The notes under the pieces: generated by a model | What the model saw: only the letters and a program-made list of their open reading frames with translations | Database searches by the model: none | What the model was told of the DNA's origin: nothing | Virus record (IMG/VR): IMGVR_UViG_3300048587_000964 | Location: 1 to 39,880 of that record | Origin: a virus | Reading direction: 5' to 3' (one strand) | DNA: 39,880 nt | Part shown: positions 1 through 39,880 of the stretch, piece by piece | How the letters are laid out: every line of letters begins with the position of its first letter | Numbering within the stretch: the first letter of the stretch is position 1 | Made by a program: the position numbers and the translations under genes

Positions 1-110
1 CCGCCCGTGGGCAAAAGGGCAACAGTATCGCGGCCGTTCAAAACGGCGCCGATGATTTCCTCCTGTAGCGGTTTGAATGAGGAAAACCCCCAATAGCGAA
101 TATGGGGGTT
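1..110 (-). CDS. recQ: Host RecQ-type DNA helicase, 5' fragment (partial)
   Basis: Read leftward, this stretch encodes YWGFSSFKPLQEEII followed by DTVALLPTGG. That is the typical RecQ N-terminus: the aromatic-rich Q-motif region, then the start of Walker A (TGGGKS). The window ends inside Walker A, so the rest of the gene lies to the left. The open frame continues a few codons into the phage end, so the exact point where recQ is cut is not visible. RecQ is a 3'-5' DNA helicase of recombination and repair. The prophage sits at or just before its first ~10 codons and has probably removed its start and promoter. Identity is confident; the boundary is not. Confidence 0.75.
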
Positions 111-294
111 AAAACAAATAGTACAATTATAAAAAGGTCAAAAAAAGGCTGAAAAGGTTTAATTTTAAAGGCTTCCGGGCGGTTTTAGCCGACCAACAAC
201 AAATCTACAAAAAGTACAATTTCTTGCCATTTGCTACCATTCCAGTATAATTATTAAGGCCTTTAAAGGGCTGTATTTAGCACAAAAGTACATT
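111..294 (+). promoter_or_regulatory. Left-end transposase-binding sites L1-L3
   Basis: Three similar sites lie in the same orientation: CAAATAGTACAATT (115-128), CAAAAAGTACAATT (208-221) and CAAAAGTACATT (283-294). Two inverted copies lie at the right end. Repeated sites in opposite orientations at the two ends are what a MuA-type transposase needs to assemble the transpososome. Binding by this transposase is inferred from position and repetition. Confidence 0.7.
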
Positions 295-325
295 AGAGGC
301 TACAATATAGCCATTTACTACCATT
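226..325 (+). repeat. 16-bp direct repeat in left end
   Basis: GCCATTTGCTACCATT (226-241) and GCCATTTACTACCATT (310-325) differ at one base and are 84 bp apart. Each follows one of the AGTAC sites by about 18-27 bp. They could be a second class of protein site, such as an accessory transposase, enhancer or repressor site. I did not find a copy at the right end. Confidence 0.6.
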
Positions 326-436
326 GGCGCGGTATAAACGCGTATTTACAACTATTTAAATAACCGTTTAAACCCCATTTTTAACCAAAAAACTGGAGAG
401 GATTTGATTTTGCCCAAAAATGGCAAGGAAAGGGTT

Positions 437-472
437 AGGAGTTACATTAGGGGTTACATTAGGGGTTACAAA
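437..472 (+). repeat. Three 12-bp tandem repeats
   Basis: AGGAGTTACATT, AGGGGTTACATT and AGGGGTTACAAA follow one another exactly. The stretch 326-680 holds no convincing gene, only this repeat array and AT-rich DNA. The spacing of about one helical turn would suit a protein-binding array (repressor or transposition enhancer). The function is unknown. Confidence 0.6.
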
Positions 473-682
473 ATAACTTAAAAGGTGGTATGAGTTCGCT
501 AATAAAATACACGAGATTTTAACGTAAATACTTAAAAATGGATTGAGTTGATAGGGGTATGATTGTTTTTTGAACATACTTTTAATAGATAACACCCTTA
601 AAACGAGTTGATTAATGGTTAAACAACAATAAATACTCAATATTTTATTGAGTTAGCGCTGTACTTTATGAATTTTAGGCTA

Positions 683-1384
683 CTAAAATAAGTGGCTGGA
701 AGCCTGGACCCGAAAGATGGAAAGTATTTGATCTTTTTTTATTTGTTGAGGTGGAAATTCTTCTTTTTTACCATCCATAGGCTTGCTTATTAGGGTAAAA
801 CTCTCTTTATCCTCACCTTTTGTAATGATCTTAATCATACGAAATTGATTTTTAGTAACAATGGCATATATCTCACCTAAAGGAATAAACTCTTGCCAAT
901 TTTTAATTTCAACGAGGCCAATAGCATCACCATGCTTAATGACCTTTGCCATTGATTGCCCTGAAGCTCTTACAATATAATCACAACCTTGAAAGAAAGG
1001 ATGCGACACATAATGATCCGGTATTGATTTCTGATCATTATGAATTTCTAAAAAACTGGCTGTAAAATCAATATCGTAATAAGGAACTTTTTTCCCGTAA
1101 GCTGGCTCAGGATCATTTAATAGCTCTAATTGCGAATTTTTAGTCATTTCCCCTTCTCCCGTCAATAGCCATTGTGGATTTATGTCTTCAAACTTGTTTA
1201 CTATATCTAAAATAATTTCATATGAAGGATTGGCACCTTCCTTCTTTAAACGATTAATTTTCTGAGGAGCGTCATATTTTAAATAGTTTATAGCAAACTC
1301 GTTTACGCTATTAATCCCTTTAAATTCAATAATTTGCAAAATTCTATCAAAAAAAGTTTGATTTTTATTCAAAGATGTTTCCAT
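683..1384 (-). CDS. Phage repressor, HTH plus S24 (LexA/CI-like) domain
   Basis: This 233-aa protein has a CI/LexA-type repressor layout. Residues ~10-75 form a helix-turn-helix region ending in the common 'NPQWLLTGEGEM' segment. A linker follows, then an S24 peptidase-like domain with SGQSM at 141-145 (nucleophile Ser144) and a matching Lys near 185 (FRMIK). The family represses lytic promoters and is usually inactivated by RecA-stimulated self-cleavage; I could not pick out a cleavage site. It is transcribed leftward, divergent from the transposase operon, and shares the promoter region 1391-1434 with it. A 17-bp copy of the upstream operator lies inside the gene at 1190-1206. This is the likely lysogeny switch. 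Confidence 0.85.
   Translation of the reverse strand: METSLNKNQTFFDRILQIIEFKGINSVNEFAINYLKYDAPQKINRLKKEGANPSYEIILDIVNKFEDINPQWLLTGEGEMTKNSQLELLNDPEPAYGKKVPYYDIDFTASFLEIHNDQKSIPDHYVSHPFFQGCDYIVRASGQSMAKVIKHGDAIGLVEIKNWQEFIPLGEIYAIVTKNQFRMIKIITKGEDKESFTLISKPMDGKKEEFPPQQIKKDQILSIFRVQASSHLF
1190..1206. promoter_or_regulatory. Intragenic copy of the operator sequence (putative)
   Basis: AAACTTGTTTACTATAT occurs here inside the repressor reading frame and again, identically, at 1391-1407 in the divergent promoter region. The copies are 201 bp apart, close to a whole number of helical turns. Here it encodes part of DIVNKFE. It may be an auxiliary operator used for looping; this is inference from the exact repeat. 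Confidence 0.45.
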
Positions 1385-1390
1385 AGTTTA

Positions 1391-1434
1391 AAACTTGTTT
1401 ACTATATTTGCCTTGTTACTTTACAAATGTAAAC
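1391..1434. promoter_or_regulatory. Divergent early/repressor promoters with operator repeats
   Basis: On the plus strand TATATTTG (1403-1410) fits the Bacteroidota -7 box TAnnTTTG, 33 bp before the first early ATG. On the minus strand TACATTTG (1424-1431) fits the same box, about 40 bp before the repressor ATG. GTTTAC (1397-1402) and GTAAAC (1429-1434) are inverted to each other, and TTTACAAATGTAAA is itself a dyad. The two promoters face each other over the same ~40 bp, so a repressor bound here could control both. Confidence 0.65.
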
Positions 1435-1443
1435 TAAAATATT

Positions 1444-1629
1444 ATGCAAAGAATAAGTCTTGGTCAAGAGCACCATAAAGAAATAAAAAAAGCTTTCCCA
1501 GATGTAAGCAGACAGACCATTTACGCAGCCTTAAGCTATTTTAATAATAGTGAGACGGCGCAGGCTATTCGAGCTAAAGCGAAAGAACTTTTACAGGCTG
1601 AAATTGAAAAATTAAAAATCGAAGGATAA
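1444..1629 (+). CDS. Small HTH-like early regulator (Ner/Cro position)
   Basis: This 61-aa protein is the first gene of the rightward operon. Its stop codon overlaps the transposase ATG (TAATG). Residues ~18-45 ('DVSRQTIYAALSYFNN') look like a helix-turn-helix, and the C-terminal half is a charged helix. In Mu the same place is held by Ner, a small DNA-binding negative regulator of early transcription. Similarity to Ner itself cannot be seen, so the role is inferred from position, size and the HTH. Confidence 0.6.
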   Translation: MQRISLGQEHHKEIKKAFPDVSRQTIYAALSYFNNSETAQAIRAKAKELLQAEIEKLKIEG

Positions 1630-3662
1630 TGTTTGAATATCACGGAAATACATTGTGCGTTCAAGCAAATTGGTTAGAAGAAATAGGTGTTGCTTCTGTA
1701 CCCAATCTTAAGGTACTTACGCATCGAGGTAAAGTTAGAAAAGCAAAAACTGCAGGAGGTCTCGGCAACTACGCCCTGTACGTGTACGAATCCCTCCCCC
1801 AACGCTTCCGCACGGCAATAGAGCACGATCTTGGTATTGATCCTTACGAGGAAAGCAAAACAATTCCTTTTGATAGATACTTAACACAGGATAGTTTGGC
1901 AGCGGCTTTTTTTGCCAATTACGAACTGGCAGATGGCCGTTACCTTTCCGAGGCAAACCAAGAGGCAGTCGATGAATATACAGCTAATGTTTGTGTATTT
2001 AATGGTATAGCAAAATTGTATCGGGAGATTACCGATGCAAACCCGAAAATAAACAAAGGAACACTTTGGAGCCGATTTGCCAAAGCGATCCATAGCCTTC
2101 CAAAAGAAATAAAAATACGTTACCCATTCAATCTCCCCACAAACCCTCGCGCACTGCGTGCGAAATATGAGGCCTGTGTCCTGGAAAAACCCAATAAGCG
2201 TTATCCACTTCCAGGACTTGAGGGCCTAATCCACGCAAACTACTGCAACACGCATAGCGCCAAGATTACAGAAGAGATCGGAGACTGGCTTTTATCCACT
2301 TACTGCCTCCCACTCAATTATTCCATTTATGAACTATACCAGTTATATCAAAACGAGCGATGCGATCGCGGATGGCCTGTTCTTTCCGAAAGTGGAATTG
2401 CAAACTACATAAATACGCCTGAACGTGAGCGCATTTGGACGCTTGCACGCGATGGCGAAGAGGAATACACCAAAAAATACGGGCATACACTCACCAAGAA
2501 CAAAAACAGATTGTTCCCTAATGCCCATTGGGCGATTGACGGTACCAAATTGGATACGGTTCATTATTGGGACAATAAGGCAAAAATGGCCGCTGTCTGC
2601 AAGATAAATGTACTGATTGACGTGTATTCTGAAAAAATACTCGGCTATTCCTTCAGTATGACGGAGAACCATATTGACCATTTTATAGCCGTTAAAATGG
2701 CGGTTAATGAGGCAGGTTCACGTCCATATTTATTCACTTACGATGCCCAATCTGCCCACCGATCTGCACGAATGCAGGAATTGTACGATAAGCTTATTTC
2801 AAAAGGCGGGACCCACTACCATCACAAGGTTGGGAGAAAGTCAAATCCAATCGAGCAGGTATTCAACCGCCTCCAACAACAGGTGGTTATGAAACGATGG
2901 TTCAGCGATGGACAGAGTATCAAGGCGAAGCAGAGTCGCTCCAAAGCAAATATGGAGTTTATTGAGGCCAATAAGGGCGCGCTTCCAACTTTTGAGGAAC
3001 TGCAGATGCACTGGGAACTGATGGTGGAGGAATGGAACTCACGTCCACGTTCCAAAAAGACTACCAAAACCCGAAACGAATATTTTGAGCAAAAAACATC
3101 ACACCGAAATGAGATCGGTGTCCAGGAACGAATCTCCATGTTCTGGCTCAACGAAACCAAGCCTAAAAAATACTATGCCCACGGAATGCCGCTAACTGTG
3201 GCTGGCGAAGATTATATATACGAAGTATATGATGCAAATGGTGATGTGGATGTAGATTTCAGGATAAAGTATGTACAGCAGTCGCTTATTGTTAGCTATG
3301 ATCCCGAATATCTTGATGACTACGTGGCACTTTATCGCCTTAACGATAAAGGTGAAAAGGTATTTGTGGCCTTTGCCCAGAAAAAACGTGAGCATGTGCA
3401 GGTGCCAATACTTCAGCAGCAAGGCGAACGCGAATTGATGCTAAGGGACCTTGAAGTACGGGAAAAGGAAAAAGCACGCGATTGGAAAACCTATGAAGCT
3501 TTGGTTGAACGTACCGGTATAAGCCGTGAAGCTTTGATTGATGATCAAAATTCGTGGGTTGCAAATAATGTAGAGTTCAATGCCAAGCGTGCTGCCTACG
3601 CCTCAAAGGAGGAAAACCTAGAAACGGACAGTGAATCAATTTTTGAACGTATAACCAGATAA
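1629..3662 (+). CDS. DDE transposase, MuA-like
   Basis: This is a 677-aa transposase, close to MuA length (663 aa). N-terminal DNA-binding subdomains are followed by an rve/RNase-H catalytic core. The catalytic triad is visible: Asp304 in WAIDGTK, Asp372 in TYDAQSAH and Glu409 in NPIEQVFNRLQ, the last two 37 residues apart. After the core comes a beta-rich domain of the Mu-transposase C-terminal type, then a charged helical tail that could contact the MuB-like ATPase. It would cut and join the phage ends during integration and replicative transposition, binding the AGTAC sites at both ends. Its gene lies next to the MuB-like gene, as in Mu. Confidence 0.93.
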   Translation: MFEYHGNTLCVQANWLEEIGVASVPNLKVLTHRGKVRKAKTAGGLGNYALYVYESLPQRFRTAIEHDLGIDPYEESKTIPFDRYLTQDSLAAAFFANYELADGRYLSEANQEAVDEYTANVCVFNGIAKLYREITDANPKINKGTLWSRFAKAIHSLPKEIKIRYPFNLPTNPRALRAKYEACVLEKPNKRYPLPGLEGLIHANYCNTHSAKITEEIGDWLLSTYCLPLNYSIYELYQLYQNERCDRGWPVLSESGIANYINTPERERIWTLARDGEEEYTKKYGHTLTKNKNRLFPNAHWAIDGTKLDTVHYWDNKAKMAAVCKINVLIDVYSEKILGYSFSMTENHIDHFIAVKMAVNEAGSRPYLFTYDAQSAHRSARMQELYDKLISKGGTHYHHKVGRKSNPIEQVFNRLQQQVVMKRWFSDGQSIKAKQSRSKANMEFIEANKGALPTFEELQMHWELMVEEWNSRPRSKKTTKTRNEYFEQKTSHRNEIGVQERISMFWLNETKPKKYYAHGMPLTVAGEDYIYEVYDANGDVDVDFRIKYVQQSLIVSYDPEYLDDYVALYRLNDKGEKVFVAFAQKKREHVQVPILQQQGERELMLRDLEVREKEKARDWKTYEALVERTGISREALIDDQNSWVANNVEFNAKRAAYASKEENLETDSESIFERITR

Positions 3663-3674
3663 ATATAAATTCTA

Positions 3675-4523
3675 ATGACACAAAAAGAAAAAACCAAAAT
3701 CGTTGACCTGCTTCGGGTTTTCATTACCCAAAAAGGATCACAGAATAAGGCCGCGAATGCCCTATCGGTATCATCTGCGGTTATATCACACCTTGTTAAC
3801 GGGAATTGGGAGCCATACAGTGATGATATCTTCCGTAAAATCGGTAACCAAATTGGCTACAATAGCCAGGACTGGCAATTTGTAGAGACTACAAACGCCC
3901 GAATCCTTCTAAATGCACTTAAAAAAGCGAAACAGCAACAATCTGTATTTACCGTATTAGCGGGTGCAGGTTCCGGAAAAAGCGAAATAACCAAGAAATA
4001 TGCTTCTGAAACCCCTGAGGCCATTCGTGTGGAGTGTGCTGGATATTGGGATGAAAAGCACTTTTTACAGGAAATATTGCTCCAAATGGGCGTAAGAAAC
4101 CCACACAACCGGGTACCGCAAATGATGGCTGAAATAATCAGCCGCCTAAGCAATTACCACACCCCGCCAATCCTAATTATTGACGAGGTTGATAAACTTG
4201 GTGACCGTCTTTTGTATTTCCTCATCACCTTCTACAATGAACTGAAATGGAAATGCTCCATTGTCCTGTTGTCCACCTACTATTTCAAGAAAAGATTGGA
4301 AGATGGCCTTAGAAACCGTCGCAAAGGCTATGAGGAACTGTACAGTCGTTACGGTGCATTTCTGGAATTTGAACAGACCAGCGCTGCAGACGTGCAACTG
4401 ATGTGCGAGGCACAGAGCCTAACTGATAAAACAGCCATCAAAACAATTCAAAGGAAGTCTAACGGCGATCTGCGTATTTCCGCAGAGCTTATTCGCCTAT
4501 ATAAACTGGAACATGCCGCATAG
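3675..4523 (+). CDS. AAA ATPase target-capture protein, MuB-like
   Basis: This 282-aa protein starts with an HTH region (residues ~15-60). An AAA+/ExeA-type ATPase follows, with Walker A GAGSGKS at 97-103 and Walker B ILIIDE, whose acidic pair is D170/E171. The C-terminal part is a small helical domain. MuB-type proteins bind target DNA in an ATP-dependent way, stimulate the transposase and give target immunity. The N-terminal HTH plus AAA layout and the position directly after the transposase support the call. The next gene starts 11 nt before its stop. Confidence 0.9.
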   Translation: MTQKEKTKIVDLLRVFITQKGSQNKAANALSVSSAVISHLVNGNWEPYSDDIFRKIGNQIGYNSQDWQFVETTNARILLNALKKAKQQQSVFTVLAGAGSGKSEITKKYASETPEAIRVECAGYWDEKHFLQEILLQMGVRNPHNRVPQMMAEIISRLSNYHTPPILIIDEVDKLGDRLLYFLITFYNELKWKCSIVLLSTYYFKKRLEDGLRNRRKGYEELYSRYGAFLEFEQTSAADVQLMCEAQSLTDKTAIKTIQRKSNGDLRISAELIRLYKLEHAA

Positions 4524-4989
4524 ATATCACCCCGAAATAGAAGGACTCAAAGTAAATGAGGACGGTACCGAGGTATTGTACTTCGGTGAGGAACTGGAAG
4601 TAAAGATCATTGAACGAAAGGAGCGAGACACTAATGAAACGCCATATGTGGTATTTCTCGGCAGGACCCATAGCGTTGGCAAACTGGTTTGTGAGTGCTG
4701 GAACGGATTACCTGATAATCCCCGATGGTGTGCCACAAGGATTGAAAAGGAAAAGGGATTCCATTATACCAACTTGGAATGGAGACCCTGTGGTTTCAAT
4801 CCACAGCAGGGTACCAAAAAAGTGAAACGTAGCTCACTTAGCAGGTTGAAAGGATATGAGATTGAAAAAATTGAAGAGAGGTTGAACGACGGTGAGCCGC
4901 TCAACAAGATAGCCGCCGATTATGGCGTAAGCGATATGAGCATCCACCGAATTAAAAAAGCAATGCAACGACGTGGCGAGAGCATATAA
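4513..4989 (+). CDS. HTH protein with degenerate HNH/NUMOD-like N-terminal region
   Basis: This 158-aa protein overlaps the MuB-like gene. The C-terminal ~45 residues ('LNKIAADYGVSDMSIHRIKK') form a resolvase/recombinase-type helix-turn-helix. The N-terminal part has the pattern 'VGKLVCECWNG...P' followed ~20 residues later by 'YTNLEW'. In phage HNH endonucleases the matching pattern is 'V(H/A)RLVAEAF...NHIDGN...NNLEW', but here the His-Asn-His residues are missing. It may therefore be a DNA-binding relic of a homing-type endonuclease used for early regulation or DNA recognition. The HTH is fairly sure; the HNH relation is a guess from pattern. Confidence 0.55.
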   Translation: MPHRYHPEIEGLKVNEDGTEVLYFGEELEVKIIERKERDTNETPYVVFLGRTHSVGKLVCECWNGLPDNPRWCATRIEKEKGFHYTNLEWRPCGFNPQQGTKKVKRSSLSRLKGYEIEKIEERLNDGEPLNKIAADYGVSDMSIHRIKKAMQRRGESI

Positions 4990-5647
4990 CGTAAACGATC
5001 TTTTAAATAAAAACTTTGAGTTGATGCCTTTTACCGGGCCTTGGCGGAAATCTTTTGGCAGACCCTGCAAGCAGTTCAGCATGATGATTATGGGGCCCTC
5101 CGGGGAAGGAAAAACGGAGCTTGCCATAAAACTTGCTAAATATCTGGCAGGATTTGGTAAGGTAGCCTACGACAGCATAGAGCAGGGATTTAGCCATACG
5201 CTAAAAATGGCGGTGGAACGTAACCACTTGCAGGAGGTGGCCGATAGTTTTTTGATCCTGGACAAAGAAGATCTGCCGGCGCTGACCAAAAGATTGAGAA
5301 AGCAACGGTCTCCTGATTTTTTGGTGATTGATTCCCTTCAATATCTCCGGGCTACCAAGGATGAATACTTTGAGTTCAAAAATGAATTTTACCCCAAAAA
5401 GGGAATCATCTACATCAGTCACCAAGATGGAAATGACCCAAAGGGAGCGCTTGCAAAGGATGTCTGGTTTGATGTGGACATCCATGTAAGGGTGGAGGGT
5501 TTCAAGGCCTTTCCAAGTAAAAGGCTAAACGGAGGCGGTGAGCCATACGTAATAGATGCGGTCCGTGCCGCTAAGTTTCACGGAAAAATTAAAGAAAACA
5601 ACAGCAACAATGAAAACAATCTTCGAAATCCTAAAAATGACACCTGA
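4973..5647 (+). CDS. RecA/Sak4-like P-loop ATPase
   Basis: This protein is 224 aa with a GTG start that overlaps the previous gene by 17 nt; an ATG at 5024 is an alternative start. Walker A is GPSGEGKT at residues 41-48, and Walker B is FLVIDS at 116-121. 'IYISHQDG' near 145-152 fits a sensor motif of RecA/DnaB-like ATPases. Size and layout resemble the Sak4/RecA-like phage ATPases that help single-strand annealing or strand exchange. In this operon it would act in transpositional replication or repair of phage DNA. The exact subfamily is uncertain. Confidence 0.7.
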   Translation: MARAYNVNDLLNKNFELMPFTGPWRKSFGRPCKQFSMMIMGPSGEGKTELAIKLAKYLAGFGKVAYDSIEQGFSHTLKMAVERNHLQEVADSFLILDKEDLPALTKRLRKQRSPDFLVIDSLQYLRATKDEYFEFKNEFYPKKGIIYISHQDGNDPKGALAKDVWFDVDIHVRVEGFKAFPSKRLNGGGEPYVIDAVRAAKFHGKIKENNSNNENNLRNPKNDT

Positions 5648-5918
5648 CGAGTATGATATGCTCGTGATGGATTGGTGGACCACATACTGCTATGCCAAGG
5701 CAGAAAATAAAATTTCCGTACAAAAGCTTCTAACCAATAATACGCTATTCCAATGGTGGCACGCACAGCTTGAAATGGTTGAACCTGAATTTGTAGAAGA
5801 TGCCTGGCCATTTAAGGACACCTACACAAAGGACGATGCCAATAAGCTGTATGCAAAGCACGCGTACAAACTTCAGAAATACTACAACAGCGATCTGATA
5901 AAAGAGGCATTGCAATGA
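5610..5918 (+). CDS. Hypothetical early protein
   Basis: I chose the ATG at 5610 (MKTIFEILKMTPDEY), which gives 102 aa and a 38-nt overlap with the ATPase gene; the longer open frame adds residues that only shadow that gene. The protein is acidic, aromatic-rich and predicted helical, with no known motif. A 4-nt overlap joins it to the next gene, so it is part of the early operon. Confidence 0.65.
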   Translation: MKTIFEILKMTPDEYDMLVMDWWTTYCYAKAENKISVQKLLTNNTLFQWWHAQLEMVEPEFVEDAWPFKDTYTKDDANKLYAKHAYKLQKYYNSDLIKEALQ

Positions 5919-6304
5919 AAGAAAAAATACAGAAACTCGAAGCGTGGCTGGTAGAAAATCCAGACCATCCTGATTACTGCCTTGTTTGGCAGGATAAGAA
6001 CAAATTAGAAATGGAATTATTACGAAATAAACACCAGCGAATTATGAATCTTTTAAACACAATAAGTTCTCTAAAAAAAATCGCCGGTAACCCAGAGGTA
6101 AAAAAAGCAGAAAAGGATGGTTTTTCCATCATTTTTCAAAATAGCACTTCGTCCGCAGGTTATCTCGGGCTTGAATTTGTCTGTAAAGACAAAAAGTTGA
6201 ATACGGAGTTGGTTATGCTGCCTCTAAAATTCACTCATAATCAATTATCAAATATTGTTAAAGACTGTAGAAATGCAATACAAGAGCAGATTGAAAATCA
6301 ATAG
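5915..6304 (+). CDS. Hypothetical early protein
   Basis: This 129-aa protein begins in an ATGA overlap with the previous gene. Residues ~1-60 are helical and charged; the rest looks like a small alpha/beta domain. I see no catalytic motif or membrane segment and do not recognise the family. Confidence 0.65.
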   Translation: MKEKIQKLEAWLVENPDHPDYCLVWQDKNKLEMELLRNKHQRIMNLLNTISSLKKIAGNPEVKKAEKDGFSIIFQNSTSSAGYLGLEFVCKDKKLNTELVMLPLKFTHNQLSNIVKDCRNAIQEQIENQ

Positions 6305-6323
6305 TAACCTTAAATAAACAACA

Positions 6324-6680
6324 ATGAAAACAGAAACCAAAATTGAAAATGTAAGCAGCTTTAAACTGAAAGTAGAAATACAAGCTCGCTCACAAGATGA
6401 AAAGGTGGTTGATTCACTGAGCGAATTTTCAGCGGATCAATTGAAAGAAGAACTTAAAAGAAGACACGGAAAAAACGATGCTACCGTAAAAATTGACTTA
6501 AATGACACAATCACGGATGTGTATATTGAGGGGAAAACTAAAAAAATAGGTTTTCTGTTTGTTCGATTATTCTCTCAACATAAAGAATTGCGGGAGATAG
6601 TAAAAGCATCATTAATGACTGCTGAAATGATTCCAACTGGAATATTCGATCTCCTAAATAAAGGAAAAATTAAATCTTAA
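6324..6680 (+). CDS. Hypothetical early protein
   Basis: This 118-aa protein lies between the unknown gene ending at 6304 and the Gam-like gene starting at 6691. It is rich in Lys and Glu with alternating polar and hydrophobic residues, and shows no motif that I recognise. Codon use and tight spacing (about 20 and 10 nt) suggest a real gene of the early operon. Confidence 0.65.
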   Translation: MKTETKIENVSSFKLKVEIQARSQDEKVVDSLSEFSADQLKEELKRRHGKNDATVKIDLNDTITDVYIEGKTKKIGFLFVRLFSQHKELREIVKASLMTAEMIPTGIFDLLNKGKIKS

Positions 6681-6690
6681 ATAATCACTA

Positions 6691-7218
6691 ATGAGCACAT
6701 CAAGAGCAAAAAAGAAAACAGTGGTACCGCCACTAAACCAGAACGAAGCTGACCGAGTATTGGCACAATATGCAACCGCTCACGCAAAGCGCGAGCAGAT
6801 CAATGCACTAATGGACGAGCGAATCACAAAAATACGTGAGGAATATGCAGCAGACCTTGAGGAATGTACAGAGCGCGTAAATGAGAACTTCCAGAAACTC
6901 CAAATGTACTATGAAGTGAAGCCCGAACTTTTCCAAAAGAGAAAATCTGTGGAGACAGCTCACGGATTGATAGGGTTCAGAACTGGCACTCCAAAGCTTA
7001 AAACGCTAAAAGGATTCACTTGGGCGGTGGTTCTGAAATTACTAAAGGCAAAGGATGCTTTGGAATATATCCGAACCAAGGAAGAACCGGCTAAGGACAT
7101 TTTATTGGCAAACCGCGAAAAGCCGGAGACCATCTCGCTTATGGCGAACGTGGGACTGGAAGTGGTGCAGGAAGATACCTTCTACATTGACCTTAAAAAA
7201 GAAGAAGTAGAAGCCTAA
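6691..7218 (+). CDS. gam: Host-nuclease inhibitor, Mu Gam-like
   Basis: This 175-aa protein is the same length as Mu Gam (~174). A long N-terminal helix (residues ~15-75, 'INALMDERITKIREEYAADLEE') is followed by the 'LFQKRKSVETAHGLIGFRTGTPKLK' region and a C-terminal helical part with 'YIRTKEEPAKDIL'. This is the layout of the Mu Gam family. Gam dimers bind double-strand DNA ends (Ku-like) and shield them from host exonucleases. The position at the end of the transposition/replication genes matches Mu. Confidence in the family is high. Confidence 0.87.
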   Translation: MSTSRAKKKTVVPPLNQNEADRVLAQYATAHAKREQINALMDERITKIREEYAADLEECTERVNENFQKLQMYYEVKPELFQKRKSVETAHGLIGFRTGTPKLKTLKGFTWAVVLKLLKAKDALEYIRTKEEPAKDILLANREKPETISLMANVGLEVVQEDTFYIDLKKEEVEA

Positions 7219-7222
7219 CCCA

Positions 7223-7240
7223 TCCCGATAGCTATCGGGA
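7223..7240. terminator. Perfect 18-bp palindrome (hairpin)
   Basis: TCCCGATAGCTATCGGGA is a perfect inverted repeat between the Gam-like gene and the next gene. From memory, this or a very similar palindrome is common between flavobacterial genes. No T-run follows, so it may be an RNA-stability or attenuation hairpin rather than a full terminator. Confidence 0.55.
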
Positions 7241-7256
7241 CTAACCTACACGCCCC

Positions 7257-7514
7257 ATGACAAAGTTTAACCAGATGCTGGCCGATGCCCAGGCCAGTAT
7301 CAATTATCATACAAAAATGGCAACGGAAATAAAGTGTGAGCAGACCGCGGACGATCTTATCCTAATCAACGGAAAGGAAGTCCGAAAAGATATGAATGGC
7401 AACTGGATAGGTAGAACCCTAGATATGAAGGAAGCCAAGTTCTTTAATGTTTTTCTCTATACGATTAGGCAAATATCCAAGGGAAGATTCATTGAAGCAA
7501 CATACAGAGTGTAA
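7257..7514 (+). CDS. Hypothetical protein
   Basis: This 85-aa protein starts with ATG 17 nt after the 18-bp palindrome. The central part 'DDLILINGKEVRKDMNGNWIGRTLDM' looks like a short beta hairpin, and the C-terminus is basic. I do not recognise the family. It is the last gene before a 270-nt gene-free region. Confidence 0.6.
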   Translation: MTKFNQMLADAQASINYHTKMATEIKCEQTADDLILINGKEVRKDMNGNWIGRTLDMKEAKFFNVFLYTIRQISKGRFIEATYRV

Positions 7515-7784
7515 TTCAGGCGAGCCGGGATATACCGAAAGTCCCTTGTCGGGGCCGAAATCCTTCAACCTGCAGCTTTGCCAGACGTGCCTGATCCCAG
7601 AGGGGTAGTATTTAGTCGGCAAAAGATGGTAATCCGTTCCGGCCGTAAAGCGAATTGGCGGGAAGGTTGATAAAGACCGCAACCACTGCGATAGTGTGGT
7701 AACTGACCGGATGGACGGCATTAGAAGTTGCAGGTTCGAACCCTGCACCGGTCACAAAAGTTTAAAAGCTAATAAATAGTGTTT
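7515..7784 (+). ncRNA. Gene-free region with several hairpins; candidate structured RNA
   Basis: No convincing gene is present on either strand. Complementary segments can be seen by eye: TCAGGC near 7517 with GCCTGA near 7588, GGGA/TCCC in between, GGTTG/CAACC near 7664-7684, and the tRNA-like element at 7704-7754. This suggests a folded RNA at the junction of early and middle genes. No RNA family is recognised. Confidence 0.4.
7704..7754 (+). ncRNA. tRNA-like acceptor stem plus T-arm
   Basis: TGACCGG (7704-7710) pairs perfectly with CCGGTCA (7748-7754). Directly inside the 3' strand is a perfect T-arm: TGCAGG, loop TTCGAAC, CCTGCA (7729-7747). The 18 nt between the 5' acceptor strand and the T-arm cannot hold a D-arm and an anticodon arm. 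It is either a minimal tRNA mimic or a remnant of a decayed tRNA gene. No CCA end is encoded (ACAAA follows). Confidence 0.5.
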
Positions 7785-7979
7785 ATGAGTGATAAGGCTA
7801 ATAAAATATTTAATGCAGAACAATCATTAGATGAATTTCAAAAGTTATCCATTCCTGCTCCCGAAACCTTTAGTGAATCACTAAAAATGATGTCAAAGAT
7901 GGTTCAGCATTTTCAGAAGATTTACGATTCCGGATATGAAAAGGGATACAGGGATGCGATTAAAAAAATTGATTTATGA
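7785..7979 (+). CDS. Hypothetical protein
   Basis: This 64-aa protein starts at ATG 7785, chosen over a GTG two codons upstream. It is helical with a tyrosine/glycine-rich C-terminus ('DSGYEKGYRDAIKK') of a kind seen at the ends of many small phage proteins. Its stop overlaps the next ATG (ATGA). Function unknown. Confidence 0.6.
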   Translation: MSDKANKIFNAEQSLDEFQKLSIPAPETFSESLKMMSKMVQHFQKIYDSGYEKGYRDAIKKIDL

Positions 7980-8413
7980 TAGCAAACGCCAAACAAAAAC
8001 AGCTAATCCACCTCAATACCCCAAATAGGGATATTAAGGAGGAGTTTGTGCAATGGGCCACTGGTGATGTAAACAAAACCAGCACCAACGATCTCAGTTT
8101 TGAGCAGGCAAACGCAATACTCGTAAAGCTTGGAAAAAAACCCTTGCGCCCAACAAAAGAAGATAGCCCATATTATTGGGGAATGTTTGATAGGCTGAAC
8201 CATCAGCACGCTAAAGTGCTAAGCTACCTGCACCAACTGCAGTGGACCAAACCTGACCCAAAGTATGGACGCGTGCCAGATATTGAACGTCTGGGGCAAT
8301 GGCTGCAGAGCAAACGATGCCCGGTCAACAAACCTTTAAAAAAAATGGACTCTAAGGAGCTCAATAAAATATTCACCGCCCTCAAGGGCATAATAAGAGC
8401 CACTTACAAATGA
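7976..8413 (+). CDS. Mu gp16-like protein (DUF1018)
   Basis: This 145-aa protein starts in an ATGA overlap. The body contains 'YWGMFDRLNHQHAKVLSYLHQLQWTK' and a C-terminal region ending 'LKGIIRATYK'. The last part recalls gp16-like proteins of Mu phages, where residues near the end ('KxLxKIIxAL') are conserved. In Mu the gene lies in the semi-essential early region, and its role is not well defined, possibly regulatory. The call rests on recalled family pattern and position between the early and late blocks. Confidence 0.65.
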   Translation: MIANAKQKQLIHLNTPNRDIKEEFVQWATGDVNKTSTNDLSFEQANAILVKLGKKPLRPTKEDSPYYWGMFDRLNHQHAKVLSYLHQLQWTKPDPKYGRVPDIERLGQWLQSKRCPVNKPLKKMDSKELNKIFTALKGIIRATYK

Positions 8414-8742
8414 GAAATATTTTATTCTCCTATAATTGGAATAACAAATTGGAGTGTAAGGCATATACCACGCTTCGTCTGCATCAGCCCGAGAAATATG
8501 TAGTGGGCGAAACCTACGACATTATATTAAAGGATGAAGTGCTGCACACCGCGACCATAATTGATGTTAAGCCATTGCGCTTTGATCAACTCAATGAATT
8601 TATAGCTTATTTGGACACTGGTTATAACCTTCAGGAGTGCCAAAACATCATCAAACGCATGTATGCCAAGGTAGATTTCAAAACTCAAAAATTGGCACTG
8701 ATATTATTGCGGAAACAGGAATTTTTAAATGAAAGACAATGA
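8410..8742 (+). CDS. Small protein with ASCH/PUA-like fold (tentative)
   Basis: This 110-aa protein overlaps its neighbours by 4 nt on both sides. The segment 'TTLRLHQPEKYVVGETYDIILKD...TATIIDVKPL' resembles ASCH/PUA-like domains, where an Arg-containing 'T(I/L)R' turn, a 'VGxxY' strand and a final 'I.DVK' strand build the RNA-binding barrel. The segment 'LDTGYNLQEC' follows. If correct, it binds RNA or modified nucleotides. I rate this as plausible only. Confidence 0.5.
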   Translation: MRNILFSYNWNNKLECKAYTTLRLHQPEKYVVGETYDIILKDEVLHTATIIDVKPLRFDQLNEFIAYLDTGYNLQECQNIIKRMYAKVDFKTQKLALILLRKQEFLNERQ

Positions 8743-9011
8743 GCTGGTATTGGTATGTATTAATAATTATCATCCTGCTCATCGCTCTTGCGTGGTGCCT
8801 GTCAAACCATTGCTTTGATGATGATGATGCAGACATGCACTGGAACGATAACTACGCTGCTCCAAAGCAACGTCTCAGCCAAAAGTATTGCCAGCATCCA
8901 TACGAGGCCAGATATACGAAATTAATAGAAAGCATCGTAACCTGCGAAACTACCGTAACGGCATGTGCCCTATGCGGAAAACATTTAACCGAACCTGAAA
9001 CTGATTGTTGA
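8739..9011 (+). CDS. Small membrane protein with Cys-rich tail
   Basis: This 90-aa protein begins in an ATGA overlap with the preceding gene. Residues 2-22 are a hydrophobic membrane span (YWYVLIIIILLIALAWCL), followed by an acidic patch (DDDDAD). The C-terminus has CETTVTACALC, a possible metal site. It is probably an inner-membrane protein with a soluble C-terminus. Function unknown. Confidence 0.6.
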   Translation: MSWYWYVLIIIILLIALAWCLSNHCFDDDDADMHWNDNYAAPKQRLSQKYCQHPYEARYTKLIESIVTCETTVTACALCGKHLTEPETDC

Positions 9012-9038
9012 GATGAGAAATCAAATTACTTAAAAAAA

Positions 9039-9371
9039 ATGAGACTCCGTGAAAAATACCAAGAGAACGAAAACCTTATTCAAGGATACACAGATTTTCT
9101 GCTAAACCACGGTTACAAAAATTATAAGCAAAATGCCCGGCTTTGCAAACAGATTACCAGAGCTGCAGAAAATAAACTGATAGAAGAGATTGCCCGCCTC
9201 CGGGAAGAGAATAAAAATATAAGAGTAGATGCCATTGTAGAACCGCAAATATTAAACTATGAGTACCCAACAGCAACAATCGCCACCATTTCAAAGCTTA
9301 CTCACACCCATATCCTTGGACTTTACCCTTCAAAGTCTAAAAGCCCTAAACATCATTTGGAACTATCGTGA
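9039..9371 (+). CDS. Hypothetical helical protein
   Basis: This frame is 110 aa long. Residues 1-70 are strongly helical and charged and look coding. The last ~37 residues lie in another frame of the following gene (9259-9636) and look less protein-like, so a 113-nt overlap or a frame change near 9250 is possible. No family recognised. Confidence 0.5.
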   Translation: MRLREKYQENENLIQGYTDFLLNHGYKNYKQNARLCKQITRAAENKLIEEIARLREENKNIRVDAIVEPQILNYEYPTATIATISKLTHTHILGLYPSKSKSPKHHLELS

Positions 9372-9636
9372 TATGTATGATCCTGAAGTGAACATAGGAG
9401 TTGCAGAAAAGGCTATGCCATCGGTATTACTGCAGGTAGCAAAAAAGCTTTCGAAAAAGCAGCTTACCCGCCAAATAGGGTTTCATAAAAAGGATGCATT
9501 TACAATCAAGCTTGAACCCTTTGAGGCCTTTTTCCTTGAGGTTTACATCCGCGGTATTGCAATACACCTTCCGTATGGTTATGAGCGCACAGTCGCGCTA
9601 AAAAGAGCTGGAGAAATAAATCAATTACTATCGTGA
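9259..9636 (+). CDS. Hypothetical protein
   Basis: This 125-aa protein overlaps the previous frame by 113 nt; an internal ATG at 9373 would remove the overlap and leave 87 aa. The part after residue ~38 ('MYDPEVNIGVAEKAMPSVLLQVAKKL') is clearly protein-like and helical, with a Lys/Arg-rich middle. Its stop overlaps the next ATG (TGATG). Function unknown. Confidence 0.6.
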   Translation: MSTQQQQSPPFQSLLTPISLDFTLQSLKALNIIWNYRDMYDPEVNIGVAEKAMPSVLLQVAKKLSKKQLTRQIGFHKKDAFTIKLEPFEAFFLEVYIRGIAIHLPYGYERTVALKRAGEINQLLS

Positions 9637-9797
9637 TGGAAATTAAATGTCATAGATGTCAACATTTGACCCAAAACCCAAAGAGCAAAAATTATTCTTG
9701 TGATAAGAACTGGTTTGGGGGTTGTACAAAACCACCCAAGTATTCGGCAAAGCTGTGTGCGGAGAAAAAGGATTTTAAACCTAAATCGATAGCATAA
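9636..9797 (+). CDS. Cys-rich mini-protein (zinc-knuckle-like)
   Basis: This 53-aa gene fits exactly between its neighbours, with TGATG and TAATG overlaps at its two ends, which is strong evidence that it is real. It contains CHRC near the N-terminus and further Cys residues at ~22, 30 and 41, a likely zinc site. The start 'EIKCHRC' resembles the opening of small phage zinc-finger proteins such as Mu Com (translational activator of mom), but no further similarity can be claimed. Confidence 0.6.
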   Translation: MEIKCHRCQHLTQNPKSKNYSCDKNWFGGCTKPPKYSAKLCAEKKDFKPKSIA

Positions 9798-10246
9798 TGG
9801 AAACCACCTACACCGTAAAGAGCAAACAGGACGGCTTCATCTGGAGCTTTAAATATACTTTAAACGGCGATTTAAGGGTTTTTATAATCGATGAAGGAAC
9901 GTTATCGGCCAAGCAGATGAAATGGCTATTTGGAAGTGGAAACTTCCCCGCCAACGAAAGCATAATGCGCTCGGTCTGGATGAAACAGCTCAAGGCCAAT
10001 TTTGAGATCACCATTGGCGAGCCAGATTTGAGTTTTGAGGCCTTCTGGACTGCATACAACCATAAGATAAAAAAAGTGGTGAGCGAAAAGGCCTGGGAAC
10101 GCCTGGGCAAAAAAGACCGGATGGCCGCCCTGGCAGGTATAAAGCCGTATGACGGTTACCTCTCCCGAAAGGGAATTGCCAAGGCGCATCCCGCCACCTA
10201 CTTGAACCAACGCTATTGGGAAGACAATCACGCATCAATTCATTGA
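9797..10246 (+). CDS. Hypothetical protein with replication-initiator-type C-terminus
   Basis: This 149-aa protein begins in a TAATG overlap. The C-terminal half has the pattern 'FEAFWTAYNHKIKK...AEKAW...YDGYL...HPATYLNQRYWED', which is common at the C-termini of phage replisome organisers and helicase-loader-like proteins. The N-terminal half is unlike a winged helix of the usual length, so it is at best a short relative. The role in replication is inferred from the tail motif only. Confidence 0.55.
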   Translation: METTYTVKSKQDGFIWSFKYTLNGDLRVFIIDEGTLSAKQMKWLFGSGNFPANESIMRSVWMKQLKANFEITIGEPDLSFEAFWTAYNHKIKKVVSEKAWERLGKKDRMAALAGIKPYDGYLSRKGIAKAHPATYLNQRYWEDNHASIH

Positions 10247-10249
10247 ATT

Positions 10250-10390
10250 ATGAGCAAAAACAAAATTGAGGACCCGATTGTAAGGGAATTGGCAAAAGGC
10301 CATTATTGGGAAGGCTTTTATACAGGCGCTGCTATTGCAACTGTGGTAATTGGAATAAACGTAATTTTTTATTTAACCCTAATATATTAA
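10250..10390 (+). CDS. Tiny single-span membrane protein
   Basis: This 46-aa gene lies between the preceding stop (10246) and the first DGR target gene. The sequence is a charged N-terminus, then a hydrophobic segment (residues ~24-45) containing GAAIATVVIGINVIF. It could be a small inner-membrane peptide such as a holin-like or exclusion protein. Its separation from the lysis-type genes argues against a simple holin. Confidence 0.5.
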   Translation: MSKNKIEDPIVRELAKGHYWEGFYTGAAIATVVIGINVIFYLTLIY

Positions 10391-10393
10391 ACA

Positions 10394-10909
10394 ATGAAAA
10401 CAGAAACATTGGAAATCCAAAAGGATGCTGCCGTAAAGGCGCACGACAATGCCAAAAATTCCGGCAAGAAACTGCTGGAAGATCTCTTTGGAAAAAAGAC
10501 CTTTCAAAAGAGGATAACAGACCGAATAAAGGAATTTCAGGATGTCCTCAATGAACTTGGCGACGACGATGAGGATGTGGTGGAATATCACAAAATGTGC
10601 ACGGTATTTACAGACACCCGTCACCATCTCTTAAACTACCAACGAGCCGTATTGATAGCCAAATCGCTCAACGAAGGTTGGGAACCAGACTTTGGAAACT
10701 TTGACGAATGGAAATACTATCCCTGGTTTAAATTTCAAAAAGGAAGCACGGCAGCTTCGGGCTTCGGGTTTTCGTTCAACGGTTGGGCGACCTCGAGCAC
10801 GAGTACGACTGTCGGCGCCCGCCTTTGTTTTAAATCGGCTGAGCTGGCAAAATACGCCGGAAAACAATTTGAAGACATATACAAGAATTTTTTAACCCTT
10901 AATAAATAA
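10394..10909 (+). CDS. DGR variable protein 1
   Basis: This 171-aa protein has an N-terminal helical, charged region (1-~75). The rest shares its layout with variable protein 2: 'LNEGW.P..G...E.KY.PWF.F', a variable segment, then 'VGARLCFKSAELAKYAGKQFE'. The variable repeat at 10755-10828 matches the template except at template adenines, so this gene is a target of the DGR. The variable codons correspond to AAC/AAT codons in the template. The family with the GARLCFKS...YAGKQF ending is, from memory, frequent among Bacteroidota phages. The fold (C-type lectin-like or other) cannot be decided by eye, but it should be a ligand-binding display protein. Confidence 0.88.
   Translation: MKTETLEIQKDAAVKAHDNAKNSGKKLLEDLFGKKTFQKRITDRIKEFQDVLNELGDDDEDVVEYHKMCTVFTDTRHHLLNYQRAVLIAKSLNEGWEPDFGNFDEWKYYPWFKFQKGSTAASGFGFSFNGWATSSTSTTVGARLCFKSAELAKYAGKQFEDIYKNFLTLNK
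10755..10828 (+). repeat. DGR variable repeat VR1
   Basis: This repeat aligns without gaps to the template 11327-11400. Over the 70 nt from template 11331, 12 of 20 adenine positions differ and none of the other 50 positions differ. The changes run from A to G, C or T. It is followed by a constant coding segment of ~80 nt. Confidence 0.93.
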
Positions 10910-10912
10910 CAG

Positions 10913-11293
10913 ATGAAACACGCAATCAAAACATTCGAGGATGCCTGTGCGGCTCTTAAAATTTCAACTTATCTCCCGGACTTTTCCACATCGCCGGAAC
11001 ATCACCAAAAAGCACTTATTGCCCATTACAAACTGGTGATCATCAATGAAGCGCTTAACGAAGGTTGGAAACCTAACTGGGGAGATTGGAATGAATCTAA
11101 GTATTTTCCCTGGTTCGATTTCCAAAGAGGAAGCGATAAGTCTTCGGGCTTCGGGTTTTCGTACTTCGTTTGGACGTACTCGCTCACGGGTACGGATGTC
11201 GGCGCCCGCCTTTGTTTTAAATCGGCTGAGCTGGCAAAATACGCCGGAAAACAATTTGAAGAATTGTATAAGGATTATTTCCTGTTAGAATAG
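10913..11293 (+). CDS. DGR variable protein 2
   Basis: This 126-aa protein starts 3 nt after the stop of variable protein 1. The N-terminal ~45 residues ('TFEDACAALKISTYLPDFSTSPEH') differ from protein 1. From 'LNEGWKPNWGDWNESKYFPWFDFQRGS' onward the two are homologous. The variable repeat lies at 11139-11215, followed by an invariant 'GARLCFKSAELAKYAGKQFEELYKD' tail. Two adjacent targets served by one template suggest gene duplication inside the DGR. The position far from the tail-fibre genes leaves open where the protein sits; a virion or cell-surface binding role is expected from other DGRs. Confidence 0.88.
   Translation: MKHAIKTFEDACAALKISTYLPDFSTSPEHHQKALIAHYKLVIINEALNEGWKPNWGDWNESKYFPWFDFQRGSDKSSGFGFSYFVWTYSLTGTDVGARLCFKSAELAKYAGKQFEELYKDYFLLE
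11139..11215 (+). repeat. DGR variable repeat VR2
   Basis: This repeat aligns without gaps to the template 11324-11400. Over the 70 nt from template 11331, 14 of 20 adenines are replaced and 0 of 50 non-adenine positions are changed. Its pattern of changes differs from VR1 at most central sites, so the two copies have been diversified separately. Confidence 0.93.
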
Positions 11294-11500
11294 ACTGATA
11301 AGGTGGTGCATTGCTTGTGCTGTAGTCTTCAGGCTTCAGGTTTTCGTACAACGATTGGACGAACTCGAACACGAATACGAATGTCAGCGCCCACCTATGT
11401 AAAATTACAGCAATGCAGACCCTGCCCGCACGGCAAAAAATGACAATAATACAATTGCGCTTTGGTACCCTTGGGAAGAAGAGCACTTAAAACAAAGGCT
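11294..11500 (+). ncRNA. DGR template repeat (TR, 11324-11400) and template RNA region
   Basis: The template repeat at 11324-11400 lies after the second target gene and before the reverse transcriptase. In the reading frame of the targets it would contain repeated Asn codons (AAC/AAT) at the variable sites, the hallmark of a DGR template. The GC-rich end GTCAGCGCCCACCTATGT matches the 3' end of both variable repeats except at its adenines, so it holds the equivalent of the homing sequence. The 100 nt from 11401 to 11500 are untranslated and would be the downstream part of the template RNA used for priming. Confidence 0.9.
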
Positions 11501-12463
11501 TTGAAAAGACAAAATCACATATTCGAAAAAATAACCACACTGGAGAACCTTCAGCTTGCAGACGAGCGTGCAAGAAAAGGCAAAAGCCACCAGTACGGCA
11601 TACGAAAGTTTGACAGAAACCGTGAGGAAAATTTATTGCAGCTTCAAAAAATGCTTATTGAAAAAAACTATAGAACATCCGAATATGATATCTTTTCCAT
11701 CTTCGAGCCTAAAGAGCGCCAAGTGTACCGCCTTCCATACTTTCCAGATAGGATAACACACCATGCAATAATGAATGTTTTGGAACCTATCTTCCTAAAA
11801 GTTTTCACAGCTGACACTTACAGCTGCATAAAAGGCCGTGGCATCCACGGAGCCGCCAACAATTTAAAGAAGGCGCTACAAGATGAAGAAAATACGCAGT
11901 ACTGCCTTAAAATGGATATCGTAAAATTTTACCCAAGTGTAGACCATGAAACATTGAAAAACCAACTTGCCAAAAAATTCAAGGACCGGGAATTGTTATG
12001 GTTATTACACGAAATAATCGACAGTGCGGATGGTCTTCCGATTGGGAACTACCTGAGTCAATATTTAGCAAATTTCTACTTGTCATATTTTGACCATTGG
12101 CTCAAGGAACAGATGGGCGTTAAATATTACTTCAGGTACGCCGATGATCTCGTAATACTGTCAAGTAACAAAAATGAACTTCACGCCCTTTTAAACACGA
12201 TTAAACAGTATTTAAATGAACGTTTAAAGCTGGAAGTAAAGGACAATTACCAAATATTTCCCGTTGCTTCCCGCGGGATTGATTTTGTGGGCTACAAATT
12301 CTACCACACCCACACCTTACTGAGAAAAAGCATCAAGAAGCGCTTTGCCAAGGCTGTATCAAAAAAGAAGGATAGAGCCACCATTGCTGCATATTACGGT
12401 TGGGCAAAGCACGCAGATACCAATCACTTACTCAAAAAATTATTACCCAATGAACAATTTTAA
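11501..12463 (+). CDS. DGR reverse transcriptase
   Basis: This reverse transcriptase has 320 aa from TTG 11501 ('MKRQNHIFEKITTLENLQLA'), the usual DGR-RT beginning; the open frame extends 13 codons further upstream. The RT motifs are seen in order: first catalytic Asp139 in CLKMDIVKFYPSV, GLPIGNYLSQ at 178-187 and YADD at 213-216. The SQ after the GLPIGN turn, where group II intron and retroviral enzymes have other residues, marks the DGR class. The enzyme copies the template RNA with adenine-specific errors and the cDNA replaces the variable repeats. No recognisable avd gene lies nearby. The following gene starts inside its last codons. Confidence 0.95.
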   Translation: MKRQNHIFEKITTLENLQLADERARKGKSHQYGIRKFDRNREENLLQLQKMLIEKNYRTSEYDIFSIFEPKERQVYRLPYFPDRITHHAIMNVLEPIFLKVFTADTYSCIKGRGIHGAANNLKKALQDEENTQYCLKMDIVKFYPSVDHETLKNQLAKKFKDRELLWLLHEIIDSADGLPIGNYLSQYLANFYLSYFDHWLKEQMGVKYYFRYADDLVILSSNKNELHALLNTIKQYLNERLKLEVKDNYQIFPVASRGIDFVGYKFYHTHTLLRKSIKKRFAKAVSKKKDRATIAAYYGWAKHADTNHLLKKLLPNEQF

Positions 12464-12746
12464 GGATTTCAACATTAAACCGTCACTTGAATATTTTACT
12501 GGTGACAAGATAAAGATTGACCGCATCCTCAATATGCCAATCGTGGTCACAAATTTTAAAGTGGAACCATCCAAGAAAAAGGAAGGGAGTGATTATCTGA
12601 CCCTCCAAATAGAAAAGAACGGTGTTAAGCACGTTGTGTTTACCGGCTCAACCATACTTATTCAATTGATACAGAAAGTGCCACAGGATAGGTTTCCGTT
12701 TGTGACAACTATTGTAAAGGAAGGGGAACATTTAGAATTTACTTAA
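12450..12746 (+). CDS. Small OB-like protein next to the DGR (candidate accessory)
   Basis: This protein has 98 aa from ATG 12450, overlapping the RT stop by 14 nt, which suggests translational coupling. The pattern 'VVTNFKVEPSKKKEGSDYLTLQIEKNGVKHVVFTGS' looks like a beta-rich, OB-fold-like nucleic-acid binder, with basic residues between strands. It is not an Avd-type helical bundle. Its coupling to the RT makes a role in DGR function or in single-strand DNA handling possible. This is inference. Confidence 0.6.
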   Translation: MNNFKDFNIKPSLEYFTGDKIKIDRILNMPIVVTNFKVEPSKKKEGSDYLTLQIEKNGVKHVVFTGSTILIQLIQKVPQDRFPFVTTIVKEGEHLEFT

Positions 12747-12747
12747 A

Positions 12748-13188
12748 ATGAAATACAAGCCATTCCAGCTTAAACCCCAAATGTTCTATTTCTGGATAAA
12801 GGTAACCACTCATTACCATTCTGGAGAACGTTTACATTTTGTTAGGTGGTCGGGTTATACGTGGGAACAGTTTACACGGTGGAAATGGTATTTTGAGTAT
12901 CGTGCAGCACTCTTTAAAGTTAAAAATCCCCGGGCTTATGTAGAAGTAAAATATGGGCCAGAACCGGCAACAGGAAAAACGGAATTCACAATACTAAGGA
13001 ATAGGATACGCGCAAAGAAAGCAAAGATTACCGAGTTCACAAATAAACTTAAAATGGCTGAGGATTCCTGGAACGAATTATTCCCGATTGTGGAAGACCA
13101 GTTGTATAAAAGGGCAGTTACAAAAATTGAGCGATTAAAAAATGAACTCACAGAAATGGAAGCTGAATATTCACTTAAAAGTAAATAA
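12748..13188 (+). CDS. Hypothetical protein with C-terminal coiled coil
   Basis: This 146-aa protein has an N-terminal half rich in aromatic residues ('FYFWIKVTTHYHSGERLHFVRWSGYTWEQFTRWKWYFEY'). The C-terminal ~75 residues are a charged helix that looks like a coiled coil. It lies directly behind the OB-like gene, 1 nt after its stop. It is not recognised; it is too charged and too long for the usual Avd protein but sits in the right neighbourhood for an accessory. Confidence 0.6.
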   Translation: MKYKPFQLKPQMFYFWIKVTTHYHSGERLHFVRWSGYTWEQFTRWKWYFEYRAALFKVKNPRAYVEVKYGPEPATGKTEFTILRNRIRAKKAKITEFTNKLKMAEDSWNELFPIVEDQLYKRAVTKIERLKNELTEMEAEYSLKSK

Positions 13189-13467
13189 ATGAGTATTAAA
13201 AATTATCAATCATTTGAATTCAAAAAGAGGGGTATTTTTGAAATATGTACGGGAATTTATGAATTACCAATTGGTTGGATTCAGAAGCATGAAGAAAGGG
13301 AGATTATTGGTGAAACCGATCTATTATATGTTACCCACTTACTAAAATCTTCGCATGGGGAATGGGTAGGTAATAAAGTAATTCAACATCAATACGTTTT
13401 ACCAATCGGAATCCACAAAAGTCGCCTTGTAGAATGGGTGAATTCTCAACTCTCTATTTTTGATTAA
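13189..13467 (+). CDS. Hypothetical protein
   Basis: This 92-aa protein follows the previous stop directly. It is soluble, with a mixed alpha/beta look and several Trp and Tyr residues ('PIGWIQKHEER', 'HGEWVGNKVIQH'). No motif is recognised. It closes the operon that starts before the DGR. Confidence 0.6.
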   Translation: MSIKNYQSFEFKKRGIFEICTGIYELPIGWIQKHEEREIIGETDLLYVTHLLKSSHGEWVGNKVIQHQYVLPIGIHKSRLVEWVNSQLSIFD

Positions 13468-13510
13468 GGAAAACCGTAAAGGAATTAAAAATGATGTTGG
13501 TATATTGCGG

Positions 13511-13705
13511 TTATAAAGTTAAATCTGGAAATTCAAGAATGAAATTACGATAAATCTTTGCGCCCATATGTAGTTCTGGAAAAGTAGCTGTTGGGTTTTC
13601 TTTAATCACACGCTCACAAGCTAATTTTAATTTTGCTTGTTGTTCAGGATTTAATGAATAGCCATCTGAGACTTCGTGGAATAATTTATTAGTGAGTTCT
13701 TGCAT
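13511..13705 (-). CDS. Hypothetical small protein on the opposite strand
   Basis: This 64-aa gene is read leftward. 'MQELTNKLFHEVSDGYSLNPEQQAKLKLACERVIKENPTA' has ordinary protein composition and no low-complexity shadow look. It stands alone between rightward genes, divergent from the lipoprotein gene, a typical place for a lysogeny-expressed moron. No family is recognised. Confidence 0.5.
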   Translation of the reverse strand: MQELTNKLFHEVSDGYSLNPEQQAKLKLACERVIKENPTATFPELHMGAKIYRNFILEFPDLTL

Positions 13706-13755
13706 AACTGAATTATTAAGATTGAAAAAGTACTAAAAATTTATATATTTAAACT

Positions 13756-14214
13756 ATGAAAAAACTACTAATACTATTATCGGCTCTCTACCTATCGTGT
13801 TCTGGAAGTTCTGAGAAAAGCGAAATTATTAAACTTGAAAATAAGCATTGTGCTGTTGTTTTTGACTCATTAGATCCCTTTTTTAGAGAACCAATTTTGA
13901 CAGAGTTTGCAAAATATTCAAAACTTCAAAAATCTGCCAAAGGGGAAAATGTTTCACAGATAGCACAGACATTACTTAATTCAGCCATCAGGTATCCCAA
14001 AACTTTAAAGATTGATGGTTCAGATAACGCTTATGTGTATCTGAATGACAGGGATTTGATAGCAATGGATCGAGACAAAGGAACTCTTACCTTTTCTCAA
14101 ACTTTTACATCTGAAAACAAGCTTGGCATGAAAGTTAAAGGCCAATACTGGCTAAAGGTTAAATACACTGCAGGATGTAAACCTTTTGAAGTTTTGGACT
14201 TTCAGATAGAATAA
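13756..14214 (+). CDS. Lipoprotein (putative moron)
   Basis: This 152-aa protein has a signal peptide of lipoprotein type: positively charged MKK, hydrophobic LLILLSALYLS, then lipobox YLSC with Cys at 15, followed by Ser/Gly/Ser/Ser. The mature part is beta-rich with no recognised domain. The gene has its own promoter-like sequence: TTG (13722-13724), a 19-bp spacer and TATATTTA (13744-13751). The start site would be at or near the ATG, giving a very short leader. Single membrane-anchored lipoproteins in prophages often cause exclusion of other phages or alter the host surface; that role is inferred. Confidence 0.7.
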   Translation: MKKLLILLSALYLSCSGSSEKSEIIKLENKHCAVVFDSLDPFFREPILTEFAKYSKLQKSAKGENVSQIAQTLLNSAIRYPKTLKIDGSDNAYVYLNDRDLIAMDRDKGTLTFSQTFTSENKLGMKVKGQYWLKVKYTAGCKPFEVLDFQIE

Positions 14215-14223
14215 TTATTCTTT

Positions 14224-14275
14224 TTGTCAGTACGTATTGACAATTTGGCAGTTTTAAAGTTTTGTGCTATATTTG
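14224..14275 (+). promoter_or_regulatory. Strong Bacteroidota-type promoter with upstream dyad
   Basis: TTG (14245-14247), a 20-bp spacer and TATATTTG (14268-14275) fit the -33/-7 consensus. Just upstream is the dyad TTGTCA (14224-14229) / TGACAA (14238-14243), placed where an activator would bind. It drives the small HTH gene at 14322 and the genes after it, and may be a middle or late promoter. Confidence 0.65.
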
Positions 14276-14321
14276 GGGGCGAACCTAACTCAATACCGCC
14301 TACCTACTTGGGCGCGCAGCT

Positions 14322-14501
14322 ATGGCCAGAGACCCAGTTTTATTCCAAAAGCAAAAAGACAGAGTAATCAAGTATTACCAGCGCTGGGATAGCCTGAAGG
14401 AGTTTGGCGTCAAGAAACACACAAATGCGTGGTGCATTGCAAAAGCCGCAAATCATTTTGGATTGACTCCAGGAACCGTTTCAAATTATTTATATAGATA
14501 A
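14322..14501 (+). CDS. Small HTH protein (candidate late regulator)
   Basis: This 59-aa gene lies in an otherwise empty 300-nt stretch. It is preceded by a good promoter and followed 12 nt later by another gene. The C-terminal part 'WCIAKAANHFGLTPGTVSNYLY' is a helix-turn-helix, and the N-terminus is a charged helix. Small proteins of this layout ('MARDR...KRRD...') are, from memory, common in flavobacterial phages. Its place before the head gene block makes it a candidate for the Mor/C role, but there is no sequence similarity to those proteins. Confidence 0.65.
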   Translation: MARDPVLFQKQKDRVIKYYQRWDSLKEFGVKKHTNAWCIAKAANHFGLTPGTVSNYLYR

Positions 14502-14513
14502 AAACTTTAGACC

Positions 14514-14756
14514 ATGCAGAGAAAAATAACGGACGAAGAAATTCAAAAGGCGAGAGAAGTTTACTTGCAAAGGTGTAATCCATTTATGGAAAGATTGAGT
14601 GAAATCCATAAATATTTAACCCCTAAAATTATTCAAACAGAAACAGAGGTAAGAGTCTTTTATGAAGAAACAGAGGAAATGGTTTATATAAAAAAACATT
14701 TGGAAGAAATTTCAAATCAAATAAAGACTGATTTGGAAAGCGGCCGATTTTTATAA
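14514..14756 (+). CDS. Hypothetical helical protein
   Basis: This 80-aa protein is strongly helical and rich in Glu and Lys ('MQRKITDEEIQKAREVYLQR'). It follows the small HTH gene and precedes the pseudoknot/terminator at 14766-14869. No motif is recognised. Confidence 0.6.
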   Translation: MQRKITDEEIQKAREVYLQRCNPFMERLSEIHKYLTPKIIQTETEVRVFYEETEEMVYIKKHLEEISNQIKTDLESGRFL

Positions 14757-14765
14757 AAATGTGGT

Positions 14766-14841
14766 AGAGGTTAAAAACTCTCGACTCACAGGTAGCTATA
14801 ATTTCGTCCTTATCCTGTGCCGAGCCCGGAAATTATAGACC
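14766..14841 (+). ncRNA. Candidate structured RNA with H-type pseudoknot
   Basis: Interleaved complementary segments: CACAGG (14787-14792) pairs with CCTGTG (14814-14819), and TATAATTTC (14797-14805) pairs with GAAATTATA (14829-14837). AGGT/ACCT outside the second stem can extend it. A small AGAG/CTCT hairpin lies before it. A rho-independent terminator follows directly. This could be the 3' end of the preceding mRNA or a separate small RNA. No known family is recognised. Confidence 0.5.
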
Positions 14842-14845
14842 TCAA

Positions 14846-14869
14846 AAAAGCCCCGATAAAGGGGCTTTT
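14846..14869. terminator. Bidirectional rho-independent terminator
   Basis: AAAAGCCCC, loop GATAAA, GGGGCTTTT followed by further T on the plus strand and, by symmetry, T-rich DNA on the minus strand. It separates the rightward genes ending at 14756 from the leftward head block whose last stop codon is at 14871, so it can stop both convergent operons. Confidence 0.85.
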
Positions 14870-14870
14870 T

Positions 14871-15407
14871 TTATTCCATATCTATCATAGGTTCTTCAGG
14901 AGCAACAATTAGTTCCGGAACCCGTTCCACATCCACATCATTAACGAGCCTGTGCTCGCTGAGCACCTTGGCAGCTTCATCAAACATATAACATTCGTAG
15001 CGTTGCACATATAGTAAACCTGCAGTTCCAGTTTCAACCGGTGCAAAAGCAATACGGCGCATTTCCTTAAAATAAGTGCCACTGGCTCCGTGAAAACAGG
15101 CATTTATTTTTGAAAGCAATTTTAGGAAATCCAAAGCCTTTGCCTGCTTATTGGAACTGCGTGCGGTATCCGCAAAGGTTTCAAAATAATAGTACACATC
15201 AACCTGTAGGTTTATTTTCTGGATTTTTACACCAATATCTTCCATACTTCCACTCCTATAAGCGAAGAAAACTGCAGGTGCCTTGAAGGGATGTTCCTCG
15301 GCCAAAAAGCTTATTTGCTCTGCCCATAAATCCACGTGTTTAATTTCCGGGACTTTGTCCGTGATCAATTGTTCTTGTTCCAGGTATAAATTTTCAAATC
15401 CTTCCAT
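14871..15407 (-). CDS. Head-tail/tail-completion protein, Mu gp37-like position
   Basis: This 178-aa protein is the last gene of the leftward structural block, 2 nt after the gpG-like gene. Residues ~50-120 ('PAVFFAYRSGS...QVDVYYYFETFADTARSSN') have the alternating pattern of small head-tail joining proteins. Mu-like phages have a gp37-type gene at this point. The call rests on position and general look; the exact family is not certain. Confidence 0.5.
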   Translation of the reverse strand: MEGFENLYLEQEQLITDKVPEIKHVDLWAEQISFLAEEHPFKAPAVFFAYRSGSMEDIGVKIQKINLQVDVYYYFETFADTARSSNKQAKALDFLKLLSKINACFHGASGTYFKEMRRIAFAPVETGTAGLLYVQRYECYMFDEAAKVLSEHRLVNDVDVERVPELIVAPEEPMIDME

Positions 15408-15409
15408 TT

Positions 15410-15955
15410 CTAAAATGTTTTAATTTCCAATAGTTCAAATTGTTTTTGCAATTGAAGCTCCATCCGCTTCATAAAAAATTCACTATGCCCCATAAATTGC
15501 CGCTGCGGGATTTTAATTAAGTGGGGCTGCGTTTTCTTTACTTTTTTTCCCTTTGCGCTCATTTCAGCAGCTACCTTTTTTGTGATAAAAACCGATTTTC
15601 CGCCGATTATTACATATGGCGTTCCCCCGGGATGTGATATTACAGCTCCATCATTATGAGCCGAGGCATACGGAGCGTAATTGGTAACTTTACACCAACC
15701 ATCCCCCGTTTCATAATCAAACGCCCCTTTTAGAAATCCAGAGACAAGCATAAGACTTCCATTGGCATTCTTGGCCTTTCGGTCCTCCCATTTTTCCAAA
15801 CCACCTTTATCGATCCATCCCTTTTCATCGAACCTGTCCTGAAAGAAGTTTATGGCCGCAATAGCAGCAATATCCGGAAGGTTTTTAAGCAAGTCTTCCG
15901 CCCCTTTTCCCAGGCCTTTAAAATCTGGTATTTCCAATCTGCTTACTTGTGGCAT
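15410..15955 (-). CDS. Virion morphogenesis protein, Mu gpG-like
   Basis: This protein has 181 aa from ATG 15955 (MPQVSRLEIPDF). The frame is open further upstream, but that part overlaps an inverted repeat. 'NFFQDRFDEKGW' near the start, 'WEDRKAKNANGSLMLVSGFLKGAFDY' and 'YAPYASAHNDGAVISHPGG', ending with 'RQFMGHS', are the hallmarks of the phage virion morphogenesis (gpG/tail S) family. These proteins act in tail-to-head joining or tail completion. The neighbours are the portal/gpF fusion upstream and a gp37-like gene downstream, as in Mu-type phages. Confidence 0.82.
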   Translation of the reverse strand: MPQVSRLEIPDFKGLGKGAEDLLKNLPDIAAIAAINFFQDRFDEKGWIDKGGLEKWEDRKAKNANGSLMLVSGFLKGAFDYETGDGWCKVTNYAPYASAHNDGAVISHPGGTPYVIIGGKSVFITKKVAAEMSAKGKKVKKTQPHLIKIPQRQFMGHSEFFMKRMELQLQKQFELLEIKTF

Positions 15956-15980
15956 TTTATTTGTATATTTGTATTCAACA

Positions 15981-16050
15981 ATAAGAACTGCAGGGACACA
16001 CAGCACCGGGATGAAACCCGATAGGAAGCTTCACGAACTGCAGTTCTTAT
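15981..16050. repeat. Perfect 13-bp inverted repeat with inner hairpin
   Basis: ATAAGAACTGCAG (15981-15993) and CTGCAGTTCTTAT (16038-16050) are exact inverted copies with a 44-nt loop that can form a CGGG/CCCG inner stem. The right arm covers the stop codon of the portal fusion gene. On the plus strand a T7 run follows directly (16050-16056), as in a rho-independent terminator for antisense transcription. On the minus strand it would be a stable hairpin between two structural genes. Confidence 0.6.
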
Positions 16051-18518
16051 TTTTTTGAAAAAATCAAAATTCCCTGTCTTTCATTGTTGGCATTGGCGAT
16101 GCTCGTTTCATATGCGGTTTGGACAATATAATTTTCATCAACATTGACAATACGTATTTTATCCTCAAAAAAGGTTATAAAGCGATAGGTTTTAAAGGTC
16201 TGCTTTACACGATCTGGCTTGTAATTCAATACATATATTTCATCGGCAGCTTCCAACATTTTAGGAAGGTTGTGAATCCATTTCCACCGCAATTCTTTAT
16301 TATCGTCAATTATATGTCGGAATCTTTCTTCCTTCAGTTCAACACGAATGTAGGCCTTCCCAATTTTTGCCCTAAATATCGCTTTTGCTTTGTCGGCTAA
16401 TTTGTCAAACCAATTTTTTGCATCATCGGTTGATGACAGTTCTTTCAAAGGCTTCAATAGGTTTTTGCCGATGGCATAAATAGACTTTGCTTCTTTAAGC
16501 CCATAATCCTTCACCGCCTGCAGTTCCCGCGGACTGTTTTTCTCCAGCACTTTTATGTAGGGATGATCACTTACGAAAATAAGCTGTTGTTTTCCGGCAT
16601 TGAACTGAAAGGCTTTAGGCACTTTTGGAATTCCCTTTAATTTTTCCTCCGGAGTAAGTGGCGTTCCTTTAGCAACCTGACGTGCTTGACATCTACAGCC
16701 CCAATCAAGCGGCGGGTAGTATTTATCCCAAAATTTGTCATCCACTGGTCGGGTAATTCCATCCAGTTTTTCGTGATCCTTTCTAACTTTATCATCCCCT
16801 GCAGTATCAAATCTTAAATCGTATAGGTCCTTTAGCCTATCATAATTTGCCCACTTGCCAGCCATTTGCGCCGTGCGCAAAGCTTGGTTGTATTCCGTTT
16901 TCAGATAATGAACGTTATATTTTTCGTGAAGCTGCAGCACTAATTCCTTGAATTCTCCAAAGGGTCTGACAACCCCTTTTTCATCAACAATTAGTGCGGA
17001 TATATCTGCATATTGCGTAAAAGTTTTTGCTGCTGAAAACACAAAAATGTTTGACTGTAGATTTGCGTAAAATCCATCTTCATTCCCTCCTGAAGCTTGG
17101 GGAGATTTTTTCTTTGGATCAATAGCCGGAAGAAGGCTTTCGGCTATCTTATTGGTAATGCCCCAATTGATCCTGGGTGCATCCTCATTGTAATAAATTT
17201 CCCGTGCCCAGGATAAAATATCTTTTTCAAATCCGTTTCCTTCAGCCGTGAATGATGTAGAGTTTATAACCGGATACATCGCACGGATTTCTTGATGGAA
17301 CTCAGCGCTTAGTTTAGGCTTTTTTTTTTCGCCACTATCAGTAGGTGGCTGTGTTTGGTCTATACGTCCAATAATAGGAAGACTTGTTTTTTCCTCGATA
17401 TATTTTGGATCGACAATATAACCGGCGCCAGTAATTTGGGTAACCAATTTAACCAGTTCTTCCGGAGTGAGCTCCTTGGAATCATCCCATTCAAATCGAT
17501 GTTCTCGCAATGCAGAATATGCTGGGCTTATAAGTTCAAGTCTCCAAAGCAATTCATCATTGATAAGGTAATCCATAAAGGCTTTATCTGAATCATGGCG
17601 ATCATCCGCCACATTTTGCAGAACTTTCAATGACCCATAGGTACCTTTGGTATCTGAACTATCAGTAGTTCCATCCTGCCCCAAGATACGTTTACTCATT
17701 TCAGAGTTCATCCGCTTAATGAGATTGTCGAACGTGGAATGTGCATCCACACTGGATGTAGGCATCATTTCCAATTTTTCATTTCCTTGCAGCACTACCC
17801 AATGATTGCTCACCATCGATTGGAGCATATCGGCAAGTTCCTGAATACGCTTATCGTTATGGCTATCCGTAGTTACCACGCGAGGGGGTATTCCGTATTT
17901 TTCTACATACTCAGCCCACGCTGCTTTTGCAAATTTCTTTGTAAGCGCATCCGGTGCGGCTTTTGCCAGTATTCCGAGATCGTCATCCTCTCCGATTTGA
18001 ATGTAGTAATTTTCGAGCGGGCCTTCTTTATAAGGATACCCCTTTTCATCGCCAACCTCCTTAACAATCAAACCTTTTTTTGGCAGCGTATTTTCCCTTG
18101 GGATCAACCCGCAAAATGTCAATTCGCCAAGTTCGTCCAGGTCCCAAAGTTCTACCACTCCTGTTCCCAGGAATCGAGACCACATTGCGTGCGTAAGAAA
18201 CTGCATGAACCATTTCTTTTTAAAGAGATTGTTAAGTTCCTTATTTTCCGTTCCGGCTTTGTTGATCAATTTGAATTTAGAACCTAAAATCCTTAAAATC
18301 CGACTCTCCAGAATCGACTGCAGGTGGCTATCAATAAGAATGCTATCATACACCTGTAATAAAGGCAATCTGTTTGGCGCATCTGGCAACTGTGCCAAAG
18401 TGAGAGCATCCTTCCACGTTTTGATACTTTGTACGCTTAGGCTCTTGCTGCGGGGCAGGATAATATTACTTGGGCGGTTCTGCGTATATCTTTTGCCTAT
18501 TTTGCTATTTGTGGCCAT
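16047..18518 (-). CDS. Portal (gp29/DUF935) - gpF-like minor head fusion with C-terminal nuclease-like domain
   Basis: This 823-aa protein has three parts. Residues ~1-430 are a DUF935/Mu gp29-type portal ('WKDALTLAQLPDAPNRLPLLQVYDSILIDSHLQSILESR', later 'LGTGVVELWDLDELGELTFCGLIPRE'). Residues ~470-650 are a gpF/SPP1 gp7-type minor head region with the typical 'DWGCRCQARQV' near 605-615 and 'EKLDGITRPVDDKFWDKYYPP'. Residues ~690-823 resemble a PBECR (phage barnase/EndoU/colicin/RelE-like) domain: 'FRHIIDDNKELRWKWIHNLPKMLEAADEIYVLNY' and later 'FKTYRFITFFEDKIRIVN'. In Mu the portal and gpF are separate genes. The tail domain could be injected with DNA. Portal and gpF calls are firm; the nuclease call is by pattern. 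Confidence 0.85.
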   Translation of the reverse strand: MATNSKIGKRYTQNRPSNIILPRSKSLSVQSIKTWKDALTLAQLPDAPNRLPLLQVYDSILIDSHLQSILESRILRILGSKFKLINKAGTENKELNNLFKKKWFMQFLTHAMWSRFLGTGVVELWDLDELGELTFCGLIPRENTLPKKGLIVKEVGDEKGYPYKEGPLENYYIQIGEDDDLGILAKAAPDALTKKFAKAAWAEYVEKYGIPPRVVTTDSHNDKRIQELADMLQSMVSNHWVVLQGNEKLEMMPTSSVDAHSTFDNLIKRMNSEMSKRILGQDGTTDSSDTKGTYGSLKVLQNVADDRHDSDKAFMDYLINDELLWRLELISPAYSALREHRFEWDDSKELTPEELVKLVTQITGAGYIVDPKYIEEKTSLPIIGRIDQTQPPTDSGEKKKPKLSAEFHQEIRAMYPVINSTSFTAEGNGFEKDILSWAREIYYNEDAPRINWGITNKIAESLLPAIDPKKKSPQASGGNEDGFYANLQSNIFVFSAAKTFTQYADISALIVDEKGVVRPFGEFKELVLQLHEKYNVHYLKTEYNQALRTAQMAGKWANYDRLKDLYDLRFDTAGDDKVRKDHEKLDGITRPVDDKFWDKYYPPLDWGCRCQARQVAKGTPLTPEEKLKGIPKVPKAFQFNAGKQQLIFVSDHPYIKVLEKNSPRELQAVKDYGLKEAKSIYAIGKNLLKPLKELSSTDDAKNWFDKLADKAKAIFRAKIGKAYIRVELKEERFRHIIDDNKELRWKWIHNLPKMLEAADEIYVLNYKPDRVKQTFKTYRFITFFEDKIRIVNVDENYIVQTAYETSIANANNERQGILIFSKK

Positions 18519-18553
18519 ATATTAAATGCATTTAAAATCTGTTTAAATAAGGT

Positions 18554-18970
18554 TTAAATCAACCAATCTTCATTTCTTGAGCTTCCCCATTGCAGTTCCT
18601 GTCTGATTTCTATTTTTGGAAGGTTTGGAACCTCGATACCCTCTCGAACATCCTTCAACCATTTTTGTGCTATCTCAAATTCTTTTAGGTAATCACTTGG
18701 TATTTTTCGTGCTGCATTTCTTCGGAGCATATAGTAGCAGACAATCGCCGATAAATGTTTTACCACTTCTTGGTCACGTAGTTCGCCTACTGCTGTAAAC
18801 ACAGCATCCACATCATAGCGCTGGCGAAGCTTTGTTTTAAAGGTAGCTATGGTTTGCCCCTCGATGCGCTCTAGGGCTTCAATGTCCTCAGCATTATCAT
18901 CGTCTATGTAAGCCTCAAACATTTGGCTTTGGAGGTCTTCCTTTTCAAGAAATACAAAATTTACAGGCAT
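18554..18970 (-). CDS. Mu gp36-like head protein (DUF1320)
   Basis: This 138-aa protein has 'ALERIEGQTIATFKTKLRQRYDVDAVF', 'VKHLSAIVCYYMLRRNAARKIPSDYLKEFEIAQKWLKDVREG' and 'QWGSSRNEDWLI', the repeated pattern of the DUF1320/gp36 family. It is a helical adaptor-like protein thought to act in head completion in Mu-type phages. It sits between the large terminase and the portal fusion, and its ATG overlaps the terminase stop. Confidence 0.82.
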   Translation of the reverse strand: MPVNFVFLEKEDLQSQMFEAYIDDDNAEDIEALERIEGQTIATFKTKLRQRYDVDAVFTAVGELRDQEVVKHLSAIVCYYMLRRNAARKIPSDYLKEFEIAQKWLKDVREGIEVPNLPKIEIRQELQWGSSRNEDWLI

Positions 18971-20484
18971 CAGTACAGGTGTTTGCGTTGAACTTTTCCG
19001 GATTTCATATTGCCGGTTTTGTTGCTATAGATAAATGTTTCTAATTTTTTGATAGCTTGCTCGTCTGCATCGGGAGCATCATCCTTTGTAGTATATCCCG
19101 GTTCTATTCCATAGAGCTGGGCAAGTCCCACAAGCGTATCGTTGTGGCAAATCATTTTTTCATTATACCATATCCTGTTATTTTGGTAATATGGTTTAAG
19201 TGTAAGAATGCGATCGTATTTTTTGCCCTTTGGAACCACAACTTTTTCTATAGGTGTATAAAACCCATATGCTTCTTCTACCTCATTAAGGGTCCTTTCA
19301 ATTTCATCGTTCCAAAACTGCGCTTCAAATTGCCAATGGAGAATACAGCTATCGGGCTTGTTTTTTTGAAAATCATAAATGAACTCAATAGCAGCTCTCA
19401 TTTTTGTCTGCTTTACGAATGATGTGATGTAATAAAATTGCTTTTGATAAAGTCCCCAGAGTCTCACGGCATTGTAGTCACTTTTTTCATTACCGGCATA
19501 AGCGACATCCCAGTGCCCTACAATTGCTTCAAAATGATCAATACGGGGCAATTTGCACCATTGTGTTTCTTCGGGAACAAATATTTTACCCCTAATGTGA
19601 ACCTTATGGCAATACTCAGCTTCAGCAGCCAGAGTCCCCATCTTCTTGGATTTTTTTCTGAAGTACTGATCGTCGTATTTTTGATGCCAAGTTGGTTTGA
19701 ATGTAACGGGATCATAAGCCATTACTTCGTGTACGAACCAATCTGGATGTTTCGCGGCTAATTTGCGGATATACATAACGGCCGCAAACCAGTTATTGCT
19801 TACCATTGCACGTTCGTACTCACCGTCCATTGTAGGTAAAAGTTCCTGCTCGAACCACTCTACGTATTCATCCTGAATCTTTTCGTTCTTGATGGTTTTT
19901 TTAGTCTCGGAATCATCGACATTTATCAATTTCGGCCGTTTATTTCCTATTCTAAGCCCACGGCAACTTTGTCCGAGACCTAAAGCTTGGCCTATGAAAC
20001 CACCTTGAGTAATAAAGAATCCATCTTCCCAACTTCCCAGTTTTTTCTGAGGACCAAAGTCATTGGTTATTCTTGGGTTTACTTCAAACTCTAATCGGAT
20101 GTCCTCCAAGAGCTGTTGAGCTCTTTTTTCATTTTGGCCAATCAATACAAAATATTGATCTCCTTCGTTCATCCAGAGCCAAAAAGGAATGATAACATTA
20201 TTCCATACACTCTTTGCCTGACCGCGCCCCCATTTTGCAAAACCAGTAAAATGCTTATCACGTTTTACTTTATTTGCCCATTCGAGATGAAAAGCAGCAC
20301 ATTCGGAAGTGGCGTAATGAGGAAAATAATATTCCACACAAAATTTCACATCCTTTTTGGCACGCTCAATCCTTTCCTTTTGTTCCGCTTTGGTTTCATT
20401 GGGATTAATAGAGCCTCCGGAAGATCGAATAAGTTTGATCTTCTCAAGAATGCGTTGTTTTGCTATTTTGTCCTCTTGCTTCAT
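18970..20484 (-). CDS. Terminase large subunit, Mu gp28-like
   Basis: This 504-aa protein has an ATPase domain with a Walker A-like GRGQAKS at 86-92 and Walker B LINVDD at 186-191. A nuclease domain follows with Asp326 in IVGHWDVAYAG and a late acidic 'DDAPDADEQAI' near 480. This is the two-domain DNA packaging motor. In Mu-type phages it packages headful DNA with host flanks from integrated copies. The gene lies directly downstream of the small-subunit-like genes and upstream of gp36 and the portal. Confidence 0.9.
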   Translation of the reverse strand: MKQEDKIAKQRILEKIKLIRSSGGSINPNETKAEQKERIERAKKDVKFCVEYYFPHYATSECAAFHLEWANKVKRDKHFTGFAKWGRGQAKSVWNNVIIPFWLWMNEGDQYFVLIGQNEKRAQQLLEDIRLEFEVNPRITNDFGPQKKLGSWEDGFFITQGGFIGQALGLGQSCRGLRIGNKRPKLINVDDSETKKTIKNEKIQDEYVEWFEQELLPTMDGEYERAMVSNNWFAAVMYIRKLAAKHPDWFVHEVMAYDPVTFKPTWHQKYDDQYFRKKSKKMGTLAAEAEYCHKVHIRGKIFVPEETQWCKLPRIDHFEAIVGHWDVAYAGNEKSDYNAVRLWGLYQKQFYYITSFVKQTKMRAAIEFIYDFQKNKPDSCILHWQFEAQFWNDEIERTLNEVEEAYGFYTPIEKVVVPKGKKYDRILTLKPYYQNNRIWYNEKMICHNDTLVGLAQLYGIEPGYTTKDDAPDADEQAIKKLETFIYSNKTGNMKSGKVQRKHLY

Positions 20485-20732
20485 TTCATTACCACATCTT
20501 TTTTACTGATGATGCGGTCTTCTTTCGTGTGGTTTATTTTATTGGTTGCGAAATCGTAGAATAGCCCTGTGACTATTTTCACGCGAAAGCGGTCATGCCC
20601 CACTTTTCGTTCACGGATTATTTGCCCAATTTCATAGCCACAACCTTTTTTCAATAGGTAAGCGCCTATCTCTAATTGCCATTGTTTTTTTCCTGCCCGG
20701 TTCCAGACCAGGTTAAATATTATTTTCAGCAT
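20481..20732 (-). CDS. Hypothetical basic protein in the packaging operon
   Basis: This 83-aa protein is fitted between the small and large terminase genes, with a 4-nt overlap to the large subunit. It is Lys/Arg-rich with 'IRERKVGHDRFRVKIVTGLFYDFATN', which looks like a short beta-strand domain. It may bind DNA or contact the packaging complex. No family is recognised. Confidence 0.55.
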   Translation of the reverse strand: MLKIIFNLVWNRAGKKQWQLEIGAYLLKKGCGYEIGQIIRERKVGHDRFRVKIVTGLFYDFATNKINHTKEDRIISKKDVVMK

Positions 20733-21242
20733 CTATTTGTAATTAAGTGCGATGTTGTTGATATGGTCCTCAAAAAAGTCGAGAATTTCCGGATGGAGTT
20801 TTTCCGGGAGCGTGTTAAGCATTTCTGCCATTATCTGTTCGGCCACATTGATATAAACATTGTATGGAATGCGGTTTTCCTTTTCAAAACCTTCCTTTGT
20901 TTTATTGAGCTTCGCAATGGAATCTACAAGGCTTACTTTTTCCTTTACGATCTCTTGCATCCTTTCTGCTTTTTCCTCTTTTGTGAGACCGTCCAAATCC
21001 AATTTTTCACGCTCGAGGGAAATAGCTTTTTCCGCATAGATATTGATCAATTCGTTGATGTTTTCTGCGCCCGATTTCACGGAGCTCATATGTGATGCTC
21101 TACGTTCTTTCCAATTGTAGTCATCCACCCATTTACCTATTGTTTTTTCGGTAACCTTTAAAAGATTGGCAATATCCTTTGCCGTTTTTCCTTCCTTAAT
21201 GTAGAGTTTTTCGGCCTCGCCGCGTTCCCAGTCTTTTGCCAT
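20733..21242 (-). CDS. Terminase small subunit-like protein, Mu gp27 position
   Basis: This 169-aa protein starts with an HTH: 'AEKLYIKEGKTAKDIANLLKVTEKTIGKWVDDYNWKERR', the standard opening of phage small terminases. A long helical region follows (residues ~60-130, coiled-coil-like) with a C-terminal oligomerisation segment. It is the first gene of the leftward packaging/portal block, so transcription should start in 21243-21418. It would recognise the phage end for packaging. Confidence 0.82.
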   Translation of the reverse strand: MAKDWERGEAEKLYIKEGKTAKDIANLLKVTEKTIGKWVDDYNWKERRASHMSSVKSGAENINELINIYAEKAISLEREKLDLDGLTKEEKAERMQEIVKEKVSLVDSIAKLNKTKEGFEKENRIPYNVYINVAEQIMAEMLNTLPEKLHPEILDFFEDHINNIALNYK

Positions 21243-21418
21243 TGGTACTTTGATTATTGTACAAAAATGGTAGTTAAAACTGGCGTATAATAAATTGTGT
21301 TTGTTGATGACATAAATATTTCTGCTTTATACATATTGAGGTATGCCATCATCAAAACCTCTTTTTTTTAATCATCAAAACCCCCGCATTTTTGTCTCGT
21401 TGAAAGCCTAAAAGCGCA
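21243..21418. promoter_or_regulatory. Divergent late regulatory region
   Basis: This 176-nt intergenic region separates the leftward packaging block from the rightward capsid/tail block, so both late promoters should be here. A 12-bp direct repeat ATCATCAAAACC occurs at 21348-21359 and 21371-21382 (23 bp apart), and a related inverted GTTGATGAC lies near 21303. A close TAnnTTTG box is not evident, which would fit activator-dependent promoters. Confidence 0.5.
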
Positions 21419-22618
21419 ATGAAGAACAAACGGATTACAATGGCATTTGCCGCCCTTCTTATTACCGCAAGTAGTATGTCTATGGACAATATTATTGCGA
21501 TGTCCGAAAAGCATCCGTTTAACATTACTGCGGAAAAAAAGGATAAAATAGCGGAAGTACGCATAAGCGGCGTTATTTGGAATTGGGGCAATAGTGCCGC
21601 GTGGTTCCGCCAACAGATTGAAGCTTTCAATAAGAACGGGATTAACCATATGAAACTTCATATTAATACTCCCGGAGGTTCTGTTTTTGAAGCGAACGAA
21701 ATTTATAATGAAATTGAAGCTTTTGAAGGTACTGTTGAAGGTATCGGAGGAGCATTGGTTGCTTCAGCAGGAACTTATATTGCTTTGGCCTGCGACACTT
21801 TTACACTTCCATCAAACGGTTCTTGGATGTACCACAAGCCGATGGGAAGAATTGAAGGAAACGAGGATAAAATACAGGCAGACCTTCAGCTTCTTAAAAA
21901 TCTAACCGCCCAATATCGAAAAGCATATTCCGAAAAAACAACACTATCTGAAGATCAGATAGAAAAGAATTGGGCCAAGGGCGATGTTTGGTTAAATCCT
22001 GAGAAAGCGCTTAAAGACGGTTTTATTACTGGAATTAGAAAATCTAAGGTAAAAGTTGACGAAGAAACCACTGCTTTATTTGCAGCTTGTTCGGCTCCCG
22101 ACGCTTACAAACCAAAACCACAAAAAGAAAAATCAAAAACCAAAACCACGAATACAATGGAAGATCACCAAATAATGGCGCTCCAACTCGGTATGGACAA
22201 AAATTCCACCAAGGAGCAAGTTGAAGCGAGAGTAAAAGAGCTTCAGGCAAAGGCTGCAGAGGCTGATACCTTGAAGGCTGAAAAAACGGCCAAAGAAAAA
22301 GCAGATAAAGATCAAGCTGTAACGGCTTTGATCGATGGGGCCGTAAAAGAGAAAAAAATTACTGCAGCTCAAGCAGAGGGTCTTAAAAGTTGGGCAACCA
22401 ATGACTTTGAAGCCTGCAAAAAGCACATTGAAGGTTTGCAGCCGCTTGGCAAGATTTCCGAAAGTATAAAAGGAAATGCAACCCCTTCAGCTGCCGCGGC
22501 TGCAGTAGCTGATAAGAAATTTGAGGCAATGACAACTGAAGAGCAGGACACCCTTGCCAAAGAAGATCCGGATGCTTTCCGCGCAAAGTATAACGCCTAT
22601 TTGGAAGGCTTAAAATAG
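21419..22618 (+). CDS. Prohead protease (ClpP-like) with scaffold domain, Mu gpI/Z-like
   Basis: This 399-aa protein has residues ~40-210 as a ClpP/S49-type serine protease: 'INTPGGSVFEANEIYNEI', catalytic Ser116 in ALVASAGTYIA and His139 in WMYHKP. Residues ~245-399 are Lys/Glu/Ala-rich and helical, as expected for a scaffold. An in-frame ATG at 22157 (MEDHQIM) could start a separate scaffold, as Mu does with the Z protein inside gene I. The first ~20 residues look like a signal peptide; an alternative start at 21476 would remove it. The enzyme should cleave itself and the scaffold during head maturation. Confidence 0.87.
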   Translation: MKNKRITMAFAALLITASSMSMDNIIAMSEKHPFNITAEKKDKIAEVRISGVIWNWGNSAAWFRQQIEAFNKNGINHMKLHINTPGGSVFEANEIYNEIEAFEGTVEGIGGALVASAGTYIALACDTFTLPSNGSWMYHKPMGRIEGNEDKIQADLQLLKNLTAQYRKAYSEKTTLSEDQIEKNWAKGDVWLNPEKALKDGFITGIRKSKVKVDEETTALFAACSAPDAYKPKPQKEKSKTKTTNTMEDHQIMALQLGMDKNSTKEQVEARVKELQAKAAEADTLKAEKTAKEKADKDQAVTALIDGAVKEKKITAAQAEGLKSWATNDFEACKKHIEGLQPLGKISESIKGNATPSAAAAAVADKKFEAMTTEEQDTLAKEDPDAFRAKYNAYLEGLK

Positions 22619-22650
22619 ACCTAACCTACAATTAAACACAGATTAAACCT

Positions 22651-23676
22651 ATGAAAAAGTTATTGAAAATTATTTCGGTTATCGGCATCCTTTTGATTGC
22701 ATTTACGGTAACCGCCACAACCAAAGATACCGAGGGCGTAAAAATGGTAAAGGATATTGCGCCGGCAGCTATGGCAGTTGGCGTAGTTGATGCCGATCTA
22801 TTGAATGAACTTAATGAGAAATTCATTCTTACCAAGTTCCGACACGTTGGTACCTGGATTCAGGAAGTTACCAGTAAGAATAATTGGGTAAACAATGACG
22901 TCATAAAAATCCCGAAACGTAAAGACGACAATGCGCCTACAGTTCTTATTAATAATGCTGTCTATCCCATTGCCACTAGTAACCGAAATGATGAATACGT
23001 AACCGTTTCCTTGAATAAGTACGATACCGAAAACCGTGAGGTAACCCGTGACGAGCTTTACGCAATTGCCTATGACAAAGAAGGCGATGTAAACTTGGAA
23101 CTTAAAGAAGAACTGGAAGAAAAGACAGTTGACCACGCGTTGCATTCTATTTCTCCAGCATCAAACTCTGCCAGTACACCAGTTTTGGAGACTACTGGAG
23201 AGGATGATGGTACAGGCCGTAAAAGAATGACCCGAAAGGACCTAATCCGAATGAAGGATAAACTGGATAAAATTAAAGCGCCGGTAAAAGGTAGAATTTT
23301 AGTTTTATCGAGTACCCACGCAAATGATTTGCTATTGGAAGATAGCTCATTTGAGAAAGGTTACCATAATCGAGTTGATGGAGCTATATCCGTTAATTAT
23401 TACGGATTCAAAATCTATGAAGAGGTTTATACTCCGACATACGATGCTGTAGCCAAGACTAAACTAGCCTTTGGCTCTGTAACCCCTGGAAAGACATCAT
23501 CAATTGTTTTCCATAAAAAATCCACCGCCAAAGCTACCGGAACAATCGAGCGATTCGCCCGTGATGCCAAGATGGACCCTGAAAACAGAAAATCTGTAGT
23601 TGGTTACCAACTTTATTTTGGATGCTTCGCAATCCAGGATCAAGGACAGGGAGCAATCATAGATGGAGCGGCCTAA
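22651..23676 (+). CDS. Major capsid protein (Mu gpT-like position)
   Basis: This 341-aa protein directly follows the protease/scaffold gene, as in Mu. 'FRHVGTWIQEVTSKNNWVNNDVIKIPK', 'YVTVSLNKYDTENREVTRDEL', 'VLSSTHANDLLLEDS' and 'VVGYQLYFGCFAIQ' look like the extended arm, the P-domain and the A-domain of an HK97-fold capsid protein. The N-terminus (MKKLLKIISVIGILLIAFTV) is unusually hydrophobic for a capsid; a start at 22744 would remove it. The identity is supported by size and position more than by motif. Confidence 0.78.
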   Translation: MKKLLKIISVIGILLIAFTVTATTKDTEGVKMVKDIAPAAMAVGVVDADLLNELNEKFILTKFRHVGTWIQEVTSKNNWVNNDVIKIPKRKDDNAPTVLINNAVYPIATSNRNDEYVTVSLNKYDTENREVTRDELYAIAYDKEGDVNLELKEELEEKTVDHALHSISPASNSASTPVLETTGEDDGTGRKRMTRKDLIRMKDKLDKIKAPVKGRILVLSSTHANDLLLEDSSFEKGYHNRVDGAISVNYYGFKIYEEVYTPTYDAVAKTKLAFGSVTPGKTSSIVFHKKSTAKATGTIERFARDAKMDPENRKSVVGYQLYFGCFAIQDQGQGAIIDGAA

Positions 23677-23686
23677 ACCAAAGAAT

Positions 23687-24013
23687 ATGAAAAAGTACTT
23701 AATAAATAATAGCGTTGCAGTTGCATTAGTGTATGCTGCAAATATGGAACTGAATGTTTCCGAATCCCGGAACATCGTAACGGTCGCAATGACCGGCAAT
23801 GGAACCTTGGCACTCTCAGCAGACGCAAAACCGGTACTTGGTGACGAGATAATCATCAAGGCCTCGAGTGATGCTACTGCTCGCACACTGACTTTTGGAG
23901 ACGGATTTACCGCTCCCGCTTTGGCAGGAACCATTAACAAAACCAAAGTGCAGACTTTGGTATATGATGGTGCAAACTTTATTGCATCTGGAGCTCCGGT
24001 ACAAATAGACTAA
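23687..24013 (+). CDS. Small capsid-associated protein (decoration/head-fibre-like)
   Basis: I chose ATG 23687 (MKKYLINNSVAVALVYAANM), giving 108 aa; the frame is open a little upstream but overlaps the capsid stop. The protein is beta-rich with many Thr/Ala/Gly and lies directly after the capsid. That is the usual place and size of a decoration or head-stabilising protein. No defined family is recognised. Confidence 0.55.
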   Translation: MKKYLINNSVAVALVYAANMELNVSESRNIVTVAMTGNGTLALSADAKPVLGDEIIIKASSDATARTLTFGDGFTAPALAGTINKTKVQTLVYDGANFIASGAPVQID

Positions 24014-24019
24014 AAAGAG

Positions 24020-24047
24020 GCAGGCCAACTTATTGCAAGTGGCCTGC
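24020..24047. repeat. Hairpin between head and lysis genes
   Basis: GCAGGCC (24020-24026) pairs with GGCCTGC (24041-24047). ACTT/AAGT extends the stem inside with one bulged A. No T-run follows on the plus strand, so it may slow or process the transcript rather than end it. Confidence 0.5.
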
Positions 24048-24073
24048 TCCCTCAAAGGGGAAAACTAAGTAGT

Positions 24074-24478
24074 ATGAAAGCCGTTTTAACCAGAAAATTC
24101 TTTGAAATAAAACAGACCCTTGGGGAATTGAAACTATTTACTTCAGGCGGAGTTTGCATTTTTGAGTGCAAAACACTGGAGTTGCCCTGGTTGAATAACC
24201 GACAGCAAAGAAGTTGCATCCCTGCCGGAAAGTATCAAGTGGTTACCCGTTTTTCACCTAAGTTCAAAAATCACTTCCACGTTTTGGATGTGCCGGGCAG
24301 GAGCTATATCCTGATCCATTCAGGAAATTATCACACTGATATTCTCGGATGTATCCTAGTTGGAGACTCTTTGGCCGATATTAATGGTGATGGATTTCGC
24401 GATGTTGTGAATTCAAAAAATACGCTTTCCAAGCTGTTAAAGACTGCACCGGAAGGTTTTGAACTAATTATATGTTGA
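24074..24478 (+). CDS. DUF5675 protein (candidate peptidoglycan-acting)
   Basis: This 134-aa protein contains 'TLELPWLNNRQQRSCIPAGKYQV' and 'HVLDVPGRSYILIHSGNYHTDILGCILVGDS', the hallmark of DUF5675. The His-Ser-Gly-Asn ... Gly-Cys arrangement resembles the active-site layout of L,D-transpeptidase-type folds, so an action on the cell wall is possible. The next gene encodes a spanin-like protein and overlaps by 7 nt. I see no other clear endolysin in the window, which makes this a candidate for the missing lysis enzyme. That role is inference. Confidence 0.65.
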   Translation: MKAVLTRKFFEIKQTLGELKLFTSGGVCIFECKTLELPWLNNRQQRSCIPAGKYQVVTRFSPKFKNHFHVLDVPGRSYILIHSGNYHTDILGCILVGDSLADINGDGFRDVVNSKNTLSKLLKTAPEGFELIIC

Positions 24479-24951
24479 GGATTGTTTTCATTTTGATTGT
24501 TGCAGTTGCGTTGCAGGGGTGCGGCGCCCGAAGGTTCGCGCCCAGCACGCAAAGCAATCAAAAAGTTACGGACAGTTCCTGGACAAAAGTGCGCACAGTG
24601 GCCCGCGATACGGTCATCACCATACCCGGAGACACCACGCGCATCAGCATACCGGTCTATGAAATAACCGAGGTGCCAATTAAGAAAACCATCGGCAGGG
24701 CCACGGCCACCGTTTCTCGAAAGGGCGAGAACATTGAGGTGAGCTGTGAATGTGCCGAGTACAAAAAGAAAATTGAACTGCTGGAGACCATCATTGAGAA
24801 ACAGCAAAAGATCATTGATCAACAGAAAAAAATTACAAGTGTGCCAGTAAAATACGTCCCTTGGTACACACAAACACTCGCTTGGATAGGCGGAGTGGCA
24901 TTGGCGGCAGGCATTGTGCTGGTCGCGTTGAAATTCTTAAAACCATTTTAA
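24472..24951 (+). CDS. Unimolecular spanin-like lipoprotein
   Basis: This 159-aa protein has an N-terminal lipoprotein signal (MLRIVFILIVAVALQGC, lipobox LQGC with Cys17). Then come a periplasmic part with beta-like segments, a coiled coil (~100-125, 'KKKIELLETIIEKQQKIIDQQKK') and a C-terminal membrane span (~137-156, 'LAWIGGVALAAGIVLVALKF'). An outer-membrane lipoprotein anchored at its other end in the inner membrane is the layout of a u-spanin. It would fuse the two membranes in the last lysis step. The neighbouring DUF5675 gene fits a lysis cassette. Confidence 0.72.
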   Translation: MLRIVFILIVAVALQGCGARRFAPSTQSNQKVTDSSWTKVRTVARDTVITIPGDTTRISIPVYEITEVPIKKTIGRATATVSRKGENIEVSCECAEYKKKIELLETIIEKQQKIIDQQKKITSVPVKYVPWYTQTLAWIGGVALAAGIVLVALKFLKPF

Positions 24952-24953
24952 AG

Positions 24954-25370
24954 ATGAAGACCATTTCAAGAAAAGACTTAATCGCGATGAGTGTGGCAAT
25001 CTTTGGCGCCCATAATGTGAACACCTTATTTGCAACAAGTGATGGACAATTTTTTATTGTTCAGGATCGTGCAAAATTGCACTCAAACTCAAGCAAGGCA
25101 AAATTGACCATTTATGAGATTGATCGCCATGAAGCTGATGCATTATCTGCAAAAGTAGCTGAGCCAAAATCAGAAACAAAAGCAGAAACCCAATCGGAAT
25201 CAAAGCCAAAAACTAAGGCTAAGAAAACTGCTAAGGGTAAAGCAAAACCAAAAGGTGAGCCTGCTACTGAATCTGATCAGATAACAACTTCTGAAAAGAT
25301 CGAGGATATCAATGTTGAATCTGAGGAAGTAAAATCAGACGAAAACACACCCAACCAAAACGAAAATTAA
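24954..25370 (+). CDS. Hypothetical protein with low-complexity acidic/basic tail
   Basis: This 138-aa protein starts at ATG 24954, just after the spanin-like gene. The first ~60 residues look like a small domain ('LIAMSVAIFGAHNVNTLFATSDGQFFIVQD'). The rest is Lys/Glu/Ser/Thr-rich repeats with no fixed structure. It lies before the sheath gene. Function unknown; it may be a tail-assembly or capsid accessory. Confidence 0.55.
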   Translation: MKTISRKDLIAMSVAIFGAHNVNTLFATSDGQFFIVQDRAKLHSNSSKAKLTIYEIDRHEADALSAKVAEPKSETKAETQSESKPKTKAKKTAKGKAKPKGEPATESDQITTSEKIEDINVESEEVKSDENTPNQNEN

Positions 25371-25373
25371 GCT

Positions 25374-26588
25374 ATGGCAAATCAAGAATTTGAAGGCGTA
25401 AAGGTATTCAAGAGCAACGGGAACTTAAACCGTGATACTGCAAATACCGACAACAATATGGCCCTTGTAATATCAACACAGGCTTTTCCTGCGGGAATTA
25501 ATGCAAATGATGTTATTGAAACTGTGGCCCTTCAAGAAGCAGAGGCAGTTGGCATTGATGCCGCTTTCGATGCGAATAACACGGTATTGGCTCATTATCA
25601 CATCGAGGAATTCTATGATCTTGCTCCTGAAGGTAAACTGGTAGTGGTTCTTACAGATGAGGAAACTGCAGCTGACTTTTTTGCATTGCCAATTGCAGCC
25701 CAGATTTTCAAAACGTACAAAAACGTAAAGAACATTGGATTCGTCTATAATGGAGAACCATTAGAACTTGACCTTGACGCAGAGCTTGGAGCCTGTCAGG
25801 CATTTATAACTGCCTTGGCCACCGACCATTATTTGCTTAACGGTATCTATCTTGAAGGTAGAAACCTTGGTGTAGCCGCGACTGACAATCGTGAGTTAAA
25901 TGCTCCCAATTGTAATGTAGTAATTGCACAGGACCCGGCAATCGCTGTTTTGGAAGAAGAATATGAAAAATATGCTGCAGTTGGTTCCGCATTGGGAATG
26001 CGTGCAGTGCGTAAGCCAAGTGAGCATTTGGGAAGTACCGATATATTGGATAAACCGGACGCCCAAAAGGCAGACCCTACTTATCCATTGACGAGACCAG
26101 GAAAAGGCCGTTGGTTGACCGCGGCTTTAAGTGATGGAACTCCTTATGATAGCCTAACCGCTACTCAGAAGCAGCAGCTCACAGACCGTGCTTATATATA
26201 TGCCGGAGGTTATTCAGATTTCTATGGGGTTTATTTCAATGGTGAGCCTACCTGTGTTGCCATTGAGAGCGATTATTCCCAAGGAGAAAATAACAACATC
26301 TGGAACAAAGCCGCACGTGGAATTCGGAAGGCTTTGTTGCCAAAAGTGAAAAGTCAGGTATTTGTTGATCCGGCCACGGGTAATATTCGAAATACGAGCG
26401 CAAAATATCTGGAAGGCATTGGCTTCAAACCTTTGGAAGCAATGATGGCCGCTGAAGAAATAAGCGGTGCCACTTTGACGATCCCAACAAACCAATCCCC
26501 AAGCGACCAAGTGCCGCTGAAGGTACAGGCAAGTGTAACCAAAAACCGCATCGTACACTTATTTGAAGTGTCTTTGGGGCTTAATTAA
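25374..26588 (+). CDS. Contractile tail sheath protein (DUF2586-like)
   Basis: This 404-aa protein begins the tail block and is directly followed by the tube gene. N-terminal and middle parts have 'LVISTQAFPAGINANDVIETV' and 'AALSDGTPYDSLTATQKQQLTDRAYIYAGGYSDFYGVYFNGEPTC'. The C-terminal part ends with a domain of the sheath type ('VSLGLN'). The 'YxxGYSDxYGVY...G' segment is typical of the DUF2586 sheaths seen in Bacteroidota phages. The sheath contracts around the tube to drive DNA injection, so this phage is a myovirus. Confidence 0.75.
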   Translation: MANQEFEGVKVFKSNGNLNRDTANTDNNMALVISTQAFPAGINANDVIETVALQEAEAVGIDAAFDANNTVLAHYHIEEFYDLAPEGKLVVVLTDEETAADFFALPIAAQIFKTYKNVKNIGFVYNGEPLELDLDAELGACQAFITALATDHYLLNGIYLEGRNLGVAATDNRELNAPNCNVVIAQDPAIAVLEEEYEKYAAVGSALGMRAVRKPSEHLGSTDILDKPDAQKADPTYPLTRPGKGRWLTAALSDGTPYDSLTATQKQQLTDRAYIYAGGYSDFYGVYFNGEPTCVAIESDYSQGENNNIWNKAARGIRKALLPKVKSQVFVDPATGNIRNTSAKYLEGIGFKPLEAMMAAEEISGATLTIPTNQSPSDQVPLKVQASVTKNRIVHLFEVSLGLN

Positions 26589-26593
26589 CAACT

Positions 26594-27031
26594 ATGGCAC
26601 AAGCACAAAATTTAACGAATAGGTTCGGCAAAATGGCCGGATGGAATTCTGTAACCTTAAACCTTTTCGGAAGGGATGTGGAAGGAATTCTGGATTTCAG
26701 CTATGACGATAATGTCGAGCACGAAAAGATTATGGGTGCCGGCAATATGCCGATTGGATACGGCGAGGGCAATTATGTTGCCAACGTTTCCATCACGCTT
26801 CATATGGAGGAAGTGAATGAAATTCTTCGCAACATTCCTCCGGGAATGCGAATTAGCGATGCCGCCCCTGTTCCTGTTCCGATTCAATATGAATACCAGG
26901 ACAGGATTGTAACGGATGTCATAAACTTTTTCAAGATAACCGGACTTGGTAAGGAAGTTAAGCAAGGCGATAAAGTGGTGGGCCAAAAATTAACCTGCTT
27001 CTGTATCTCCATAAACTGGAACGTAACGTAA
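26594..27031 (+). CDS. Tail tube protein
   Basis: This 145-aa protein directly follows the sheath. The opening 'MAQAQNLTNRFGKMAGWNSVTLNLFGRDVEGILDFSYDDN' and the beta-rich body ('YVANVSITLHMEEVNEIL', 'VDFF...TGLGKEV') have the size and look of the ~140-aa tube proteins of contractile tails. The stop overlaps the next ATG (TAATG). It forms the inner tube through which DNA passes. Confidence 0.75.
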   Translation: MAQAQNLTNRFGKMAGWNSVTLNLFGRDVEGILDFSYDDNVEHEKIMGAGNMPIGYGEGNYVANVSITLHMEEVNEILRNIPPGMRISDAAPVPVPIQYEYQDRIVTDVINFFKITGLGKEVKQGDKVVGQKLTCFCISINWNVT

Positions 27032-27384
27032 TGGAAGGAACTGATAAAGTAGAAGAAAAAAAGCCAATTGGTTGGGTAGATGATTCCCAAATCAATGCTT
27101 GGAAGGCGCAGCACAAATGCAAAAGCATTCCGCAGGTAATTACACCTGAAGATGACGAAACCGATCACGTAACGTATTTCAAAACTGCAGGAATTGACGA
27201 ATTGATCCTACTTGGTGATTACACTAAAAAAGGTCAGGAAATTAAAGGATTAAAGGTTCTTTTTAACACGCTTCGAATTGGAGGTTCACAGGACGTTGTG
27301 GATTACGCGGAATTAAACAAAAGTGCAATTATGGCCTTCTCCGGAATTTTAAAAGGTTCACAGAGCAAGTTGGGAAAGCGCTAA
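27031..27384 (+). CDS. Tail assembly chaperone, short form
   Basis: This 117-aa protein lies between the tube and tape measure genes, the standard place of the tail chaperone. It ends in 'GILKGSQSKLGKR' shortly after a slippery heptamer. A -1 shift there gives a longer second product (27031-27590), a feature of tail chaperones in many phages. The first form should coat the tape measure protein during tail assembly. Confidence 0.8.
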   Translation: MEGTDKVEEKKPIGWVDDSQINAWKAQHKCKSIPQVITPEDDETDHVTYFKTAGIDELILLGDYTKKGQEIKGLKVLFNTLRIGGSQDVVDYAELNKSAIMAFSGILKGSQSKLGKR

Positions 27385-27405
27385 CCGATGGGGTTATCTC
27401 ATCGG
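27348..27405 (+). promoter_or_regulatory. Programmed -1 frameshift site
   Basis: T TTA AAA (27348-27354) lies in the zero frame of the tail chaperone gene, an ideal X XXY YYZ slippery heptamer. A CCGATG/CATCGG hairpin (27385-27405) lies downstream; TAACC/GGTTA is an alternative stem. Its distance of 30 nt is longer than usual, so the hairpin may not be the stimulator. Confidence 0.8.
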
Positions 27406-27590
27406 ATGACGAAGAAGATTTTTTCAGAAAAGGTAACGCCCTTATTAGGCACTATTTCAAAAAGAACCCAAAAAAGCTTGATGTTGAAACGTATGCAGAA
27501 TTATACAACGAGGCAATGTATTTAAAGGGTTTTGAAATGAAAACGCTGGCCAAAATGCTGGTGAAAATTTTCGGGGGAAACTCCGGTTAA
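27354..27590 (+). CDS. Tail assembly chaperone, frameshift extension
   Basis: This -1 frame has no start codon of its own but is open from the slippery site to TAA 27588-27590 and has ordinary protein composition ('DDEEDFFRKGNALIRHYFKKNPKKLDVETYAELYNEAMYLKGFEM'). Joined to residues 1-108 of the short form it gives a protein of about 187 aa. The tape measure ATG follows 3 nt later, exactly as in other frameshifted chaperone loci. A gene finder would miss this extension. Confidence 0.8.
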   Translation, partial: RFTEQVGKALTDGVISSDDEEDFFRKGNALIRHYFKKNPKKLDVETYAELYNEAMYLKGFEMKTLAKMLVKIFGGNSG

Positions 27591-27593
27591 ACT

Positions 27594-29699
27594 ATGGCAA
27601 ACCACGAAACGAATTGGATATTACGTTTCATCGACCAGATAACGAAGCCGTTACAGACACCAACCAAGGCCACTAAGGAATTAAGTGATACAGTTGACAA
27701 AGTAACGGCTTCGTTAGATACTATGGACGATGCCACACGTGAGGTGGCAAAAAGTTCTTTGAAATCACATAAGGACCTTACTGAGGGAATTGCGCGTGAG
27801 GAAAAGCAGTTGGTAAACCTTAAAAAGCGTCTTGAAGATGCCGGTGATGCGCTTGACCCCTTGCAAAAAGGAGTAATTGATTTTGACATCAAACAGGCCG
27901 AGACGAAGATTCGCAGATATAAAGAGCAGCTCGTTGAGGTTGAGGCCGAGCTGGACGATCTGGCAAAAAAACCTGATCCAGCGCCAATCAAAAACAATTT
28001 CACGGAAATATTCGGAGACCTCAAAAACTCTATTTCCGGAATATTTGATGATCTGCAATCTGGTAACATCGGTGGGCTTGAAGCTACTTTTGAAGTAATA
28101 CAGACAGGCCTAAAAGGCATCACCCGTGCCGCTTGGGCATTCATAACAACGCCCATTGGTATCGCTATTGCGGCATTGGCGGGCATTGGACTTGTTACCG
28201 CGGATTTTGTAAAATATAATGAGGCGGCGCGTGAAGCCAATATAATTACCCATCAAATTACCCAAATAAGCGGCGAAGCTCTCAGCGATGCCCGCATTCG
28301 GGGGCAGGTGATCGCCGATACCTTTGGGCAGGATTTTGAGCGAACTCTGGAAATCGCCAAAAACAATGTACAGGCTTTCGGTGTAAGCTGGAACGAGGCA
28401 TTTGATAATATTCAAGATGGATTGATCCGTGGCGGAATGGCCAATGATGAATATTATGATTCATTGCGGGAATATCCCCGACTTTTTGCCAACGCCGGGT
28501 TTACGATGAAGGAATTCCAGCGGACAGTAAATACCGGTATTGACCTGGGAATGTATGCAGATAAATTGCCCGATGCGATCAAGGAATTTGGAATCAGCAT
28601 CACGGAGCAGACCGACAGCGCGAAAATTGCCCTTGAAAATGCCTTCGGAAAGAAATTCACCGATAACATATTCAAAAACATCACCAACGGCAGCATAACC
28701 GCCAAAGACGCTCTACAGCTTATCGCAGAAGAAACGGAACGTGTGGGCGTAAATTCTAAGGATGCTGCTGTACTTACGGCGGATTTATTCCGAGGTGCTG
28801 GCGAAGACGCTGGCGGGTTTACCAATATCATTGATGCGATGAATGCGGTGCTCAATGAAACCCCGGATGCGCTCTCAGACATTGAAACGCATTTAGATCA
28901 GGTAGCAGACGCCAATTTAAGACTGGCAGAGGCAAAAAGGGAAGCCCTTGAGAGCGACAGCTACATCGCTTTTGCCCAGCAAATGGAATCCTTCTGGACG
29001 GAAATAAAAATAGGGTATTACAATTTCATCACATTTCTAAGAGAATGGTTTGATACCGTTACAAAATTTTACGCTCAATTATTGGGCGTAATCGTGGTGG
29101 TTCCGAAAACCATCAAAGAAACTTTCTTAAATGTGATGGAAGATTTGGGGCATTTAGTTCAAACCTTTCTTTCTGCTGGCGAAATCATTGATGATGCCCT
29201 TCATTTCCGATGGGATGATGCTCGAAAGGGCTTTGCAAATTTCAATAAGGATTTAAAAGAAGATCTTCTCAATCTTGGAAAGGATTTAATAATTCAACCA
29301 GGAGTGGATTTGGCAAACGCCTTTCATGATACAGGGAAAAACATTGATATGGGGCGTGAGATAGCCGCATATTATGGTAAACAAACTTCTTTAGACGAAC
29401 CCCAAGGACCGAAAGAAGGAGACACAAAAATAGTTGATGGCGTAAAGTATATATTCAAAAACGGCCAATGGGTGCCAGTTAAAGTTGATAAATCAACAGG
29501 CACTGGCTTAGGGGATCGTGAAAGTTCCTTAAACGGAAACGGCAGAGGTGGCGCCATAACAATGACCCTAAACGTAACCAACAATTTCAACGTAAAAAAC
29601 GGCGAGGACATCATGAGCAAGAGCGAGCAAATCATTGATATGGTAGTTAGCGGCATAAACAGCCGTGTGAAAGATGGATTAATAGCAGCTACGGCATAG
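27594..29699 (+). CDS. Tape measure protein
   Basis: This 701-aa protein starts 3 nt after the chaperone extension. The N-terminal ~200 residues are helical with a long coiled coil. A hydrophobic segment near 175-205 ('AAWAFITTPIGIAIAALAGIGLVTADF') could insert in the membrane at injection. The middle part is rich in Ala/Thr/Asp helices, 'FIAFAQQMESFWTEIKIGYY' follows, and a Gly/Asn-rich tail ends the chain. A length of ~700 aa predicts a tail of about 100 nm by the usual 1.5 angstrom-per-residue rule. Confidence 0.85.
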   Translation: MANHETNWILRFIDQITKPLQTPTKATKELSDTVDKVTASLDTMDDATREVAKSSLKSHKDLTEGIAREEKQLVNLKKRLEDAGDALDPLQKGVIDFDIKQAETKIRRYKEQLVEVEAELDDLAKKPDPAPIKNNFTEIFGDLKNSISGIFDDLQSGNIGGLEATFEVIQTGLKGITRAAWAFITTPIGIAIAALAGIGLVTADFVKYNEAAREANIITHQITQISGEALSDARIRGQVIADTFGQDFERTLEIAKNNVQAFGVSWNEAFDNIQDGLIRGGMANDEYYDSLREYPRLFANAGFTMKEFQRTVNTGIDLGMYADKLPDAIKEFGISITEQTDSAKIALENAFGKKFTDNIFKNITNGSITAKDALQLIAEETERVGVNSKDAAVLTADLFRGAGEDAGGFTNIIDAMNAVLNETPDALSDIETHLDQVADANLRLAEAKREALESDSYIAFAQQMESFWTEIKIGYYNFITFLREWFDTVTKFYAQLLGVIVVVPKTIKETFLNVMEDLGHLVQTFLSAGEIIDDALHFRWDDARKGFANFNKDLKEDLLNLGKDLIIQPGVDLANAFHDTGKNIDMGREIAAYYGKQTSLDEPQGPKEGDTKIVDGVKYIFKNGQWVPVKVDKSTGTGLGDRESSLNGNGRGGAITMTLNVTNNFNVKNGEDIMSKSEQIIDMVVSGINSRVKDGLIAATA

Positions 29700-29712
29700 G
29701 CCCCACCCCGCT

Positions 29713-29729
29713 CCTCCCCAAAGGGGAGG
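29713..29729. repeat. G/C hairpin between tape measure and DUF6046 genes
   Basis: CCTCCCC, loop AAA, GGGGAGG. Similar short hairpins are, from memory, widespread between flavobacterial genes. No T-run follows, so it is more likely a stability or processing hairpin than a terminator. It also marks a change to higher GC content in the genes that follow. Confidence 0.5.
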
Positions 29730-29746
29730 GAGAAAGAAAGTTAAAA

Positions 29747-30382
29747 ATGGAATATAACGTACAGGATTTATTTAAAGAGGCATTTGGAATAACGGTTGAG
29801 AAATCATTCCAGCCCGAGCTTGGGGGCAACCTGCCGGAGCGCCCAAACCTCAACTATTTTGGGGTAGTGCCCGTGCCGGACATAGAGGAGGCCGTGGAGC
29901 TCAGTTTTATGGGCACGCCGGTAATCCACCCCATCACGCTATTGGGCGGCAACTATAAGTTCTGTACGAAAGATGGCCAAGTGGAGACGCGCCCTATGCC
30001 CGATTTTAGGCTGCCCATTACTTCCATTGTAGATTTTAGCCGCGACAAGATTATCGGCACCACAAGGGTAAACAATGGCGCTGGTGGAACCGTAAAGGAA
30101 AGTTTTGGTTTTGACGACTGGAACATTACTATTCGCGGGTTTTGCGTGCTCGACCTGGCACAGCGCCAAGGAAGGGTGACGGCATTTATGCAAGAGCAGG
30201 AACTCCTGCAGTGGGAGCAGATAGTTGATAGCATAGGCGTGAGCGGCAAGCTGTTCGGCGTGCGAGACATCAGTAACCTTGTGATCAAGAACATCAGTAT
30301 TACCGCTCTGCGCGGCAAGCCCAAGATAAAACCGTTCGTGATCAACGCACTGAGCGATGAACCCCTGGAACTTGTACTATGA
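29747..30382 (+). CDS. DUF6046-type tail protein
   Basis: This 211-aa protein lies between tape measure and hub. 'PITSIVDFSRDKIIGTTRVNNGAGGTVKESFGFDDWNITIRGFCV' and the ending 'FVINALSDEPLELVL' match the DUF6046 pattern as I remember it, a LysM-free baseplate or hub-associated protein of Bacteroidota myophages. It is likely a DNA circulation (gpN-like) or hub-adaptor protein in Mu terms. The next ATG overlaps its stop. Confidence 0.65.
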   Translation: MEYNVQDLFKEAFGITVEKSFQPELGGNLPERPNLNYFGVVPVPDIEEAVELSFMGTPVIHPITLLGGNYKFCTKDGQVETRPMPDFRLPITSIVDFSRDKIIGTTRVNNGAGGTVKESFGFDDWNITIRGFCVLDLAQRQGRVTAFMQEQELLQWEQIVDSIGVSGKLFGVRDISNLVIKNISITALRGKPKIKPFVINALSDEPLELVL

Positions 30383-31353
30383 CGGTAAATATGGTGGCAC
30401 ATATTGTTTTTCCGGCTCGCGAAGGCCGGGAAAAAATTGAGATACGCAAGATAACAGGCGTGCAGATTGAGACCGGTTGGGAAATGATGACCAGCACCGC
30501 CACGATCATCTTGGCGCGCAACGTTTCGTTCTTTGATAAAAACGAGGTAAAGGAGGTCTTCCAGCCCGGTGACAAGGTAGAAATATACCTCGGTTACGAT
30601 TTCACCTATCTGAAGGAATTTGAGGGCTACATAACGCAGGTAAGCGCAGAGATACCGATAAAGATAAAGTGCGAGGATGCAATGTACCTGTTGAAGCGTA
30701 CGCCCGCCAATGTTTCCCTAAAGGAAACCACGGTAAAGGAGCTGCTGGAAAAGATAATGCCCGGCGGTTTTAAGACCGATGCCATAGATGCCGAGATAGG
30801 CACCGTGCGCTACGCCAATACCACCGTAAGCCAGATACTGGAAAAGGTAAAACAGGATTTTGGCTTTTACAGCTACATCAAGAACTGGGACACGCTGGTG
30901 GTGGGAAAAATATACCAGGACGATGAAGGCGCGGAGCCCGTAAAGTTCAGCTTTGCGAAAAACGTGGTAGGCAACAATCTGGAATATAAGACCAAGGAAG
31001 AGGTGCTCATAAAGATTAAAGCGGTATCCACGTTGCGCAAGGGCGATAAAATTGAAGTAGAGTATGGCGATGACGGTGGCGTAATGAAGCAATTGCCGTT
31101 TTACGGCATAAAGGTAAAGGCCGAGCTGGAAAAGCTGGCCAAGATTGATTATGACAAATTTAAGGTAGACGGTTTCAACGGCGATTTTGAGGCCTTCGGG
31201 ATGCCCAGCGTAACCCACGGAATGACCGCGGAACTGGAAGACCCCCAATATCCCGATAAAAATGGGAAATATTGGATTAAAAAGGTGGTGAAAACCTTTG
31301 ATGATACTCCGAAGTACCGTCAAAAAATAACCCTTGACCAAAAGAGGACATGA
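30379..31353 (+). CDS. Baseplate hub protein, gpD/gp44-like (tentative)
   Basis: This 324-aa protein has the layout of phage hub proteins: an N-terminal beta domain ('VQIETGWEMMTSTATIILARN'), then 'PGDKVEIYLGYDFTYLKEFEGYITQVSAEIPIKIKCED', typical of the gpD/VgrG hub, and 'TVKELLEKIMPG' later. 'VSQILEKVKQDFGFYSYIKNWDTLVVG' is the standard second domain motif. It forms the trimeric or hexameric hub that carries the spike. It overlaps the neighbouring genes by 4 nt. Confidence 0.8.
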   Translation: MTVNMVAHIVFPAREGREKIEIRKITGVQIETGWEMMTSTATIILARNVSFFDKNEVKEVFQPGDKVEIYLGYDFTYLKEFEGYITQVSAEIPIKIKCEDAMYLLKRTPANVSLKETTVKELLEKIMPGGFKTDAIDAEIGTVRYANTTVSQILEKVKQDFGFYSYIKNWDTLVVGKIYQDDEGAEPVKFSFAKNVVGNNLEYKTKEEVLIKIKAVSTLRKGDKIEVEYGDDGGVMKQLPFYGIKVKAELEKLAKIDYDKFKVDGFNGDFEAFGMPSVTHGMTAELEDPQYPDKNGKYWIKKVVKTFDDTPKYRQKITLDQKRT

Positions 31354-31907
31354 GCAAGGCACTGGAAGAATTTAAAGAACTGATGCAGAAATCGGCAAAA
31401 AACCAGGTACCCATCCAAACAGAATGGTGCGAGGTTAAGGAGGTGGACTGGAACGACAAGACAATGACGGCCACCAGCCTATTGAACGGGCTGGAGTACT
31501 TTGATGTTTTGCTTGGCTTGGGCAGTATTTTTAGAAAGCCAAAAGTTGGAACGAAAGTTTTGGTGGGAATGATTGCCAACAAGGAAGCCTGCTTCCTGAT
31601 AGATTGTGAGGCCTTTGAGGAAATGACCATTGTGAGCGAGAAAAGTCTTTTCACAATTAAAGAGGAAGGTTTTATCGTAAAGCAAAAAGATGAGAGCCTT
31701 CGGGTAGTACTGAATGATTTGATTGAAAAAATAAACGATCAGAATAAGGAGATGCAAAAGTTAAACCAGGAACTTCAAAAAGTTGTGGTCTCTATTGGAG
31801 TAACTCCAAATGTTCCGGCATTGCAGTTAATAGTTCAGAACCTGATTCAGATTGTGCAAGAAAACGGCAACATTAAACAGCGTTTAAACAGTATTATAAT
31901 AGAGTAA
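31350..31907 (+). CDS. Baseplate spike-like protein (gpV/gp45-like, tentative)
   Basis: This 185-aa protein directly follows the hub. The N-terminal ~90 residues ('VPIQTEWCEVKEVDWNDKTMTATSLLNGLEYFDVLLGLGS...PKVGTKVLVGMIANKEACFLIDC') resemble an OB-fold of the gpV/gp45 spike. 'SLFTIKEEGFIVKQKDESLRVVL' looks like the start of the beta-helix. The C-terminal helix is Gln-rich. The position after the hub agrees with the Mu order. Confidence 0.65.
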   Translation: MSKALEEFKELMQKSAKNQVPIQTEWCEVKEVDWNDKTMTATSLLNGLEYFDVLLGLGSIFRKPKVGTKVLVGMIANKEACFLIDCEAFEEMTIVSEKSLFTIKEEGFIVKQKDESLRVVLNDLIEKINDQNKEMQKLNQELQKVVVSIGVTPNVPALQLIVQNLIQIVQENGNIKQRLNSIIIE

Positions 31908-31909
31908 AA

Positions 31910-32119
31910 ATGCCATTAAATAAACAACAACTGCAGACCGAGCTCGAGCAAATTTTGAGCGACCCACAAACAGATAGCAATGTTGCAGACGTAGCTGAGG
32001 CAATTGCGAATGCCGTGGATGTTTACGTGAAGCAGGCTTTGATAGTCTATACCGGTGGCTTGATAGCGCCAAGCGGTGGCGGTCCCGTAACGGGAGTATT
32101 TAACGGAAATTTAGAATAG
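31910..32119 (+). CDS. Small tail-associated protein
   Basis: This 69-aa protein lies between spike and gp25-like genes. The C-terminal half 'ALIVYTGGLIAPSGGGPVTGVFNGNLE' is Gly-rich and recalls the ends of small tail-tip proteins that bind at the needle. No PAAR motif with histidines can be seen. Function unknown. Confidence 0.5.
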   Translation: MPLNKQQLQTELEQILSDPQTDSNVADVAEAIANAVDVYVKQALIVYTGGLIAPSGGGPVTGVFNGNLE

Positions 32120-32404
32120 ATGGCAATTGATTTTTTACTTGATGATGGCAATGATCTGCAGTTTTCAGCTGGCGATATTTCACTTGGCGAAAGCGATCTG
32201 CAGGAAGTTGGATTGATCATTCAGAGCCATCAAGGCGAATGGAAGAACGACCCGATTGCAGGGCTTGGCCTCACACGTTTTATCAAGAGTGCCGAGAACC
32301 GTTTGGCAATCGATAGGCTCTTGAAAATACAGTTGATGCGTGACGACAAGAATTATAACGACATCAAAAAAAGAATAGAATTTAAATTTCAAACAAACGC
32401 ATAA
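32120..32404 (+). CDS. Baseplate wedge protein, gp25/gp46-like
   Basis: This 94-aa protein starts 'MAIDFLLDDGNDLQFSAGDISLGESDLQEVGLIIQSHQGEWKNDPIAGLGL', the family's standard opening, in which a strand is followed by 'LxS..GEW..xPxxG'. These small lysozyme-like-fold proteins link the baseplate wedge to the sheath. Adjacent genes overlap its stop. Confidence 0.78.
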   Translation: MAIDFLLDDGNDLQFSAGDISLGESDLQEVGLIIQSHQGEWKNDPIAGLGLTRFIKSAENRLAIDRLLKIQLMRDDKNYNDIKKRIEFKFQTNA

Positions 32405-32769
32405 TGACAGATTTTTATCTCATCCTAAGCGGCATCATGGGCACGGTGGCCACCGGCTTTACGGGCTGGTTCTTTGGCCGGAAGAAGACCGCGGCCGAGG
32501 TAGTGAGCACAGAAATAGACAATGACATAAAGCTCTCTGGCCACTACCGCATCATGCTGGACGATTTGGAGAAACGGTACATAGACCAGTTCACCAAGTT
32601 CAAGACCACCACCGACAAGCAGATGGAGCTGTATGAGGAGCAAATAAAATTTCTGGAAAAGAAAGTGCGCATCCTACAGCAGGAGAACAAAGAGCTGCGC
32701 ACAGAACTGAAGAAACTGAAACTGGAACACCAAAACCTTGTAAGCGCCTATGGTAACAGTACTAAATAA
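32404..32769 (+). CDS. Membrane-anchored coiled-coil protein
   Basis: This 121-aa protein has an N-terminal hydrophobic span (residues ~5-24, 'LILSGIMGTVATGFTGWFFG') followed by a long charged coiled coil ('MLDDLEKRYIDQFTKFKTT...LEKKVRILQQENKELRTELKKLKLE'). It overlaps the next gene by 20 nt. Its role is open: a holin- or Rz-like lysis protein, or a tail accessory. Its place inside the baseplate block is unusual for lysis. Confidence 0.55.
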   Translation: MTDFYLILSGIMGTVATGFTGWFFGRKKTAAEVVSTEIDNDIKLSGHYRIMLDDLEKRYIDQFTKFKTTTDKQMELYEEQIKFLEKKVRILQQENKELRTELKKLKLEHQNLVSAYGNSTK

Positions 32770-33040
32770 CCAATCACTCTTGGACATAGCCCTCCAGGAA
32801 TACGGCACCGCAAGGGCCGTGCTGGCGCTGGCACTGGCCAACGGGCTCGATGCCACCGATGCCCTTTTTGCGGGGCAGGTACTGGCGCTTCCGGTAGATG
32901 CGCCGGTGGACCGCGATATGGTGGCCTACTACCGCAGCCGGAAGATACGGCCCGCAACGGCACGGCCGATGATGGCCGAGGAAGACCTGCAGGAATGGTT
33001 TGGCAGCCTGCCGGGAATGTTACCCTATTTATTGAGTTAG
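32750..33040 (+). CDS. LysM-type tail protein X
   Basis: This 96-aa protein has a LysM pattern: 'NNQSLLDIALQEYGTARAVLALALANGLDATDALFAGQVLALP', which matches the 'SLxDIAxxxYG...ALAxANGLxxTDxLxxGQxLxLP' form of tail X proteins. These join the spike/hub region, and the LysM may touch cell-wall glycan. It lies next to the wedge and baseplate J-like genes. Confidence 0.75.
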   Translation: MVTVLNNQSLLDIALQEYGTARAVLALALANGLDATDALFAGQVLALPVDAPVDRDMVAYYRSRKIRPATARPMMAEEDLQEWFGSLPGMLPYLLS

Positions 33041-33077
33041 ATTCGGCTCCGCTCAGCTACCAAAGAATATTAGACCA

Positions 33078-33902
33078 ATGGCAAGAAAATTAGACGAAAT
33101 ACAAAACCAGATGCTGGAGACCGTGGCGGCAGACCCCACGCTCTCGGCAAGGCTTACCAGTACCAGCCGCGTGGCGGTATGGCGATTGATCGTATATGTG
33201 GTGGCCTTTGCCATCTGGCTGCACGAACAGATCGTGGAGCTGAACGCCGAGAACAGCCGCCCGCACACCAAGCGGTGGTACCGGGAGCAGGCACTGGCCT
33301 TTATGGACGGCCACCCGCTTATCTGGAAAGACGGGAGCTTCAAATATGACACAACGGGGATGACCACGCAGCAGATAATGGATGCCCAACCAGTGAGCCA
33401 CGTGGCCATAGACGAGACGGCCAACGGCATACTGGTGGTAAAGACGGCCACCAACGGAATAAATGGAACCGAACCCCTACCTATGGCGGTGCACGGCAGG
33501 TTTACCAGCTATATGGGGCAGATCAAGGATGCGGGCAACCGGCTGGAGTACATCAACCAGCAGCCCGATGACCTGCAGCTGAAAGTCACGGTATGGGTGG
33601 ACGATATGGCCATAGACATAGCAACGGGTGAAAGGCTTGACACCCCGGGAACCTTTCCGGTGGAGGACGCCTGCAGGGGCTATCTGGATTCGCTGGAATT
33701 TAACGGGGCCTTTATCAAGACCTTTTTGGTGGATGCCCTTCAGAAGGTGGACGGGGTGAAGATTCCGAAGGTGAAATTTTTGAACCACCGCGTGCTGGCC
33801 AATCCCTTTGAGGATGTGGAGGAATATGTGCTTCCCTTCAGCGGGCATTTCACCTATAACCTTTTATTGATTGAATATAAGAAATACAATGAGGTGGCAT
33901 AA
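33078..33902 (+). CDS. Baseplate assembly protein in the gpJ position
   Basis: This 274-aa protein starts 'MARKLDEIQNQMLETVAADPTLSARLTSTSRVAVWRLIVYVVAFAIWLHEQIVELNAENSRPHTKRWYREQALAFMDG', a pattern of baseplate-wedge proteins in Bacteroidota contractile phages, often labelled by mistake as nucleotidyltransferase. There is no nucleotidyltransferase G-S/DxD motif. The C-terminal part ('YVLPFSGHFTYNLLLIEYKK') is beta-rich. It follows LysM and precedes the gpI-like gene, so it holds the place of Mu gp47/gpJ. Confidence 0.65.
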   Translation: MARKLDEIQNQMLETVAADPTLSARLTSTSRVAVWRLIVYVVAFAIWLHEQIVELNAENSRPHTKRWYREQALAFMDGHPLIWKDGSFKYDTTGMTTQQIMDAQPVSHVAIDETANGILVVKTATNGINGTEPLPMAVHGRFTSYMGQIKDAGNRLEYINQQPDDLQLKVTVWVDDMAIDIATGERLDTPGTFPVEDACRGYLDSLEFNGAFIKTFLVDALQKVDGVKIPKVKFLNHRVLANPFEDVEEYVLPFSGHFTYNLLLIEYKKYNEVA

Positions 33903-34383
33903 GTACGACATATCGCGCCTTGTGCCCCAGATGTTGCCCGTGCGCTTGCGCAGGCTCTCGCTGGTGCTGTTCATCACGGCACTGGTATCGCCGCTGGCGT
34001 GGCTGATGGAGCGCATACGCTACAAGATGCAGCACGACTGCAGGGTGATCTATCTGGAAAAGGTTTTGAACGAGGCCGTGTCGGCCCCGGGCTATGACCC
34101 AGAGAACCACGAGGCCACAAAATTGATATACATAGGCCCCGGAGAGATCCCGGACGAGGTATGGATATTCCAGGAAGCGGAGCCCGACGAGCCGCCCTAC
34201 CTGCTACAGGAAGGGGAGCCGGGTGAAATTACCTATTTATACACCCAGGGGGAGATTGACGAGCAGTACTGCGACTTTACGGTAATAATTCCGGTGGCCC
34301 TACAGATAATGGAAACCAAACTGCGCTATCTGCTTAATGATTATAAGATGGCGGGAAAAAAATATAGAATAGTTTACGTATGA
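33889..34383 (+). CDS. Tail protein in the gpI/gp48 position
   Basis: I chose ATG 33889 (MRWHKYDISRLVPQMLPVRLRR), which gives 164 aa and a 14-nt overlap with the previous gene. The opening with 'LVPQMLPVRLR' is typical of proteins that follow gpJ in these phages. The rest is an acidic, beta-like region and a C-terminal helical part ('LQIMETKLRYLLNDYKMAGKKYRIVYV'). It probably links the baseplate to the fibres. Overlaps the next gene by 4 nt. Confidence 0.55.
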   Translation: MRWHKYDISRLVPQMLPVRLRRLSLVLFITALVSPLAWLMERIRYKMQHDCRVIYLEKVLNEAVSAPGYDPENHEATKLIYIGPGEIPDEVWIFQEAEPDEPPYLLQEGEPGEITYLYTQGEIDEQYCDFTVIIPVALQIMETKLRYLLNDYKMAGKKYRIVYV

Positions 34384-35096
34384 GAAATATAGATTTTGAA
34401 CAAATGGGGGGAATGCCCGTAAAACAGCCCACTTTGGACTTTATGCAGTCCGGTTATCAAGACCATGAAAAGGCTTTTCTGGATTGGATCAGAAAAGAAA
34501 GCTTTTTGGGCGCTCCGGGAGAGACGGCGATAGTGCTGGTAGGCCTTGAGCAAAAGACCGAGCTGGGCATTGAGGTGATCACACCCGGTTGGGTTGTTCG
34601 CAACGGGTCGCTCCTTTACTTTGCTGGTGCCCCCTTGGAAAGCGTTGTGAGCGGCAACGGAATAGGCATTCAGACGCTGACCACCTCGGCAGTGTACAAG
34701 GATGGAAGCACCAAGCAGGTGTATGAGCACAAGCTGGCCGTGGCCGGCGGCGATTCGCCGCTTCCGTTGGGCAATTACCAACGCGTGGTGAACATTGCTG
34801 ATGTTCGCCCCGTTCTGGCGCGCACGTTCCGTTACCACGTTCCGGCGATTGCTGCGGGCACGCTGAACGTTATCAATTTTAACGTACCCCAGGCCGAGGT
34901 TGGCGATGTGGCCGTGGTAAGTGTTGCCGAAGTCGTAGAGGGAGGAGGTTCCACTACTTATGGCATATCGCATTGGGTGAGTGCCAAGGCAAGGGTGATG
35001 ACGGTAGGCCAAGTTCAGGTGATTCTCATCAATCAACATCAATCACAGGCTGCCTTTGACGGCTGGGCAGAATTTAAGTTACGGATTTTGAAATAA
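34380..35096 (+). CDS. Fibre-associated or collar protein
   Basis: This 238-aa protein is located between the gpI-like gene and the fibre genes. It is Gly/Val-rich, with 'MRNIDFEQMGGMPVKQPTLDFMQSGYQDHEKAF' at the start and 'WAEFKLRILK' at the end, typical of short adaptor or fibre-base proteins. No catalytic motif is found. It would connect baseplate and fibres or form a short fibre. Confidence 0.55.
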   Translation: MRNIDFEQMGGMPVKQPTLDFMQSGYQDHEKAFLDWIRKESFLGAPGETAIVLVGLEQKTELGIEVITPGWVVRNGSLLYFAGAPLESVVSGNGIGIQTLTTSAVYKDGSTKQVYEHKLAVAGGDSPLPLGNYQRVVNIADVRPVLARTFRYHVPAIAAGTLNVINFNVPQAEVGDVAVVSVAEVVEGGGSTTYGISHWVSAKARVMTVGQVQVILINQHQSQAAFDGWAEFKLRILK

Positions 35097-35104
35097 CACT
35101 ATGA

Positions 35105-35287
35105 ATGGCGCTGAACGTACCCTTAAAACTGCCCCATCCCATAGCCGTGGCACTTATGGAGCGCTATGGCGAGGATTTTTTTCTAAAGGCCACGGAGCTC
35201 AACGATATCGTGGAGGCCATCAAAGGCCTGGAGCTTCGGGAGGACGAGTCGCCCGAAATGGAATGGGAAATAGATAACTGGAGTTAA
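35105..35287 (+). CDS. Small protein sharing a C-terminal motif with the fibre
   Basis: This 60-aa protein starts at ATG 35105, 9 nt after the previous gene; an out-of-frame ATG lies 4 nt before it. Its C-terminus 'MEWEIDNWS' is very similar to the end of the large fibre, 'LEWTTDNWT'. It could be a fibre-assembly or fibre-end protein that binds the same partner. No other function is visible. Confidence 0.6.
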   Translation: MALNVPLKLPHPIAVALMERYGEDFFLKATELNDIVEAIKGLELREDESPEMEWEIDNWS

Positions 35288-35306
35288 ATAACTAAAAATA
35301 TAGAAA

Positions 35307-36614
35307 ATGGCAATAAAATTTTTTAAGGCGCCCACACTTCCGGGAACGCCCACCAATGCAGACAACGGCATCTGGTTTGTGAAGCCCAACGGCAGCAACC
35401 CGATGAAGATCTACCTAATGCACAACGGCACGCCGGTATCGTTGGATGCTGTTGATGCCGCCACGCTCGCCACTGCCCTGGCCCTGAAGGCCGATGACAA
35501 TGCGGTGGTGAAACTGGCAGGCACGCAGACCATTACCGGATCCAAGACTTTCAATGCAGTGCCCAAGATCGGTCAGGACGCCACCGGTGGCACCGATGCG
35601 GTTCGGAAGAGCCAGCTAGACAGCCTCTTGGCCAACAAGGCCGATGACAATGCGGTAGTGAAGCTGGCGGGCAACCAGACCGTCAACGACATTAAGACCT
35701 TCACCGTGCCGCCCAAGTTTAACGCAGATGCCTCATCCGCTACCGATGGGGTGCGCAAGGGGCAGCTTGACACGCTCTTGGCCGCCATCAATCAGGCCAT
35801 TGCCGATCTGCAGGCCACGGTAGTGGATGGATTGGCCCCGCCTGTTGATATTGATTGTTCCGGCAACCCGAACTACCCCGCCGCAGATGTGGGCGACCGA
35901 TTTATCGTTACTGCCGATGGTAGGATAGGTGGAGCTTCAGGTATTGAGGTAACCGTGGGCGATTTGATTGTCTGTAAGGCGACCACCAGTGGCGGTACAC
36001 AGGCCACTTCAGGCGACAAGTTCTACATCTTGCAGACCAACGTGCACGATGCCACCATGACTGTTAAGGGCTTGATACAACTGGCCACACAGGCCGAGGT
36101 GGACACGGGTACCAACACTACCAAGGCGGTGACGCCTGCCACCCTAGCAACACGCCTGGCTGCTTTGAGCAGCACCATAGACTCGACTATTTTAGCCACT
36201 ACCGAGAGCCGCTATGTGCGCTATGACCAGAGCCAGAGCCTGACCACTGCACAAAAGACCTTTGGGCGCAATAACATTGAGGCCGCCAAGGACAGCGAAG
36301 TAGTGAAAACTACGGGCAACCAGACAGTGGCCGGTACCAAGACCTTTTCATCACCAGTAAAGGTGCCCACTGCTATCGCCACGGATGACGCCGTTAACAA
36401 GGGACAGATGGATGCGGGACTAACAACCAAGGCCAATGATGCCGATGTGGTGAAGCTGACCGGCAACCAAACGGTGGCCGGAAAAAAGACCTTTAGCACC
36501 GTGCCGGCGAGCAATCAGGACGCCACCGGTGCCAACGATCTGGTGCGCAAGAGCCAGGCCGAGGCTATGATGGCCTCTGCAACATTAGAATGGACAACCG
36601 ATAACTGGACGTAA
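35307..36614 (+). CDS. Tail fibre with internal repeats
   Basis: This 435-aa protein begins with an attachment-type module ('MAIKFFKAPTLPGTPTNADNGIWFVKPNGS') shared with the next gene. At least four ~45-50-aa repeats of the form 'DNAVVKLAGNQTVxGxKTF...DATGxxDxVRKSQ' follow, near residues 62-106, 112-155, ~330-380 and ~383-425. Between them is a middle domain with 'VDGLAPPVDIDCSGNPNYPAADVGDRFIV'. The KTF/VRK repeats are common in phage tail fibres and form the shaft. The C-terminus ends in 'WTTDNWT'. It binds the host receptor or carries a binding partner. Confidence 0.78.
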   Translation: MAIKFFKAPTLPGTPTNADNGIWFVKPNGSNPMKIYLMHNGTPVSLDAVDAATLATALALKADDNAVVKLAGTQTITGSKTFNAVPKIGQDATGGTDAVRKSQLDSLLANKADDNAVVKLAGNQTVNDIKTFTVPPKFNADASSATDGVRKGQLDTLLAAINQAIADLQATVVDGLAPPVDIDCSGNPNYPAADVGDRFIVTADGRIGGASGIEVTVGDLIVCKATTSGGTQATSGDKFYILQTNVHDATMTVKGLIQLATQAEVDTGTNTTKAVTPATLATRLAALSSTIDSTILATTESRYVRYDQSQSLTTAQKTFGRNNIEAAKDSEVVKTTGNQTVAGTKTFSSPVKVPTAIATDDAVNKGQMDAGLTTKANDADVVKLTGNQTVAGKKTFSTVPASNQDATGANDLVRKSQAEAMMASATLEWTTDNWT

Positions 36615-36617
36615 AAT

Positions 36618-37391
36618 ATGGCAATAAAATTTCATAAAAGTGCAGCACTCCCGTCATCGCCCACTCCTGCCGATGACGGGGTCTATTTTGTAAAGGCCAA
36701 CGGCAATGCGCCGTTCCGCGCCTATATTATTGATAATGGGGAAGTATTCAAATTGAACGGTGACCCCATTGAGGATCAGCTAACACGCATCTATGGCGAC
36801 CGCTATGCCGGTGGGCCTTTGGTGGCGCGAGATTTGGTGAATCCATTCTTGATCAACCAGCCTGGAATCCACAACCATAAAGTAATAGCTATTGGAACCT
36901 CGAAGCAGAGCATTTTGGAATTTGGCAGCAATGTGGATATACCTGCCAAACATTTTGTGGCCACATCAATCCGGCCCGATTCGATTTGGGAGGGAAAAAT
37001 ATTCCTGCAATGGAGCAAAACACAGACTGGTGCCGGTGCCACTATTTATTTTGATTGTACGCAAAAAGCAGGGCTTGGAATTCCCATTTCCTATCAGCTT
37101 CCCTTGACGGATATCGGCAATACGGCCTCCTGTGACGTGATCATCAACTTTCAGGTGATTTTTCATGGCGGTGGCAATACTAAGTGGTATACAGTTATAG
37201 GGGAGGCAATCTACAAGTACTCCAATGGGTACGTAAGGATGGACACAGTGGAGGTAAAGGCCACCGATCCAACAATTGATACCTCAGAAGGGGTGCTGTT
37301 CAATATCTATTTTAAGGGCAACCAGAGCAATGACAAGGTGATAGCCCGAAACATCACAATGCGGCGTATGGAACAGCCGATAATAAGTTAG
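36618..37391 (+). CDS. Second tail fibre or fibre-tip protein
   Basis: This 257-aa protein has an N-terminal module ('MAIKFHKSAALPSSPTPADDGVYFVKANGNAPFRAYIIDNGEVFKLNG') homologous to the start of the large fibre, then an unrelated, beta-rich C-terminal part ('FVATSIRPDSIWEGKIFLQWSKTQTGAGATIYFDC'). A shared attachment module with a different tip suggests a second receptor-binding protein. It follows the fibre gene by 3 nt. Confidence 0.65.
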   Translation: MAIKFHKSAALPSSPTPADDGVYFVKANGNAPFRAYIIDNGEVFKLNGDPIEDQLTRIYGDRYAGGPLVARDLVNPFLINQPGIHNHKVIAIGTSKQSILEFGSNVDIPAKHFVATSIRPDSIWEGKIFLQWSKTQTGAGATIYFDCTQKAGLGIPISYQLPLTDIGNTASCDVIINFQVIFHGGGNTKWYTVIGEAIYKYSNGYVRMDTVEVKATDPTIDTSEGVLFNIYFKGNQSNDKVIARNITMRRMEQPIIS

Positions 37392-37394
37392 AGT

Positions 37395-37958
37395 ATGAAA
37401 AATTTACCTTATTTGAGATATGCCTTGTACGGAATTATTTTCGCCCTGGCCTTTTTGGTTGGGCTGTTTGTCTTTCCGCTGGCCTACACCTTGAGAAAAT
37501 GGGTTCGCAGAAATAAGTTTCTGCCGCTTTGGATTTGGCTGAATTCTGATGAGCCAACGGAAATCGAGAACGACTATGGCGATGACGGATTTCGGAAGCG
37601 AAAGGGAATCGTCATTGAGGGAAAGAACTGGTTCCAGCTTCTTTTAATTTCTTATAGGTGGGCAGCTTTGCGCAACCCTCATTATAATCTCAAGCTGATG
37701 CTCGTTCCCAAAAAGGGAAATAAGACGGACATAACAGTGAAAGCGCACCAGACCTCCGCCGACCCCTTGATTATCTGCGACCGTTTTCTATTGGGAAAAC
37801 AATACGTTACCTACAGGATTGATGGGACGAAATACTTCCGGTTTTCATTTGCCCGGCCCGTCAAATGGTTCGGAAAAACAAAACTCTGGAACGTTCAACT
37901 GGGTGCCGCGGATCATCGATGGCTGTTTAAAAATAAAATTAGTGATTATGGTAAATAA
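37395..37958 (+). CDS. Membrane protein after the fibre genes
   Basis: This 187-aa protein has an N-terminal membrane span near residues 8-30 ('RYALYGIIFALAFLVGLFVFPLAYTL') followed by a charged soluble region that is rich in Trp, Arg and Lys. It is located between fibres and a second small membrane protein. It might be a lysis-related or host-membrane protein. No confident family call. Confidence 0.55.
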   Translation: MKNLPYLRYALYGIIFALAFLVGLFVFPLAYTLRKWVRRNKFLPLWIWLNSDEPTEIENDYGDDGFRKRKGIVIEGKNWFQLLLISYRWAALRNPHYNLKLMLVPKKGNKTDITVKAHQTSADPLIICDRFLLGKQYVTYRIDGTKYFRFSFARPVKWFGKTKLWNVQLGAADHRWLFKNKISDYGK

Positions 37959-38151
37959 GGTAGTAAGCAATTTTTGGACTGCAGTAATTGCATCCATTAT
38001 TTTAACAGCCACAGCGCTGTTATTGAACGGCCACGAACATTGTGGCCTGGTATTAACATTTGAAGGATTGTTATTTGGTATAAGAGTGGCTGATAAGGGC
38101 ATTCAGGCTTACCAAAAAGGCAAGAGCGCTCCCGAACAATTGCGGGTATAA
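37948..38151 (+). CDS. Small membrane protein (holin candidate)
   Basis: This 67-aa protein starts at ATG 37948, 11 nt inside the previous gene. One hydrophobic span near residues 8-27 ('FWTAVIASIILTATALLLNG') is followed by a second weak one ('HCGLVLTFEGLLFGI') and a basic tail. The size and span pattern fit a small holin, but there is no adjacent endolysin, so the role is uncertain. Confidence 0.5.
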   Translation: MVNKVVSNFWTAVIASIILTATALLLNGHEHCGLVLTFEGLLFGIRVADKGIQAYQKGKSAPEQLRV

Positions 38152-38154
38152 AAA

Positions 38155-38260
38155 CCCCCGGCATACTTAACGATCTCACTCAATTAAATATTAAAATCCA
38201 CTCAGGGAACCGGGGGCAAAGCCTTCAGTAAACTAAGTGGATTTTTTAATTGAGTGAGAT
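38155..38260 (+). promoter_or_regulatory. Structured leader burying the start codon of the next gene
   Basis: CCCCCGG (38155-38161) pairs with CCGGGGG (38210-38216). A 30-nt segment (38173-38202) pairs with 38236-38260 as a long AT-rich stem with a few unpaired bases. The two stems are interleaved in a pseudoknot order. The right arm of the long stem includes the AT of the ATG at 38259, and a TTG at 38250 lies inside it, so ribosomes cannot start without the stem opening. The fold is by eye; the translational role is inferred. Confidence 0.65.
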
Positions 38261-38918
38261 GACAAATATAACAAAAACGAGACAGAACAAGTATCATCGT
38301 ATGCTTGCAAAAATCCTTGAAAAAGGAAAAATTCAAAAGAATAAAAAAGGAGATATCCAATATCTTATAAATGAGCGATTGGTAATGAAACCAATTGATT
38401 TATTGGAAATCTTTGAGGGCCATGGAATGGCCAGGAAGAAATTGAAGGATGAGCTCAATCTATTTATGGCCGGAGAACGTTCCACCGAAGCCTATCGTGA
38501 AGCTGGAGTTACTTGGTGGGACTATTGTGGTCCAATATTGGTAAACAGTTACCCTACTTATTTTGAGCAACTGCCCAGACTAATCGAAAAGATAAACCGC
38601 GAGAAAAGGAATAGCAAAAATTACGTGCTGTTTCTAGGACAAACTAATGCAGAAAGCAATCAGCAACCGTGTCTGAGCTTGATACAGTTTCAGATTGAAA
38701 AAGGAAAATTAATTGTATCTGCTTATCAACGATCGAGCGATGCCAGTTTAGGATTGCCAGCAGACATTTACCACTTGTATCTGATCAGTAAGCAGATAGA
38801 CGTGCAGTTGAAATCGATTACATTATTCCTGGGCAATGTCCACATCTACCAAAATAATATTGAGGGCACAAAGGAACTGCTTGCCGGTGGCTCAACCAAA
38901 TTCACATTGAACGTATGA
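38259..38918 (+). CDS. Thymidylate-synthase superfamily protein, dCMP-type (candidate dCMP hydroxymethylase)
   Basis: This protein has 219 aa from ATG 38259; TTG 38250 would add three residues. Superfamily motifs are visible: catalytic Cys138 in PCLSLIQFQ, phosphate-binding Arg158 in YQRSSD (Asp161), then LGLPADI with Asp169, and His195/Tyr197 in NVHIYQN. In thymidylate synthase the residue matching Asp169 is Asn, which reads dUMP; an Asp there marks dCMP hydroxymethylases such as T4 gp42. The chain is shorter than classic enzymes (~265 aa), mostly at the N-terminus. It overlaps the methylase gene by ATGA. It could supply a modified cytosine for phage DNA. Family: firm; substrate: inferred. 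Confidence 0.75.
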   Translation: MTNITKTRQNKYHRMLAKILEKGKIQKNKKGDIQYLINERLVMKPIDLLEIFEGHGMARKKLKDELNLFMAGERSTEAYREAGVTWWDYCGPILVNSYPTYFEQLPRLIEKINREKRNSKNYVLFLGQTNAESNQQPCLSLIQFQIEKGKLIVSAYQRSSDASLGLPADIYHLYLISKQIDVQLKSITLFLGNVHIYQNNIEGTKELLAGGSTKFTLNV

Positions 38919-39733
38919 AGACACCAACGAGTTACTACGGAGGCAAACAGAACCTTGTGAGCACCATTTTGCCATTGATACCTGATCATTCAACATACGT
39001 GGAACCGTTTGTTGGTGGCGGTGCTATCTTCTGGGCAAAACCAAAAAGCGAGACCGAAATCATCAATGATTACAATCGAGAGCTGATAAACTTCTACGAG
39101 TGCGTACAGAATGAATTTGTAGAGCTGGAGAAATTGGTACGTATAAGCCTCCACAGTCGCTCCCTGCACAATGATGCAACCGTTATCTATAACAACCCCC
39201 ATATGTTCGATAGATTGAAGCGTGCGTGGGCTGTGTGGGTTCTGGCTGCCCAAAGCTTCAGTAGTATGCTCGATGGTTCCTTTGGGTATGACCGGATGAA
39301 AGGCACTACCAGTAAGAAGATAACGAATAAACGCGAGGATTTTACAATTGATTTGGCTATCAGGATGCAGAATGTTCAAGTAGAATGTACAGATGCGCTG
39401 CGGGTAATCAATAGCCGGGACCACAAAGATGCGTTCCATTATTGTGATCCACCATACTTCAATAGTGATTGTGGCCACTACGACGGATATAGCCAAGATG
39501 ACTTTGAGAATCTATTAAAAACCTTACAGGGCGTTCAAGGTAAGTTTATGATGAGTAGCTACCCCAGTGAGATATTGAAACGGTACAGCGATGCCAATGG
39601 TTGGCATACGATGCAGTTGGAGCAAAGCGTAAGTGTGGCGAATGGAACTGGCAGACCGGGAAAGAAGAAGATAGAAGTACTGACGGCCAACTATGACCTC
39701 AGCAACCCGCGAGATGATTTAAAGTTGTTTTAA
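38915..39733 (+). CDS. D12-class (Dam-type) N6-adenine DNA methyltransferase
   Basis: This 272-aa protein has SAM-binding motif region YYGGKQNL (7-14) with EPFVGGGAIF (30-39), then catalytic DPPYF (178-182). This is the order of the D12 Dam class. 'WAVWVLAAQSFSSMLDGSFGYDRM' (~105-130) is the usual insertion near the target-recognition region. It would methylate adenine, often in GATC. It is translationally coupled to the thymidylate-synthase-like gene by a 4-nt overlap. Together they form a DNA-modification module at the phage right end, the place of com-mom in Mu. Confidence 0.9.
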   Translation: MKTPTSYYGGKQNLVSTILPLIPDHSTYVEPFVGGGAIFWAKPKSETEIINDYNRELINFYECVQNEFVELEKLVRISLHSRSLHNDATVIYNNPHMFDRLKRAWAVWVLAAQSFSSMLDGSFGYDRMKGTTSKKITNKREDFTIDLAIRMQNVQVECTDALRVINSRDHKDAFHYCDPPYFNSDCGHYDGYSQDDFENLLKTLQGVQGKFMMSSYPSEILKRYSDANGWHTMQLEQSVSVANGTGRPGKKKIEVLTANYDLSNPRDDLKLF

Positions 39734-39753
39734 ATGGTGTTTAAATGCGCTGA

Positions 39754-39789
39754 AATTGTACCTTTTGAATTAAATAAATGTACTTTTTG
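39754..39789 (-). promoter_or_regulatory. Right-end transposase-binding sites R2 and R1
   Basis: Read on the minus strand, CAAAAGGTACAATT (39754-39767) and CAAAAAGTACATTT (39776-39789) match the three left-end sites and face them. This inverted layout is what defines the two ends of a Mu-like element. The distance between R1 and the last phage base is not known, as no TG...CA end was seen. Confidence 0.7.
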
Positions 39790-39793
39790 ATTT

Positions 39794-39880
39794 GCGAATT
39801 ATAGTAATGGCGTTGGGGGTGGCGGCACCATTCTTTATGAAATTGCAAACCAAAACGGCAATCCGCAATCTACCGTGAAC
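39794..39880 (+). CDS. Host coding fragment, probably repeat-rich surface protein (partial)
   Basis: After the right end the plus frame is open to the window edge, and reads 'ANYSNGVGGGGTILYEIANQNGNPQSTVN'. Gly/Asn/Thr richness and the 'ILYEI...GNPQSTVN' rhythm suggest repeated extracellular domains such as those of SprB-type flavobacterial adhesins. It does not resemble the start of recQ. The fragment is only 29 codons, so the call is tentative. Confidence 0.35.

Follow-up and report, generated by a model that had tools for sequence, protein, structure and literature searches.

A diversity-generating retroelement with two small target genes in the early region of a Mu-like phage

Introduction

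Phage diversity-generating retroelements (DGRs) are understood mainly as host-range switches. The locus described here raises the question of what such an element diversifies when its targets are two small genes far from the tail fibers. The window, by which we mean the whole stretch of DNA analyzed, is an IMG/VR record of 39,880 nucleotides (IMGVR_UViG_3300048587_000964). An earlier note, made from the sequence alone, had placed a DGR at 10394 to 12463. This span was right, but its end falls short and should reach 12746 to take in the gene for a 98-aa protein. All parts of the cassette given below are on the + strand. Our reading is that of a functional-looking Bacteroidota phage DGR with intracellular early targets and an OB-like accessory protein, a proposal that, taken as a whole, we consider moderately probable.

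Results

The core of the template repeat (TR) spans 11327 to 11400 and comprises 74 nt, 20 of which are adenines and 54 other bases. Compared to this core, the variable repeat (VR) of target gene 1 (T1), VR1 at 10755 to 10828, has 12 of the 20 adenines changed, and that of target gene 2 (T2), VR2 at 11142 to 11215, has 14 of 20 changed. None of the 54 other bases differs in either repeat. The adenine counts of the earlier note were exact on recount, and its zero for the other bases also held, although over the full core these number 54 and not 50. It had started the repeats at 11324 and 11139. The VR2 match does reach 11139 without an extra non-A difference, while for VR1 the extension to 11324 brings in two. 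With random placement, the probability that all differences land on adenines would be 6e-9 for VR1 and 8e-11 for VR2. Read in the target frame, the template has the Asn codons that had been predicted (AAC three times and AAT twice). VR1 and VR2 share the same base at only 8 of the 20 adenine sites, and we therefore conclude that the two were written independently; several of the 8 agreeing sites are boundary or structural positions. An adenine-limited repeat scan found no further VR outside the target cluster in the window, including near the fibers. We dropped a stop-proof template design as an argument, because the TR is stop-free in its own frame but equally so in the other two, and because the templates of relatives contain 52 codons able to yield stops.

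The 48 nt 3' of the VR are identical between T1 (10829 to 10876) and T2 (11216 to 11263), and the 86 nt 5' of the VR are only 73% identical, a pattern that points to conversion or constraint on the 3' side of the VR. Since T1 and T2 are paralogous, the same flanks could be taken to mean that gene duplication followed by ordinary divergence produced the repeats, with no DGR involved. The lack of any non-A difference in either VR and the restriction of changes between close relatives to template-adenine sites (see below) refute this explanation, and we assign it a negligible probability. Returning to the DGR, we surveyed 128 VRs of relatives for the 3' boundary. The template A at the Gly codon of a G-x-R motif was G in 111 of 111 VRs and that at the Arg codon was G in 97 of 97, while the template-A positions farther upstream, as far as 5 nt before this motif's G, had mixed bases across the 128 VRs. 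Such fixed A/G differences would fit an IMH* in the template and an IMH in the target, and purifying selection on Gly-x-Arg could contribute. On this basis, the likely IMH* is the 3' end of the TR (11383 to 11400), and the likely IMHs are at 10811 to 10833 in T1, the 3' boundary of VR1, and at 11198 to 11220 in T2. A BPP-1-like hairpin after the VR showed no excess over shuffles (4.62 versus 4.39 bp).

The gene for the reverse transcriptase (RT) runs from 11501 to 12463. Its start is best placed at the TTG at 11501, a position that lines up in register with the ATG used by most relatives; the listed open reading frame start at 11462 is less likely. The YADD and DGR-type SQ motifs named in the earlier note are present as RYADD and GLPIGNYLSQ. 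The protein matches structure 8ub7, which we take to be the BPP-1 DGR RT, along its whole length (E = 1e-48, with the best group II RT at 8.5e-17) and matches phrog_1423 at E = 5e-123. An RT phylogeny had been called for, with a group II affiliation as the outcome that would count against a DGR. In our tree, the window RT groups with DGR RTs; a group II-type RT and a second RT of non-DGR type are split off from these with support of 100/100. TR and RT are close together and share one strand, and the spacer between them is structured. This is a real DGR.

Close relatives allowed us to look for recent rewriting. The earlier note had proposed that adenine-limited differences between related phages would support activity and that non-A differences would refute it; in three near-identical pairs we found the former and none of the latter. 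Two loci that are 99.8% identical over 8.1 kb (L024 and L075) differ at 18 of 39 template-A positions, ten in VR1 and eight in VR2. No difference was seen at the 101 other VR positions, in the TR (72 positions), or outside (2059 positions). The pair L029/L031 differs at 11 of 48 template-A sites, in VR1 only (0 of 3105 outside), and the pair L042/L044 at 6 of 19 (0 of 1310 outside). Recent DGR rewriting has taken place in these sister phages, in both targets in the case of L024/L075. By extension from these relatives, the DGR of the window phage itself is probably active as well.

The phage is Mu-like, as had been stated, with members of the MuA, MuB, and Gam families (phrog_310, 2e-50; phrog_296, 1e-53; and phrog_491, 8e-33). 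Other genes in the window encode a terminase, portal, head protein, sheath, tape measure, and tail fiber, and a repressor-like gene lies at 683 to 1384. The DGR follows the early genes. Its upstream neighbor (9797 to 10246) resembles replication initiation proteins, and the genes for the tail sheath and tail fiber follow the DGR at distances of about 13 and 23 kb. The targets are thus located in the early region instead of the tail cluster, and both gene annotation and neighbor surveys bore out the early/middle position away from the fibers that the earlier note had described. In several phage types, the cassette sits between replication/transposition and packaging genes. Upstream neighbors in relatives include MuA/MuB, DnaB, primase, and SbcC, and downstream neighbors include terminase, portal, and DNA methyltransferases, the last being among the commonest recognizable ones. 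In the ten contigs that we scanned (nine relatives and the window), no tail VR was found, nor any other VR beyond the target cluster. The only set of targets found was the early pair or trio.

Relatives were examined at 80 IMG/VR loci (RT identity of 59 to 74%) and 27 loci in GTDB genomes. The GTDB hosts are mostly Bacteroidota (Flavobacterium, Myroides, Chryseobacterium, Apibacter, Aquimarina, Chitinophagaceae, and Sphingobacteriaceae). Isolate genomes that carry the cassette include Flavobacterium limnosediminis, Chryseobacterium sp. YIM B08800, and Apibacter muscae. The order T1-T2-TR-RT recurs in related contigs. For counting targets, we applied the adenine-limited repeat scan to the IMG/VR set, in which 60 loci had small targets along with 1 kb or more of sequence upstream of the TR. 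At least two VRs were present in 55 of the 60 loci and three in 9; in L020, one of the five loci without a second VR, a finer scan found one. Two targets are the rule in this DGR lineage. The two adjacent targets with one template are therefore as the earlier note described them, but its view that such a layout is less common does not hold, given these counts and the 28.6% of DGRs with several VRs in a published survey (PMC6642488). Two loci have an extra target-family gene with a VR 2 to 3 kb upstream of the cassette (L071, 1836 to 2282, and L053, 2825 to 3169), so targets can also be scattered. The terminase of the window was found in only 5 of 28 contigs, which implies that the cassette is present in several phage types. 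The exact TR-backbone pattern had 0 matches in IMG/VR, and thus there is no near-identical copy of the window phage there.

T1 (10394 to 10909; 171 aa) has a helical N-terminal half and its VR near the C terminus. T2 (10913 to 11293; 126 aa) is its paralogue. Both match phrog_11581 (E = 9e-34 for T1 and 5e-29 for T2), a family in which function is unknown for 82 of 90 members, and T1 relatives are present in 71 of 82 sources. A tree of targets split into two old paralogue groups with support of 95/99. The first, with the window T1 in its T1 clade, had 47 rows (39 T1, 6 extra targets, and 2 T2), and the second, with the window T2, had 51 (44 T2 and 7 T1). The pair is thus of ancient origin and has been kept together, apart from some exchanges. 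By hydropathy, none of 117 targets has a signal peptide or hydrophobic N terminus or a membrane segment. T1 and T2 have no significant Pfam or NCBIfam match in common. Two candidate identities were rejected: HEPN_Apea (0.015) is under the curated cutoff and not repeated among relatives, and JukA (0.044; Pfam/PADLOC scan) is a lone, weak match.

A PDB fold search with the T1 model gave no match and AlphaFold confidence across the VR was low (pLDDT of 44 to 48), so the argument for a lectin-like insert is drawn from homology to the phages Versailles and LoVEphage. Homologues of T1/T2 occur in eight Bacteroides/Phocaeicola phage records. In Versailles (L085), a NinB-like recombination gene and a replisome organizer flank the homologue, and in LoVEphage (L083/L086), a DNA methyltransferase precedes it by a few genes. 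One TR beside a distant RT writes the early homologue and a tail protein in both phages. The early homologues carry the VR motif of the tail protein, and the shared VR ends in G-[FS]-R-L, from which we believe that the hypervariable insert of T1/T2 is probably C-type-lectin-like. The early homologue of Versailles is annotated “tail protein,” a label that probably comes from the shared VR.

Where T1 and T2 act can be read in several ways. They could belong to the virion, at the tail tip, as head decoration, or as injected proteins, and bind structures on the host surface, with the DGR serving tropism. Tail proteins are most phage DGR targets (PMC8144416); tentaclins, a second target class, are proposed phage receptor-binding proteins (PMC10743442); and the Versailles/LoVEphage TR, with its tail target and the annotation of the early gene, points the same way. 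Against this, the targets lie among replication genes in unrelated phages, none of the ten contigs has a tail VR, the proteins are small (126 to 171 aa) with a helical frame and no structural family match, and the annotation probably has the origin given above. We consider a virion role unlikely, though it deserves serious attention. Another reading is that T1 and T2 form a hetero-complex or decoy for superinfection exclusion, guarding the lysogen against other phages. Their ancient co-maintenance in fixed order would suit this, and one paper reports that bacterial DGRs can diversify conflict-system proteins (PMC10907252). However, the window genes lie in a replication/transposition gene run and not beside the repressor-like gene, and we think this explanation quite improbable. 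T1 and T2 are in our view probably soluble counter-defense binders, with the caveat that an early gene position is no proof of early expression and is compatible with a virion role.

The spacer between TR and RT (11401 to 11500) is a conserved structured RNA. Its first helix, P1 (11423 to 11435), is TGCC/GGCA followed by an A-run. P2 (11456 to 11485), formed by TGCGCT/AGAGCA, has G-A or U-A as its fourth pair; it also contains an internal loop and is capped by 2 bp. Compensatory changes were seen for 11 of 12 pairs, and the alignment had 141 compensatory cells compared to 35 in shuffles and 4 to 33 in slid controls. RNAalifold, unaided, arrived at nearly the same fold. The MFE of the window spacer alone was not better than that of shuffles (z of +1.5), and the structure is therefore visible only by covariation. 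A covariance model of the spacer (R1) detected DGRs with other targets at about 1e-8 to 1e-9 and the crAss-like phages cr55_1 (9e-7) and LMMB (2e-4), all of these E values being rough. It did not detect BPP-1, hankyphage, Versailles, or LoVEphage, and an Rfam search of the window gave no match. The RNA is a candidate new family common to crAss-like, long-target, and small-target DGRs. The BPP-1 spacer serves to recruit RT-Avd and to prime cDNA (PMC12875486). By analogy, the spacer here likely has the same role in recruiting the RT machinery and priming cDNA.

The 98-aa gene (12450 to 12746) overlaps the end of the RT gene and follows it directly in 75 of 82 sources. Used alone as a query in IMG/VR, the protein returned 33 loci, and in 32 of these a DGR RT lies just upstream. 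Six of the 32 (L134 to L139) have different targets and no T1/T2 homologues, so the gene tracks the RT and not the target. The one exception, L141, has an OB-like gene, a long DGR-target-like ORF, and an HNH-like ORF at 1211 to 5964 with no RT recognized, and is possibly a decayed or rearranged DGR. The predicted structure of the 98-aa protein (pLDDT of 91.7) has an OB-like strand order, and its fold matches, all weak (best E of 0.04, TM of about 0.48), include the OB-type nucleic-acid binders HIN, RPA, and Stn1. The model suggests that the protein probably has an OB fold. OB-fold proteins are common in replication operons, and the gene could be an unrelated neighbor, e.g., a replication or single-stranded DNA-binding protein outside the DGR. 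Its place next to a DGR RT in nearly all loci, over varied phage contexts and targets, makes this improbable, and we favor an accessory factor of the DGR. The genes after the RT in the crAss-like LMMB and cr55_1 were compared as possible homologues and are unrelated. No bAvd or BPP-1 Avd match was found within the window, a result for which the controls give limited assurance. DGR membership stands without Avd, because about a quarter of DGRs have no accessory-gene homologue (PMC7290462). We identified no paper describing an OB-fold DGR accessory, in a search that mostly missed subscription papers and preprints.

Discussion

We propose that a TR transcript with its structured 3' spacer would be copied by the RT, which would misincorporate at template adenines, and that the mutated cDNA would replace the VR in the adjacent T1 and T2. 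Replacement would stop 3' at the IMH, which likely differs from the template IMH* at fixed adenines. T1 and T2 would be small proteins in which a helical frame holds a hypervariable insert that is probably C-type lectin-like. Their genes stand with those for replication, and the proteins are therefore probably made early and stay in the cell. Their randomized binding would most plausibly serve counter-defense or another interaction with host factors, not receptor choice. The 98-aa OB-fold-like protein would probably stand in Avd's place, binding template RNA or cDNA. In its most specific form, namely, that in a Bacteroidota phage lineage the DGR hypermutates a co-maintained intracellular early pair against host defenses instead of for tropism and that an OB-fold protein replaces Avd, we offer this as a tentative hypothesis, somewhat less likely than not.

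If true, targeted hypermutation would extend to intracellular phage-host conflict, the only detectable targets being small, soluble-looking, and early. The system is compact, with two targets, a 74-nt core template, a spacer RNA of roughly 100 nt, the RT, and the 98-aa protein. For priming and homing in Avd-less DGRs, leads come from the covarying spacer RNA and from the OB-like gene. Within this lineage, two targets are the ordinary layout, and the arrangement is known from other DGRs as well: the tentaclin phage DGRs (nd4 and nd12) and Bacuni phages also have one TR and two target genes, but their targets are C-lectin/Ig or fimbrial-tip-like proteins, with Avd, and not small early paralogues (PMC10743442, PMC8143477). 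Less ordinary is the hypermutation of small early-region paralogues instead of tail proteins, in company with a conserved spacer RNA and an OB-like gene that is linked to the RT.

The BPP-1 DGR (mtd-avd-TR-brt) resembles that of the window: the RTs are homologous, TR and VR differ only at A, and the TR precedes the RT with a structured spacer in between. Its target, however, is a tail protein, whereas the window has two small early-region genes, no Avd found, an OB-like gene after the RT, and no conserved hairpin after the VR. Hankyphage p00 likewise carries a DGR in a transposable (Mu-like) Bacteroidota phage, from Bacteroides, but it diversifies a tail fiber and has Avd (PMC12135933); its RT is about 35% identical to the window RT. 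Closer are the Lineage-3/crAss-like DGRs of crAssphage LMMB and cr55_1, which share the order target-TR-RT without avd (PMC7290462). Their RTs are 52 to 58% identical to the window RT and the same spacer RNA is detectable, but LMMB has a single large tail-collar target, unlike the window pair, and in both phages the gene after the RT is unrelated to that for the 98-aa protein.

DGR-written targets in the early region are shared with LoVEphage and Versailles, where they belong to the same protein family; a 2025 gut prophage study reports four species in which a second VR, distant from the RT, lies near counter-defense genes (PMC12629997). Unlike in the window, the early target of LoVEphage and Versailles is far from the RT and is written along with a tail protein, whereas for the window lineage no target besides the early pair was found, and this pair lies inside the cassette. 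The LoVEphage RT (L086, 6579 to 7651; OY731444, 30578 to 31650) aligns in three pieces and is annotated as fragments, as in BI-TP1, and the gene may be interrupted or frameshifted.

Follow-up and report, generated by a model that had tools for sequence, protein, structure and literature searches.

How do phages restrain the enzymes that modify their DNA? In Mu, control acts on the mom mRNA, whose translation is activated by the protein Com (PMC6483171). We address this question in a 39,880-nucleotide stretch of viral DNA (IMG/VR record IMGVR_UViG_3300048587_000964), referred to here as the window. A preliminary description had noted two interleaved pairs of complementary segments before a DNA-modification gene, and had proposed an mRNA leader that buries the start codon, by the logic of mom. 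Judged from its sequence, the element is best read as an unlisted RNA family that lies beside almost every such DNA-modification cassette in transposable phages of Bacteroidota. That it is a small minus-strand RNA gene, with its own predicted promoter and terminator, is well supported. Antisense restraint of the cassette is the best explanation of its role, and we give it a probability of about one half.

The element and its surroundings in the window

The window is a Mu-like transposable phage, with a DDE transposase (phrog_310, E 1.8e-50) and a MuB-like ATPase (phrog_296, E 1.1e-53) at its left end. The features at issue are listed below; helix arms are given as read on the minus strand and follow the helix annotation of 110 copies.

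38149..38259, minus strand: proposed small RNA of about 111 nt, with its start near 38259 and its end in the U-tract, as suggested by promoter, helices and U-tract
38150..38154, minus strand: U-tract, TTTTT, directly 3' of the pseudoknot arm
38155..38161, minus strand: pseudoknot 3' arm, CCGGGGG, the putative terminator stem
38173..38187, minus strand: P1 3' arm, TTAATTGAGTGAGAT
38193..38205, minus strand: P2 3' arm, CTGAGTGGATTTT
38210..38216, minus strand: pseudoknot 5' arm, CCCCCGG, inside the P2 loop (G-U bias 70 vs 1)
38233..38245, minus strand: P2 5' arm, AAAATCCACTTAG
38246..38260, minus strand: P1 5' arm, ATCTCACTCAATTAA
38263..38270, minus strand: predicted -7 box of the RNA gene's promoter, TATATTTG, conserved as TAnnTTTG
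38288..38291, minus strand: weak -33-like element, CTTG (matches TTTG at 3 of 4 letters), separated from the -7 box by 17 nt
38259..38918, plus strand: thymidylate-synthase (TS)-family protein of 219 aa, first cassette gene (PF00303, E 7.7e-21)
38915..39733, plus strand: D12-class N6-adenine DNA methyltransferase (PF02086, E 1.8e-27)

The two interleaved pairings are present and lie far above chance. In plus-strand letters, CCCCCGG at 38155-38161 is complementary to CCGGGGG at 38210-38216, and this C/G pairing crosses the long stem to give a true pseudoknot. The stem itself is AT-rich, as described; the single helix of ~25 bp resolves into two stacked helices, P1 (ATCTCACTCAATTAA at 38173-38187 with TTAATTGAGTGAGAT at 38246-38260) and P2 (AAAATCCACTCAG at 38193-38205 with CTAAGTGGATTTT at 38233-38245; plus-strand letters for both). 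The plus-strand fold of the element has an energy of -48.7 kcal/mol, against -25.8 +/- 3.5 in shuffles (z -6.5), and the minus-strand fold has a z of -6.2. With the three-helix geometry held fixed, the window forms 34 Watson-Crick pairs; dinucleotide shuffles form a mean of 7 and a maximum of 23 (n=300). The start codon had been placed inside the long stem. In the window, the ATG at 38259-38261 shares two bases with the outermost P1 pairs, so that the stem touches the start codon and does not contain it.

The first cassette gene encodes a protein with features of two known enzymes. In ThyA, an Asn selects dUMP; in T4 dCMP hydroxymethylase, an Asn-to-Asp change selects dCMP. Aligned to solved thymidylate synthases, the window protein keeps the catalytic Cys, like both enzymes, and carries Asp at the substrate-selecting Asn of ThyA, like the T4 enzyme and unlike ThyA; it is shorter than either. 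A cytosine-modifying role is therefore plausible, and the protein is a possible dCMP- or cytosine-modifying enzyme. In the same protein (38259-38918), Leu replaces the His that follows the catalytic Cys.

Conservation of the fold and its strand

With the TS protein as query we collected 155 loci, some in Bacteroidota genomes and others in viral contigs. We scanned these with two covariance models, R1 built from 17 Flavobacterium-type copies and R2 from Bacteroidales copies, together with a helix search. The element is present in 143 of the 155 loci, always in one orientation, divergent from the modification cassette. Part of the 143 score weakly in one model (E up to 1) and were counted because position, orientation and anatomy agree. 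Among the 12 loci that lack the element, four (L023, L068, L069, L132) offer too little upstream sequence and a fifth (L075) is merely a distant TS relative. Pattern scans added little beyond the known copies; two candidates were discarded, L194 for lying inside a coding gene and L184 as weak.

Helices were annotated sequence by sequence in 110 distinct copies, because P2 misaligns through arms of varying length; a single MAFFT alignment of all copies was dropped for this fault. G-U and A-C were scored alike, which keeps the count strand-neutral. P1, P2 and the pseudoknot are common to the 110 copies, with a mean of 32.7 Watson-Crick pairs per copy versus 6.5 in shuffles. At each of the seven core positions of P1, more than 96% of copies have a Watson-Crick pair; most of these positions show all four pair types, and the pairs of P2 and of the pseudoknot vary in the same way. 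The pseudoknot strand usually abuts P2, with a gap of 0 or 1 nt in 84 of the 110. Compensatory changes thus occur in both stems, and their absence had been named as grounds for giving up the idea; the structure survives, and the start-codon mechanism does not.

The gene behind the element changes from phage to phage. It may encode a TS-family protein, a D12 methyltransferase (L010, L073, L165, L169), a C5 methyltransferase (L166), a Mom protein or hp44, and the position and orientation of the RNA are kept throughout. The Mom of L180 is genuine (PF25680, E 1.8e-60); the contig came from the Bacteroidales search, and its element is oriented divergently from the Mom gene. The element does, then, head a phage DNA-modification cassette, as the preliminary description held.

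On which strand does the structure act? Read as minus-strand RNA, the pseudoknot helices of the 110 copies contain 70 G-U pairs; read as plus-strand RNA, they contain 1. It is thus for an RNA of the minus strand that the pseudoknot is maintained. The cores of P1 and P2 contain hardly any G-U or A-C, on both strands about equally, and may therefore be kept on both strands. This avoidance would make sense if both strands or helix strength matter, and it is as expected if an antisense RNA and an mRNA leader both fold. An early count over 62 copies found P1 and P2 wobbles without strand bias; per-position counts assign part of them to sequence beyond the predicted transcript, or to a handful of P2 columns in a single subfamily.

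Signals at either end of the fold also lie on the minus strand. Directly before P1 stands TAnnTTTG, each letter of which is 97-99% conserved in the 110 copies; TAnnTTTG with TTTG is the consensus promoter form of the primary Bacteroidota sigma factor. Among 87 distinct upstream regions of relatives, TTTG peaks 19 nt upstream of the -7 box (11 against 1.8 expected). At the other end, the G-rich pseudoknot arm runs into a U-tract in all 110 annotated copies, a frequency that is selected, since the U-tract was a search criterion; two model hits, L044 and L169, fail it. A classical intrinsic terminator was looked for directly before the U-tract, and there is no such local hairpin: the 5' arm lies in the P2 loop, across P1 and P2, and the minimum-free-energy fold of the window has merely a 3-bp local hairpin at this point. 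Together, a -7 box before P1 and a U-tract after the pseudoknot arm give the anatomy of a free-standing RNA with a pseudoknotted terminator. Its predicted length in relatives is about 105-148 nt, with a median of about 121.

These data bear on the proposal of a plus-strand leader, in which a stem in the mRNA would keep the TS-family start codon hidden until a protein unfolds that stem. P1 and P2 can indeed form on either strand, with wobbles avoided on both, and the ATG overlaps the last P1 pairs in the window, L001 and L078, all within the window's small clade, and directly follows P1 in L002. In nearly all relatives, however, 13-71 nt separate P1 from the first start codon; most other negative distances are artefacts of choosing the longest reading frame over a conserved MNKYH start. 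Moreover, relatives have different first genes, the minus strand has a conserved promoter and U-tract together with the 70:1 excess of pseudoknot wobbles, and a Com-like gene was not noticed among the genes scanned. We reject a leader that hides the ATG, on the wobbles, the start-codon distance and the changing first gene, and regard it as very improbable: promoter, terminator and G-U pairs place the RNA on the minus strand, with the ATG mostly outside the stem.

Could the palindrome act as DNA, in the form of a cruciform, a protein-binding palindrome or a transposition site? It lies near the right end of a Mu-like phage, and the even avoidance of wobbles in the P1 and P2 cores would suit such a role. 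Yet the arm sequences vary freely, the pseudoknot wobbles favour one of the two RNA strands, and the fold is flanked by a conserved promoter and U-tract. A DNA-level element is the least credible of the readings considered, and we give it almost no weight.

A candidate antisense RNA and its alternatives

From structure, strand, promoter and U-tract signals, position and linkage to modification genes, all read from the sequence, we infer that an RNA is transcribed, acts in antisense and is timed as follows. Host RNA polymerase would start at the -7 box (38263-38270). The RNA of about 111 nt would fold into a rod of P1 and P2, its apical loop pairing with its 3' tail. Transcription would stop at the U-tract, with the pseudoknot helix taking the place of a terminator hairpin. 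The RNA would run antisense to the stretch that separates the last late gene from the modification cassette; in the relatives, a median of 22 nt lies between the end of the upstream gene and the A-tract that comes after it. The cassette seldom has a recognisable promoter of its own (plus-strand TAnnTTTG stands near it in just 6 of 110 copies), and its mRNA should therefore derive from upstream late transcription and include the sequence complementary to the RNA. This complement would sit in the mRNA leader, 15-70 nt before the first start codon. In the prophage, an RNA from a host-type promoter firing against late transcription might keep the cassette silent, through antisense pairing, transcription collision or both. 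During lytic growth, strong late transcription would override the restraint. Restraint at the RNA level is plausible because Mu also controls mom at the RNA level (PMC6483171).

Two features typical of cis-encoded antisense RNAs are found here at the level of sequence: a promoter of its own on the opposite strand, and a factor-independent end inside the leader of the target. Points against an antisense RNA gene are the weakness of the -33 element in the window and the arrangement of the copies found on chromosomes.

In five of five genomes of one bacterial family, identified with R2 and R3, the RNA is followed after about 20-36 nt by an ECF sigma factor gene in the same direction (L177, L179/L186, L181, L183, L189). 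Three of the encoded proteins were tested and have Pfam sigma-70 domains; the remaining two were assigned by sequence. At the three loci read fully (L177, L181, L183), rubrerythrin adjoins the ECF locus and a Fur/PerR-type regulator stands beside it. An R3 scan of 395 genomes spread over the phylum, with the stricter filters used in large scans, gave no further copies. The chromosomal copy looks like a leader with a terminator. A same-strand gene follows the terminator directly in 5 of 5 chromosomal copies versus 4 of 108 phage copies. This co-directional arrangement is not antisense, and it counts against the antisense explanation. Elsewhere in two of these genomes are further, weaker and diverged copies of the same architecture (L190, L191), and L191 has a different gene downstream on the same strand.

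A leader of this kind suggests a conditional terminator, similar to an attenuator or riboswitch, in which a signal-dependent pseudoknot decides between stop and run-on. On chromosomes the ECF sigma gene would be under its control; in phages, a long antisense RNA against the late genes would result from run-on. Alternative folds do exist: the P2 loop holds a small local hairpin that shares bases with the pseudoknot strand, and the terminator arm has a possible partner in the 3' flank (5.6 versus 4.2 in shuffles). The consistent position before the ECF gene adds to its appeal. Against it, the phage copies generally have no same-strand gene to gate (an open reading frame follows the U-tract in 4 of 108), and we consider it possible, though doubtful.

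Past the U-tract, in the window (38131-38161) and in the 3' flanks of most copies, there is another hairpin, above chance, whose loop could base-pair to the terminator arm. On the plus strand this would amount to a compact pseudoknot that has an A-rich loop; its wobbles show no strand bias.

Antisense pairing needs complementarity alone, and any overlapping transcript would have that; the deep conservation of the fold, which suggests that the RNA acts in its own right, is a further point against the antisense explanation. The phage RNA might be a structured, trans-acting prophage RNA of the right-end module, which binds a host or phage protein as a sponge, a superinfection RNA or a packaging RNA. 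The free sequence within a conserved fold, in which most positions of the P1 core show each of the four pair types, is consistent with such a role, as are the host-type promoter and the lack of a same-strand gene in phages. On the other hand, tight linkage to many kinds of modification gene, whatever the enzyme, argues for a role directed at the cassette, and the chromosomal leader copies speak against a virion role. We hold a trans-acting RNA to be unlikely.

A broader proposal joins the two settings. One pseudoknotted conditional-terminator fold would be common to the phages and to the bacterial lineage, gating DNA modification of any chemistry (methylation, Mom or a TS-family base change) in the former and captured as an ECF switch in the one family, with the same cellular signal or protein acting on both. 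This is speculative and rather improbable; if it holds, the phage RNA could sense a stress signal of the host or act as a sink for it.

Relation to known systems

The antisense reading, which we prefer, has well-known counterparts. Cis-encoded antisense RNAs of plasmids and phages include CopA/CopT, ColIb Inc RNA/repZ and lambda OOP. The RNA predicted here resembles them: it would be a short RNA with its own promoter, complementary to the leader of the controlled gene, with an intrinsic terminator and hairpins mirrored on both strands. It differs from them in that the terminator helix is a pseudoknot between apical loop and 3' tail, that the fold is conserved across Bacteroidota with an almost free sequence, and that a co-directional chromosomal version exists.

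The comparison with com-mom of Mu is partial. Both cases concern a DNA-modification gene at the right end of a transposable phage and proposed control at the RNA level, and the L180 cassette even holds a genuine Mom. Unlike in Mu, it is the opposite strand that bears the conserved structure, flanked by a promoter and U-tract of its own, and we noticed no Com-like protein among the genes scanned. The idea of RNA control over phage DNA modification carries over from the preliminary description; the anatomy and the strand do not.

The kind of arrangement is known: a small phage RNA opposite the operon that it controls. What appears to be undescribed in the literature that we searched is this RNA family, with its pseudoknotted terminator and its link to cassettes of differing modification chemistry. 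No Rfam 15 family reaches its gathering score at the element in the window or in 21 related loci, and permissive Rfam scans of two copies gave sub-threshold hits alone. Literature searches did not find the family described; the supplements of a microbiome RNA catalogue (PMC8040213) may hold it. The main text of that catalogue mentions a Bacteroidetes palindromic RNA near phage domains, which is not a clear fit because it is predicted without a terminator. Two traits are unusual in themselves: the use of a pseudoknot where a terminator hairpin would be expected, and the presence of a copy ahead of the gene for an ECF sigma factor.

The family, found in nearly all cassettes examined, includes the widespread gut hankyphage. 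Hankyphage is a transposable Bacteroides phage with a TS-family gene and an N6 methyltransferase at its right end (PMC6199706, PMC12135933). It shares this arrangement with the window, and hankyphage p00 carries the same RNA element at BK010646 40547-40693. That record leaves the RNA unannotated, and a search by term of the two hankyphage papers turned up nothing on a non-coding or antisense RNA at the site. How phages restrain DNA-modification enzymes could thereby move from a story specific to Mu to a testable RNA in cultivable Bacteroides.

Two observations concern hankyphage and its neighbourhood. Between the hankyphage RNA and the TS gene lies hp44, an 80-aa protein (L162 3210-3449) with weak similarity to Mor/HTH families, and hp44 is the first cassette gene in several Bacteroidales phages. 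In two relatives, an Rfam RT-3 RNA lies slightly upstream of the element (L140 3870-4014 and L049 3874-4018), possibly as part of a diversity-generating retroelement like that of hankyphage.
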